Below are positions 1 to 34,247 of a stretch of 34,247 bases of DNA, piece after piece. The notes under the pieces are model-generated. The model was not told the DNA's origin and ran no database searches. It saw nothing but the letters and a program-made list of their open reading frames with translations. Position numbers and translations under genes: made by a program. Position 1 is the stretch's first letter, and every line of letters starts with the position of its first letter. The DNA is from Gemmatimonadota bacterium (GTDB lineage Bacteria > Gemmatimonadota > Gemmatimonadetes > Palauibacterales > Palauibacteraceae). Where the stretch lies: the NCBI GenBank assembly GCA_022825725.1, contig JAJDWE010000014.1, positions 1-34,247 of the forward strand, given 5' to 3'.

Positions 1-112
1 TGCTCGCCTGCTCGCCTGCTCGCCTGCTCGCCTGCTCGCCTGCTCGCCTGCTCGCCTGCTCGCCTGCTCGCCTGCTCGCCTGCTCGCCTGCTCGCCTGCT
101 CGCCTGCTCGCC
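1..112. repeat. Octanucleotide tandem repeat (TGCTCGCC)x14
   Basis: Fourteen perfect, uninterrupted copies of the 8-bp unit TGCTCGCC fill the left edge and may continue beyond it. All three forward frames are open through it, and since 8 is not a multiple of 3, a change in copy number would shift any frame crossing it. The repeat runs into stop-poor sequence, but I see no gene clearly using it. The array is either a hypermutable microsatellite or an assembly-edge artefact. Confidence 0.95.
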
Positions 113-515
113 AATCTAATATGACCCACAAGCGTGCCGGCCACGTCCGGGGCCGCGCACTTCGTCCAACTCTTCGCCGAAGACGATCGCTTCAACGTGT
201 CGTCCATCGTCGCCGCCCCCCCGGTTTCCCGTGTCCCGCGCCGCCACCGCCGCCCGTACCGCGAACGCAACTTTTCCAAGCGCACTTGCTTCTTTCCTAC
301 GCGCGCGCGGGGCGTCTCACAACCACCAATTTTGGGGGGTCGCCCACCCATTTTGGGGGGTCGGCGGATCGCGCATCTCCGTTTAGGCGCGGTACTTAGC
401 GGGATTCGGGGAAGTGGCGGATGTGGAGCGTCCGGGGCGGGAACGGCGCGGCGGACGACTTCGGGGGTCGAACTCCGCCGTGGCCGACTCGCGACTCAGG
501 CCGCACATTGCTCGC
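113..515. other. Gene-free leader upstream of the tct operon
   Basis: No convincing gene lies between the octanucleotide array and tctC. The open frames here (for instance from 134 or 121) give arginine- and proline-rich translations with no recognisable domain, and the frame from 414 merely extends tctC upstream. The stretch contains a 21-bp tandem repeat (322-363). It presumably holds the operon promoter, but I cannot pick out convincing -35 and -10 boxes. Confidence 0.5.
322..363. repeat. Two tandem 21-bp repeats, possible operator
   Basis: Positions 322-342 and 343-363 match at 19 of 21 bases. The shared core is ATTTTGGGGGGTCG, beginning at 329 and again at 350. The 21-bp period is two helical turns, so both copies face the same side of the DNA. 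They lie about 150 bp upstream of the chosen tctC start. A direct-repeat binding site for an operon regulator is a reasonable inference; no regulator gene is adjacent in the window. Confidence 0.6.
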
Positions 516-1523
516 ATGGAACCCACGAGAGGGTGTCGACCGTCGTCCGAACGTCGAACCCCGGTCCGGTTCGCGGCGTTCGGTTTGGCCGCGCTCGCCC
601 TTGCCGGCTGTTCGTCATCCGGGGAGGAGGCGGCGTTTCCGAGCCGGGGCATCGAGATCGTCTCGTGGGCGACGCCGGGCGGACCGACGGACCTCCTCTC
701 GCGGGCCCTGGCCGAGGCCGCGCCGCCGCATTTCGAGGGCCGGCGCGTCACCGTCATGACCCGGCAGGGCGGGGCGGGCGCCGCGGGCATGCAGTACCTG
801 CAGGGACGGGAAGGCGACCCGCACGTGCTCGGCGTCTTCACGGCGAGCGGCACGGTGAACATGGCGACGGGGCGGATTCCGTTCTCTCCCGGGGATTTCA
901 CCCCCATCCTCCGCATCCAGATCGACCCCTTCCTGGTCGCCGTGCGGGACGACAGTCCCTTCCACACGCTCGGCGACCTGTTCGAGGCGGCACACGCCCG
1001 ACCCGGCGAGGTCTCGGTGTCGGGGTTCGGGGCGGCGTCGGCCCACTTCCTCGGCTTCGCCCGGCTGAGGGCGGCGGCGGGAGACCCGGACGTGCGGTGG
1101 ATCGCGTACGAGGGGTCGGCGGACGCGGTGGTGGCGGCGCTCGGGGGACACACGGACGCGGCGCACACGAACTACAACATCGTGCGCGAGCACCTGCGGG
1201 CGGGGACGATGCGGGTGCTGGGGGTGGCGCTTCCCGTCGAGGCGCTGCCGGAGACGCCGAGCTACGCGGAGCAGGGGTACGACCTGACGCCGGTCCACTG
1301 GCGCGGGGTCGTGGGACCGCCGGGGCTGGATCCGGCGCTGCGGGCGGATCTGCGCGAGCGGCTGATGGCCGCGATCGAGGACCCGGGGTTCCGCGAGTAC
1401 ATGGAGCGGGCCGCGCTCGAATACGCGACGATGGCGGACGCGGACGCGTTCGGCGTCTGGATGGCCGAGGAGGTGGCGACGAGCCGGGACATGCTGCGGC
1501 GGCTGGGAATCCTGGATGAGTAG
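516..1523 (+). CDS. tctC: TctC-type solute-binding lipoprotein of a tripartite tricarboxylate transporter
   Basis: Captures a carboxylate outside the inner membrane and hands it to the TctAB permease. The 335-residue protein begins with a basic stretch, a hydrophobic segment and the lipobox LALAGC (Cys32). The mature part carries the family pattern: IEIVSWATPGG near the start, GGAGAAGMQYL, and a late VVGPPGLDP segment, as in Bug/TctC proteins. Length is normal. I chose ATG 516 because it places the signal peptide at the N-terminus; the frame opens further upstream at 414, but that extension is arginine-rich and adds no domain. No strong ribosome site precedes it. Many TctC proteins are soluble and periplasmic, so lipid anchoring is a variation. 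The 3' end overlaps tctB by 8 bp. Substrate cannot be read from sequence. Confidence 0.88.
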   Translation: MEPTRGCRPSSERRTPVRFAAFGLAALALAGCSSSGEEAAFPSRGIEIVSWATPGGPTDLLSRALAEAAPPHFEGRRVTVMTRQGGAGAAGMQYLQGREGDPHVLGVFTASGTVNMATGRIPFSPGDFTPILRIQIDPFLVAVRDDSPFHTLGDLFEAAHARPGEVSVSGFGAASAHFLGFARLRAAAGDPDVRWIAYEGSADAVVAALGGHTDAAHTNYNIVREHLRAGTMRVLGVALPVEALPETPSYAEQGYDLTPVHWRGVVGPPGLDPALRADLRERLMAAIEDPGFREYMERAALEYATMADADAFGVWMAEEVATSRDMLRRLGILDE

Positions 1524-2013
1524 CGCCTCCGCGGGCGGGACGACGCGGTTGGGCCTGCTCGCGGAAGCCGGACTGCTCGCCGTCGTGGCGGCGGGGGTGC
1601 TGCTGGACTCGCGCTCCTACCCCGGATCGCTGGCCGAGGGGGCGCCGGGTCCGGCCTTCTTCCCGCGGCTGCTCGCCGTGCTGCTCATGGGCTGCGCGGC
1701 GTGGCTCGCGGTCCGGGCCGCGCGGCAGCCGCCGGAATCGGACCCGGGACGTTCCCGCGGGAACGCGGCCCCGGGCTCGGGAGCCGGCCGCGGGGTCCGT
1801 CTGGCGCTCGGAGCCGCGTGGATCGCCGTCTTCCTCCTCGCCTGGCCCCGGCTCGGGACCGTCCTGTCGGTTCCGCTCCTCGTCGCCGGGCTGATGTGGC
1901 TGACGGGCGAGCGCTCGCGGGTCGCGCTCATCGCCGTGCCGCTCGGCTTCGCCGCCTTCATCTACCTCGTGTTCATGGTGGTGCTCGGCGTACCGCTCCC
2001 GTCCGGGTTCTGA
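1516..2013 (+). CDS. tctB: TctB, small membrane subunit of tripartite tricarboxylate transporter
   Basis: A 165-residue membrane protein with about four hydrophobic segments: residues 10-27, 40-62, and two in the C-terminal half ending in FIYLVFMVVLGVPLPSG. That C-terminal pattern, the PGPAFFPRLLA motif near residue 40 and the position between a TctC and a TctA identify it as TctB, the poorly conserved small subunit. The ATG overlaps the tctC stop and tctA follows after 10 bp, so the three are almost certainly co-translated. The loop around residues 60-95 is Pro/Gly/Arg-rich and probably cytoplasmic. Confidence 0.85.
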   Translation: MSSASAGGTTRLGLLAEAGLLAVVAAGVLLDSRSYPGSLAEGAPGPAFFPRLLAVLLMGCAAWLAVRAARQPPESDPGRSRGNAAPGSGAGRGVRLALGAAWIAVFLLAWPRLGTVLSVPLLVAGLMWLTGERSRVALIAVPLGFAAFIYLVFMVVLGVPLPSGF

Positions 2014-2023
2014 CCCGCCGCCC

Positions 2024-3580
2024 GTGTCCGCCTTCCTCGACGGCCTGCTGACGGCGATCCAGCCCGGGAACCTCGCCGCGCTCCTCGCGGGGAGCCTCCT
2101 TGGCGTGTTCGCGGGCGCGATGCCGGGGCTGAGTTCGACGGTGGGCCTCGCGCTTGTCCTCCCCGTCACCTTCGCGCTCGACCCGACGCCGGCGCTCCTG
2201 ATGATGGTCTCGATCTACATGGCGGCGGAGTACGGCGGTTCGATCACCGCGATCGCGATCGGCGTGCCGGGGAGTTCGCCCGCCCTCGCCACGACCTTCG
2301 ACGGCTACGCCATGACGCGGCGCGGCGAGGCGGGACGCGCGCTCGGAATCTCCCTCTTCTCCAGCATGAGCGGCGGGCTCCTCGGCACCGTCCTTCTCGT
2401 CCTGGCGCTGGGGCCGCTGTCGCGGGCGGCGATCGCCTTCGGGCCGGCGGAGTACTTCGGGCTCGGCGTGTTCGGGCTCTCCATCGTCGCGAACCTCGTG
2501 GGAAAGGACCCGTTCAAGGGGATCGTGAGCGCGCTCCTCGGACTTCTCTTCTTCGTCGTCGGGCTCGACGTGCTCACGGGGGCGCCTCGGCTCACGTTCG
2601 GCACGAACGCGCTCATGGACGGTCTCGGGCTCGTGCCCATGCTGATCGGCTTCTTCGCGATCGCGGAGGCGCTCGCGGCGGTGACGGGCCGGCGCAGGTC
2701 GACGCCCCCCGGGAGCGGCATCGCGGGCGCCCTCCCGAAGGCCCGCGAGCTGTTCGGGCTGTGGCGCACGATTCTGCGGGGATCGGCCATCGGGGGCCTG
2801 ATCGGAGCCATCCCCGGGGCCGGGGCGACGATCGCCTCCATCGTGGCGTGGAACGAGGAGCGCCGGGTCTCGAAGACGCCGGAGCGGTTCGGGACGGGCC
2901 TGCCGGCGGGAATCGCCGCGCCGGAGGCCGCGAACAACTCCTGCGTGGGGGCGGCGATGATCCCGCTCCTCGCGCTCGGAATCCCCGGTTCCGCCAGCGC
3001 CGCGGTCCTCCTCGGGGGCCTCACCGTGCAGGGGGTGGCGCCCGGCCCGCTGCTCATGACGGAGCGCTCCGAACTCGTCTACGCGCTGTACGCGGGGTTC
3101 GTGGTGGCGGTGCTCCTCATGCTGGCCGTGGGGCGCCTCGGGATCCCCCTCTGGACGCGGGTGGTGCGGCTGCGGCCGTCGATCCTGATGCCGCTCGTCG
3201 TCGCGATCTCCCTCGTGGGCACGTTTTCCCTCCGCGGCAACGCGGCGGATGCGTGGGCCGCCCTCTTCTTCGGGCTCGTCGGCTTCGCTATGCTGCGAGG
3301 CGGCTACCCGCTGGCGCCGGCGGTGCTCGGCCTCATCCTCGGTCCCATGATCGAGACGAACTATCGGCGGGCGCTGAGCCTGTCCTCCGGGTCGCACTCG
3401 GTCTTCCTGGAGAGCCCGATCAGCCTGGTGCTGCTCGTGCTGGCGGCGGTGAGCTTCGCGGCCCCGGCGGTCCGCAGCCGCCTGATTTCCGGGAGGGCGC
3501 GAGGGCCCGAACCCGAACCCGACGCACCCGAAGGCCCCGACACACACGACCACGAACCCCGGCGAGAGGAACACGAGTGA
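2024..3580 (+). CDS. tctA: TctA, large permease subunit of tripartite tricarboxylate transporter
   Basis: A 518-residue polytopic membrane protein of the usual TctA length. The two diagnostic inverted-repeat motifs are present: GAMPGLSSTVGLALVLP near residue 30 and IGAIPGAGATIASIVAWNEE near residue 260, followed by APEAANNSCVGAAMIPLLAL and GIPGSASAAVLLGG. These build the substrate channel driven by an ion gradient. The start is GTG at 2024, 10 bp after tctB. The C-terminus is a charged, proline-rich tail. The stop overlaps the GTG of the next gene by 4 bp (GTGA), coupling transport to the MmgE/PrpD enzyme. Confidence 0.95.
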   Translation: MSAFLDGLLTAIQPGNLAALLAGSLLGVFAGAMPGLSSTVGLALVLPVTFALDPTPALLMMVSIYMAAEYGGSITAIAIGVPGSSPALATTFDGYAMTRRGEAGRALGISLFSSMSGGLLGTVLLVLALGPLSRAAIAFGPAEYFGLGVFGLSIVANLVGKDPFKGIVSALLGLLFFVVGLDVLTGAPRLTFGTNALMDGLGLVPMLIGFFAIAEALAAVTGRRRSTPPGSGIAGALPKARELFGLWRTILRGSAIGGLIGAIPGAGATIASIVAWNEERRVSKTPERFGTGLPAGIAAPEAANNSCVGAAMIPLLALGIPGSASAAVLLGGLTVQGVAPGPLLMTERSELVYALYAGFVVAVLLMLAVGRLGIPLWTRVVRLRPSILMPLVVAISLVGTFSLRGNAADAWAALFFGLVGFAMLRGGYPLAPAVLGLILGPMIETNYRRALSLSSGSHSVFLESPISLVLLVLAAVSFAAPAVRSRLISGRARGPEPEPDAPEGPDTHDHEPRREEHE

Positions 3581-4992
3581 GCGCGACGCGTGCGGTCATC
3601 GACTTCATACTCGAGACATCGATCGACGACTTCCCCGAGAGACTGCTGGCCGAGGGGCGGCGGTGCGTGACCGACGGCACCGGCGTGATCCTGGCCGGCT
3701 CGACGGACGCCTGCTCGCGCATCGTCCGCGACCAGATCGCCGTGCAGGGCGGGAAGGCGCAGGCGACGGTGCTGGGCCCGCCGGACGTGCGCGCCCCCGC
3801 CTCGCTCGCCGCCCGGGCGAACGGCACGGCGGGCCACGCGATGGATTTCGACGACACGCAGCTCTCGAACGCGCCGGACCGGATCTTCGGGCTCCTCACG
3901 CACCCGACGGTCGCCCCGCTCGCGGCGGGATACGCGATGGCGGAGAGGGAAGGGGCCACGGGGGCCGGGTTCCTGGAGGCCTTCCTCATCGGGTTCGAGG
4001 TGGAGTGCAAGATCGCCGAGGCGATCGACCCGAGGCACTACATGGAGGGGTTCCACTCGACGGCGACGATCGGCACGCTCGGCGCCTGCGCCACGGCGGC
4101 GAAGCTGGCCGGCCTGGGGGCGGACGACCTCGCGATGGCGCTCGGGATCGCGGCGAGCCTGTCGTCGGGGATCCGGCTCGGGTTCGGCACGATGACGAAG
4201 CCGCTCCACGCGGGCCGGGCCGCGGAAAACGGCATCCTGGCGGTCGACCTCGCCGCCCGCGGCTTCACCGCCGGGCACGACGCGCTGGAGGCGCCGTGGG
4301 GCTTCTTCCGCGTCTTCGGCGGCGGCTTCGAGCCCGAGCGGCTGGTCGGCGCCCTGGGCTCCCCGTACACGTTGCTCGACCCCGGCGTGTCCGTGAAGCC
4401 GTTCCCGTCGGGGAGCCTCGGCCACCCCAGCATGGCCGCGATGCTCGAACTCGTCACCGAGCACGACCTCGCGCCCGATGATGTCGCCGAAATCACCTTC
4501 CGCGCCGGGCACAACATCCTCAACCCGCTCCGCTATCCCGTGCCGCGCAACGAACTCGAGGCGAAGTTCTGCATCCCCTTCGTCCTCTCCAGCATCGTCC
4601 TTCGGCGGCGGGCCGGGATCCGCGAGTTCCACGACGACTTCGTCCTCTCGGAGGAGGCGGCGGACATGATGCGCCGGGTCACGGTGACGTTCGACGAGGA
4701 GATCGACGCCCGCGGCTACGACCGCATGCGGAGCGCGATCGACGTGCGGCTCCGCGACGGAACCGAGCTTCACACCGAGGCGGACACGTATCCCGGAGGA
4801 CCGGAGCGGCCGCTCACCCGGGAGGAGCTGCACGACAAGTTCCGGGACTGCGCGAGCCTCGCGATGGACGACGCGCGGATCGACGGCGCGCTGGACCGGC
4901 TCGAACGCGTGGACGACCTCGCGCACATCGCCGACCTCGTGGAAGCGCTCTCGACGGCCCCGGCCCGCGCCGCCGCCGGAGTCCCCGCGTGA
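3577..4992 (+). CDS. MmgE/PrpD family protein (2-methylcitrate dehydratase / cis-aconitate decarboxylase-like)
   Basis: A 471-residue cytoplasmic enzyme of the MmgE/PrpD superfamily, which dehydrates 2-methylcitrate or decarboxylates cis-aconitate-like acids without an iron-sulfur cluster. Visible family motifs are GHAMDFDDTQ near residue 90, GFHSTATIGT near residue 160 and TKPLHAGRAAENG near residue 210, which hold the Asp, Thr, His and Lys residues lining the active site in characterised members. The helical and lid domains both look complete. The GTG start overlaps the tctA stop by 4 bp and follows an AGAGGA ribosome site at 3565-3570. Being the first gene after the transporter, it likely acts on the imported acid. 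No other methylcitrate-cycle gene (prpB, prpC) is present, so a substrate other than 2-methylcitrate is quite possible. Confidence 0.9.
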   Translation: MSATRAVIDFILETSIDDFPERLLAEGRRCVTDGTGVILAGSTDACSRIVRDQIAVQGGKAQATVLGPPDVRAPASLAARANGTAGHAMDFDDTQLSNAPDRIFGLLTHPTVAPLAAGYAMAEREGATGAGFLEAFLIGFEVECKIAEAIDPRHYMEGFHSTATIGTLGACATAAKLAGLGADDLAMALGIAASLSSGIRLGFGTMTKPLHAGRAAENGILAVDLAARGFTAGHDALEAPWGFFRVFGGGFEPERLVGALGSPYTLLDPGVSVKPFPSGSLGHPSMAAMLELVTEHDLAPDDVAEITFRAGHNILNPLRYPVPRNELEAKFCIPFVLSSIVLRRRAGIREFHDDFVLSEEAADMMRRVTVTFDEEIDARGYDRMRSAIDVRLRDGTELHTEADTYPGGPERPLTREELHDKFRDCASLAMDDARIDGALDRLERVDDLAHIADLVEALSTAPARAAAGVPA

Positions 4993-6968
4993 TGCGCCGC
5001 GCTCCCCGCGGGCTCGCGCTGCTGGGCGCGCTGTGGCTCGCGGCCTGCGGCGATGCGGCCCGCTCGGGCGAGGGGACGGACGCGGCCCCGGACGCGGCGG
5101 CGGACGCGGCGGGGCGCGGACCCTACGATGCGCTCCAGGTGGAGACGGATCTCATGGTGGAGATGCGCGACGGGATCCGCCTCGCGACGGACGTCTACCG
5201 TCCCTCGCGCGAATACGAGCCCGTGGATGGACCGTTTCCCGTCCTCCTCCACCGGACCCCGTACGACAAGACCTCGCGCGGACTCGTGGACCAGGCGCGC
5301 TGGTTCACGACGCACGGCTACGTCGTCGTGCTGCAGGACACGCGCGGGCTCTACGCCTCCGAGGGCACCTTCCAGAAGTACCACGAGTTCGACGCCCCCG
5401 ACGGCTACGACACGATCGAGTGGATCACGGGGCTCGACTACGCGGAACCCTCCGTCGGCATGTGGGGCACCTCCTACGGCGCGCACACGCAGGCCGACGC
5501 CGCCAAGCTGAACCCGCCGGGACTCCGGACGCTCGCGCTCACGATGGGAGGCCTCTCCGACGCCTGGACGCACAAGGTCCGCAACCACGGCGCGCTCGAA
5601 CTCGGCCAGCAGCTCGGCTGGGCCCACCTCCAGCTCGCCGCGGTGGCGGACGACCCCGAGATCCGCCTCCGGCTCGCCGAGGAGCCGCCGTCGGACTGGT
5701 TCCCCGACACGCCCTTCCAAAAGGGGGAGAACCCGCTCTCCGTCGCCCCGAATTTCGAGGACTACTACCTCACGATGCAAAACCACGGGGACTACGACGA
5801 ATATTTTCGAGGCATCGGCCGCAACTGGGTCGAGTACTACGACGAGACGTCGGACGTCCCGATGCTGCACGTCGGCGGCTGGTACGACTCCTACGCGCCG
5901 GGCACGATCCAGAGCTTCGTCGAACTCTCGCGGCGGAAGTCGTCGCCCATGACGCTCCTCATGGGCCCGTGGACGCACGGCGGGAACAGCCGCTCCTACG
6001 CCGGCGACATCGAGTTCGGAGCCGAGGCCGCGGTCGAGGATTTCTCGCGCGAGTTCCACCTGCGCTGGTTCGACCGGCACCTCCGCGGGCAGGTCGCGAA
6101 TGAGCTGTTCGAGGGCGACGACCGGCTCGCGGGCGAGGCCGCCGGTCCCGTCACGATCTTCGTCATGGGAGGCGGCGACGGCCGCCGCGACGGGAACGGA
6201 CGGCTCTTCCACGGCGGCGAGTGGCGCACCGCGCAGGCCTGGCCGCTCGAGGGGACGGAAGTGACGTCCTTCTACCTCCGCGCGGGGGGCGCGCTCACGC
6301 GCGAGGCTCCCGGCGCGGACGAGGGGTCGACGTCCTACACCTACGATCCCGAGCACCCGGTGCCCACGATCGGCGGGGCCTTCTCCGGCGCGCTGAAGCG
6401 GGGCGGCTACGACCAGCGCGAGCGCACCTTCCGCTCGCTCGAGGGCGGCTCCGAGAACGGCTTCTTCGCCTCCGAGGTCGACGGCCGCCGGACCGCCGAC
6501 CGGACCGACGTCCTCGTGTTCGAGACCGCGCCCCTGGCGGAGGACCTGGAGGTCATCGGCCCGGTCACCGCCACGCTGTGGACCTCGTCCACCGCCCCCG
6601 ACACCGACTTCACCGCCAAGCTCGTCGACGTCTATCCCCCGAACGCAGACTATCCCGAGGGCTTCGACCTCAACATCACCGACGGCATCCTCCGCGCCCG
6701 CTACCGGGATTCCCGCGAGCGGGAGACGCTGATGACGCCCGGAGAGGTCTACGAGATGGAGATCCGGCTCTTCCCGACGGCGAACCGGTTCCGGGCCGGC
6801 CACCGCATCCGGCTCGAAATCTCGAGTTCCAACTATCCCCGCTTCGACGTGAACCCCAACACCGGCGAACCGCTGGGGCGCCACACGCGCATGGTCCCGG
6901 CCGACAACACCGTCCATCACGCCGCCGCCCGCGCGTCGGCGATCCACCTCCCGCTCCAAAGGAGATAG
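4992..6968 (+). CDS. CocE/NonD family lipoprotein hydrolase (X-Pro dipeptidyl-peptidase S15-like)
   Basis: A 658-residue serine hydrolase exported as a lipoprotein: the signal peptide ends in WLAAC (Cys19). Domains in order are the alpha/beta hydrolase core (about residues 50-350) and a C-terminal jelly-roll (about 400-650). The triad is visible as Ser161 in GTSYG, Asp299 in GGWYDSY and His329 in GPWTHGG. Family members cleave esters, acyl groups or X-Pro peptides. ATG 4992 overlaps the preceding stop by one base (TGATG); the GTG one codon earlier is less likely. An envelope ester or amide hydrolase downstream of an organic-acid importer suggests it releases the transported acid from a conjugate, which is inference. 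Confidence 0.9.
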   Translation: MRRAPRGLALLGALWLAACGDAARSGEGTDAAPDAAADAAGRGPYDALQVETDLMVEMRDGIRLATDVYRPSREYEPVDGPFPVLLHRTPYDKTSRGLVDQARWFTTHGYVVVLQDTRGLYASEGTFQKYHEFDAPDGYDTIEWITGLDYAEPSVGMWGTSYGAHTQADAAKLNPPGLRTLALTMGGLSDAWTHKVRNHGALELGQQLGWAHLQLAAVADDPEIRLRLAEEPPSDWFPDTPFQKGENPLSVAPNFEDYYLTMQNHGDYDEYFRGIGRNWVEYYDETSDVPMLHVGGWYDSYAPGTIQSFVELSRRKSSPMTLLMGPWTHGGNSRSYAGDIEFGAEAAVEDFSREFHLRWFDRHLRGQVANELFEGDDRLAGEAAGPVTIFVMGGGDGRRDGNGRLFHGGEWRTAQAWPLEGTEVTSFYLRAGGALTREAPGADEGSTSYTYDPEHPVPTIGGAFSGALKRGGYDQRERTFRSLEGGSENGFFASEVDGRRTADRTDVLVFETAPLAEDLEVIGPVTATLWTSSTAPDTDFTAKLVDVYPPNADYPEGFDLNITDGILRARYRDSRERETLMTPGEVYEMEIRLFPTANRFRAGHRIRLEISSSNYPRFDVNPNTGEPLGRHTRMVPADNTVHHAAARASAIHLPLQRR

Positions 6969-6971
6969 ACC

Positions 6972-7376
6972 GTGCAAGACGTCAACTGGCTCGCCATCCT
7001 GGTCGCCGGAGTCGTCCCCCTGGTCGTCGGCTTCCTGTGGTACGGCTCGATCTTCGGCAAGCAGTGGCTCGCGCTCATGGAGACCACCGCCGAGGAGATC
7101 CAGAAGGACTTCAACCCGGTGAAGACGCACGGGGCGAGTTTCGTCCTCTCGCTCGTCACCGCCTACGTCCTCGCGCAACTCCTCGCCGTGATGGGCGGCT
7201 CGGGCGCGATGATCGGAGTCCACGTGGGGCTGCTGGTCACGATCGGCTTCGTCCTCAACGTCGGCTACCAGGGCGTGGCCTACGAGCAGCGAAAGCCCGG
7301 AATCTTCTTCCTGAGCCTCGGCTACAACGCCGTCGCCCTCATCGGACAGGCGGTCGTGCTCGCCGTCTGGCCCTGA
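6972..7376 (+). CDS. DUF1761 family membrane protein
   Basis: A 134-residue protein with four predicted membrane helices: about residues 6-24, 52-70, 80-100 and 113-132. The pattern VNWLAILVAGVVPLVVGFLWYG, then FGKQW and a helix beginning SFVLSLVTAYVLA, matches the DUF1761 family, whose function is unknown. The GTG start at 6972 is preceded by an excellent ribosome site (AAAGGAGA, 6958-6965) lying in the end of the preceding gene, 3 bp away. It is the last gene of the tct operon, and no clear terminator follows. Confidence 0.88.
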   Translation: MQDVNWLAILVAGVVPLVVGFLWYGSIFGKQWLALMETTAEEIQKDFNPVKTHGASFVLSLVTAYVLAQLLAVMGGSGAMIGVHVGLLVTIGFVLNVGYQGVAYEQRKPGIFFLSLGYNAVALIGQAVVLAVWP

Positions 7377-7428
7377 CCGAGGCCGTTGAGGATCCGTTGA
7401 TCCGGAGGGGGAAGTAGAACTCGGAAGC

Positions 7429-7458
7429 TTGGCACGCTCGACGACTTCAGAGTAGGTT
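7429..7458 (+). promoter_or_regulatory. Candidate promoter of the AlbA-type regulator gene
   Basis: TTGGCA (7429-7434), an 18-bp spacer and TAGGTT (7453-7458) resemble a housekeeping promoter. Transcription would start around 7465, essentially at the ATG at 7467, implying a leaderless or nearly leaderless message; no ribosome site is visible there. Found by eye only. Confidence 0.35.
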
Positions 7459-7466
7459 TCCGAGTA

Positions 7467-8876
7467 ATGGATCTGAATGAGCTGCTCCTCCGGCCCGAGG
7501 GGAAGACCCTCGAGTTCAAACAGGACCTTTCATCCCCTCGGGGATTCCTGCGCACCGTCGTGGCGTTCGCGAACACGGCGGGCGGTACCGTTCTCATCGG
7601 CGTGGAAGATCGGACGCGGCACGTCAGGGGCGTCCGCTGCGCGCTCGACATGGAAGAGCGGGCCGCGAGCCTGATCAGCGATTCCATCCAGCCCGCGCTC
7701 TGGCCGGACCTCGAGATTCTGAGGTTCCGCAGCGCGCAGGTACTCGCCGTGCGCGTCCATCCCAGCCCCGCGCGACCGCATTTCATCGCCCGGCAGGGAC
7801 TCGAAGCGGGCACGTACGTGCGGGTGGGCTCGACCAACCGCCAGGCGGACCTTCCACTGATCGCGGAGATGCGGCGTTCCGCCACGGGCGAGTCCTACGA
7901 CGAGCAGCCGGTGCCGGCGCTCGACTCGGAAGCGGTGGACTTCCGAGCGGCTTCGGAGTTGTTCGCCTCGGTCCGGAAACTGAGGCGGCGCGACCTGGAG
8001 ACCCTCCGCCTCGTGACCACGCATCAGGGCCGGTCCGTACCCACGGTCGCCGGCGTGCTGCTGTTCGGCGGCGACCGCCTCGAGCACTTCCCCGACGCCT
8101 GGATTCAGGCCGGCCGCTTTGCCGGGACGGTCCGGTCGGTCATCGTGGACCAGACGCGGATCGAGGGGCCCCCGATCGAGGCGATCGAATCGGCCGTCTC
8201 GTTCGTGAAGAAGCACCTGCTGCACGGCGCCACCATCGGTCCGGTGCGGCGCATCGACCACTGGAATCTGCCGCCCGAAGCCGTGCGGGAAGCCATCACC
8301 AACGCCGTGGTGCATACGGATTATGCACAGCGCGGCGCCCCGATCCGCGTTGCGATCTTCGATGACCGCGTGGAGATCGAAAACCCCGGCCTGCTGCCGT
8401 TCGGGCTCACGCTGGAGGATCTGCCGCGCGGCGTCTCGAAGCTCAGGAACCGGGCGCTCGGCCGCGTCTTCCAGGAACTCGGGCTCGTGGAACAGTGGGG
8501 GAGCGGGGCGCCGCGCATGATCGGCGCCTGTCGGGACGCGGGTCTGCCGGCGCCGGTCTGGGAGGAGATCGCGTTCCGGCTGCGCGTCACGCTGCGCACG
8601 GAGAAGGTGGGTCCCGCGCTGGTGGACGACCGGGACGGCACGATCCTGCGTGTGCTGGAGAGCGGGGTCGGACAGGGCACGCGCGACATCGCCGAAGCCG
8701 TGGGCCTCTCGACCCGCTCCACCCGCACGCGGCTGGCCCGGCTCGTCGAACGCGGGCTCGTGCGCGAAGTCGGCACGAGTCCGAACGATCCGCGGCGGGT
8801 CTACGTCAGGTCGCCCTCGGACGCCCCGGCCCCGGACGACCTGGACGACTTCCGGGGCTTGAGGACGAAGCGGTAG
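7467..8876 (+). CDS. Putative transcriptional regulator with Schlafen AlbA_2 and HATPase_c_4-like domains
   Basis: A 469-residue protein. Residues 5-120 form the Schlafen AlbA_2 domain: LEFKQDL, then FANTAGGTVLIGVED, then YVRVGSTN. Residues 265-360 carry the GHKL-ATPase-like part (VREAITNAVVHTDY, DDRVEIENPG, LGLVEQWGSGAPRM). Residues 390-450 look like a winged helix-turn-helix (DIAEAVGLSTRSTRTRLARL, then VERGLVREVG). This is the common 'ATP-dependent DNA helicase RecG-related' or COG2865-type regulator; no helicase domain is present. It stands alone after the tct operon, with its own candidate promoter. Its last 76 bp overlap a small convergent gene. Family is confident; targets are unknown. 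Confidence 0.88.
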   Translation: MDLNELLLRPEGKTLEFKQDLSSPRGFLRTVVAFANTAGGTVLIGVEDRTRHVRGVRCALDMEERAASLISDSIQPALWPDLEILRFRSAQVLAVRVHPSPARPHFIARQGLEAGTYVRVGSTNRQADLPLIAEMRRSATGESYDEQPVPALDSEAVDFRAASELFASVRKLRRRDLETLRLVTTHQGRSVPTVAGVLLFGGDRLEHFPDAWIQAGRFAGTVRSVIVDQTRIEGPPIEAIESAVSFVKKHLLHGATIGPVRRIDHWNLPPEAVREAITNAVVHTDYAQRGAPIRVAIFDDRVEIENPGLLPFGLTLEDLPRGVSKLRNRALGRVFQELGLVEQWGSGAPRMIGACRDAGLPAPVWEEIAFRLRVTLRTEKVGPALVDDRDGTILRVLESGVGQGTRDIAEAVGLSTRSTRTRLARLVERGLVREVGTSPNDPRRVYVRSPSDAPAPDDLDDFRGLRTKR

Positions 8877-9064
8877 ATGAGGTAGCCGGCGACGCCGAGT
8901 ATGAGGACCGTCGGAATCCAGCCCAGGAAACTGAAGATCGTGCCCGCGGCGACGGCGGCCGCGATTCCCTCGATGCGTCCGACGATCCGGTGTCGCCGGC
9001 GGGCCTTGTCCAATTCCTGCCGTGAGTAGAGTTCGGGCAGGAGATCCGAATCCACATCCTTCAT
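8801..9064 (-). CDS. Small membrane protein, unknown function
   Basis: An 87-residue protein: a charged, helical N-terminal third with many Arg/Glu/Lys, then hydrophobic stretches around residues 30-43 and 47-60 (IPTVLILGVAGYLIYRFVL), then a basic and serine-rich tail. I chose ATG 9064 because GGGGGA sits about 6 bases before it; an in-frame ATG 24 bases upstream is possible. The gene overlaps the 3' end of the AlbA-type regulator by 76 bp, tail to tail. I recognise no family, but the coherent membrane topology and good ribosome site support a real gene. Confidence 0.7.
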   Translation of the reverse strand: MKDVDSDLLPELYSRQELDKARRRHRIVGRIEGIAAAVAAGTIFSFLGWIPTVLILGVAGYLIYRFVLKPRKSSRSSGAGASEGDLT

Positions 9065-9078
9065 CGCGCATCCCCCTT

Positions 9079-9106
9079 CATCAGGCATCCCTCATCAGGT
9101 ATCCCT
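9079..9106. repeat. Tandem 14-bp repeat in divergent intergenic region
   Basis: CATCAGGCATCCCT (9079-9092) is followed at once by CATCAGGTATCCCT (9093-9106), and a looser relative begins near 9063 over the start of the small membrane gene. The repeat sits just upstream of that minus-strand gene, within the 176-bp divergent gap before the M24 gene. Confidence 0.7.
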
Positions 9107-9240
9107 CTCGTCCGGGGCCGGAAGATCCTACGATGGCGGGGCCCGAACCGTTTCCGCCACCGTCCCCTCCAAGGCCTCTCCCGCGCGCGGGGGATTCGGT
9201 AGGTTCAAGCCGTTCGACATTTTTTCAACGGAGATTCGAA

Positions 9241-10683
9241 ATGCGCGTCTCGACACCCCGCTTTTGCCGCGGACTGCCGGGCTCCCGAGTGCCGTCGGCC
9301 GGCCTCCTCCTCGTCATGTCCGCGGCGCTCGTCCCGCCGCAGGCGACCGCGCAGTCGACGATGCCGCCGGAGGGCGGGTTCGCGGACGCACAGCGGACGG
9401 AAGGGGCGATGCCCGTCATCCTTCCGCTGCGCGAGCGGGCCGCCGTCATCGACCGCTGGCTGGAAGGGCGGCTCGAGACCGTCGCGCCCGAGATCATGCG
9501 GCGCGAAGGGGTCGACCTCTGGATCGTCGCCGCCCGCGAATACAACGAGGATCCGGTCATCGAGACGATGCTGCCCTCCACGTACATGGCGGCCCGTCGG
9601 CGCACCGTCCTCATCCTCCACGACCGGGGACCGGGGCAGCCGCTGGAACGGCTCGCGGTGGCGCGGTACGACATCGGGCCCTTCCCGCGCGCGTGGGATC
9701 CGGAGAGCGAGCCGGACCAGTGGGGGCGCGTGGCGGAGGTCATCGCCGAGCGCGACCCGCAGCGCATCGCGGTGAACCGCTCCTCGACCTTCGCGCTCGC
9801 GGACGGACTCACCGGAACGGAGTACGACGGGCTCATGGCCGCGCTCCCGGCGAAGTACCGCGAGCGGGTGGCCGGAAACGAGCGTCTCGCGATCGGGTGG
9901 CTGGAGACGCGGACGCCGGAGGAGATGGAGGTCTATCCGCAGATCGTGCGGATCGCGCACCGGATCATCGCCGAAGGCTTCAGCGCGAAGGTGATCCAGC
10001 CGGGCGTGACGACGACCGAGGATGTCGTGTGGTGGTATCGCGAACGGATCCTCGAACTCAAGCTCCAGACCTGGTTCCAGCCAAGCGTCTCCGTCCAGCG
10101 CCACGAGAAGTCGGGCGGCGCGAGGGAAGGGGAGGGCGACTTCTCCGGCCCTCCGGACGAGAACGTGATCCGTCCGGGCGACCTGCTGCACGTGGACTTC
10201 GGGATCAAGTACCTGCGCCTGAACACGGACACGCAGCAGCACGCCTACGTGCTGAAGCCGGGAGAGGACGCGGCCCCGGCCGGCCTCGTGCGCGCGTTCA
10301 CCGTCGGGAACCGGCTCCAGGACATCCTCACGGACAACTTCGCGGCGGGGCGTTCGGGCAACGAGATCCTGGCGGGCGCGCTCGCGCAGGCGAAGGACGA
10401 AGGGATCGACGCGACGATCTACACGCACCCGATCGGCTTCCACGGCCACGGCGCCGGACCCACGATCGGCCTCTGGGACAACCAGGGCGGCGTTCCGGGG
10501 CGCGGCGACTATCCGCTCTTCCCGAACACCGCGCACTCGATCGAACTCAACGCGGCCGTCCCGGTCCCGGAATGGGGCGGACAGACGGTGCGCATCATGC
10601 TCGAGGAGGACGCGTTCTTCGACGGCGAGCGCACGTGGTACATCGACGGCCGCCAGACGGATTTCTGGCTCATCCCGCGATGA
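9241..10683 (+). CDS. Secreted M24 family metallopeptidase (Xaa-Pro aminopeptidase-like)
   Basis: A 480-residue exported peptidase of the pita-bread fold. The signal peptide ends near PPQATAQS (about residue 38). An N-terminal creatinase-like domain (about 60-235) precedes the catalytic domain. The five metal ligands can be placed at Asp319 (HVDFG), Asp330 (NTDTQQ), His403 (HGHGAG), Glu435 (SIELNA) and Glu456 (LEEDAFF), so the two-metal centre looks intact. Members remove an N-terminal residue ahead of proline or cleave related amide bonds. ATG 9241 has ACGGAGA 7-13 bases upstream; a TAGGTT element at 9200-9205 could be its -10 box. The stop overlaps the next ATG by 4 bp. Confidence 0.9.
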   Translation: MRVSTPRFCRGLPGSRVPSAGLLLVMSAALVPPQATAQSTMPPEGGFADAQRTEGAMPVILPLRERAAVIDRWLEGRLETVAPEIMRREGVDLWIVAAREYNEDPVIETMLPSTYMAARRRTVLILHDRGPGQPLERLAVARYDIGPFPRAWDPESEPDQWGRVAEVIAERDPQRIAVNRSSTFALADGLTGTEYDGLMAALPAKYRERVAGNERLAIGWLETRTPEEMEVYPQIVRIAHRIIAEGFSAKVIQPGVTTTEDVVWWYRERILELKLQTWFQPSVSVQRHEKSGGAREGEGDFSGPPDENVIRPGDLLHVDFGIKYLRLNTDTQQHAYVLKPGEDAAPAGLVRAFTVGNRLQDILTDNFAAGRSGNEILAGALAQAKDEGIDATIYTHPIGFHGHGAGPTIGLWDNQGGVPGRGDYPLFPNTAHSIELNAAVPVPEWGGQTVRIMLEEDAFFDGERTWYIDGRQTDFWLIPR

Positions 10684-11393
10684 GGCGGAGACTCGCCGTG
10701 AGGGCGGTCCTCGCCGTGGGGGCGGTCGTCGCGCTCGGGGCCCTGGCTCCGGCGACGGGCGGCGGACTCGCCGCGCAGATGCCGGACGCGTGGGTCCTCG
10801 TCGGACAGGACGCCGAGGACTATCGCCTCAGGCTCGACCCCGAGGTGGCCCATTCCGGGTCTTCGAGCATGCGGCTCGCGGCGCGCGGCAACCGGCGGCG
10901 CAGCCAGTGGGCCGCGAGCGTGCAGCTCATCGACGCCATCGCCTACCGCGGAAAGCGGATGCGCCTCCGCGGATATCTGCGGGCCGACGACGTGGATTCC
11001 GGCGGTCTCTGGGTGCGGGTGGACGGCATCCTCGAGGGGAAGTACGCCATGCTCGCCCTGGACAACAGCGAGGACCGGCGCGTCGAGGGAACGCGGGACT
11101 GGGAGACGCGCGAGATCGTGGTGGACATCCCGCCGGAAGGCGTTACGATCCTCATCGGGGCGATGATCACGGGCGATGGAGAACTGTGGGTGGACGACCT
11201 CTCCTTCGAGGCGGTCGCCGAGGATGTGCCGCTCACGACGGAGCCGGAGGTCGTCATCACGGACCAGCCGTACGCGCGCCCGCCCGGCGTCTTCACGACG
11301 CCCACGAACCTGGATTTTGAACGAGAGATGAAGGACCCAATGGAGAATATCGAGAATATGAAGAATATCGAGAATATGGAGTCGAACCGATGA
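10680..11393 (+). CDS. Secreted carbohydrate-binding-like jelly-roll protein
   Basis: A 237-residue protein with an N-terminal signal peptide (cleavage near GGLAAQ, residue 32). The rest resembles a galactose-binding-like domain otherwise seen attached to AraC-type regulators and peptidases: YRGKRMRLRGYLRADDV, GLWVRVDG, LALDNSEDRRVEGTRDWE, VVDIPPEGV, then GELWVDDLSFE. Here the domain stands alone and is exported. The last 20 residues are an Asn/Glu/Met/Ile-rich tail encoded by a 9-bp repeat. The gene is translationally coupled to M24 upstream and the thioredoxin downstream by 4-bp overlaps. A role binding glycans or peptides in the envelope is inference. Confidence 0.8.
   Translation: MRRRLAVRAVLAVGAVVALGALAPATGGGLAAQMPDAWVLVGQDAEDYRLRLDPEVAHSGSSSMRLAARGNRRRSQWAASVQLIDAIAYRGKRMRLRGYLRADDVDSGGLWVRVDGILEGKYAMLALDNSEDRRVEGTRDWETREIVVDIPPEGVTILIGAMITGDGELWVDDLSFEAVAEDVPLTTEPEVVITDQPYARPPGVFTTPTNLDFEREMKDPMENIENMKNIENMESNR
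11343..11378. repeat. AT-rich 9-bp tandem repeat, four units
   Basis: Four consecutive units, GAGAATATC, GAGAATATG, AAGAATATC and GAGAATATG, form a two-step 18-bp period. They encode Glu/Lys-Asn-Ile/Met triplets at the C-terminus of the preceding protein. The base composition is strikingly AT-rich for this genome, and the array ends 12 bp before the start codon of the thioredoxin gene. Confidence 0.9.
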
Positions 11394-11959
11394 GGCGCGC
11401 GGCGCTGGGGGCGCTGGGGGCGCTGGCCGTGGCGGCGTTCGCGGCCGGCTGTGGCGGGGGTGAGCGCGGGGGATCCGCGGGGGACGCCGCCCGGGCCGCG
11501 GAGCCGGCGGAAGGCGCGCTCGCCTCGTACCGCCCCCTCCCTCCGCTCGAGGTCACGCACCTGGACGGCCGGCCGGCGGATCTCGGCGAGTTCCATGGCC
11601 GGGTCGTCGTCCTGAACCTGTGGGCGACCTGGTGCATCCCCTGCCGCGACGAGATGCCCGAGTTGCAGCAGATGCACGCGAAGTACGCGGCGGATCCCTT
11701 CGAGGTCGTCGGGATCTCCATCGATGAGGGAGATGTCGCGCTCGTCGAGGGCTTCCTGGAGGAGTTCGACATCACCTATCCGAACTTCCTCGGCGACGGT
11801 CCCGGACTCACGCAGGCGCTCGAACTCTACCCCGGCGTGCCGCACACGCTGCTGGTAGACGCGGAGGGTCTGATTCGGGCGTACTGGGGCGGCCGCTTCC
11901 ATCCCTTCGAACCGGAAACGGCGGCGCTCGTCGAGAGGGTCCTCGCGGAAGCCCAGTAA
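11390..11959 (+). CDS. TlpA/ResA-type thioredoxin-fold lipoprotein
   Basis: A 189-residue lipoprotein (lipobox FAAGC, Cys21) with a thioredoxin-like fold. The redox motif WCIPC has Cys82 and Cys85, and the cis-proline loop is visible as GVPHTLLVD near residue 150. The long linker after the lipid anchor and the AhpC/TSA-like insert (GISIDEGDVALVEGFLEEF) are typical of TlpA/ResA proteins, which reduce disulfides on extracytoplasmic proteins such as apocytochromes. The start overlaps the preceding stop (ATGA). No cytochrome biogenesis genes lie nearby, so its partner is unknown; the neighbours are secreted proteins that may need disulfide handling. Confidence 0.92.
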   Translation: MRRAALGALGALAVAAFAAGCGGGERGGSAGDAARAAEPAEGALASYRPLPPLEVTHLDGRPADLGEFHGRVVVLNLWATWCIPCRDEMPELQQMHAKYAADPFEVVGISIDEGDVALVEGFLEEFDITYPNFLGDGPGLTQALELYPGVPHTLLVDAEGLIRAYWGGRFHPFEPETAALVERVLAEAQ

Positions 11960-12001
11960 CCCGTCGTGCAGCCCGGCGCCTCGCCGCGTGAGGGGGAACG
12001 G

Positions 12002-12496
12002 ATGGCGATCGAGATCCGCCGGCTCCGTCCCGGGGACTGGGATCCGGTGCGGAGGATCTACGAGGAAGGGATCGCGACGGGGGACGCGACCTTCGAGACG
12101 GAATCGCCCGGCTGGGAGTCGTGGGACGCGAGTCATCTCGACAGCTGCCGACTCGTGGCCGAGCGGGAGGGGCGCGTCGTCGGATGGGCGGCGCTGGCTC
12201 CGGTCTCGGGGCGCTGCGTGTACGGCGGCGTGGCGGAGGTGAGCGTCTACGTCGGCGGAGACGCGCGCGGGGGCGGCATCGGTCTCCGGCTCCTGACCGC
12301 GCTCGTCGAGTCCTCCGAGCGGGCCGGCCTCTGGACGCTGCAGGCGGGGATCTTCCCGGAGAACGTCGCGAGCCTCCGCATCCACGAGCGGGCCGGCTTC
12401 CGCCGCGTGGGGCGGCGCGAGCGGCTGGGGAAGCTCGGCGGGCGGTGGCGCGACGTGGTTCTGCTCGAGCGGCGGAGCCCCCTCGTCGGCACCTGA
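12002..12496 (+). CDS. GNAT family N-acetyltransferase (phosphinothricin acetyltransferase-like)
   Basis: A 164-residue cytoplasmic acetyltransferase. The layout matches the Pat/YncA group: IRRLRPGDWDPVRRIYEEGI at the start, TFE near residue 30, VGWAALAPVSGR near 60, then the acetyl-CoA loop (VSVYVGGDARGGGIGLRLL) and the NVASLRIHERAGFRRVG motif. Such enzymes acetylate small amines such as methionine sulfoximine, phosphinothricin or amino acids. I prefer ATG 12002, with GAGGGGGA 6-13 bases before it, over GTG 11966, which would add 12 residues lacking homology. It lies 42 bp after the thioredoxin gene and probably ends that operon. Confidence 0.88.
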   Translation: MAIEIRRLRPGDWDPVRRIYEEGIATGDATFETESPGWESWDASHLDSCRLVAEREGRVVGWAALAPVSGRCVYGGVAEVSVYVGGDARGGGIGLRLLTALVESSERAGLWTLQAGIFPENVASLRIHERAGFRRVGRRERLGKLGGRWRDVVLLERRSPLVGT

Positions 12497-12554
12497 CAGC
12501 CCGTGGCGGAAGGCCCGCTGCGGTCGAGCGGGCTGGCCGACATCGGTGTGCCCC

Positions 12555-12583
12555 TTGACGTTTGGCGTCCGGCAGGCGATCAT
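12555..12583 (+). promoter_or_regulatory. Candidate sigma70-type promoter upstream of the cold-shock gene
   Basis: TTGACG (12555-12560), a 17-bp spacer and GATCAT (12578-12583) match the housekeeping consensus at 5/6 and 4/6 positions. The start point would be near 12590, giving a leader of about 220 bases before the cold-shock ATG. Assigned by eye. Confidence 0.45.
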
Positions 12584-12589
12584 TGCGCG

Positions 12590-12684
12590 CGTTCGGACGA
12601 GGCCCGGAGCGTCGGGCACGGCCGAACTGAGAAGGCAGGATCGCAGGATCGGGGGGGCCTCTCAACAACAGGTCGCCCCTTTTT
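12590..12684 (+). ncRNA. Candidate small RNA or attenuated leader between the GNAT and cold-shock genes
   Basis: Between the promoter-like element (12555-12583) and the terminator-like hairpin (12651-12684) lies a non-coding stretch that would give a transcript of about 95 nt. It has no convincing open frame. It could be an independent small RNA, or the first part of the cold-shock mRNA leader with conditional termination. No known RNA family is recognised. The remaining 12685-12797 also holds no gene. Confidence 0.3.
12651..12684 (+). terminator. Rho-independent terminator or attenuator upstream of the cold-shock gene
   Basis: The left arm GGGGGGGCCT (12651-12660), a 9-base loop and the right arm AGGTCGCCCC (12670-12679) pair over ten positions, with one G-G mismatch and one G-T pair. 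A T-run follows (12680-12684), then further T-rich sequence to about 12696. It is 155 bp past the GNAT stop and 126 bp before the cold-shock ATG, so it may end the upstream operon or act as an attenuator within the leader. Confidence 0.65.
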
Positions 12685-12809
12685 CTTTAGTTTTTTCATC
12701 TGCGTGGCGGGTGCCACGACCCTGGCGCGGGGGAGACCGCGTCGAACAGGTCAGCAGTCGGCAGCTACGGGTTTCCCGAACTCCGACATGACTAACGAAG
12801 GAGTAGGAA

Positions 12810-13019
12810 ATGCGTACGAGAGGTACCGTGAAGTGGTTCAACGACCAGAAGGGCTTCGGGTTCATTACCCCTGAAGAGGGTGGTAAGGACTGCTTCGTAC
12901 ACCACACGGCGATTCAGGCGGATGGCTTTCGCACTCTGAAGGAGGGCGAGGCCGTCGAGTTCGACGTTACGGACGGGACGAAGGGCCCGGCTGCGGAGAA
13001 CGTGACCCGCGTCGCGTGA
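12810..13019 (+). CDS. Cold-shock domain protein (CspA family)
   Basis: A 69-residue single cold-shock domain, the standard length. It binds single-stranded RNA and DNA and melts mRNA structure. RNP1 is KGFGFI (14-19); RNP2 is DCFVHH (27-32), where the usual DVFVHFS-type motif has Cys in place of Val or Ile. The N-terminal GTVKWFND is canonical. AAGGAG at 12799-12804 sits 5 bases before the ATG. Codon choice includes more T- and A-ending codons than its neighbours, as expected for a highly expressed gene. The long upstream region and the strong terminator just downstream suggest a single-gene transcript with post-transcriptional control. Confidence 0.97.
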
Positions 13020-13056
13020 TTTGCCGACCGCCACCAGGCGAACGGTGAGTTCAAAG

Positions 13057-13086
13057 GGGCCGCCCGGCGACGGGCGGCCCTTTTTT
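13057..13086 (+). terminator. Strong Rho-independent terminator of the cold-shock gene
   Basis: A perfect 10-bp stem, GGGCCGCCCG (13057-13066) with CGGGCGGCCC (13071-13080), is closed by a GCGA tetraloop and followed by six T (13081-13086). Upstream AAAG can extend the pairing into the T-run. The convergent lipoprotein gene ends two bases beyond, so the hairpin may also stop transcription from the other strand, although its T-tract there is short. Confidence 0.93.
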
Positions 13087-13087
13087 G

Positions 13088-13579
13088 TCAGCCTATTCGA
13101 AGGCGGCTCAGCGTGATCGGTGCGTTGATGCCTCCGATGATGACGGTGACCGGTCCGTCCTGGGTATCCAGCACTCCTTCAGCTTTGGTGCAGACGATCT
13201 GACCGGTGATCCAAATCCCGTTGTCCCCGGCGGTTCCTTCAATTGTACAGTCCGAAACGAGATCGCTACCGGAAGCGTAAGGGAGTTGGGCCGACCAGCG
13301 GAGGAACACGTTGGGATGGCGGTGATCGCCATCCCGTATCGAACCCGTTACGGGAAATCCGATGTTGATCGTCATGCTGAAAATGCCGGTCACGACCCCG
13401 GCGGTCCGCTCGCGCAGGTCGAGCGTCAACCGTCCTGACGGAAGTACCGCGTTCCACGTACCCGTGATCGATGGTTGGTCCGGATCCACTTCATTGACGC
13501 CACTGCTGCTGTCACCGCATGCGGCCAAGCCGAGAAGCGCGATGCCGATGCACCAGGGTCGACGGATGATCACGTCCAC
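13088..13579 (-). CDS. Lipoprotein of unknown function
   Basis: A 163-residue lipoprotein; lipobox GLAAC gives Cys21. The mature part starts with an acidic linker, then SITGTWNAVLPSGRLTLDL and a series of short alternating beta-like strands to the end, suggesting a small beta-barrel or lipocalin-like fold. I recognise no named family. The GTG at 13579 is chosen because AAGGAG lies 7 bases upstream; the open frame extends further, but that part is arginine-rich. The gene is visibly less GC-rich than its neighbours and contains a perfect 9-bp inverted repeat (13313-13335). It converges on the cold-shock gene and shares its terminator. Confidence 0.75.
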   Translation of the reverse strand: MDVIIRRPWCIGIALLGLAACGDSSSGVNEVDPDQPSITGTWNAVLPSGRLTLDLRERTAGVVTGIFSMTINIGFPVTGSIRDGDHRHPNVFLRWSAQLPYASGSDLVSDCTIEGTAGDNGIWITGQIVCTKAEGVLDTQDGPVTVIIGGINAPITLSRLRIG

Positions 13580-13731
13580 GGCGTTTCTCCTTTTCGTCCG
13601 AGATCCTGCATGGTGGTGACACCCGCGAGATCTGCCTCGTAAGACGACGCGAACCCGTGTCCCGTCACATCCGGTGGCCGTATGATCCGAGGGTGTCAGC
13701 GCAGCCCGATCCCAGCCACGGAGAGCGTCCG

Positions 13732-15852
<2,121 letters not shown>

Positions 15853-15867
15853 CCCGGCGGGGTCCGC

Positions 15868-15896
15868 TGGACAGGGGGACTTGATCTCCCTATCCT
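15868..15896 (+). promoter_or_regulatory. Candidate promoter of the DUF4143 ATPase gene
   Basis: TGGACA (15868-15873), exactly 17 bp, then TATCCT (15891-15896): 5/6 and 4/6 matches to the housekeeping consensus. The predicted start point (about 15903) falls inside the left arm of the large palindrome, so the palindrome is placed as an operator or as the first element of the mRNA. Confidence 0.5.
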
Positions 15897-15898
15897 AA

Positions 15899-15943
15899 AG
15901 ATTGTTGAATATCGAACCTTTGGAGTACGATATGCAACAATCT
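15899..15943. promoter_or_regulatory. 16-bp inverted repeat enclosing the ribosome site and start codon of the DUF4143 gene
   Basis: The arms 15899-15914 (AGATTGTTGAATATCG) and 15928-15943 (CGATATGCAACAATCT) are complementary at 15 of 16 positions and separated by 13 bp. The loop contains the Shine-Dalgarno GGAG (15922-15925) and the right arm contains the ATG (15932). It could be a DNA operator overlapping the transcription start, or an RNA hairpin that hides the start codon. Confidence 0.9.
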
Positions 15944-17089
15944 ATACCGAGGCCACGCCTCATGGGCGCGATCCGGCGGGGGTTGTCCGAGGCTCCGGTG
16001 GTGGCTCTCCTGGGCGCGCGCCAGGTGGGGAAGACGACCCTTGCCGAGCAGGTCGTGTCCGCCACGGAGTCCGCCATCATCTTCGACCTGGAGAAGCGGG
16101 GCGAGAGGGCGGCTCTGTCGGCGACGCCCGAAATGCTGCTCCGCAACGCGGAAGGCCTCGTCGTCATCGACGAAATCCAGCGCATGCCGGAACTCTTCGA
16201 GGTCCTTCGGCCCATCTGCGACGCCCGCGACCGCAAGGCCGTGTTCCTCGTCCTGGGCAGCGCCTCGCTGGACCTGATCGAGGGGGTTTCCGAGACGCTG
16301 GCCGGCCGCGTCCAGTTCGTGGATGTGGGTGGCTTTTCCCTCGCCGAAGCCGGACCGGAGCATCAGGATCGGCTGTGGATGAGAGGCGGCTTTCCGCGCG
16401 CGTACCTCGCGCCCTCGAGCGGGGCGTGGTCCCGCTGGATGGAGTCCTTTACGCGCACGTTCCTCGAACAGGACATTCCGGGGCTGGGCTCACGGGTGTC
16501 GTCCGCGGCGCTGGGCCGCTTCTGGAGGATGCTGGCGCACTATCACGGGCAGACCTGGAATGCGGCCGAACTGGGACGCTCCATGGACGCGAGCGTGACC
16601 GCCGTGAGGAACTACCGCGACCTGCTGTCGGGTTCGTTCATGATCCGCCAACTGCCGCCGTGGTTCGAGAATCTGGGCAAGCGGCTCGTGAAGTCGCCGA
16701 AGGTCTTCATCCGCGACACCGGCGTTCTCCATTCCCTGCTGGGGATACGGGAGATGACCGAGTTGGCGGTGAATCCCCGCTACGGCGCCAGTTGGGAGGG
16801 GTTCGCCCTCGAGCAGACGCTCCTGGAGCACGGAGAGCGGGAGGCGTACTTCTACGGAACCCAGCGGGGGGCGGAACTGGACCTTCTGCTCCTGCGGCGA
16901 GGACGACGCTGGGGCTTCGAGTTCAAGTGCACGGAGGCGCCCCGGACCACGAAGTCGATGCACGTCGTGATCCGGGACCTGAACCTCGAACGTCTATGGG
17001 TCGTCTACCCGGGGGATGTCGAGTATCCGCTGACCGACACCATCACCGCCCTGCCGCTCAAGCGAATCGGCGACATCTCCCTGAGTTAG
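15932..17089 (+). CDS. AAA family ATPase with C-terminal DUF4143 domain
   Basis: A 385-residue ATPase. Walker A is GARQVGKTT (residues 28-36), Walker B is VVIDEIQRMPE (Asp80, Glu81), and FLVLGSASLDL near residue 105 is the sensor-1 strand. The C-terminal half is DUF4143: FTRTFLEQDIPGL, GQTWNAAELGRSM-type helix-turn-helix near 215-240, the nuclease-like fold AELDLLLLRRG, and FEFKCTEA near the end. The family is widespread, often horizontally mobile, and its function is not settled; a restriction-endonuclease-like core is usually noted. I chose ATG 15932 rather than TTG 15902 because GGAG sits 6 bases upstream. The start lies inside a striking palindrome. Confidence 0.93.
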   Translation: MQQSIPRPRLMGAIRRGLSEAPVVALLGARQVGKTTLAEQVVSATESAIIFDLEKRGERAALSATPEMLLRNAEGLVVIDEIQRMPELFEVLRPICDARDRKAVFLVLGSASLDLIEGVSETLAGRVQFVDVGGFSLAEAGPEHQDRLWMRGGFPRAYLAPSSGAWSRWMESFTRTFLEQDIPGLGSRVSSAALGRFWRMLAHYHGQTWNAAELGRSMDASVTAVRNYRDLLSGSFMIRQLPPWFENLGKRLVKSPKVFIRDTGVLHSLLGIREMTELAVNPRYGASWEGFALEQTLLEHGEREAYFYGTQRGAELDLLLLRRGRRWGFEFKCTEAPRTTKSMHVVIRDLNLERLWVVYPGDVEYPLTDTITALPLKRIGDISLS

Positions 17090-17128
17090 CGCCGGGTTAG
17101 CGTTGCGTCAGCGCTCCGTCAGCGGGCG
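17085..17128. repeat. Four 11-bp repeats spanning two convergent stop codons
   Basis: The heptamer GTTAGCG or GTCAGCG begins at 17085, 17096, 17107 and 17118, exactly 11 bp apart. The first copy supplies the TAG stop of the DUF4143 gene and the last supplies the TGA stop (as TCA) of the minus-strand DUF2911 gene. The remaining four bases of each unit vary. No hairpin with a T-run is present between the two genes. Confidence 0.8.
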
Positions 17129-17748
17129 ACCTGGAAGGGGGCGGTGGCGACCTGGTCGTCCCACCAGATCGTGAACACGCCGCCTTCCTGCGTCATGTCC
17201 ATGAACGAGATCGTGAGCTGGTCGGCGGACATCATGATCGTGTCCACATCCATCGTGGTGCGCAGCACGTCGCGGTCGGGCGTGTAGCCGTAGGACCCCC
17301 AGAGCGCGTCGTCGTTCTCCTCGCGGAAGTTGTCCTTCGCGCCCCAGTTCGAGAAGACCAGCGTCCACTCGTCCTCGGAGAGTTCCGCGAACACGCTGTA
17401 CTCGCCGGCCGGCAGGCGCTCGCCGCCGAACATGAGATCGGTCTCCGTCATGAAGCGCGTGGACTGGTCCGCGCCGACGCGCCAGAGCGGGGCGCCGCGG
17501 AGGAACTGCTGGCCGTATTCGTCGCCCGAGCCGAACAGGTCGCGGCCGCGCAGGATGGGACGGCCGTAGGTCACGACGACCCAGGAGCCGCTGTAGCTCC
17601 CTTCGGCGTCATAGCCGCCGCCCACCTGGGTCGCCGCCTCGCCACGCGGGCTCGCGCGACGGTCCTGGGCGTCCGCGGGCGCGGCGAAGGCGAGGGCAGC
17701 GCCGAGGGCGAGGGCGAAACAGGGGACGGCGCGGAACATCTTCTTCAT
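17119..17748 (-). CDS. DUF2911 family secreted protein
   Basis: A 209-residue exported protein. A signal peptide ends near FAAPADAQD (about residue 28). The DUF2911 signature is clear: VVVTYGRPILRGRDLFG, then a segment corresponding to the WRxGA motif (PLWRVGADQSTRFMTE), GGERLPAGEYSVFAEL and EWTLVFSNWG. The family is frequent in Bacteroidota and Gemmatimonadota and has no established function. ATG 17748 has GGAGGT 4-9 bases upstream, so the extra in-frame codons further up are rejected. It converges on the DUF4143 gene with about 29 bp between stops. Confidence 0.92.
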   Translation of the reverse strand: MKKMFRAVPCFALALGAALAFAAPADAQDRRASPRGEAATQVGGGYDAEGSYSGSWVVVTYGRPILRGRDLFGSGDEYGQQFLRGAPLWRVGADQSTRFMTETDLMFGGERLPAGEYSVFAELSEDEWTLVFSNWGAKDNFREENDDALWGSYGYTPDRDVLRTTMDVDTIMMSADQLTISFMDMTQEGGVFTIWWDDQVATAPFQVAR

Positions 17749-17883
17749 TCGTACCTCCAAGCAGGTTCAAGCGCGGCATCGCCGGCCGGCGACGCGCGAA
17801 CAATCCCGAAGCGGGCCGGGCATCCTACGGTGGCGCGCGCGAACCCGAAAGCCGGGTGCGTCGCCGCGGCAGGCGGCCTCCGA

Positions 17884-17893
17884 TACAATATCG
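17884..17893 (+). promoter_or_regulatory. Candidate -10 element within a short palindrome
   Basis: TACAAT (17884-17889) is a good -10 box and lies in the 13-bp palindrome CGATA-CAA-TATCG (17881-17893). It ends 8 bases before the ATG at 17898, so initiation there would give a leaderless mRNA. No convincing -35 box is present 17 bp upstream. Confidence 0.35.
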
Positions 17894-17897
17894 ACCC

Positions 17898-18425
17898 ATG
17901 AAGAGAACACGGCCCGCAAGAGGAACGTTTCGGCGGATCTGCCCGGCCGGCTTCGCGGCGCGCGGCGTGGTCGCGGCGGCGGGCGGCCTGGTCGCGGCGG
18001 CGGCGTGCGGGGGCGGGACGCCGGACGTGGGGGAGGGCGGGGGAGCGGTCGCGGGCGCGACGGTCGCCGTCGAGGCGGTGCGGGCGGAGATCGAGCGCGT
18101 CACGCGGCGTTGGGAGGCGTCGCTGATCGCGGGGGCGCCGGGCGAGGCCGTCGCCGACGTCTTCACGTCGGATGCGGTGCGGCTGCCCTCTGGAGAGCCG
18201 GCGGTGCGGGGGCACGAGGCGATCGAGCGCGCGCTGGCGGGTTCCGTCGCGCTGCGCGAGGCCCGGTTCACGATCGAGGACCTCGAGGTGGACGGGAATC
18301 TGGCGTTCGCGAACGGGACGTACCGGGTGCGCGGCCCCGACGATGTCGAACTCGAAGGCAAGTTTCTCGAGGTGTGGAAGCGGCTCGAAACCGGGTGGCG
18401 TATCCACCGCGTCATGTGGGACTGA
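17898..18425 (+). CDS. SnoaL-like / DUF4440 lipoprotein
   Basis: A 175-residue protein with a basic N-terminus, an alanine-rich hydrophobic run and a likely lipobox AAAAC (Cys37), followed by a Gly-rich linker. From residue 55 on it has the cone-shaped SnoaL/NTF2-like pattern: an N-terminal helix with WEASLIAGAPGEAVADVF, then TSDAVRLPSGEPAVRGHEAI, then alternating strands ending in FLEVWKRLETGWRIHRVMWD. Proteins with this fold bind small hydrophobic ligands or act as simple isomerases; no catalytic role can be assigned here. It lies 42 bp before the trans-sulfuration gene and could be the first gene of that operon. Confidence 0.85.
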   Translation: MKRTRPARGTFRRICPAGFAARGVVAAAGGLVAAAACGGGTPDVGEGGGAVAGATVAVEAVRAEIERVTRRWEASLIAGAPGEAVADVFTSDAVRLPSGEPAVRGHEAIERALAGSVALREARFTIEDLEVDGNLAFANGTYRVRGPDDVELEGKFLEVWKRLETGWRIHRVMWD

Positions 18426-18467
18426 CGCCCCGGCTCGACTGACAACTCTGTGGGAGATTCTGACGCG

Positions 18468-19661
18468 ATGAAGAAGATGAGGAAGACGGGAAGGGCGCCT
18501 TCGACGGACGCCGTGCATGCGGGCGAGCAGCAGCCGAGGCCGGAGGGGGCCGTGGTCACGCCGATCTACCAGACGGCGAACTACGAGCTTCGCGGCGAGG
18601 ACTACCACGACATCGGGTACATCCGGCTCAGCACGACGCCGAACCATCGCGTGCTCGGGGAGCGGATCGCGGCGCTCGAGGGGACGGAGGCGGCACTCGC
18701 CCTCGCGAGCGGGATGGCGGCGATCGCGGGATCGCTGCTCACGGTGCTGTCGTCGGGGGACCATGTGCTCGTGCAGGACACGCTGTACGGCGGCACGGCG
18801 GCCTTTCTGCAGCAGGACCTGCCGCGCTTCCGGATCGGGCACACGGTGATCGACCCTCAGGATCCATCGGGCTGGGCGGCCGCGCTGACGCCGACGACGC
18901 GCGCGATGTACGTGGAGACGCTCACGAATCCGCTCGTGCAGGTCGCGGATCTCGAGGCCGTCGTCGCGTTCGCGCGCGAGCACGGGCTCGTGACGCTGAT
19001 CGACAACACGTTCGCGAGTCCCATCAACTTCCGGCCGGCGGAGATCGGCTTCGACCTCGTCCTCGAGAGCTGCACGAAGTACATGAACGGCCACAGCGAC
19101 ATCGTGGCCGGGAGCGTGGCCGGGCCGGCGGATCTCGTGCGCCGCGTGAAAATCATGCAGGACCACCTCGGCGGCTCCCTCGACCCGCACGCGGCGTTCC
19201 TGCTCGAGCGGGGGCTGAAAACGCTGGGCGTGCGCGTCCGCGAGCAGAACGCGTCGGCCGGGCGGCTCGCCGCGCGGCTCGAAGCGCACCCCGCCGTGTC
19301 CGTCGTCCACTATCCGGGGCTGGCGAGCCACGCGCAGCACGAGCGGGCCGCGCGCCTGTTCGACGGCTTCGGCGGGATGATGTCGTTCGAACTCGAGGGC
19401 GGGGTCGACGCGGCGGAGGCGTTCATCTCCGCGCTGGAGATCCCGATGGTCGCGGCGAGTCTCGGGGGGCCGGAATCCCTCGTCGTGCGGCCCGCCGCGG
19501 CCGTCCACGCGGGCATGTCCGCCGAGGAGCGGGAGAAGGCCGGCATCCGGGACGCCCTCATCCGCTTCTCCACCGGGTTGGAGGCGACGGAGGATCTCGC
19601 GGCCGACCTCGATCGGGCGCTGGCGAGCCTGCCGCGGGCGGTCGCGGGCCTCACCGCGTGA
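18468..19661 (+). CDS. Cys/Met metabolism PLP enzyme (cystathionine gamma-synthase/lyase family)
   Basis: A 397-residue fold-type I PLP enzyme of usual length. Landmarks are GYIRLSTTPNHRVLGERIAALEG near residue 45, SGMAAI around residue 80, the cofactor-stacking DTLYGGT, ETLTNPL, DNTFASP, the Schiff-base lysine Lys204 in ESCTKYMNGHSD, and SLGGPESLVVRPAA in the C-terminal domain. Members make or split cystathionine, O-acetylhomoserine or methionine; sequence alone does not separate synthase from gamma-lyase. The usual Y-SR-NPT motif reads YIRLSTTPN here, a mild deviation. ATG 18468 is preferred, although GTG 18450 is in frame. The stop overlaps the next GTG by 4 bp. Confidence 0.9.
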   Translation: MKKMRKTGRAPSTDAVHAGEQQPRPEGAVVTPIYQTANYELRGEDYHDIGYIRLSTTPNHRVLGERIAALEGTEAALALASGMAAIAGSLLTVLSSGDHVLVQDTLYGGTAAFLQQDLPRFRIGHTVIDPQDPSGWAAALTPTTRAMYVETLTNPLVQVADLEAVVAFAREHGLVTLIDNTFASPINFRPAEIGFDLVLESCTKYMNGHSDIVAGSVAGPADLVRRVKIMQDHLGGSLDPHAAFLLERGLKTLGVRVREQNASAGRLAARLEAHPAVSVVHYPGLASHAQHERAARLFDGFGGMMSFELEGGVDAAEAFISALEIPMVAASLGGPESLVVRPAAAVHAGMSAEEREKAGIRDALIRFSTGLEATEDLAADLDRALASLPRAVAGLTA

Positions 19662-20608
19662 AGCCCCCCGGCCTGCCCGAGATCGAGGCGGCGCGCGAAC
19701 GGGTCTACGCGGCGGCCCTCCGCTCGCCGCTCATCCGCCTCGGCGTCGACGAGGGGCCCGAGATCTGGCTCAAGCTCGAGAACCTGCAGCCGATCGGCTC
19801 CTTCAAGATCCGGGGGTCGGCGAACGCGATCGGCCTCATCCCGCCGGCGGAGTTGGCGGCGGGGGTGTGGACGGCGAGCGCGGGGAACATGGCGCAGGGG
19901 GTCGCCTGGAACGCGCGGCGGCTCGGCGTCCCGTGCTCGGTCGTCGTCCCGGAGACGGCGCCGAGGCTCAAGCTGGACGCGATCGCCCGGCTCGGCGGGA
20001 CGGCGGTGAAGACCTCCGTCGCCTCCTGGTTCGAGGTCTTCCGCACGCAGCGCTTCGACGGGATGGACGGACGGTTCGTCCACGCCTTCATGGACCGCGA
20101 CGTGATGGCGGGGAACGGAACCATCGCCCTCGAACTGATCGAGGATCTTCCCGACGTGGACGCCGTGATCGTCCCCTTCGGAGGCGGCGGACTCGCGTGC
20201 GGGATCGCGGCCGGGATGCGGGCCGTCGCGCCGGACGTGCCGGTCTTCGCGTCGGAGGTGACGGGACAGGCCCCGTTCGCGGAGTCGCTGCGCGCGGGCC
20301 GCGCCGTCTCGATCTCCTATACGCCTTCTTTCGTCGATGGAATCGGGGGTCCGCACGTGGAGCCCGCCATGTGGGAACTGGCGGAGGATCTCCTGGCGGG
20401 TTCGGCCGAGATCACGCTCCGCGACACCGCCGACGCGATCCGCCTGCTCACGGCCCGCAACCGCGTCGTGGCCGAAGGGGCCGGCGCTTCCTCGGTCGCG
20501 GCCGCCCTGTCGGGCGCGGTGAGGGGGGACAAAATTGTCTGCATCGTGTCCGGGGGGAACCTGGATCCGTCCAGCCTCGCCACCATCCTCGCGGGAGGCG
20601 TGCCGTGA
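19658..20608 (+). CDS. Threonine dehydratase-like PLP enzyme (threonine/serine ammonia-lyase or racemase)
   Basis: A 316-residue fold-type II PLP enzyme without the C-terminal ACT-like regulatory domain, so of catabolic or serine-racemase size. The cofactor lysine is Lys50 in PIGSFKIRGS. The phosphate-binding loop is PFGGGGLACG near residue 175; TASAGNMAQGVAW is the substrate loop, in which the usual SSGNHAQ reads ASAGNMAQG. The C-terminal VAEGAGASSVAA and CIVSGGNLD are conserved. The reaction would deaminate threonine or serine, or racemise serine. The GTG start overlaps the preceding stop (GTGA), and the pairing with a trans-sulfuration enzyme fits homoserine/cystathionine to 2-oxobutyrate metabolism. 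Confidence 0.9.
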   Translation: MKPPGLPEIEAARERVYAAALRSPLIRLGVDEGPEIWLKLENLQPIGSFKIRGSANAIGLIPPAELAAGVWTASAGNMAQGVAWNARRLGVPCSVVVPETAPRLKLDAIARLGGTAVKTSVASWFEVFRTQRFDGMDGRFVHAFMDRDVMAGNGTIALELIEDLPDVDAVIVPFGGGGLACGIAAGMRAVAPDVPVFASEVTGQAPFAESLRAGRAVSISYTPSFVDGIGGPHVEPAMWELAEDLLAGSAEITLRDTADAIRLLTARNRVVAEGAGASSVAAALSGAVRGDKIVCIVSGGNLDPSSLATILAGGVP

Positions 20609-21243
20609 GCGACATGACCGATCCGCCGATGAAGCTCACCACGTCTCAGGTCTCGCTGATCCTTCAGCGCGCGGCCGAGATTGACGCCCGCGGTGACACG
20701 CTGAGTGTCGACGAACTGGAACGGATCGCGGCCGAGGCGGGGATCGACGCACGGGCGACCCGCACGGCGATCGCGGAGTTCATCGCCGAGGAGATGCCCG
20801 CTCCGGCTCCGGAGCCCGCCGTTCCGACGATCCCCCAGACTCCGGCGGTCCCCCGCCCCCGCCCCCCAAGGTCGAGTTCGCCTTCTCCCCTGCGCATCCT
20901 CTCGGGCGGCGCCGTCGGGGTCGCGTTCGGGTTCACCCAGGCGCTCTCCGAGTCGGCTGCGTTCCTGGGTTTCGGCGGCGCCGTGCTCTACCTCGTGCTG
21001 CGTGCGGTGCAGAGCATGAAGCGCGGAGACCAGCTCGACTTCCAGCTCCAGAACTTCGCCCTCTGGCTTGGCACTCTGGTGGGCACGCTCGCCACGGACG
21101 TCCTCGAAGGGGACGAGGTCACCGCGATAGTTTTCCTCGTCTGGCTGATCACCTCCTTCCTGGGCGGACTCCTCGTCCGCTTCGGCCCCCGGGAGGAGGA
21201 GGCGGAGGACGACATCCCACAACTCGAGCCCGGAGGCCGCTAA
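20605..21243 (+). CDS. Membrane protein with an N-terminal LTTSQVSLILQRAAEI-type domain
   Basis: A 212-residue protein. Residues 9-60 form a helical domain (LTTSQVSLILQRAAEI, then TLSVDELERIAAEAGIDA) of a kind I associate with Gemmatimonadota membrane proteins. A proline-rich linker (65-93) follows, then hydrophobic segments at about 100-130, 147-163 and 172-190, and an acidic tail. Function is unknown. The GTG start at 20605 has GGGAGG 7 bases upstream; ATG 20614 is an alternative. It overlaps the dehydratase-like gene by 4 bp and is followed 4 bp later by a short partial copy of its own beginning. Confidence 0.78.
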   Translation: MSDMTDPPMKLTTSQVSLILQRAAEIDARGDTLSVDELERIAAEAGIDARATRTAIAEFIAEEMPAPAPEPAVPTIPQTPAVPRPRPPRSSSPSPLRILSGGAVGVAFGFTQALSESAAFLGFGGAVLYLVLRAVQSMKRGDQLDFQLQNFALWLGTLVGTLATDVLEGDEVTAIVFLVWLITSFLGGLLVRFGPREEEAEDDIPQLEPGGR

Positions 21244-21247
21244 AACA

Positions 21248-21412
21248 ATGACGAATCCCCCCAAGAAGCTCACCACATCCGAGGTCTCGCTGGTCCTTAA
21301 GCGCCGGCGGGCGGCGGAGTTCTTCGCGCGGGCCAGGGAGTTGGCGGCGACGACCGCCGACACGCCGCAGACGGACAGCACGGTTCTGGTCAGGGAGGAC
21401 CGGGATCGATGA
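21248..21412 (+). CDS. 54-residue partial paralogue of the preceding membrane protein's N-terminus
   Basis: A short open frame from ATG 21248 to TGA 21410-21412. Its opening, MTNPPKKLTTSEVSLVLKRR, aligns with MTDPPMKLTTSQVSLILQRA of the gene just upstream, and the similarity is obvious in the DNA over about 55 bp. After that the two diverge: the ELERIAAEAGID part and the whole membrane region are missing. It may be a decayed tandem duplicate or a retained micro-protein. It sits 4 bp after the parent gene, and its stop overlaps the next ATG (ATGA), so the coupling of the operon is intact. Confidence 0.6.
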   Translation: MTNPPKKLTTSEVSLVLKRRRAAEFFARARELAATTADTPQTDSTVLVREDRDR

Positions 21413-23214
21413 GAGTCCGGCACGCATCCGGTGTCTCGATGTTGCTGGTTGCGTGGACGGCCTCCTGTGGCGCTCCCGCCGACGAACGCGGCGGGTCCCG
21501 TGGCGGCGCGGCGGCTTCGGAACGCGCCTCGGCGGGGCTGGAGGCGCTGCTCGATTCGGCGTGGGTCCGGGACCTGGAGACGAACCCCGTCATCCGCCTG
21601 CGGGAGGGGCTGGATGTGGAGCGGCTCCCGGAACTCGGCTACGAGGCGGCGGAGGAGCGGGCCGCGTTCTTCCAGCGGCAGCTCGACCGCGCCCTCGCCA
21701 TCGACGGGGCGGCGCTCCCGGCCGATGAGCGCGTCACGCTGGAGACCCTCGTCTGGCAGGCGGAGATGGCCGTCGAGGGACACCGGTACTTCTGGCTCCG
21801 GAGCGTCCTCACGCCGTATTCGAGCGTCCTCCGCGGCTACAGCCAGATCTTTCCCCTCCTCCCGCTCGAGGATGAGGCGGACCTCGACCGGTTCGTGGCG
21901 CTCGTCGAGCAGGTTCCGTCCCACGTGCGCGACCTCGAGGATTACGTGCGGGGGCAGTTCGAGCGCGACTTCATCGTGCCGAGCCGGAACCTCGCGCCGG
22001 TCGTCGATCTCGTGCGCGCCACCGCGGGGGAGGCCGAGGGCGGCCCCTTCGCGCTCCCGGCGGATCGCGCCTCCGCGCTGGAAGCCGGCCGGGTGGCGGA
22101 GGCAACGGCCCGCATCGGAGAGATCGTCCGCGATTCCATCAACCCGGCGCTCGAGGAACTCGCCGCCTTCCTCGAGGGGCCGTACGCGGCGCGCGCGCCG
22201 GCAGGGGTCGGTCTCTCGCAATATCCGGAGGGCCGCGACTACTACCTCTATCTGACCCGCTTCCACACGACGATGGAGGTGACGCCGGAGGAGGTGCAGG
22301 CGGCCGGCCGCGAACTCCTCGCCGAGTTTCGCGCGCGCATGGCGGAGATCCGCGACCGCCTGGGCTGGGAGGGGAGCGCGGATGAATTTCATGCGCACCT
22401 GAAGTCGGACCCGCGCTACTTCCCGGCGTCCCACGAGGAGGTGCGCGAGCGGTTGCTTGCCGCGTCCACCCGGATGCTCGAGCGCATCGACGACTACTTC
22501 CTCGGCGTCCCCGAGGCCCCGTGGGACGCGAGGCGGCTGGCGCCCGAACTCGAGCCGGCGATGACGTACGGCTACTACGCTGCGCCCACCCCCGCGGAAC
22601 CGACCGGCGTCTACTACTACAACGGCTCGAATCTGGATGAGCGGAGCTGGCTGGGGCTCGCGTCGATCTCGCTCCACGAACTGATCTCCGGCCACCACTT
22701 CCAGATCGCGGGCCAGCGCGAGAGCGAGACGCTGCCGGACTATCGGCGGAACTCGTCGTACACGGCCTACACGGAGGGCTGGGGCTCCTACGCGTCGTTT
22801 CTGGGGTTCGAGGCGGGCGTGTACGAGGATCTGTACAGCGAGTACGGCTTCTACATCCTGGAGAGCTTCCTCGCGACCCGGCTCGTCGTGGATCCGGGGA
22901 TGAACCACTTCGGCATGACCCTGGAGGAGGCACGGCAGTTCATGCGCGAGAACACGCTCGAATCGGAAACCCAGATCGCGACGGAGTCGCTGCGCTATTC
23001 CACGGACCTGCCGGGGCAGGCGCTCGCCTACCAGATGGGGAAGCGCAAGCTGCTCGATCTGCGGGCCCGGGCGGAGGATGCGCTCGGAGACGGCTTCGAC
23101 ATCCGCCGCTTCCACGATGTCGTGCTGCGGAACGGGTCCGTGCCGATGGTCGTGCTCGAGGGGCAGGTCGACGCGTGGATCGACGGGAGCGGGGCCGGGG
23201 GCGGCGGATCGTAG
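21409..23214 (+). CDS. DUF885 family zinc metallopeptidase-like lipoprotein
   Basis: A 601-residue DUF885 protein. A short signal peptide ends in WTASC (Cys20), giving a lipoprotein. The zinc site is explicit: HELISGHH at residues 423-430 (the HExxGHH form) and TEGWG with Glu456 as a third ligand. The long helical N-terminal half, the TRFHTTMEVTPEEV region and the final VVLRNGSVPMVVLEGQVDAWI are family hallmarks. Such proteins behave like gluzincin or carboxypeptidase-type enzymes on short peptides. ATG 21409 overlaps the upstream micro-gene by 4 bp. The 3' end overlaps the phosphoesterase frame by 40 bp. Confidence 0.93.
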   Translation: MRVRHASGVSMLLVAWTASCGAPADERGGSRGGAAASERASAGLEALLDSAWVRDLETNPVIRLREGLDVERLPELGYEAAEERAAFFQRQLDRALAIDGAALPADERVTLETLVWQAEMAVEGHRYFWLRSVLTPYSSVLRGYSQIFPLLPLEDEADLDRFVALVEQVPSHVRDLEDYVRGQFERDFIVPSRNLAPVVDLVRATAGEAEGGPFALPADRASALEAGRVAEATARIGEIVRDSINPALEELAAFLEGPYAARAPAGVGLSQYPEGRDYYLYLTRFHTTMEVTPEEVQAAGRELLAEFRARMAEIRDRLGWEGSADEFHAHLKSDPRYFPASHEEVRERLLAASTRMLERIDDYFLGVPEAPWDARRLAPELEPAMTYGYYAAPTPAEPTGVYYYNGSNLDERSWLGLASISLHELISGHHFQIAGQRESETLPDYRRNSSYTAYTEGWGSYASFLGFEAGVYEDLYSEYGFYILESFLATRLVVDPGMNHFGMTLEEARQFMRENTLESETQIATESLRYSTDLPGQALAYQMGKRKLLDLRARAEDALGDGFDIRRFHDVVLRNGSVPMVVLEGQVDAWIDGSGAGGGGS

Positions 23215-24089
23215 GGCTGCGGCGACTTCGCGCCGGCTGGACGGGCTGGATGCTCCTTCTCCTTCTCGCGACCGCGGTCGTGCTCGCCGCGTGGGCGTTC
23301 TGGTGGGAGCCCGGCCGGCTCGTCGTGAACCGGACCGATCTCGAGGTGCCCGGGTGGCCCGAGGGGGAGGAGACCCGGATCGCGCTCATCGCCGACCTGC
23401 ACGTGGGCTCGCCCCGGAACGGCCGGGACAACCTGCGCCGCGTCGTGCGACGAGTGAACGAGACGCTCCCGGACCTCGTGCTCATCGCCGGCGATCTGAC
23501 GATCGACAACGTCATGGGCGGCCGGTTCGTGCCGCCGGAGGAGATCGCCGAGGATCTCGCCGCTCTCGACGCCCGCCATGGCGTGTTCGCGGTGCTCGGG
23601 AACCACGACCGCTGGCTGTCGGCCGAGCGCGTGGAGGAGGCGCTCTCGGGGGCCGGGATCACGGTGCTCGACAACCGGGGCCAGCGCGCGCGCGTGCGCG
23701 GCAACGATGTCTGGATCGCGGGCGTGGCGGACTTCTGGACGGGCCATCCGTCGGTCGAGGACGCGCTCGACGGGGTCCGTCCCGGGGAGCCCGTCATCGT
23801 CGTCACGCACAACCCCGACATCTTCCCGGAGGTGCCGGCGCGGGCCTCCCTGACGCTGGCCGGGCACACGCACGGCGGGCAGGTCATCATCCCGTTCGTG
23901 GGTCCCGGGATCACCCCCTCCCGTTTCGGGGACCGATACGCGGCGGGTCACGTGGTGGAGGACGGACGGCACCTCTTCGTGACGACCGGGGTGGGGACGA
24001 GCCGGCTCGGGGTGCGCTTCCTCGTACCGCCCGAAATCGTCGCGCTCCGGCTGACTCGCTGCGAGTCCTGCGAGTCGCCGCCGGAGTGA
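23175..24089 (+). CDS. Membrane-anchored metallophosphoesterase (YkuE/YaeI-like)
   Basis: A 304-residue calcineurin-like phosphoesterase with an arginine-rich N-terminus and one membrane helix (about residues 22-44). The five metal-binding blocks are present: DLH (Asp74, His76), GDL (Asp107), GNHD (143-146), VVTHNPD and GHTHGGQ. The closest named relatives, YaeI/YkuE, act on UDP-sugar or phospholipid precursors. The GTG start at 23175 overlaps DUF885 by 40 bp. ATG 23250 would give a shorter protein starting inside the membrane helix, so the longer form is preferred, with some doubt about the exact start. Confidence 0.9.
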   Translation: MDRRERGRGRRIVGLRRLRAGWTGWMLLLLLATAVVLAAWAFWWEPGRLVVNRTDLEVPGWPEGEETRIALIADLHVGSPRNGRDNLRRVVRRVNETLPDLVLIAGDLTIDNVMGGRFVPPEEIAEDLAALDARHGVFAVLGNHDRWLSAERVEEALSGAGITVLDNRGQRARVRGNDVWIAGVADFWTGHPSVEDALDGVRPGEPVIVVTHNPDIFPEVPARASLTLAGHTHGGQVIIPFVGPGITPSRFGDRYAAGHVVEDGRHLFVTTGVGTSRLGVRFLVPPEIVALRLTRCESCESPPE

Positions 24090-24142
24090 CTATCATGCCG
24101 CCCGCACCTCGAACCGGATCCGAAATCGGAGTGACACCGAAC

Positions 24143-24817
24143 ATGACGCATCATTCGAAATCTCGCGTCCGCGGCGGGCGCGTCGGGGGCACCGCGTGGC
24201 GCCTCGCCATCGCATGTCTGGCCCTGCTTCCCCTCGCCGCCGCCGCCCAGGAAGACAAGCTGCCGCCGCCCGAGGGCTGGCTCGCCCGCACCGATCACGG
24301 TGGCGACGGCGTGGAGGCCCTTCAGGAGATGCCCCCCGGCTGGCACGTCACGACGGGTCCGGCCGGCATCTTCTACGATCCCGAGACCCGGGCGGACGGC
24401 GACTTCCGCGTCGAGTCGACCGTCTTCCTGTTCGACCCCGAAGGCCTGAACGAAGGGTTCGGCGTCTTCATCGGCGGCTCGGATCTCGAGGGAGACGGCC
24501 AGGCCTACACCTACCTCCTCATCCGGGCGGACGGGAGCGTGATCGTGAAGCGCCGGGATGGCGACGCGACCTCCACGCTCCTCGACTGGACGAAGCACGA
24601 GGCGGTCGTCACCTGGGCGGCGCGGGAGGAGGGCGCGGCGACGGCGAAGAACGTCCTCTTCGTGGAGGCCGGCGAGGAGGAGGTGATCTTCGGCGTGAAC
24701 GAGCAGGAGGTGTTCCGGACGCCGAGAACGGGGCAGCACGTGGACGGGGTCGTGGGGCTGAGGGTCAACCACGGCCTCAACCTGCACTTTTCCACGCTGG
24801 AGGTGACCGATGGCTGA
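24143..24817 (+). CDS. Secreted DUF1080-like jelly-roll protein
   Basis: A 224-residue exported protein; the signal peptide ends near PLAAAAQED (about residue 36). The mature part looks like a single LamG/DUF1080-type jelly-roll: GWLARTDHGG, GWHVTTGPAGIFYDPETRADGDFRVESTVFLF, EGFGVFIGGSDLEG, YLLIRADGSVIVKRR and GVVGLRVNHGLNLHFSTLEV. DUF1080 proteins include 3-keto-glycoside hydrolases, but no catalytic residues can be confirmed and a binding role is equally possible. I chose ATG 24143; ATG 24093 and GTG 24131 are in frame. The end overlaps the MOSC gene by 8 bp. Confidence 0.78.
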   Translation: MTHHSKSRVRGGRVGGTAWRLAIACLALLPLAAAAQEDKLPPPEGWLARTDHGGDGVEALQEMPPGWHVTTGPAGIFYDPETRADGDFRVESTVFLFDPEGLNEGFGVFIGGSDLEGDGQAYTYLLIRADGSVIVKRRDGDATSTLLDWTKHEAVVTWAAREEGAATAKNVLFVEAGEEEVIFGVNEQEVFRTPRTGQHVDGVVGLRVNHGLNLHFSTLEVTDG

Positions 24818-25280
24818 GTCCACCGCGGGGCCCGCCGGCTCCGGATCGGCGCGGCTCGAGGCGATCTGGCTCAAGTCGGCGCGGAAGGGCCCGATGGAGC
24901 CGGTCCCGGAAGCCACGCTCGTGGCGGGGAAGGGGTTGGAGGGGAACGTCGACCGCGGCGGCTACCGTCAGGTGACGATCCTCGACGCGGACGCGTGGGA
25001 GGCGGCGACGCGGGAGGTCGGCGTCGATCTGGACCCCGATGCCCGCCGGGCCAACCTGCTCGTGCGGGGCGTCGACTTCAGCGAGACGGCGGACCGGGTG
25101 CTGCGGATCGCGGGCTGTCGCATCCGCATTCGCGGCGAGACGCTGCCGTGCGAGCGCATGGAGGACGCGGCGCCCGGGCTCAAGGATGCGCTCGCGCCCG
25201 ACTGGCGCGGCGGCGCGTACGGGATGGTGATCGAGGGCGGCCCCCTCGCCCTCGGCGATGCGGTGGCCTGGGAATCCTGA
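24810..25280 (+). CDS. MOSC domain protein
   Basis: A 156-residue protein consisting of one MOSC domain: LEAIWLKSARKGPMEP, GLEGNVDRGGYRQVTILD, ARRANLLVRGVDFSE, then the conserved Cys in LPCERMEDAAPGL and a final AYGMVIEGGPLALGD. The cysteine near residue 114 is the position thought to carry sulfane sulfur or molybdenum cofactor in this family. Stand-alone MOSC proteins of the YiiM type reduce N-hydroxylated compounds or carry sulfur. Its place in an operon with a trans-sulfuration enzyme makes a sulfur role attractive but unproven. Confidence 0.9.
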   Translation: MAESTAGPAGSGSARLEAIWLKSARKGPMEPVPEATLVAGKGLEGNVDRGGYRQVTILDADAWEAATREVGVDLDPDARRANLLVRGVDFSETADRVLRIAGCRIRIRGETLPCERMEDAAPGLKDALAPDWRGGAYGMVIEGGPLALGDAVAWES

Positions 25281-26236
25281 CAGCCCGCCCCGCTTTCGGT
25301 CTAGCCGTCCTCGCGGCTTTCGCGGCGGGGTGCGGCGCTCCGGCCTCCGAAGCGGGCCCGCCGACCCGGGCCGGCTCGCTCCCCGTCTTTGAGGCGGAAC
25401 TCTTCTACCAGGCGGTCGGCGCCGGAGAACCCGTCGTCGTCGTACACGGCGGGCCGGGCCTAGACCATTCCTACCTCCGTTCGTGGTTCGGACCGCTGGC
25501 CGAGACGCACCAGGTCATCTTCTACGATCAGCGGGGCCTGGGGGCGTCGAGGGCCGTCGTGAACGCGGCGAGCCTCTCGATGGAGCGCTACCTCACGGAT
25601 ATCGACCGGATCCGCGAGCACGTCGCGCAGCGCGAGAAGGTCACGCTGCTCGCGCACTCGTGGGGGGCGATTCCGGCCCTCCTCTACGCGATGGAGCGCC
25701 CCGAGCGGCTGACGGCGATCGTCCTCGTCGCGCCCGTCGAGCCGGGCAGCCGGTTTCGCGAGCAGACCGACGAGAACCAGTTGGCCAGACGGGATTCGGC
25801 CGACCTCGCGGCCATCGACTCGATCCGGGGGACGCCGGAGTTCGCGGCGCGGGAGGCGGAGGCGATCAGCCAGGTCTTCTTCCACGTCTTCCGCGGGACG
25901 TTCGCGGACGCCGGCGTGGCGGACAGCCTGCTTCGCCTCTCCCTGCACGAGCGGACGGCGAGCCAGGGGCAGCTCGTCGCGACCCTGCTCATGACGCCGC
26001 TCCAGGGACTCGACTTCTGGGACCGTCTCGGCGAGATCGAGGTCCCGGTACTCATCGTGCACGGCGCGCAGGATCCGATCCCGATGGAGATGGTGGAGGC
26101 GATGGATGAGGCTTTGCCGGACAGTCGCCTGATTAGGGTCGATGGATCGGGGCACTTTCCGTTCATCGAGAGGCCGGCGCCGTTCTGGGAGGGCGTGCGG
26201 GAGTTCCTTCGGCAGCGGCCACGGGAAGGCTCGTGA
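25277..26236 (+). CDS. Alpha/beta hydrolase lipoprotein (proline iminopeptidase-like)
   Basis: A 319-residue hydrolase if translated from CTG 25277. It begins with a lipoprotein signal ending in FAAGC (Cys19). The S33-type pattern is intact: HGGPGLDHSY (oxyanion region), YDQRGLGAS, nucleophile Ser128 in AHSWGA, Asp266 in HGAQDP and His293 in GSGHFPF. No ATG, GTG or TTG occurs in frame between the MOSC region and the signal peptide, and CTG 25277 overlaps the MOSC stop as CTGA, copying the ATGA/GTGA couplings used all along this operon. Likely substrates are N-terminal-proline peptides or small esters. The stop overlaps the next GTG by 4 bp. Confidence 0.85.
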   Translation: MTARPAFGLAVLAAFAAGCGAPASEAGPPTRAGSLPVFEAELFYQAVGAGEPVVVVHGGPGLDHSYLRSWFGPLAETHQVIFYDQRGLGASRAVVNAASLSMERYLTDIDRIREHVAQREKVTLLAHSWGAIPALLYAMERPERLTAIVLVAPVEPGSRFREQTDENQLARRDSADLAAIDSIRGTPEFAAREAEAISQVFFHVFRGTFADAGVADSLLRLSLHERTASQGQLVATLLMTPLQGLDFWDRLGEIEVPVLIVHGAQDPIPMEMVEAMDEALPDSRLIRVDGSGHFPFIERPAPFWEGVREFLRQRPREGS

Positions 26237-26988
26237 CCGCGGACGGCCCGGAGCCGGGCCCGATCCGCGACCCGGCCGCCCTGCGGGGCGCCCTCCGCCG
26301 CCTCAATGAAGCGCGGCTCGCGCCCGAGGGCAGCTTCGACCGCCTCGGTGCCCTGCTTTCGGGGTTCGAGGAGCTGGCCGCCGCTCTGCCGGGCGCGGAC
26401 CGCGGGCGGGACGAGAGTCGCGGGCCGGGCGAGGAGCGCCGGCCGGGCGAGGGGCGCCGGCCGGACGCGGCGGGAGCGCTGGCGGAACTCGAAGCGCTCC
26501 TGGCCGAACCGGGCGCGGAAAGCGGCGCTGCGGCGCTGCGCGGGTACCTCGAACCGATTCTCGAGCGGTTGACCGAAGCCCTGCTCGACCATCCGGAGCG
26601 GCGTCTCGCCGTGTACGGGTCCCTTCTCCCCGGCGAGAACAACCACCATCACGTGGCGACGCTCACCGGGCGCTGGGTGGAAGGGACGGTGGAGGGCACG
26701 CTGTGCGACCGCGGCTGGGCGGCGCGGCAGGGCTATCCCGGGTTCGTCCCCGGAAGTTCCGGCGACCGGGTCGCGGTGAAAGTGCTGGAGAGTCCCGGCC
26801 TCCCCGACGCCTGGGAGCGGCTCGACGCCTTCGAGGGCGAGGCCTACCGGAGGATCCTCGCCCCCGTCGAGATGACGTCGGGGACGGGAGCCGGCAGCGA
26901 GACCGTGTGGCGGGTCTGCAACATCTACGAACTCACGGACATCGCCCGCCCGGTGAGCGCGTCGGATCTCGACGGCGACCCCGCCTGA
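26233..26988 (+). CDS. Gamma-glutamylcyclotransferase-like (AIG2/GGCT fold) protein with an N-terminal extension
   Basis: A 251-residue protein. Residues 125-245 carry the GGCT/AIG2 fold: LAVYGSLLPG (YGSL at 128-131), GRWVEGTVEGTLCDRGW, the Gly/Pro loop GYPGFVPG, and AWERLDAFEGEAYRR with Glu201 at the usual catalytic position. The family cyclises gamma-glutamyl amines or trims related adducts, releasing 5-oxoproline. Residues 1-120 form a helical extension of unknown purpose containing a Gly/Arg/Glu-rich repeat (RGPGEERRPGEGRRP). The GTG start overlaps the preceding stop by 4 bp. It is the last gene of the run, converging with mazG. Confidence 0.85.
   Translation: MTADGPEPGPIRDPAALRGALRRLNEARLAPEGSFDRLGALLSGFEELAAALPGADRGRDESRGPGEERRPGEGRRPDAAGALAELEALLAEPGAESGAAALRGYLEPILERLTEALLDHPERRLAVYGSLLPGENNHHHVATLTGRWVEGTVEGTLCDRGWAARQGYPGFVPGSSGDRVAVKVLESPGLPDAWERLDAFEGEAYRRILAPVEMTSGTGAGSETVWRVCNIYELTDIARPVSASDLDGDPA
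26423..26458. repeat. 18-bp tandem duplication inside the GGCT-like gene
   Basis: GGCCGGGCGAGGAGCGCC (26423-26440) is repeated at 26441-26458 with one base changed. The frame is preserved, encoding two copies of a PGE-R-R-like hexapeptide in the poorly conserved N-terminal extension. Confidence 0.85.
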
Positions 26989-27007
26989 GCGGCGGCGGGT
27001 CGTCCGC

Positions 27008-27898
27008 TTATTCGTCGGCCTTCACTTCCTCCCACACGGCGTCGAGCGTCGCGAGGTCCGCGCCCTTCCACTCGAGGCTGCGGCTCTCGGCCAGTTCGAT
27101 CATGCGCCGGCAGCGGCGCTCGAACTTCTCGACCGCGCCGAGAAGCGCGTTCGCCGGGTGGGCGCCGACCCACCGCGAGGCGTTCACCACCGCGAAGAGC
27201 AGATCCCCCACCTCGTCGACGACCTCCGGGCTCGCTTCGCCGATGCGGGGCGGGGCGGGCGGCGCGGCCGGCGCGTGAGAACCGGACGCGTCTCCGGCCG
27301 CCGCGCGCCCGAGTGCCGCCGCGTCTTCGGCCGCCGCGTGCTCGAGTTCCGCCGTCTCTTCGCGCACCTTCTCCACGGGACCCGCGAGATCGGGCCAGTC
27401 GAAGCCGAACCCGGCCATCCGCTCCTGAACGCGCGCCGCGCGGCTGAGCGGGTCGAGCCCGGCCGAGACGCCGTGGAAGGGATCGCCCGCAGACTCGCGT
27501 TCCGCGGCCTTGAGCGACTCCCAGTCGGGCGGGGCGTCGGCATCGCCGTACACGTGCGGGTGGCGCGCTTCCATCTTCGCCTCGAGCGCTTCGACGACGT
27601 CGGCGGCCGCGAAGGCGCCGCGCTCCTCGGCGAGCACGATCTGGAAGGCGACGTTCAGGAGCAGGTCGCCGAGTTCTCCCGACAGGTCTCCGTCGTCCCC
27701 CGCCCGGATCGCGTCCGCGACTTCGTGCGCCTCCTCGAGGAGATAGGGGCGGAGCGTCTGCGGCGTCTGCTTCGCGTCCCAGGGACAGCGGACGCGCAGG
27801 AAGCGGACGAGCGCGAGGACGCGGGCGAGGGCATCATCCCCTTCGCGCCCCTCTTCCGCGTGGAGAGGCTCGAGGCCGGCGGCGGTTGGCTCTTGCAT
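27008..27898 (-). CDS. mazG: MazG nucleoside triphosphate pyrophosphohydrolase
   Basis: A 296-residue house-cleaning pyrophosphatase with two MazG domains, the usual arrangement. The first is RFLRVRCPWDAKQTPQTLRPYLLEEAHEVADAI with GELGDLLLNVAFQ, giving the ExxE and ExxD magnesium-binding helices near residues 55 and 75. The second begins LSRAARVQERMAGFGFDW, with VREETAEL and VVDEVGDLLFAVVN. The linker between halves of domain two (about 195-225) is unusually alanine- and proline-rich. It hydrolyses non-canonical NTPs to the monophosphate. The ATG is in CATG at 27896-27899, interleaved with the divergent alr start; no good ribosome site is visible. It converges on the GGCT-like gene 19 bp away. 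Confidence 0.93.
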   Translation of the reverse strand: MQEPTAAGLEPLHAEEGREGDDALARVLALVRFLRVRCPWDAKQTPQTLRPYLLEEAHEVADAIRAGDDGDLSGELGDLLLNVAFQIVLAEERGAFAAADVVEALEAKMEARHPHVYGDADAPPDWESLKAAERESAGDPFHGVSAGLDPLSRAARVQERMAGFGFDWPDLAGPVEKVREETAELEHAAAEDAAALGRAAAGDASGSHAPAAPPAPPRIGEASPEVVDEVGDLLFAVVNASRWVGAHPANALLGAVEKFERRCRRMIELAESRSLEWKGADLATLDAVWEEVKADE

Positions 27899-29135
27899 GA
27901 CGGCGAAGGTATCATCCCGTGGCAGGACACCGCAGGAACCTTCCCCGAACCCCCGGCGACGCTTGACCCGCAGCCGCGAAGACCCCCCGTACCGAGCGTG
28001 GCTCGAAGTCGATCTGGCGGCGCTGTCGCGGAACGCCCGACGCGTGGCGAGGCACGTGGCCCCCGCCCGCTTCGTCCCCATGATCAAGGCGGACGCGTAC
28101 GGCCTCGGCGCAATCGAGGTTGCCCGCGCCCTGGACCGGCTGGAGCCCTGGGCCTTCGGGGTCGCGACGCCGCCGGAAGGCGCCGAACTGCGGCGGGGCG
28201 GAATCGAGCGCCGCATCATCGTTTTCGCCCCTTCGGCCACCGCCGAGATCTCCCAACTCGTCGAAGCGCGGCTCGAAAGCGCGGCGCTGAGCCTGGCGTC
28301 GTTCGAGAAACTCGAGGCCGGTGCGCGGGCGGCGTCCACGCGAATCCCCGTCCACCTCGAGATCGACACCGGCATGGGTCGCGCGGGGCTCCCGGCGGCG
28401 GAGGCGGCGGCATGGGCGCCGGAGGTCGCGTCGATCCTTTCGAGAGGCGGAGTGACGCTGGCGAGCGTCTACACGCATTTCCATTCCGCCGGGACGGATC
28501 CGGCCGCGACGTCGCTTCAGTTGACCCGCCTGCGGCGTGCCGCATCGGTCCTGGAGGAGGCCGGCGTGGAGATCCCCTTCCTGCACGCGGCGAACAGCGA
28601 TGCGATGATGACGGATCCGCAGTATCATCTGGGGCTCGTCAGGCCGGGGATCTACCTGTACGGGGGACGGCGGGGGACGGGCGCCGGGGGCGCGCCGGAG
28701 GACCCGGAGAGTGTGGCGCGGGTACGCGCGAGGGTGCTGGAAGTTCGTGACCTCGCGCCGGGCTCGACGGTCAGCTACGGGGCCACTTACACGACGAAGC
28801 GTGCCGAACGTCTCGCCACGCTGGGGATCGGGTACGCGGATGGGCTTCCGTGGCGTCTGTCGAACCGGGGACGAGCGCTCATCCGCGGAGTCGAGGTGCC
28901 GATCCGGGGCGGTGTCTGCATGGATGTGACGTCGGTAGACGTTTCCGGTGTGCCGGGTGTCGAAGCTGCGGACGTGGCCACGCTCCTGGGCCGTGACGGA
29001 GGGAAAGAGGTCGCGCTGGCGGATTTTGCGGAGACCGCCGGGACGATCGAATACGAAGTGCTGACGGCGATCGGACGCCGCCTGCCGCGACGCTACGTGG
29101 GCAGACCGGCCGACGCCGCGGATGGGAGCCGATGA
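27897..29135 (+). CDS. alr: Alanine racemase
   Basis: A 412-residue PLP enzyme that makes D-alanine for peptidoglycan. The N-terminal barrel carries Lys64 in MIKADAYGLG; the opposite catalytic base is Tyr294 in TVSYGATYTT. EIDTGMGRAG, HAANSDAM, GLVRPGIYLYGG, GYADGLPWRLSNRG and GGVCMDVTSVDV are all standard. ATG 27897 adds about 30 residues before the usual opening YRAWLEVDLAAL; TTG 27963 would give a more typical length, with Lys42 as the cofactor lysine. Neither start has a strong ribosome site. The stop overlaps the cytidine deaminase ATG by 4 bp. Confidence 0.94.
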   Translation: MTAKVSSRGRTPQEPSPNPRRRLTRSREDPPYRAWLEVDLAALSRNARRVARHVAPARFVPMIKADAYGLGAIEVARALDRLEPWAFGVATPPEGAELRRGGIERRIIVFAPSATAEISQLVEARLESAALSLASFEKLEAGARAASTRIPVHLEIDTGMGRAGLPAAEAAAWAPEVASILSRGGVTLASVYTHFHSAGTDPAATSLQLTRLRRAASVLEEAGVEIPFLHAANSDAMMTDPQYHLGLVRPGIYLYGGRRGTGAGGAPEDPESVARVRARVLEVRDLAPGSTVSYGATYTTKRAERLATLGIGYADGLPWRLSNRGRALIRGVEVPIRGGVCMDVTSVDVSGVPGVEAADVATLLGRDGGKEVALADFAETAGTIEYEVLTAIGRRLPRRYVGRPADAADGSR

Positions 29136-29578
29136 CCGAGACTCGAACGACAGCCGGAGAGCCGCTCTCGTGGGAAGACCTCGCCGCCCGGGCGAGGGTC
29201 GCCCGCGAACGCGCGTACGCTCCGTATTCCGGTTTCCTCGTGGGCGCGGCGCTCGAGGCCGATGACGGCCGGGTCTTCACCGGGTGCAATGTGGAGAACG
29301 CCTCGTATCCGGTGGGGACGTGCGCGGAGCGGGTCGCGCTGGGGCACGCGGTCGTTTCGGGAGCGCGTGCCTTCTCGCGCATCGCCATCGTGACGAGCGG
29401 TGCGGTCCCGGCCCCGCCGTGCGGCATGTGCCGCCAGGCGCTCGCCGAGTTCGGCCGGAAACTCGAGGTCATGAGCATCGGGACGAACGGGGAGTCCGTC
29501 GTCTGGCCGTTGCGGGACCTGCTGCCGGCGAACTTCTCCCTGGAGCGGATGGCCGCGCCGGCGGAGGCGGGCCCGTGA
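29132..29578 (+). CDS. cdd: Cytidine deaminase
   Basis: A 148-residue homotetrameric-type cytidine deaminase, which converts cytidine or deoxycytidine to uridine in pyrimidine salvage. Substrate loop CNVENASY is at residues 52-59. Zinc ligands are Cys64, Cys97 and Cys100 (CAE and PCGMC), and Glu66 is the proton shuttle. The APYSGFLVGAALE start is canonical. ATG 29132 overlaps the alr stop (ATGA); the gene's own stop overlaps the next GTG (GTGA). Confidence 0.96.
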   Translation: MTETRTTAGEPLSWEDLAARARVARERAYAPYSGFLVGAALEADDGRVFTGCNVENASYPVGTCAERVALGHAVVSGARAFSRIAIVTSGAVPAPPCGMCRQALAEFGRKLEVMSIGTNGESVVWPLRDLLPANFSLERMAAPAEAGP

Positions 29579-30807
29579 GCGGACGGGGGGGTGCGGCGCT
29601 CGCCACGGTGGTCGTCTTCGTCATGCTGGGCGCATGTGCGGAGGACCCGCTCTCGCTGGGCTCCGAGGAGGTGCCGGGCGCCGGCGTGGAGACGCGGGAC
29701 GTCACCGTCACCGTCTCCGAACTGACGACCTGGCGGGACACGACGCTGACCGGCTTCGCCCGCCCCTCCACCGCGCCGTTCGTGCACCTCTCGGCCGCGG
29801 CGGATGTGTCGAGTCGCGGGCTCGCGCGTTTCGACGTCCCCGACACGATCCGGACGTTCGTCGACACGCTGCCGGCCGCGTTGTTCGAGGAGGTGGAGTT
29901 CCTGCTCCGCTTCGACACGATCCGCTCCGAGTTCACGGAGTTTCCCGTCACCGTGAAGCTCGTCGAACTGGGGGAGCGCTTCGACCCGCATGGCGCGACG
30001 TGGCAGGAGGCGGCCCCCGGGGTTCCGTGGGGGGCGCCCGGCGGCAGCCTCGGGGTCGAGATCGCGTCGGGGGTGCTGGAGGCGGTGTCGGATACGCTCC
30101 TCATGACGCCGGCCGTGGCGGAGGATTCGCTGATGAAGGCTTGGCGGGAGGCGGACGGGGGCAACGGCTTCGCCATCGTGCTCGGGGGCCCCGAAACGAA
30201 ACTCCGCCTGACGCAGATGGTGCTCCGGTACGATCCGACCCTCGTCGGCCGGACTCTCGCCGTGCCGCAGTCCCAGTTATGGGACGAACGCGCGTTCATC
30301 CTGGATCCGCCACAGCCTCCGACCGGCACGGCGCTTCGCGTCGGCGGCCTCCCGGCCTCCCGCATCTACTTCGAGTTCGTGCCGCCCGGCATCCTCGGGG
30401 AAGCGGGGCTCGAGGGGTCTACGGTGAGCCAGGCCGAGATCATCCTGCATCCTCTGGCCGCGCCCGAGTTGTATGCGGCGGAGCGCAGGATCGAGGCCCG
30501 AAAGGTGAGTCTGCTCGGCGACCCGTTCGAGATCGGCGAAAAGACCCCGATCGGGAGCGGGGACCTGCTCACGACGACGCTCGATCCGGACAGGCTCCGC
30601 GAGGGCGAGCCGGTTCGCCTCGACATCACGCTGCTGATGGCGCGGGCCGTCCTGGACTCGCTGACGCGCATCCGGATCGGCTTCCGGGCGGATCCGGACG
30701 CGCAGGCGCTGGGCTACTGGGAGTTCGGCTCCGTCGAATCGCCGCCGGAGTTCCAGCCGCAGCTCCGCATCGTGTTCAGTTCGGCGCCCGACTTCACGGT
30801 GCCGTGA
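29575..30807 (+). CDS. Large lipoprotein with DNRLRE-like beta-rich domains
   Basis: A 410-residue lipoprotein: signal peptide with lipobox MLGAC (Cys21), then an acidic linker. Residues 40-180 resemble a DNRLRE-type domain (RGLARFDVPDTIRTF, VEFLLRFDTI, PVTVKLVELGERFDPHGATW, then a PGGSLG turn). A second similar half runs from about 235 to 405. No enzyme motif is present. The GTG start overlaps the cdd stop, and the stop overlaps the following barrel gene's ATG by one base (TGATG). A surface or envelope binding partner for that barrel protein is the simplest reading. Confidence 0.72.
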   Translation: MSGRGGAALATVVVFVMLGACAEDPLSLGSEEVPGAGVETRDVTVTVSELTTWRDTTLTGFARPSTAPFVHLSAAADVSSRGLARFDVPDTIRTFVDTLPAALFEEVEFLLRFDTIRSEFTEFPVTVKLVELGERFDPHGATWQEAAPGVPWGAPGGSLGVEIASGVLEAVSDTLLMTPAVAEDSLMKAWREADGGNGFAIVLGGPETKLRLTQMVLRYDPTLVGRTLAVPQSQLWDERAFILDPPQPPTGTALRVGGLPASRIYFEFVPPGILGEAGLEGSTVSQAEIILHPLAAPELYAAERRIEARKVSLLGDPFEIGEKTPIGSGDLLTTTLDPDRLREGEPVRLDITLLMARAVLDSLTRIRIGFRADPDAQALGYWEFGSVESPPEFQPQLRIVFSSAPDFTVP

Positions 30808-32015
30808 TGCGGGCCGTCCGAGGTTCCCGGGGCTGGGTCCGGGCCGGCTTCGTCCGGGCCGCGTTCGTCGTCGCCGCGCTGGCGGCTTCGCCCGCTGCCA
30901 TTTTGGCGCAGACGCCGATGACTGCCGTCGGGCTCGGGTATCCCGTCGCGCCCGTGGATGGCCGGTCGGCGGCGCTCGGCGGATCGGGCTCCGGCCTGCT
31001 CGGCGGATCGTACAGCCTCTCGAACCCGGCCGACCTTCTCCTGCACACGGAGCCCGGCTTCTCCGTCTCGCTGGCCAGCGAGGGGGTGACGCTGGAGGGC
31101 GAGGGCCACTCGCTCAACACGGGGCGGGGGCGTTTCACGACGATCCGCGCGCTCGTCCCCTCCAACGACTGGGCCTTCAGCCTGGCCTTCGGCGGCGAGT
31201 TCGACCAGGACTGGTCCAACATCCTGCAGGACACGCTGCGGCTGAACGACGGCATGGTGCCGTACGAGGAGACGCGGGAGCACAACGGCGGGATCAGCAC
31301 GATCGACGCGTCGCTCGCGCGCCGCATCGGGCCGCTGGGCATCGGGGTCTCGGCGCAGCGGCTGACCGGCTCGCTGCGGCAGTCGTTCTTCCGCCAGTTC
31401 GATGATCCGATCGGAGGGGCTCCCGTGCTCGGCGGCATCGTCGGGGCGAGGGAGCTGTCGTGGCGGGCCTGGCGCTTCAAGACGGGCGGGTCGATTCGGC
31501 TGGGGGACCGCATCGTGGCGGGCGTGGCGCTCGGGACCGGAGGGACGCTGTACGCGACGCCCGAAGCGGCGGAGGAACCCGAGGCGGAGTTCGACCTGCC
31601 GACCTCGATCGAGCTCGGCGGCAGCGTGCGCCTGACGGACCAGATCCTCCTCACCGCCGGGGGCGGCCGGGCCGGGTGGTCGACCGTGGGGTCGCGCGAT
31701 GCGGCGACCGGCTCCGCGTTCCAATCCCACGACATCGCCTGGCTGGGCGGGGGGCTTGAGTACGGTGCGCTCTCCCTGCTCGGCGGGAGGCTGCCGGTTC
31801 GGTTCGGATGGCGGAGGACGGGGCTCCCCTTCAGCCGGGGCCCGGAAGCGCTGGAAGAGTCGGCCTTCACGGGCGGCTTCGGCTGGGAGTTCCAGCAGGG
31901 ACTCGCCGTGTTCGACCTCGCGTTCGAGAGCGGATCGCGCGGCGACGTCGCGACGGCCGGCTTCGCGGAGAGCTTCCGGCGCGTCACGCTCTCCTTCTCC
32001 CTCCGGCAGCGCTGA
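30807..32015 (+). CDS. Outer-membrane beta-barrel protein (FadL/PorV-like)
   Basis: A 402-residue exported protein with a signal peptide ending near AAILAQTP (about residue 36). After that comes GYPVAPVDGRSAALGGSGSGLLGGSYSLSNPADL, the opening typical of PorV/FadL-type barrels in which the first residues plug the pore. The rest alternates short polar turns with amphipathic strands and ends in RVTLSFSLRQR; the penultimate strand residues suit BAM-dependent assembly. The cargo is unknown. ATG 30807 shares its A with the preceding TGA, so the lipoprotein and barrel are made together. Confidence 0.8.
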   Translation: MRAVRGSRGWVRAGFVRAAFVVAALAASPAAILAQTPMTAVGLGYPVAPVDGRSAALGGSGSGLLGGSYSLSNPADLLLHTEPGFSVSLASEGVTLEGEGHSLNTGRGRFTTIRALVPSNDWAFSLAFGGEFDQDWSNILQDTLRLNDGMVPYEETREHNGGISTIDASLARRIGPLGIGVSAQRLTGSLRQSFFRQFDDPIGGAPVLGGIVGARELSWRAWRFKTGGSIRLGDRIVAGVALGTGGTLYATPEAAEEPEAEFDLPTSIELGGSVRLTDQILLTAGGGRAGWSTVGSRDAATGSAFQSHDIAWLGGGLEYGALSLLGGRLPVRFGWRRTGLPFSRGPEALEESAFTGGFGWEFQQGLAVFDLAFESGSRGDVATAGFAESFRRVTLSFSLRQR

Positions 32016-32022
32016 GCCGCCG

Positions 32023-33432
32023 ATGGAGAGGACGGAGCTCGTCACGCTGAAGGCGCCCCGCGCGGATCGCCCCCGCGAGCCCCGCCCGCTCGATTCCCGC
32101 CCGCGCGACCCTCGCCCGCTCGGGGGGCGGGTCTACATCGAGACCTACGGGTGTCAGATGAACATCAACGACACCGAGTTGATGGAGGGGCTGCTCGTCG
32201 ACGAAGGCTTCGTGAGCGTGGACGCGCCCGAGCGCGCCGACGTCATCCTCGTGAACACGTGCGCGATTCGCGAGCACGCGGAACAGCGCGTCCGCGGCCG
32301 GATCGGCGAGCTGCAGCGCCACCGGAAGCGGCGTGCCGGCCTCGTGCTGGGGGTGACGGGGTGCATGGCGCAGCGGCTGGGCCCGCGGCTCATCGAGGAA
32401 GCGGCGGGCGTGGACCTCGTGGCCGGGCCGGATGCGTACCGCGCCCTCCCGGAACTCATCGGTTCGATCCGGGCGAACGCGATCGAGCGCGGACAGACGC
32501 TGCTCGGACTCGACGCGGAAGAGAACTACGAGGGCGTGGACAGCGTGCGGCGGGAAGGCGTGAGTGCCTGGATCACCGTCCAGCGCGGCTGCGATCACCG
32601 CTGCACCTTCTGCATCGTCCCCTACGTGAGAGGACCCGAGAAGAACCGGACGCCCGAGGCCGTCCTCGCCGAGACCCGCCGCGCCGTGGAGGACGGGTTC
32701 ACCGAGGTCGTGCTCCTCGGACAGACCGTGAACTCGTACGAGTCCGGAGACTGGAACTTCGCGACGCTGCTGCGGGCCGTGAGCCGCGTGGACGGCATCC
32801 GCCGCGTGCGTTTCACTTCCCCCCATCCCAACGACGTGACGCCGGAACTGCTCGAGGTGATGGCGGCGGAGCCGACGGTCTGCCGCCAGCTCCACCTGCC
32901 GGTGCAATCGGGCTCCGATCGCATCCTCAAGCGCATGGTCCGGCGCTACACGAGCGAAGGGTTTCTCGGGAAGGTCGAGGCCGCGCGCCGCGAGGTTCCC
33001 GGCATCGCGCTCTCCACGGACGTGATCGTCGGTTTCCCGGGGGAGACGGAGGGGGACTTCGAGGCCACGCTGGAGCTGATGCGGGACGTGCGGTTCGACG
33101 ATGCCTATCTGTACAAGTACTCGCTGCGCGAAGGGACGCCGGCGACGCGCTTCCCGGCCGCGGATTTCGTGCCGGACGACGTGGGTTCGGAGCGGCTCGA
33201 ACGCCTGATCGGCGAGCACCGCGCGATCCAGCGCGAGATCAACGAGTCCGAGGTGGGTTCGCGGCGCGAGGTTCTGATCGAGCGCTCCGCGCGCTCGGCG
33301 GGCGATGTGCTCGGCAGGACGGAGCAGAACAAGGTCGTCGCCTTCCCCGGAGACCCCTGCCGAATCGGCACGTACGCGCAGGTGCGGCTCACGGGGACGA
33401 CGGGGGCGACCTTCATGGGACGGCCCTGCTGA
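32023..33432 (+). CDS. miaB: tRNA-2-methylthio-N6-dimethylallyladenosine synthase MiaB
   Basis: A 469-residue radical-SAM methylthiotransferase that adds the methylthio group to i6A37 in tRNAs reading UNN codons. The N-terminal UPF0004 domain has the auxiliary-cluster cysteines Cys44 (YGCQMN), Cys80 (NTC) and Cys114 (GCM). The radical-SAM cluster is Cys190, Cys194 and Cys197 (RGCDHRCTFCIVPYVRG). A TRAM domain closes the protein (GDVLGRTEQNKVVAF and on). About 30 Arg/Pro-rich residues precede the usual start YIETYGC. It lies 7 bp after the barrel gene. No miaA is visible in the window. Confidence 0.95.
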   Translation: MERTELVTLKAPRADRPREPRPLDSRPRDPRPLGGRVYIETYGCQMNINDTELMEGLLVDEGFVSVDAPERADVILVNTCAIREHAEQRVRGRIGELQRHRKRRAGLVLGVTGCMAQRLGPRLIEEAAGVDLVAGPDAYRALPELIGSIRANAIERGQTLLGLDAEENYEGVDSVRREGVSAWITVQRGCDHRCTFCIVPYVRGPEKNRTPEAVLAETRRAVEDGFTEVVLLGQTVNSYESGDWNFATLLRAVSRVDGIRRVRFTSPHPNDVTPELLEVMAAEPTVCRQLHLPVQSGSDRILKRMVRRYTSEGFLGKVEAARREVPGIALSTDVIVGFPGETEGDFEATLELMRDVRFDDAYLYKYSLREGTPATRFPAADFVPDDVGSERLERLIGEHRAIQREINESEVGSRREVLIERSARSAGDVLGRTEQNKVVAFPGDPCRIGTYAQVRLTGTTGATFMGRPC

Positions 33433-33842
33433 TGCGTTTCGTGACGCGGCTCCTCGCCTTCGTCGTCGTCATCCTCGCGGCGTTCTGGTTTTCGGTGCGG
33501 AACGGAAACGAACTCGTGAACGTCGTGCTGCCCTTCCTCCGCATCCGCGCTCCGCTCTCGCTCGTCGTCTTCGCCTGCATCCTCGGGGGCATGGGCCTCT
33601 CGGGCCTGCTCGCGTGGCGGTCCGAGCGCCGGGCCCGGCGCCTGGCGCACCGGGCGGCGTCGGCGCGCCTCGCGCACAGGCCGCTGGCCACGCCCACTCC
33701 GCCGGATCCGCCCGCTCCGCCGGATCCGCCCACCCCGCCGGATCCGCCCACCCCGCCGGAGCCGCCCGCTCCGCCGGATCCGCCCGCTCCGCCGGGGTCC
33801 TCGAGCCCACCGGAACGATCGGAGCCGAGCCCCCTCCTTTGA
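33432..33842 (+). CDS. LapA-domain membrane protein with a proline-rich tail
   Basis: A 136-residue protein. Residues 5-22 and 43-63 are membrane helices, with FWFSVRNGNELVNVVLPFLRIRAPLSLVV between them, matching the LapA (DUF1049) family, which in enterobacteria partners LapB in lipopolysaccharide control. A basic coiled stretch follows, and then a tail of six hexapeptide units of the PTPPDP/PAPPDP type (residues 88-123). The tail is presumably cytoplasmic. ATG 33432 shares its A with the miaB stop (TGATG). Confidence 0.85.
   Translation: MRFVTRLLAFVVVILAAFWFSVRNGNELVNVVLPFLRIRAPLSLVVFACILGGMGLSGLLAWRSERRARRLAHRAASARLAHRPLATPTPPDPPAPPDPPTPPDPPTPPEPPAPPDPPAPPGSSSPPERSEPSPLL
33693..33800. repeat. 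Six 18-bp tandem units encoding P-(T/A)-P-P-(D/E)-P
   Basis: Starting at 33693, an 18-bp unit (first copy CCCACTCCGCCGGATCCG) is repeated at 33711, 33729, 33747, 33765 and, more loosely, 33783. Differences are few and mainly swap Thr for Ala or Asp for Glu. The frame is kept throughout. Confidence 0.9.
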
Positions 33843-33900
33843 CGGACGGTTGACGATGTCTCCGAGCGTGGGGGTGTACCCTGCGCCCGGAGGCTGATCG

Positions 33901-34247
33901 ACGTCCCGCTCCCTCTCGCCCCTGCTCCTGATCGCCCTGGCGCTCACCGCCGGGGATGTGGCCGGGCTCGCGCTCGCCCCTGTCGACGCCGTCGCACTCC
34001 AGGCCCCCGCGGCCGTTGTGGCGGGACTGCTCTGCGTTTTCGTCGGCCAGGCCGCAGTGGGGGCCGCCGACCGGGCCGCGGTGGGGGCCACCGGCGGTGC
34101 TCGCCGCGGCCGAGCCGGCCGCGTCCCACCGCGCACCACGGTGGGTCTCGCAGCCGTGCTCGCCGCCCTCGCCGGGTTGCTCGCGGGCCTGCCGAGCGGC
34201 ACGACGGCGCTCCGGGCCTGCGTCGCCACGCTGGAGGCGGGCGCGCC
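33901..34247 (+). CDS. Partial membrane protein, possibly ComEC N-terminus (cut by window edge)
   Basis: After a TGA at 33895-33897, a frame stays open to the window end (about 115 residues). It reads as leucine/alanine-rich membrane segments (SPLLLIALALTAGDVAGLAL, then VVAGLLCVFVGQAA, then VGLAAVLAALAGLLAGLP) separated by an arginine-rich loop. That layout resembles the start of ComEC/Rec2 competence proteins, but no diagnostic motif is reached. A GGAGG (33889-33893) lies 7 bases before ACG 33901; no ATG, GTG or TTG is in frame until GTG 33958. The start is therefore uncertain. A TTGACG at 33850-33855 may belong to its promoter. Confidence 0.4.

Follow-up and report, generated by a model that had tools for sequence, protein, structure and literature searches.

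Introduction

In fumonisin degradation, the carboxylesterase FumD frees tricarballylate from its conjugate (PMC4843849). In the terephthalate system (tphC-tpiBA), an ester is hydrolysed externally, and the resulting dicarboxylate is imported by a tripartite tricarboxylate transporter (TTT) (PMC9888244). A 1,4-dicarboxylate backbone is common to all known substrates of the MmgE/PrpD fold. In iminodisuccinate (IDS) epimerase, a member of this fold, the conserved putative catalytic residues are H85, D88, H99, H150, K198 and K266, and the two bases are His99 and Tyr145; other members catalyse dehydration or decarboxylation (PMC12290011). The second-base tyrosine is also present in Bacillus MmgE, an enzyme that has not been shown to be an isomerase (PMC7347537).

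We analysed a stretch of DNA of 34,247 nucleotides (the window) from a sponge- and coral-associated bacterium with a genome of 3.49 Mb that is 97.7% complete. Its closest named relatives include the Candidatus Palauibacter MAGs of the order Palauibacterales, Gemmatimonadota (PMC10469786). The window encodes a TTT, an MmgE/PrpD enzyme and a CocE hydrolase. A first-pass annotation had proposed that the hydrolase frees an acid, that TctC captures it and TctAB imports it, and that MmgE/PrpD then dehydrates or decarboxylates it.

Results

An operon of six genes in the window

Judged by order, spacing and conservation, the six genes listed in Table 1 form a real operon that is conserved in Palauibacter. 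They had been described as overlapping or lying within 10 bp of each other, and all six ORFs were found where the first-pass annotation had placed them, with gaps of -8, +10, -4, -4 and +3 bp from tctC to DUF1761; the identical five gaps were found in L075, L077, L078 and L079. The Pfam matches of all six ORFs exceed the gathering scores. When the genes were compared with those of three relatives, dN/dS was 0.08-0.41 across all six, which indicates that all are maintained under purifying selection. The genes for TctC, TctB and TctA are adjacent and all score above their family cut-offs, as expected of the subunits of a TTT, and the nearest solved structures of TctC are the TTT substrate-binding proteins 25hk and 4x9t. 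The lipoboxes of TctC and CocE are also present in relatives from two phyla. An AlbA_2/RecG-like gene at 7467, 90 bp beyond DUF1761, is outside the conserved unit. A promoter and terminator scan of the locus gave no result.

Table 1. Genes of the operon and the basis of their assignment (positions in the window).
Gene	Coordinates	Strand	Product and evidence
tctC	516..1523	+	Solute-binding lipoprotein of TTT; PF03401, 93 bits; lipobox LAGC
tctB	1516..2013	+	Small TTT membrane subunit; PF07331, 70.6 bits
tctA	2024..3580	+	Large TTT membrane subunit; PF01970, 450 bits
mmgE/prpD	3577..4992	+	PF03972 and PF19305; predicted to isomerise or epimerise a C2-substituted succinate by a two-base mechanism
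cocE	4989..6968	+	S15/CocE-NonD serine hydrolase lipoprotein, predicted exported; lipobox LAAC; TIGR00976
DUF1761	6972..7376	+	Small membrane protein; PF08570, 89 bits; genus-specific addition to the operon

Elsewhere in the window, positions 1-112, at the end of the contig, are filled by 14 perfect tandem copies of TGCTCGCC, and the assembly probably stopped there. AAA_14/DUF4143 ATPase genes are found at 15998-17089 of the window and at L095:4793-5947, and some of the operon copies carried by Acidobacteriota have such a gene directly upstream of tctC.

Distribution and transfer of the operon

Orthologues of both mmgE and tctA were detected in 13 of the 16 other genomes of the genus. The description as a six-gene operon holds for Palauibacter, whose loci retain all six genes, but outside the genus the operon has five: DUF1761 belongs to it at Palauibacter loci only, and tctC-tctB-tctA-mmgE-cocE, the core conserved unit, occurs without it in sponge-associated Acidobacteriota (L089-L096) and in the Gemmatimonadota loci L108 and L110. 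At the Acidobacteriota loci tctA and mmgE are separated by ~90 bp to 1.8 kb, and a nitrilase-family gene is located closely 3' of cocE. Another Gemmatimonadota lineage (L081-L088, L097 and L100) carries the TTT genes and mmgE only, and in soil and groundwater members the parts are rearranged. The gene order at L102 is two cocE, mmgE, tctC, tctB, tctA, and the acidobacterial L104 has no TTT, but an SDF (GltP/DctA-family) symporter gene located ~1 kb upstream of its mmgE-cocE pair. In L104, L108 and L110, in most Palauibacter loci and in every one of the eight Acidobacteriota loci that have the two genes, mmgE and cocE overlap by 4 bp; L080, with a gap of +31, is an exception.

The gene-neighbourhood survey that the first-pass annotation had called for revealed that both the hydrolase and the MmgE/PrpD gene do accompany the transporter in related genomes. 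CocE was absent nearby from 9 of 18 Gemmatimonadota MmgE-TTT loci and from all alphaproteobacterial ones examined (many of the compared loci come from MAGs), and hence the hydrolase is dispensable for the TTT-MmgE pair.

Two further arrangements were observed. One Palauibacter MAG has two versions of the operon (G015:C82 and G015:C87; L066 and L067), one with cocE and the other cut at the contig end, with a TctB that resembles that of the cocE-less lineage. At L071 and L072 (G058:C14 and G003:C9), a second type of TTT locus has the order tctC, thiamine-diphosphate enzyme, tctB, tctA, and its TctA is 44-45% identical to that of the window.

Between the window and the Acidobacteriota loci L089-L096, TctC, TctA, MmgE and CocE are 74-84% identical and TctB ~50%, whereas the housekeeping control MiaB, which is encoded in the window, shares 41-43% with that of five symbiotic Acidobacteriota. 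Relative to the L081-L088 group the values are 60-62% for MiaB and ~90% for MmgE and TctA. The higher identity of the operon genes indicates that they moved together between phyla and lineages, and by this measure the operon has been transferred horizontally as a unit between Gemmatimonadota and Acidobacteriota. That symbionts of the two phyla share it points to a substrate linked to the host or the habitat. Gammaproteobacteria were rejected as hosts of the operon: the MiaB proteins of the MAGs so named are 61-62% identical to that of the window, as in Gemmatimonadetes-labelled MAGs, and L085, L097 and L100, titled Gammaproteobacteria, are probably mislabelled records.

The MmgE/PrpD enzyme

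The whole genome contains a single MmgE/PrpD-family gene. The best PDB match of its product is IDS epimerase (2hp3, E=4e-50), and cis-aconitate decarboxylase is also among the best. In a FastTree phylogeny of 56 MmgE/PrpD sequences, the window protein falls in its own clade with proteins of soil Acidobacteriota and Gemmatimonadota (54-59% identity) and of Alphaproteobacteria (45-50%). It does not group with IDS epimerase, with mammalian cis-aconitate decarboxylase (ACOD1) or with the methylsuccinate isomerase encoded in the Pseudomonas cluster. Members of the window protein's clade are usually encoded near TTT genes, which were found within ~9 kb of mmgE at all 27 symbiont or marine loci, at 22 of 23 alphaproteobacterial loci and, in the sequence available, at one of the eight deeper loci.

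In the residue table the window protein has the full two-base set (H87, D90, H109, Y155, H160, K208 and K274). ACOD1 has Met154 where the window protein has Tyr155, and the window position that matches His277, a residue that ACOD1 requires, is not His; the ACOD1 chain used is a variant entry with Ala at the published His103, so that this cell of the table is uninformative. Since the two-base residues of IDS epimerase and methylsuccinate isomerase are kept and the ACOD1 features are absent, we infer that the enzyme is more likely to be a substituted-succinate isomerase than a dehydratase or a decarboxylase. The dehydration or decarboxylation first proposed for this step fits these residues poorly, and cis-aconitate decarboxylase in particular is disfavoured. 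Elimination or dehydration, which appears less likely than isomerisation, is given some weight because Bacillus MmgE carries the same tyrosine.

The same route of hydrolysis and import could end in a lyase, by PrpD-like dehydration of a citrate-like hydroxy acid or ACOD1-like decarboxylation of an aconitate-like acid. Such activities are known in the fold (PMC12290011), and the citrate and tricarballylate genes that neighbour CocE relatives (see below) belong to a chemistry that leads to cis-aconitate. The two ACOD1 positions speak against this reading, however, and so do the searches for methylcitrate-cycle functions: the only PrpD-type model matched was NF042438, at 28.6 bits against a cut-off of 950, and no match to PrpB (TIGR02317) was found in the 97.7% complete genome, while control genomes did match. 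We consider a lyase somewhat unlikely. The methylcitrate cycle itself was rejected on the PrpB and PrpD results, in agreement with the earlier view that the substrate lies outside it.

A role in the degradation of methylsuccinate or itaconate, like that of the pseudomonad itaconate/methylsuccinate cluster, was also considered. The residues of the window MmgE equal those of methylsuccinate isomerase, several rhizobial relatives (45-49%) adjoin genes for acyl-CoA dehydrogenase, CoA-transferase III, MaoC-like and CitE-like proteins, and the host genome has an unlinked MaoC/FAS1-DH protein that is 49% identical to the rhizobial one. However, the window protein is only 30-33% identical to the Pseudomonas and Shinella cluster proteins and is placed in a separate clade. 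Moreover, published isomerase genes always adjoin a gene for methylsuccinyl-CoA dehydrogenase, which is absent from this operon, and the genome has just one CoA-transferase III (37%), and its HpcH/HpaI match is weak; both are unlinked. With unlinked, partial homologues and a different MmgE clade, this pathway was rejected as highly improbable.

Among the alphaproteobacterial loci, those of Rhizobiales L111, L118, L121, L122, L124 and L128 combine TTT genes with two MmgE/PrpD paralogues, SDR and MR_MLE genes, and add acyl-CoA dehydrogenase, CoA-transferase III, MaoC and CitE genes, which makes them a large carboxylate catabolic island. On a Phyllobacterium plasmid (L144), the arrangement mmgE-tctC-tctB-tctA-mmgE-fabG has tartrate dehydrogenase and PdxA-like genes in its vicinity, a hint that the alphaproteobacterial branch handles hydroxy-dicarboxylates.

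The CocE hydrolase and its transporter neighbours

The window CocE scored 388.6 bits with TIGR00976 (cut-off 66.3) and matched cocaine esterase 4p08 with E=9e-75; it has a PepX_C domain, and the catalytic motifs with Ser (GMWGTSY), Asp (GWYD) and His (GPWTH) are intact. The family is broad, and the host genome has several paralogues. When 395 genomes of the phylum were searched, 28 outside Palauibacter proved to have relatives at 51-59% identity, and the neighbours were read at 19 of these Gemmatimonadota loci. At 17 of the 19 a tri- or dicarboxylate transporter gene lies beside the CocE relative, the nearest relatives being 50-55% identical. Transporter specificity is taken from family models; the names TTT and CitMHS do not define a substrate. 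CitMHS genes adjoin cocE at 12 loci, and the three tested scored 562-596 bits against the 260-bit cut-off of the NCBIfam citrate:proton symporter model. TcuC-like symporter genes are present at two loci (L187, 657 versus 445 bits; L191, 76% identical) and DASS genes at two others (L183 and L198, 301 and 421 versus 199 bits; that of L198 is on the opposite strand, ~630 bp away). At L181, cocE is followed by genes for a TcuA-type tricarballylate dehydrogenase (570 versus 369 bits) and a putative TctC-like lipoprotein and then by tctA and tctB; the lipoprotein is TctC-like by eye only and without a Pfam match. None of these transporters was found beside the CocE relative at L188 and L192. The TcuA and TTT arrangement is repeated at L074 in G014, a Palauibacter relative that also carries a window-type operon; TcuA matches were 563-570 versus 369 bits. 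A search limited to TTT and MmgE had suggested that the CocE relatives of other Gemmatimonadota stand alone, and this was overturned when all neighbours were read.

As a control, 20 loci of the same phylum that carry other CocE paralogues (28-41% identity) were read, and none of these transporter genes was present; the control queries came from the clade's own neighbours, a choice that favours the clade. For independent loci, a split of 17/19 versus 0/20 would arise by chance with a probability of ~3e-9 (hypergeometric), a value that overstates the case because the loci are related. Each of the 12 genomes checked has 2-5 CitMHS-family genes, so chance adjacency to cocE should be rare. Along the CocE tree the transporter family switches several times, each time to another carboxylate transporter, and the clade pairs with five transporter families (CitMHS, TcuC, DASS, TTT and SDF). 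As the other CocE paralogues are without such neighbours, this clade-specific link lends support to hydrolysis outside the cell followed by import of the acid, the order proposed in the first-pass annotation. The mmgE-cocE overlap of L104, kept where an SDF symporter is encoded nearby in place of the TTT, is consistent with the same order.

Alternatively, TTT-MmgE and CocE might be separate functions that share an operon, with CocE a general peptidase or esterase whose association is positional only. The loci that have TTT-MmgE without CocE would fit this, as would the several CocE paralogues per genome. It leaves unexplained why carboxylate transporter genes accompany the clade at 17/19 loci, and again at L074, L102 and L104, but not the controls, why the overlap with mmgE outlasts the TTT, and why transporters swap while CocE stays; we judge it quite unlikely. 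In the open-access literature searched, 'CocE' and 'tripartite tricarboxylate' are not mentioned together, and co-mentions of 'CocE' and 'citrate transporter' are single uses in papers whose titles and abstracts do not describe the link.

Discussion

We propose, at about even confidence, that the locus is an operon for scavenging in the periplasm. A tri- or dicarboxylic acid bound as an ester or amide would be released beyond the inner membrane through hydrolysis by the lipoprotein CocE, then captured by the second lipoprotein, TctC, and imported by TctAB. Cytoplasmic MmgE/PrpD would then change the C2 stereocentre of the imported acid, making it usable by central metabolism, with His109 and Tyr155 as the bases and Lys208 and Lys274 binding the carboxylates and the enolate. 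The direction of flow, the ester or amide chemistry on a carboxylate conjugate and isomerisation in preference to elimination are inferred, and the parallels with TcuA/TcuC and CitMHS suggest a substrate that resembles citrate or tricarballylate, or is some other substituted succinate.

A broader proposal, which we hold a shade less firmly, is that the exported hydrolases of the CocE clade form a class of their own, which frees citrate- or tricarballylate-type acids from naturally occurring conjugates so that dedicated importers can take them up, and whose partner may be any of five transporter families; the MmgE-TTT form would add a new MmgE/PrpD isomerase and would have spread between phyla of sponge symbionts. 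Because the same kind of hydrolase stands beside importers of five families in related bacteria, CocE beside citrate-type importers probably marks an undescribed acid-scavenging strategy. These results provide a testable function class for the CocE clade and for an uncharacterised MmgE/PrpD clade, both present in several bacterial groups, and suggest that in sponges, corals and soil, tri- and dicarboxylic acids in conjugated form serve as a real nutrient.

Compared with IDS epimerase (2HP0/2HP3) and the (S)-(R)-methylsuccinate isomerase (PA0881 type), the window MmgE has the same fold and all seven binding and catalytic residues, including the second-base Tyr, but it shares ~30% identity with them and belongs to another clade, and its locus has TTT and CocE neighbours and is without CoA-ester genes. 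As to tricarballylate utilisation, CocE relatives are found with TcuA and TTT (L074, L181) or with TcuC (L187, L191), and the acid class is therefore probably shared with the Tcu system; the window locus has MmgE instead of TcuA and TTT instead of TcuC, and to our knowledge the Tcu system includes no hydrolase. FumD is a known analogue of the proposed CocE step, as an esterase that releases a tricarboxylic acid from a conjugate, although it is not, as far as we know, of the CocE family. The terephthalate system, in which a TTT takes up the terephthalate that polyester breakdown yields, is another analogue; there, the PET hydrolase is encoded outside the tph operon and catabolism is oxygenase-based, with no MmgE. 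Finally, the window CocE has the fold, the catalytic motifs and the PepX_C domain in common with cocaine esterase and alpha-amino acid ester hydrolase but differs from them in that it is a predicted exported lipoprotein encoded in a carboxylate-uptake operon.

Follow-up and report, generated by a model that had tools for sequence, protein, structure and literature searches.

A palindrome at the start of a DUF4143 ATPase gene as candidate operator for the protein it precedes

The ATPase gene and the palindrome at its start

The window, which denotes the whole stretch of DNA that was analysed, comprises positions 1–34,247 of contig 16 of a 3.49-Mb assembly. Between the gene of an S9 peptidase and a convergent DUF2911 gene, it harbours a gene coding for an ATPase with AAA_14 and DUF4143 regions, which starts within a large palindrome (Table 1). 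An initial annotation of this DNA had described a near-perfect inverted repeat with a GGAG sequence in its loop and the ATG in its right arm, preceded by a candidate promoter with a –35 element at 15868 and a –10 element at 15891, and these features are all borne out by our analysis. The two arms form 15 out of 16 pairs around a spacer of 13 nucleotides, the start codon at 15932–15934 is contained in the right arm, and the promoter-like sequence matches the consensus at 9 of 12 positions, with a single instance found in the region 15700–16100, where 50 shuffles give 0.1 on average. The same promoter is found in the 98% relative L041, and L042 carries the variant TGGACA-17-TACTCT. If transcribed, the region 15890–15960 is predicted to fold with an energy of –21.5 kcal/mol (z of –5.65) and the bare stem of the palindrome with –18.2 kcal/mol (z of –7.04).

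Table 1. Positions of features of the ATPase locus within the window
Feature	Position	Strand	Remarks
Palindrome, proposed operator	15899–15943	.	Arms 15899–15914 and 15928–15943
Core TTG...CAA, 33 bp	15905–15937	.	Spacing common to most clades; outer 39-bp version at 15902–15940
Left half-site TGTTGAATAT	15903–15912	+	Base accompanying Arg312: G at 15904, mirrored by C at 15938
SD-like GGAG in spacer	15922–15925	+	
Promoter-like TGGACA-17-TATCCT	15868–15896	+	TATCCT at 15891–15896; predicted transcription start near 15903
AAA_14 and DUF4143 ATPase gene	15932–17089	+	385 amino acids; PADLOC PDC-S01 match; model pLDDT 95.4
Arg312 codon	16865–16867	+	Turn between strands 305–310 and 315–322 of the PD-(D/E)XK-like domain
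Nuclease-like motif E315-x-D317 ... E330-x-K332	16874–16927	+	From residue conservation and domain model

Within the 34-kb window, the palindrome is the sole repeat with arms of 16 nucleotides, at least 15 pairs and a loop of 3–20 nucleotides. Since 30 mononucleotide shuffles of the window contain a total of six such repeats, equivalent to about 0.2 per window, its occurrence by itself is only moderately unlikely, and its significance instead stems from its recurrence in front of related genes, as described below. A search of Rfam gave no match at gathering score in the region 15500–16300, and a known structured RNA element was thus rejected, as was an intrinsic terminator, which is not found in 15700–16100. 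A dispersed repeat of the REP or MITE type was rejected based on the presence of one copy per genome: the pattern of the palindrome is present in eight out of 17 genomes of the genus, at a single place in each, and absent from the other nine, and it occurs in 11 of 394 genomes of the class, again at one place each. Elsewhere in the window (7467–8876, plus strand), a gene with Schlafen AlbA_2 and RecG C-terminal-like regions and a winged helix-turn-helix contains a 13-nucleotide inverted repeat (7494–7506 and 7530–7542, 92%) just inside its start.

The ATPase is matched by seven PDC-S01 models from the PADLOC profiles, with a best E-value of 1.4e-82, while an NCBIfam search gave no match and a search by sequence retrieved no solved structure at E-values up to 1. 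An AlphaFold model of the full-length protein, whose confidence is listed in Table 1 as mean pLDDT, was based on an alignment of 71 out of 77 representatives, which excludes L046, L051, L052, L062, L085 and L170, among them those that appear decayed. In these decayed-looking homologues, the Walker A region is altered in L051 and L062 and residues of the nuclease motif in L085. Residues 1–271 of the model share the fold of the archaeal ATPases 2QEN (Z of 17.8, 250 aligned residues, rmsd of 3.0) and 2FNA (Z of 16.7), followed by matches to plant NLRs, CED-4, the Apaf-1 apoptosome and Avs5. The resemblance to the archaeal proteins stops before the C-terminal domain, which, if folded alone (residues 241–385, 49 sequences), is predicted with a pLDDT of 89.5. 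The nearest folds of this domain are those of Can2 (Z of 7.8), McrBC (7.3), Hjc (5.1) and FokI (5.0), and nine of the ten best structure matches, with Z-scores of at most 7.8, are Can2, Cdn1 or McrBC; the best E-value in Foldseek is 2.9e-3. In both topology and the residues D...ExK, the modelled domain resembles the PD-(D/E)XK nucleases Can2, McrC, archaeal Hjc and FokI, although with a best Z of just 7.8 and an identity of about 10%, a nuclease role is putative. Among the 71 aligned sequences, E315 and D317 are invariant and E330 and K332 are conserved in at least 90%. Residues 241–385 are hence referred to as a PD-(D/E)XK-like domain and putative nuclease.

Recurrence of the inverted repeat and co-variation of its arms

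The comparison was extended to the start regions of related genes. Matches to the ATPase were found in 46 of 100 genomes searched, with up to 25 in a single genome, and 100 homologous loci from this search were combined with 80 from a wider collection, whose closest member, from a record titled uncultured Gammaproteobacteria, is 79% identical. Together with the window, 162 of the resulting 181 loci were kept, whereas five duplicates and loci with less than 38% identity or fewer than 340 amino acids were dropped. An inverted repeat with at least 9 out of 12 pairs is found at the gene start in 109 of the 162 loci, compared to 68 of 1421 control windows taken from the same loci (4.8%), and at a threshold of 10 pairs the numbers are 74 and 7, respectively. 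According to the initial annotation, homologues without a conserved palindrome would refute its regulatory role; in this respect, the 109 loci reaching 9 pairs stand against 53 that do not, such as L051, L062, L068 and L119. Among the loci dropped at about 30% identity, other candidate inverted repeats were seen in some, such as L129 and L138–L140.

The repeat also stands in front of homologues from records whose titles name Gammaproteobacteria, Acidobacteria, Verrucomicrobia and other groups, where the upstream sequences otherwise look different. While its sequence varies by clade, and even between the three paralogues L073, L082 and the window gene of a single genome, the spacing of its TTG...CAA elements is nearly fixed at mostly 33–34 bp. 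A symmetric arrangement at this distance is found in 76 of 134 sites and an outer version of the TTGTTG type at 39–40 bp in 38, with both sets overlapping and neither present in 42.

The initial annotation had also proposed to look for co-variation of the arms across homologues, which is manifested in their sequences. In 151 sites, changes affecting both sides amount to 355 compared to 142 in shuffles, and none of 500 shuffles reaches the observed number. The fraction of Watson-Crick pairs between the arms is 0.80 compared to 0.57 in shuffles, with 0.80 again not reached in any of the 500, although this value is inflated because the centres of the palindromes were picked by best pairing, and the 1421 control windows, which are free of this bias, provide the fair control for pairing. 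Co-variation beyond shuffles is also found within the group of 51 sites preceding proteins with an arginine at position 312.

Correspondence between half-sites and residue 312

To relate differences in the half-sites to the sequence of the ATPase, their register was fixed by the fit to the motif TTGNANAT, which leaves some freedom. In 98 non-redundant loci, half-site differences best follow residues 304–318, with a partial Mantel r of 0.35 (residue window 307) after correction for overall protein distance, where the 99% quantile of the maximum in 300 permutations is 0.18. This region leads in pairs with 5–45% and 35–55% protein difference, whereas at 50–70% it ties with a stretch near residue 188, and in close pairs (5–35%) the best stretches are found near 241–256 and 347–361. 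A helix-turn-helix as specificity reader was rejected, as residues 205–231 reach at most 0.07 among the stretches listed.

The second base of the half-site shows its strongest relation to the column of Arg312, with a mutual-information score of 7.1 standard deviations, while columns 29 and 128 reach 6.1. An outer G, as in TGTnG, is found in both arms in 43 of 47 rows with Arg312 and in one of 93 others (140 rows, including the held-out loci described below). On a tree built without the alignment columns 300–320, there are six changes of Arg312 and six of the outer G, which coincide on five branches, namely the stem of the 45-row clade of the window type, the losses in L152, L173 and L197 and the gain in L348. 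Among the 1536 column-residue states tested, Arg312 ranks first, and the runner-up coincides with the outer G on three branches. A sign test on independent pairs gave four with the same direction, none opposite and one tie, with a median p of 0.125, and is underpowered because of too few informative pairs. A clade of four loci (L088, L094, L369 and L376) constitutes an exception by combining Arg312 with half-sites of the ACGGG type.

A prediction based on this correspondence was written before further loci were fetched, of which 57 out of 58 non-redundant ones could be scored. Of five held-out loci with Arg312, three contain TGTnG and two do not; L348 is the independent case, with 43% identity to the window protein, whereas L292 and L351 are 71–73% identical. 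In loci with at least 8 out of 12 pairs but without Arg312, the outer G is absent from 36 of 37, the exception L297 being of poor register, and the remaining 15 contain weaker repeats that are uninformative. A second batch, with five non-redundant loci among 76, is no fair test since L269, L273 and L275 originate from pattern searches; here the Arg312 locus L269 fits, and one of four loci without this residue (L275) contains a G in one arm. The reading of guanine by arginine is established chemistry in protein-DNA recognition, and the comparison of sequences makes a contact between Arg312 and the outer G of both half-sites probable.

Proposed operator function and alternative explanations

We propose that the palindrome serves as a DNA operator for the ATPase encoded directly at this site, which would bind it partly via its nuclease-like domain and in this way regulate its own expression, a reading to which we assign a probability of about 0.73. 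Autoregulation is suggested because the site is located over the promoter or start, occurs once in its genome and is matched to the protein. In the proposed mechanism, a symmetric assembly of the ATPase would read two half-sites that are about three helical turns apart, where Arg312, placed on a turn of the C-terminal domain, would probably contact the outer G of each of them. The bound protein would cover the promoter or start region and set its own level, presumably by repression rather than activation, and a change in the state of the STAND-like ATPase could lead to its release from the operator.

The initial annotation had offered two readings, an operator for the ATPase and a hairpin at the 5'-end of the mRNA that gates translation by hiding the Shine-Dalgarno sequence and start codon. 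The former agrees with position, spacing, arm co-variation and the co-change with residue 312, whereas the latter is not favoured and appears unlikely as main function of the repeat. The hairpin would account for the strong predicted fold in the window, which contains both the GGAG and the ATG, and with the promoter located upstream of the repeat, the mRNA would include the left arm for the most part. Structure in RNA should favour wobble pairs, for which there is no clear preference over all sites, with departures from pairing distributed between 35 G-T and 38 A-C combinations in 109 sites and 57 and 54 in 151 sites; within the Arg312 group, the respective counts of 19 and 12 lean towards the hairpin but are too small to decide. 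It also does not account for the constant spacing of half-sites while the centre of the palindrome is located mainly either 28–31 or 41–44 nucleotides before codon 7, nor for the co-change of base identity with a residue of the protein. A promoter survey covered 136 loci with 9 or more pairs, of which 131 contain a start codon, and only 14 of these an SD-like motif. Consensus scores of at least 8 out of 12 are found in 99 of the 131 loci, many of which are related, compared to 166 of 680 shuffles. Among these 99 loci, 43 have a –10 element that ends 5–9 nucleotides before the ATG, and their mRNAs are thus predicted to be leaderless and to lack the left arm. In L065, L066 and L075, whose promoters look leaderless, the –10 element ends six nucleotides before the ATG and the –35 and –10 elements each occupy one arm of the repeat. 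A DNA operator is thus favoured by the co-variation of arms without excess of G-U pairs and by the many predicted leaderless promoters. With its SD-like GGAG and a promoter that precedes the repeat, the window departs from the leaderless pattern, and an additional effect on the RNA may hence exist in its own lineage besides the operator.

The presence of palindromes without a gene in related genomes counts against the ATPase as binder of the operator. In the intergenic region that corresponds to that of the window, gene and palindrome are found together in three genomes (G000, which contains the window, G002 and G005), whereas five sister genomes (G008, G016, G001, G007 and G012) have retained a solo palindrome at the place corresponding to 15853–17117 of the window in absence of the gene. 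By reading, these sites form 16, 15, 15, 14 and 14 of 16 pairs (L245, L246, L247, L251 and L252), with one compensated change in that of G012 (L252), and they resemble the gene-bearing allele in the palindrome alone while their near flanks are unlike. In G007, whose assembly is 97% complete, no protein similar to the window ATPase (P0001) was found. Two further genomes contain neither gene nor palindrome (G009, G010) and two contain remnants of the gene (G011, G015). A pattern of the TTGAAATATG type was found at 27 places in 198 genomes, and in 17 of 22 loci examined the gene is located beside the site, whereas it is not intact in five. In L286 (887–921), the palindrome is followed by the first codons before the gene is cut off, in L272 and L277 (both 1501–1535) the gene is missing, L280 contains a C-terminal fragment, and the site in L270, with three mismatches, may be due to chance. 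The simplest reading of these loci is a deletion of the gene that has left the palindrome behind.

The position of the site over a promoter by itself does not name its binder, which could be a different regulator of the host. With the repeat accompanying the gene across phyla, differing in type between paralogues of the same genome and changing in concert with residue 312 of the ATPase, such assignment to another protein is very unlikely. Similarly improbable is a role of the palindrome as terminus or target of a mobile unit that is acted on by the ATPase/nuclease. Such activity would conform with the strong horizontal spread of the family, evident in the match of 79% identity mentioned above, with the solo palindromes sharing one place in five sister genomes, and with the location of more distant relatives, all below 60% identity, on plasmids (354 of 72,556 records). 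It is at odds with the single place or complete absence of the pattern in genomes of the genus, the lack of an inverted repeat around the 3' end of the gene (17060–17180), two clean empty sites where no target duplication is evident by eye, and the appearance of other solo sites (L286, L277) as relics of deletion. In an inspection of neighbours in nine plasmid stretches, one without annotation near the ATPase gene, four (L392, L393, L394 and L397) contain a gene for an integrase, recombinase or transposase less than 1 kb from that of the ATPase.

Palindromic operators with an autoregulatory role are known from toxin-antitoxin, restriction controller (C) and CapW/BrxR genes. As in the proposed ATPase operator, the palindrome is located over the own promoter and bound by the gene product, which in these systems is a dedicated DNA-binding regulator, whereas here it would be an ATPase of 385 residues whose specificity tracks the nuclease-like domain. 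While the operator would thus be of a known kind, we found no description of such an ATPase as binder and a nuclease-fold domain as reader in the open-access papers searched, and none of this operator among the matches listed for DUF4143, AAA_14, COG1373 or PDC-S01. If true, it would be unusual for a domain of this fold to read the operator of its own gene. Extending this idea, the PD-(D/E)XK-like domain might serve as sequence reader by which a STAND-type ATPase parks its nuclease domain on a palindrome found only at its own promoter, with nuclease and gene both kept silent until a signal of infection frees them, each paralogue having its own address in a residue-to-base code of which Arg312 and guanine would be the first letter, a scenario that we regard as speculative and rather doubtful.

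Its match to PDC-S01 makes the ATPase a suspected candidate for anti-phage defence. PDC-S01, a single-gene defence candidate in PADLOC, is reported to rank fourth in frequency among the defence systems of prokaryotes and to code for a fusion of an ATPase with a member of the PD-(D/E)XK superfamily, while most candidates of this type still await validation by experiment (PMC12988326). The window protein shares the HMM match and, as predicted, this domain combination, whereas neither operator nor DNA site is mentioned in the descriptions of PDC-S01 consulted. A DNA site in combination with a predicted contact residue and natural switches in specificity would offer a direct biochemical handle on PDC-S01. 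In Thermus thermophilus HB27, the RNA of TT_P0211, a gene with AAA_14 and DUF4143 motifs, is reported to rise by a factor of 6.6 in the joint presence of plasmid DNA and Argonaute (PMC4406477), a likeness to the window ATPase that is defined by these motifs and does not establish orthology. The homologue of strain HB8 (TTH_RS10120, L391) is preceded by a weak repeat with 7 out of 12 pairs.
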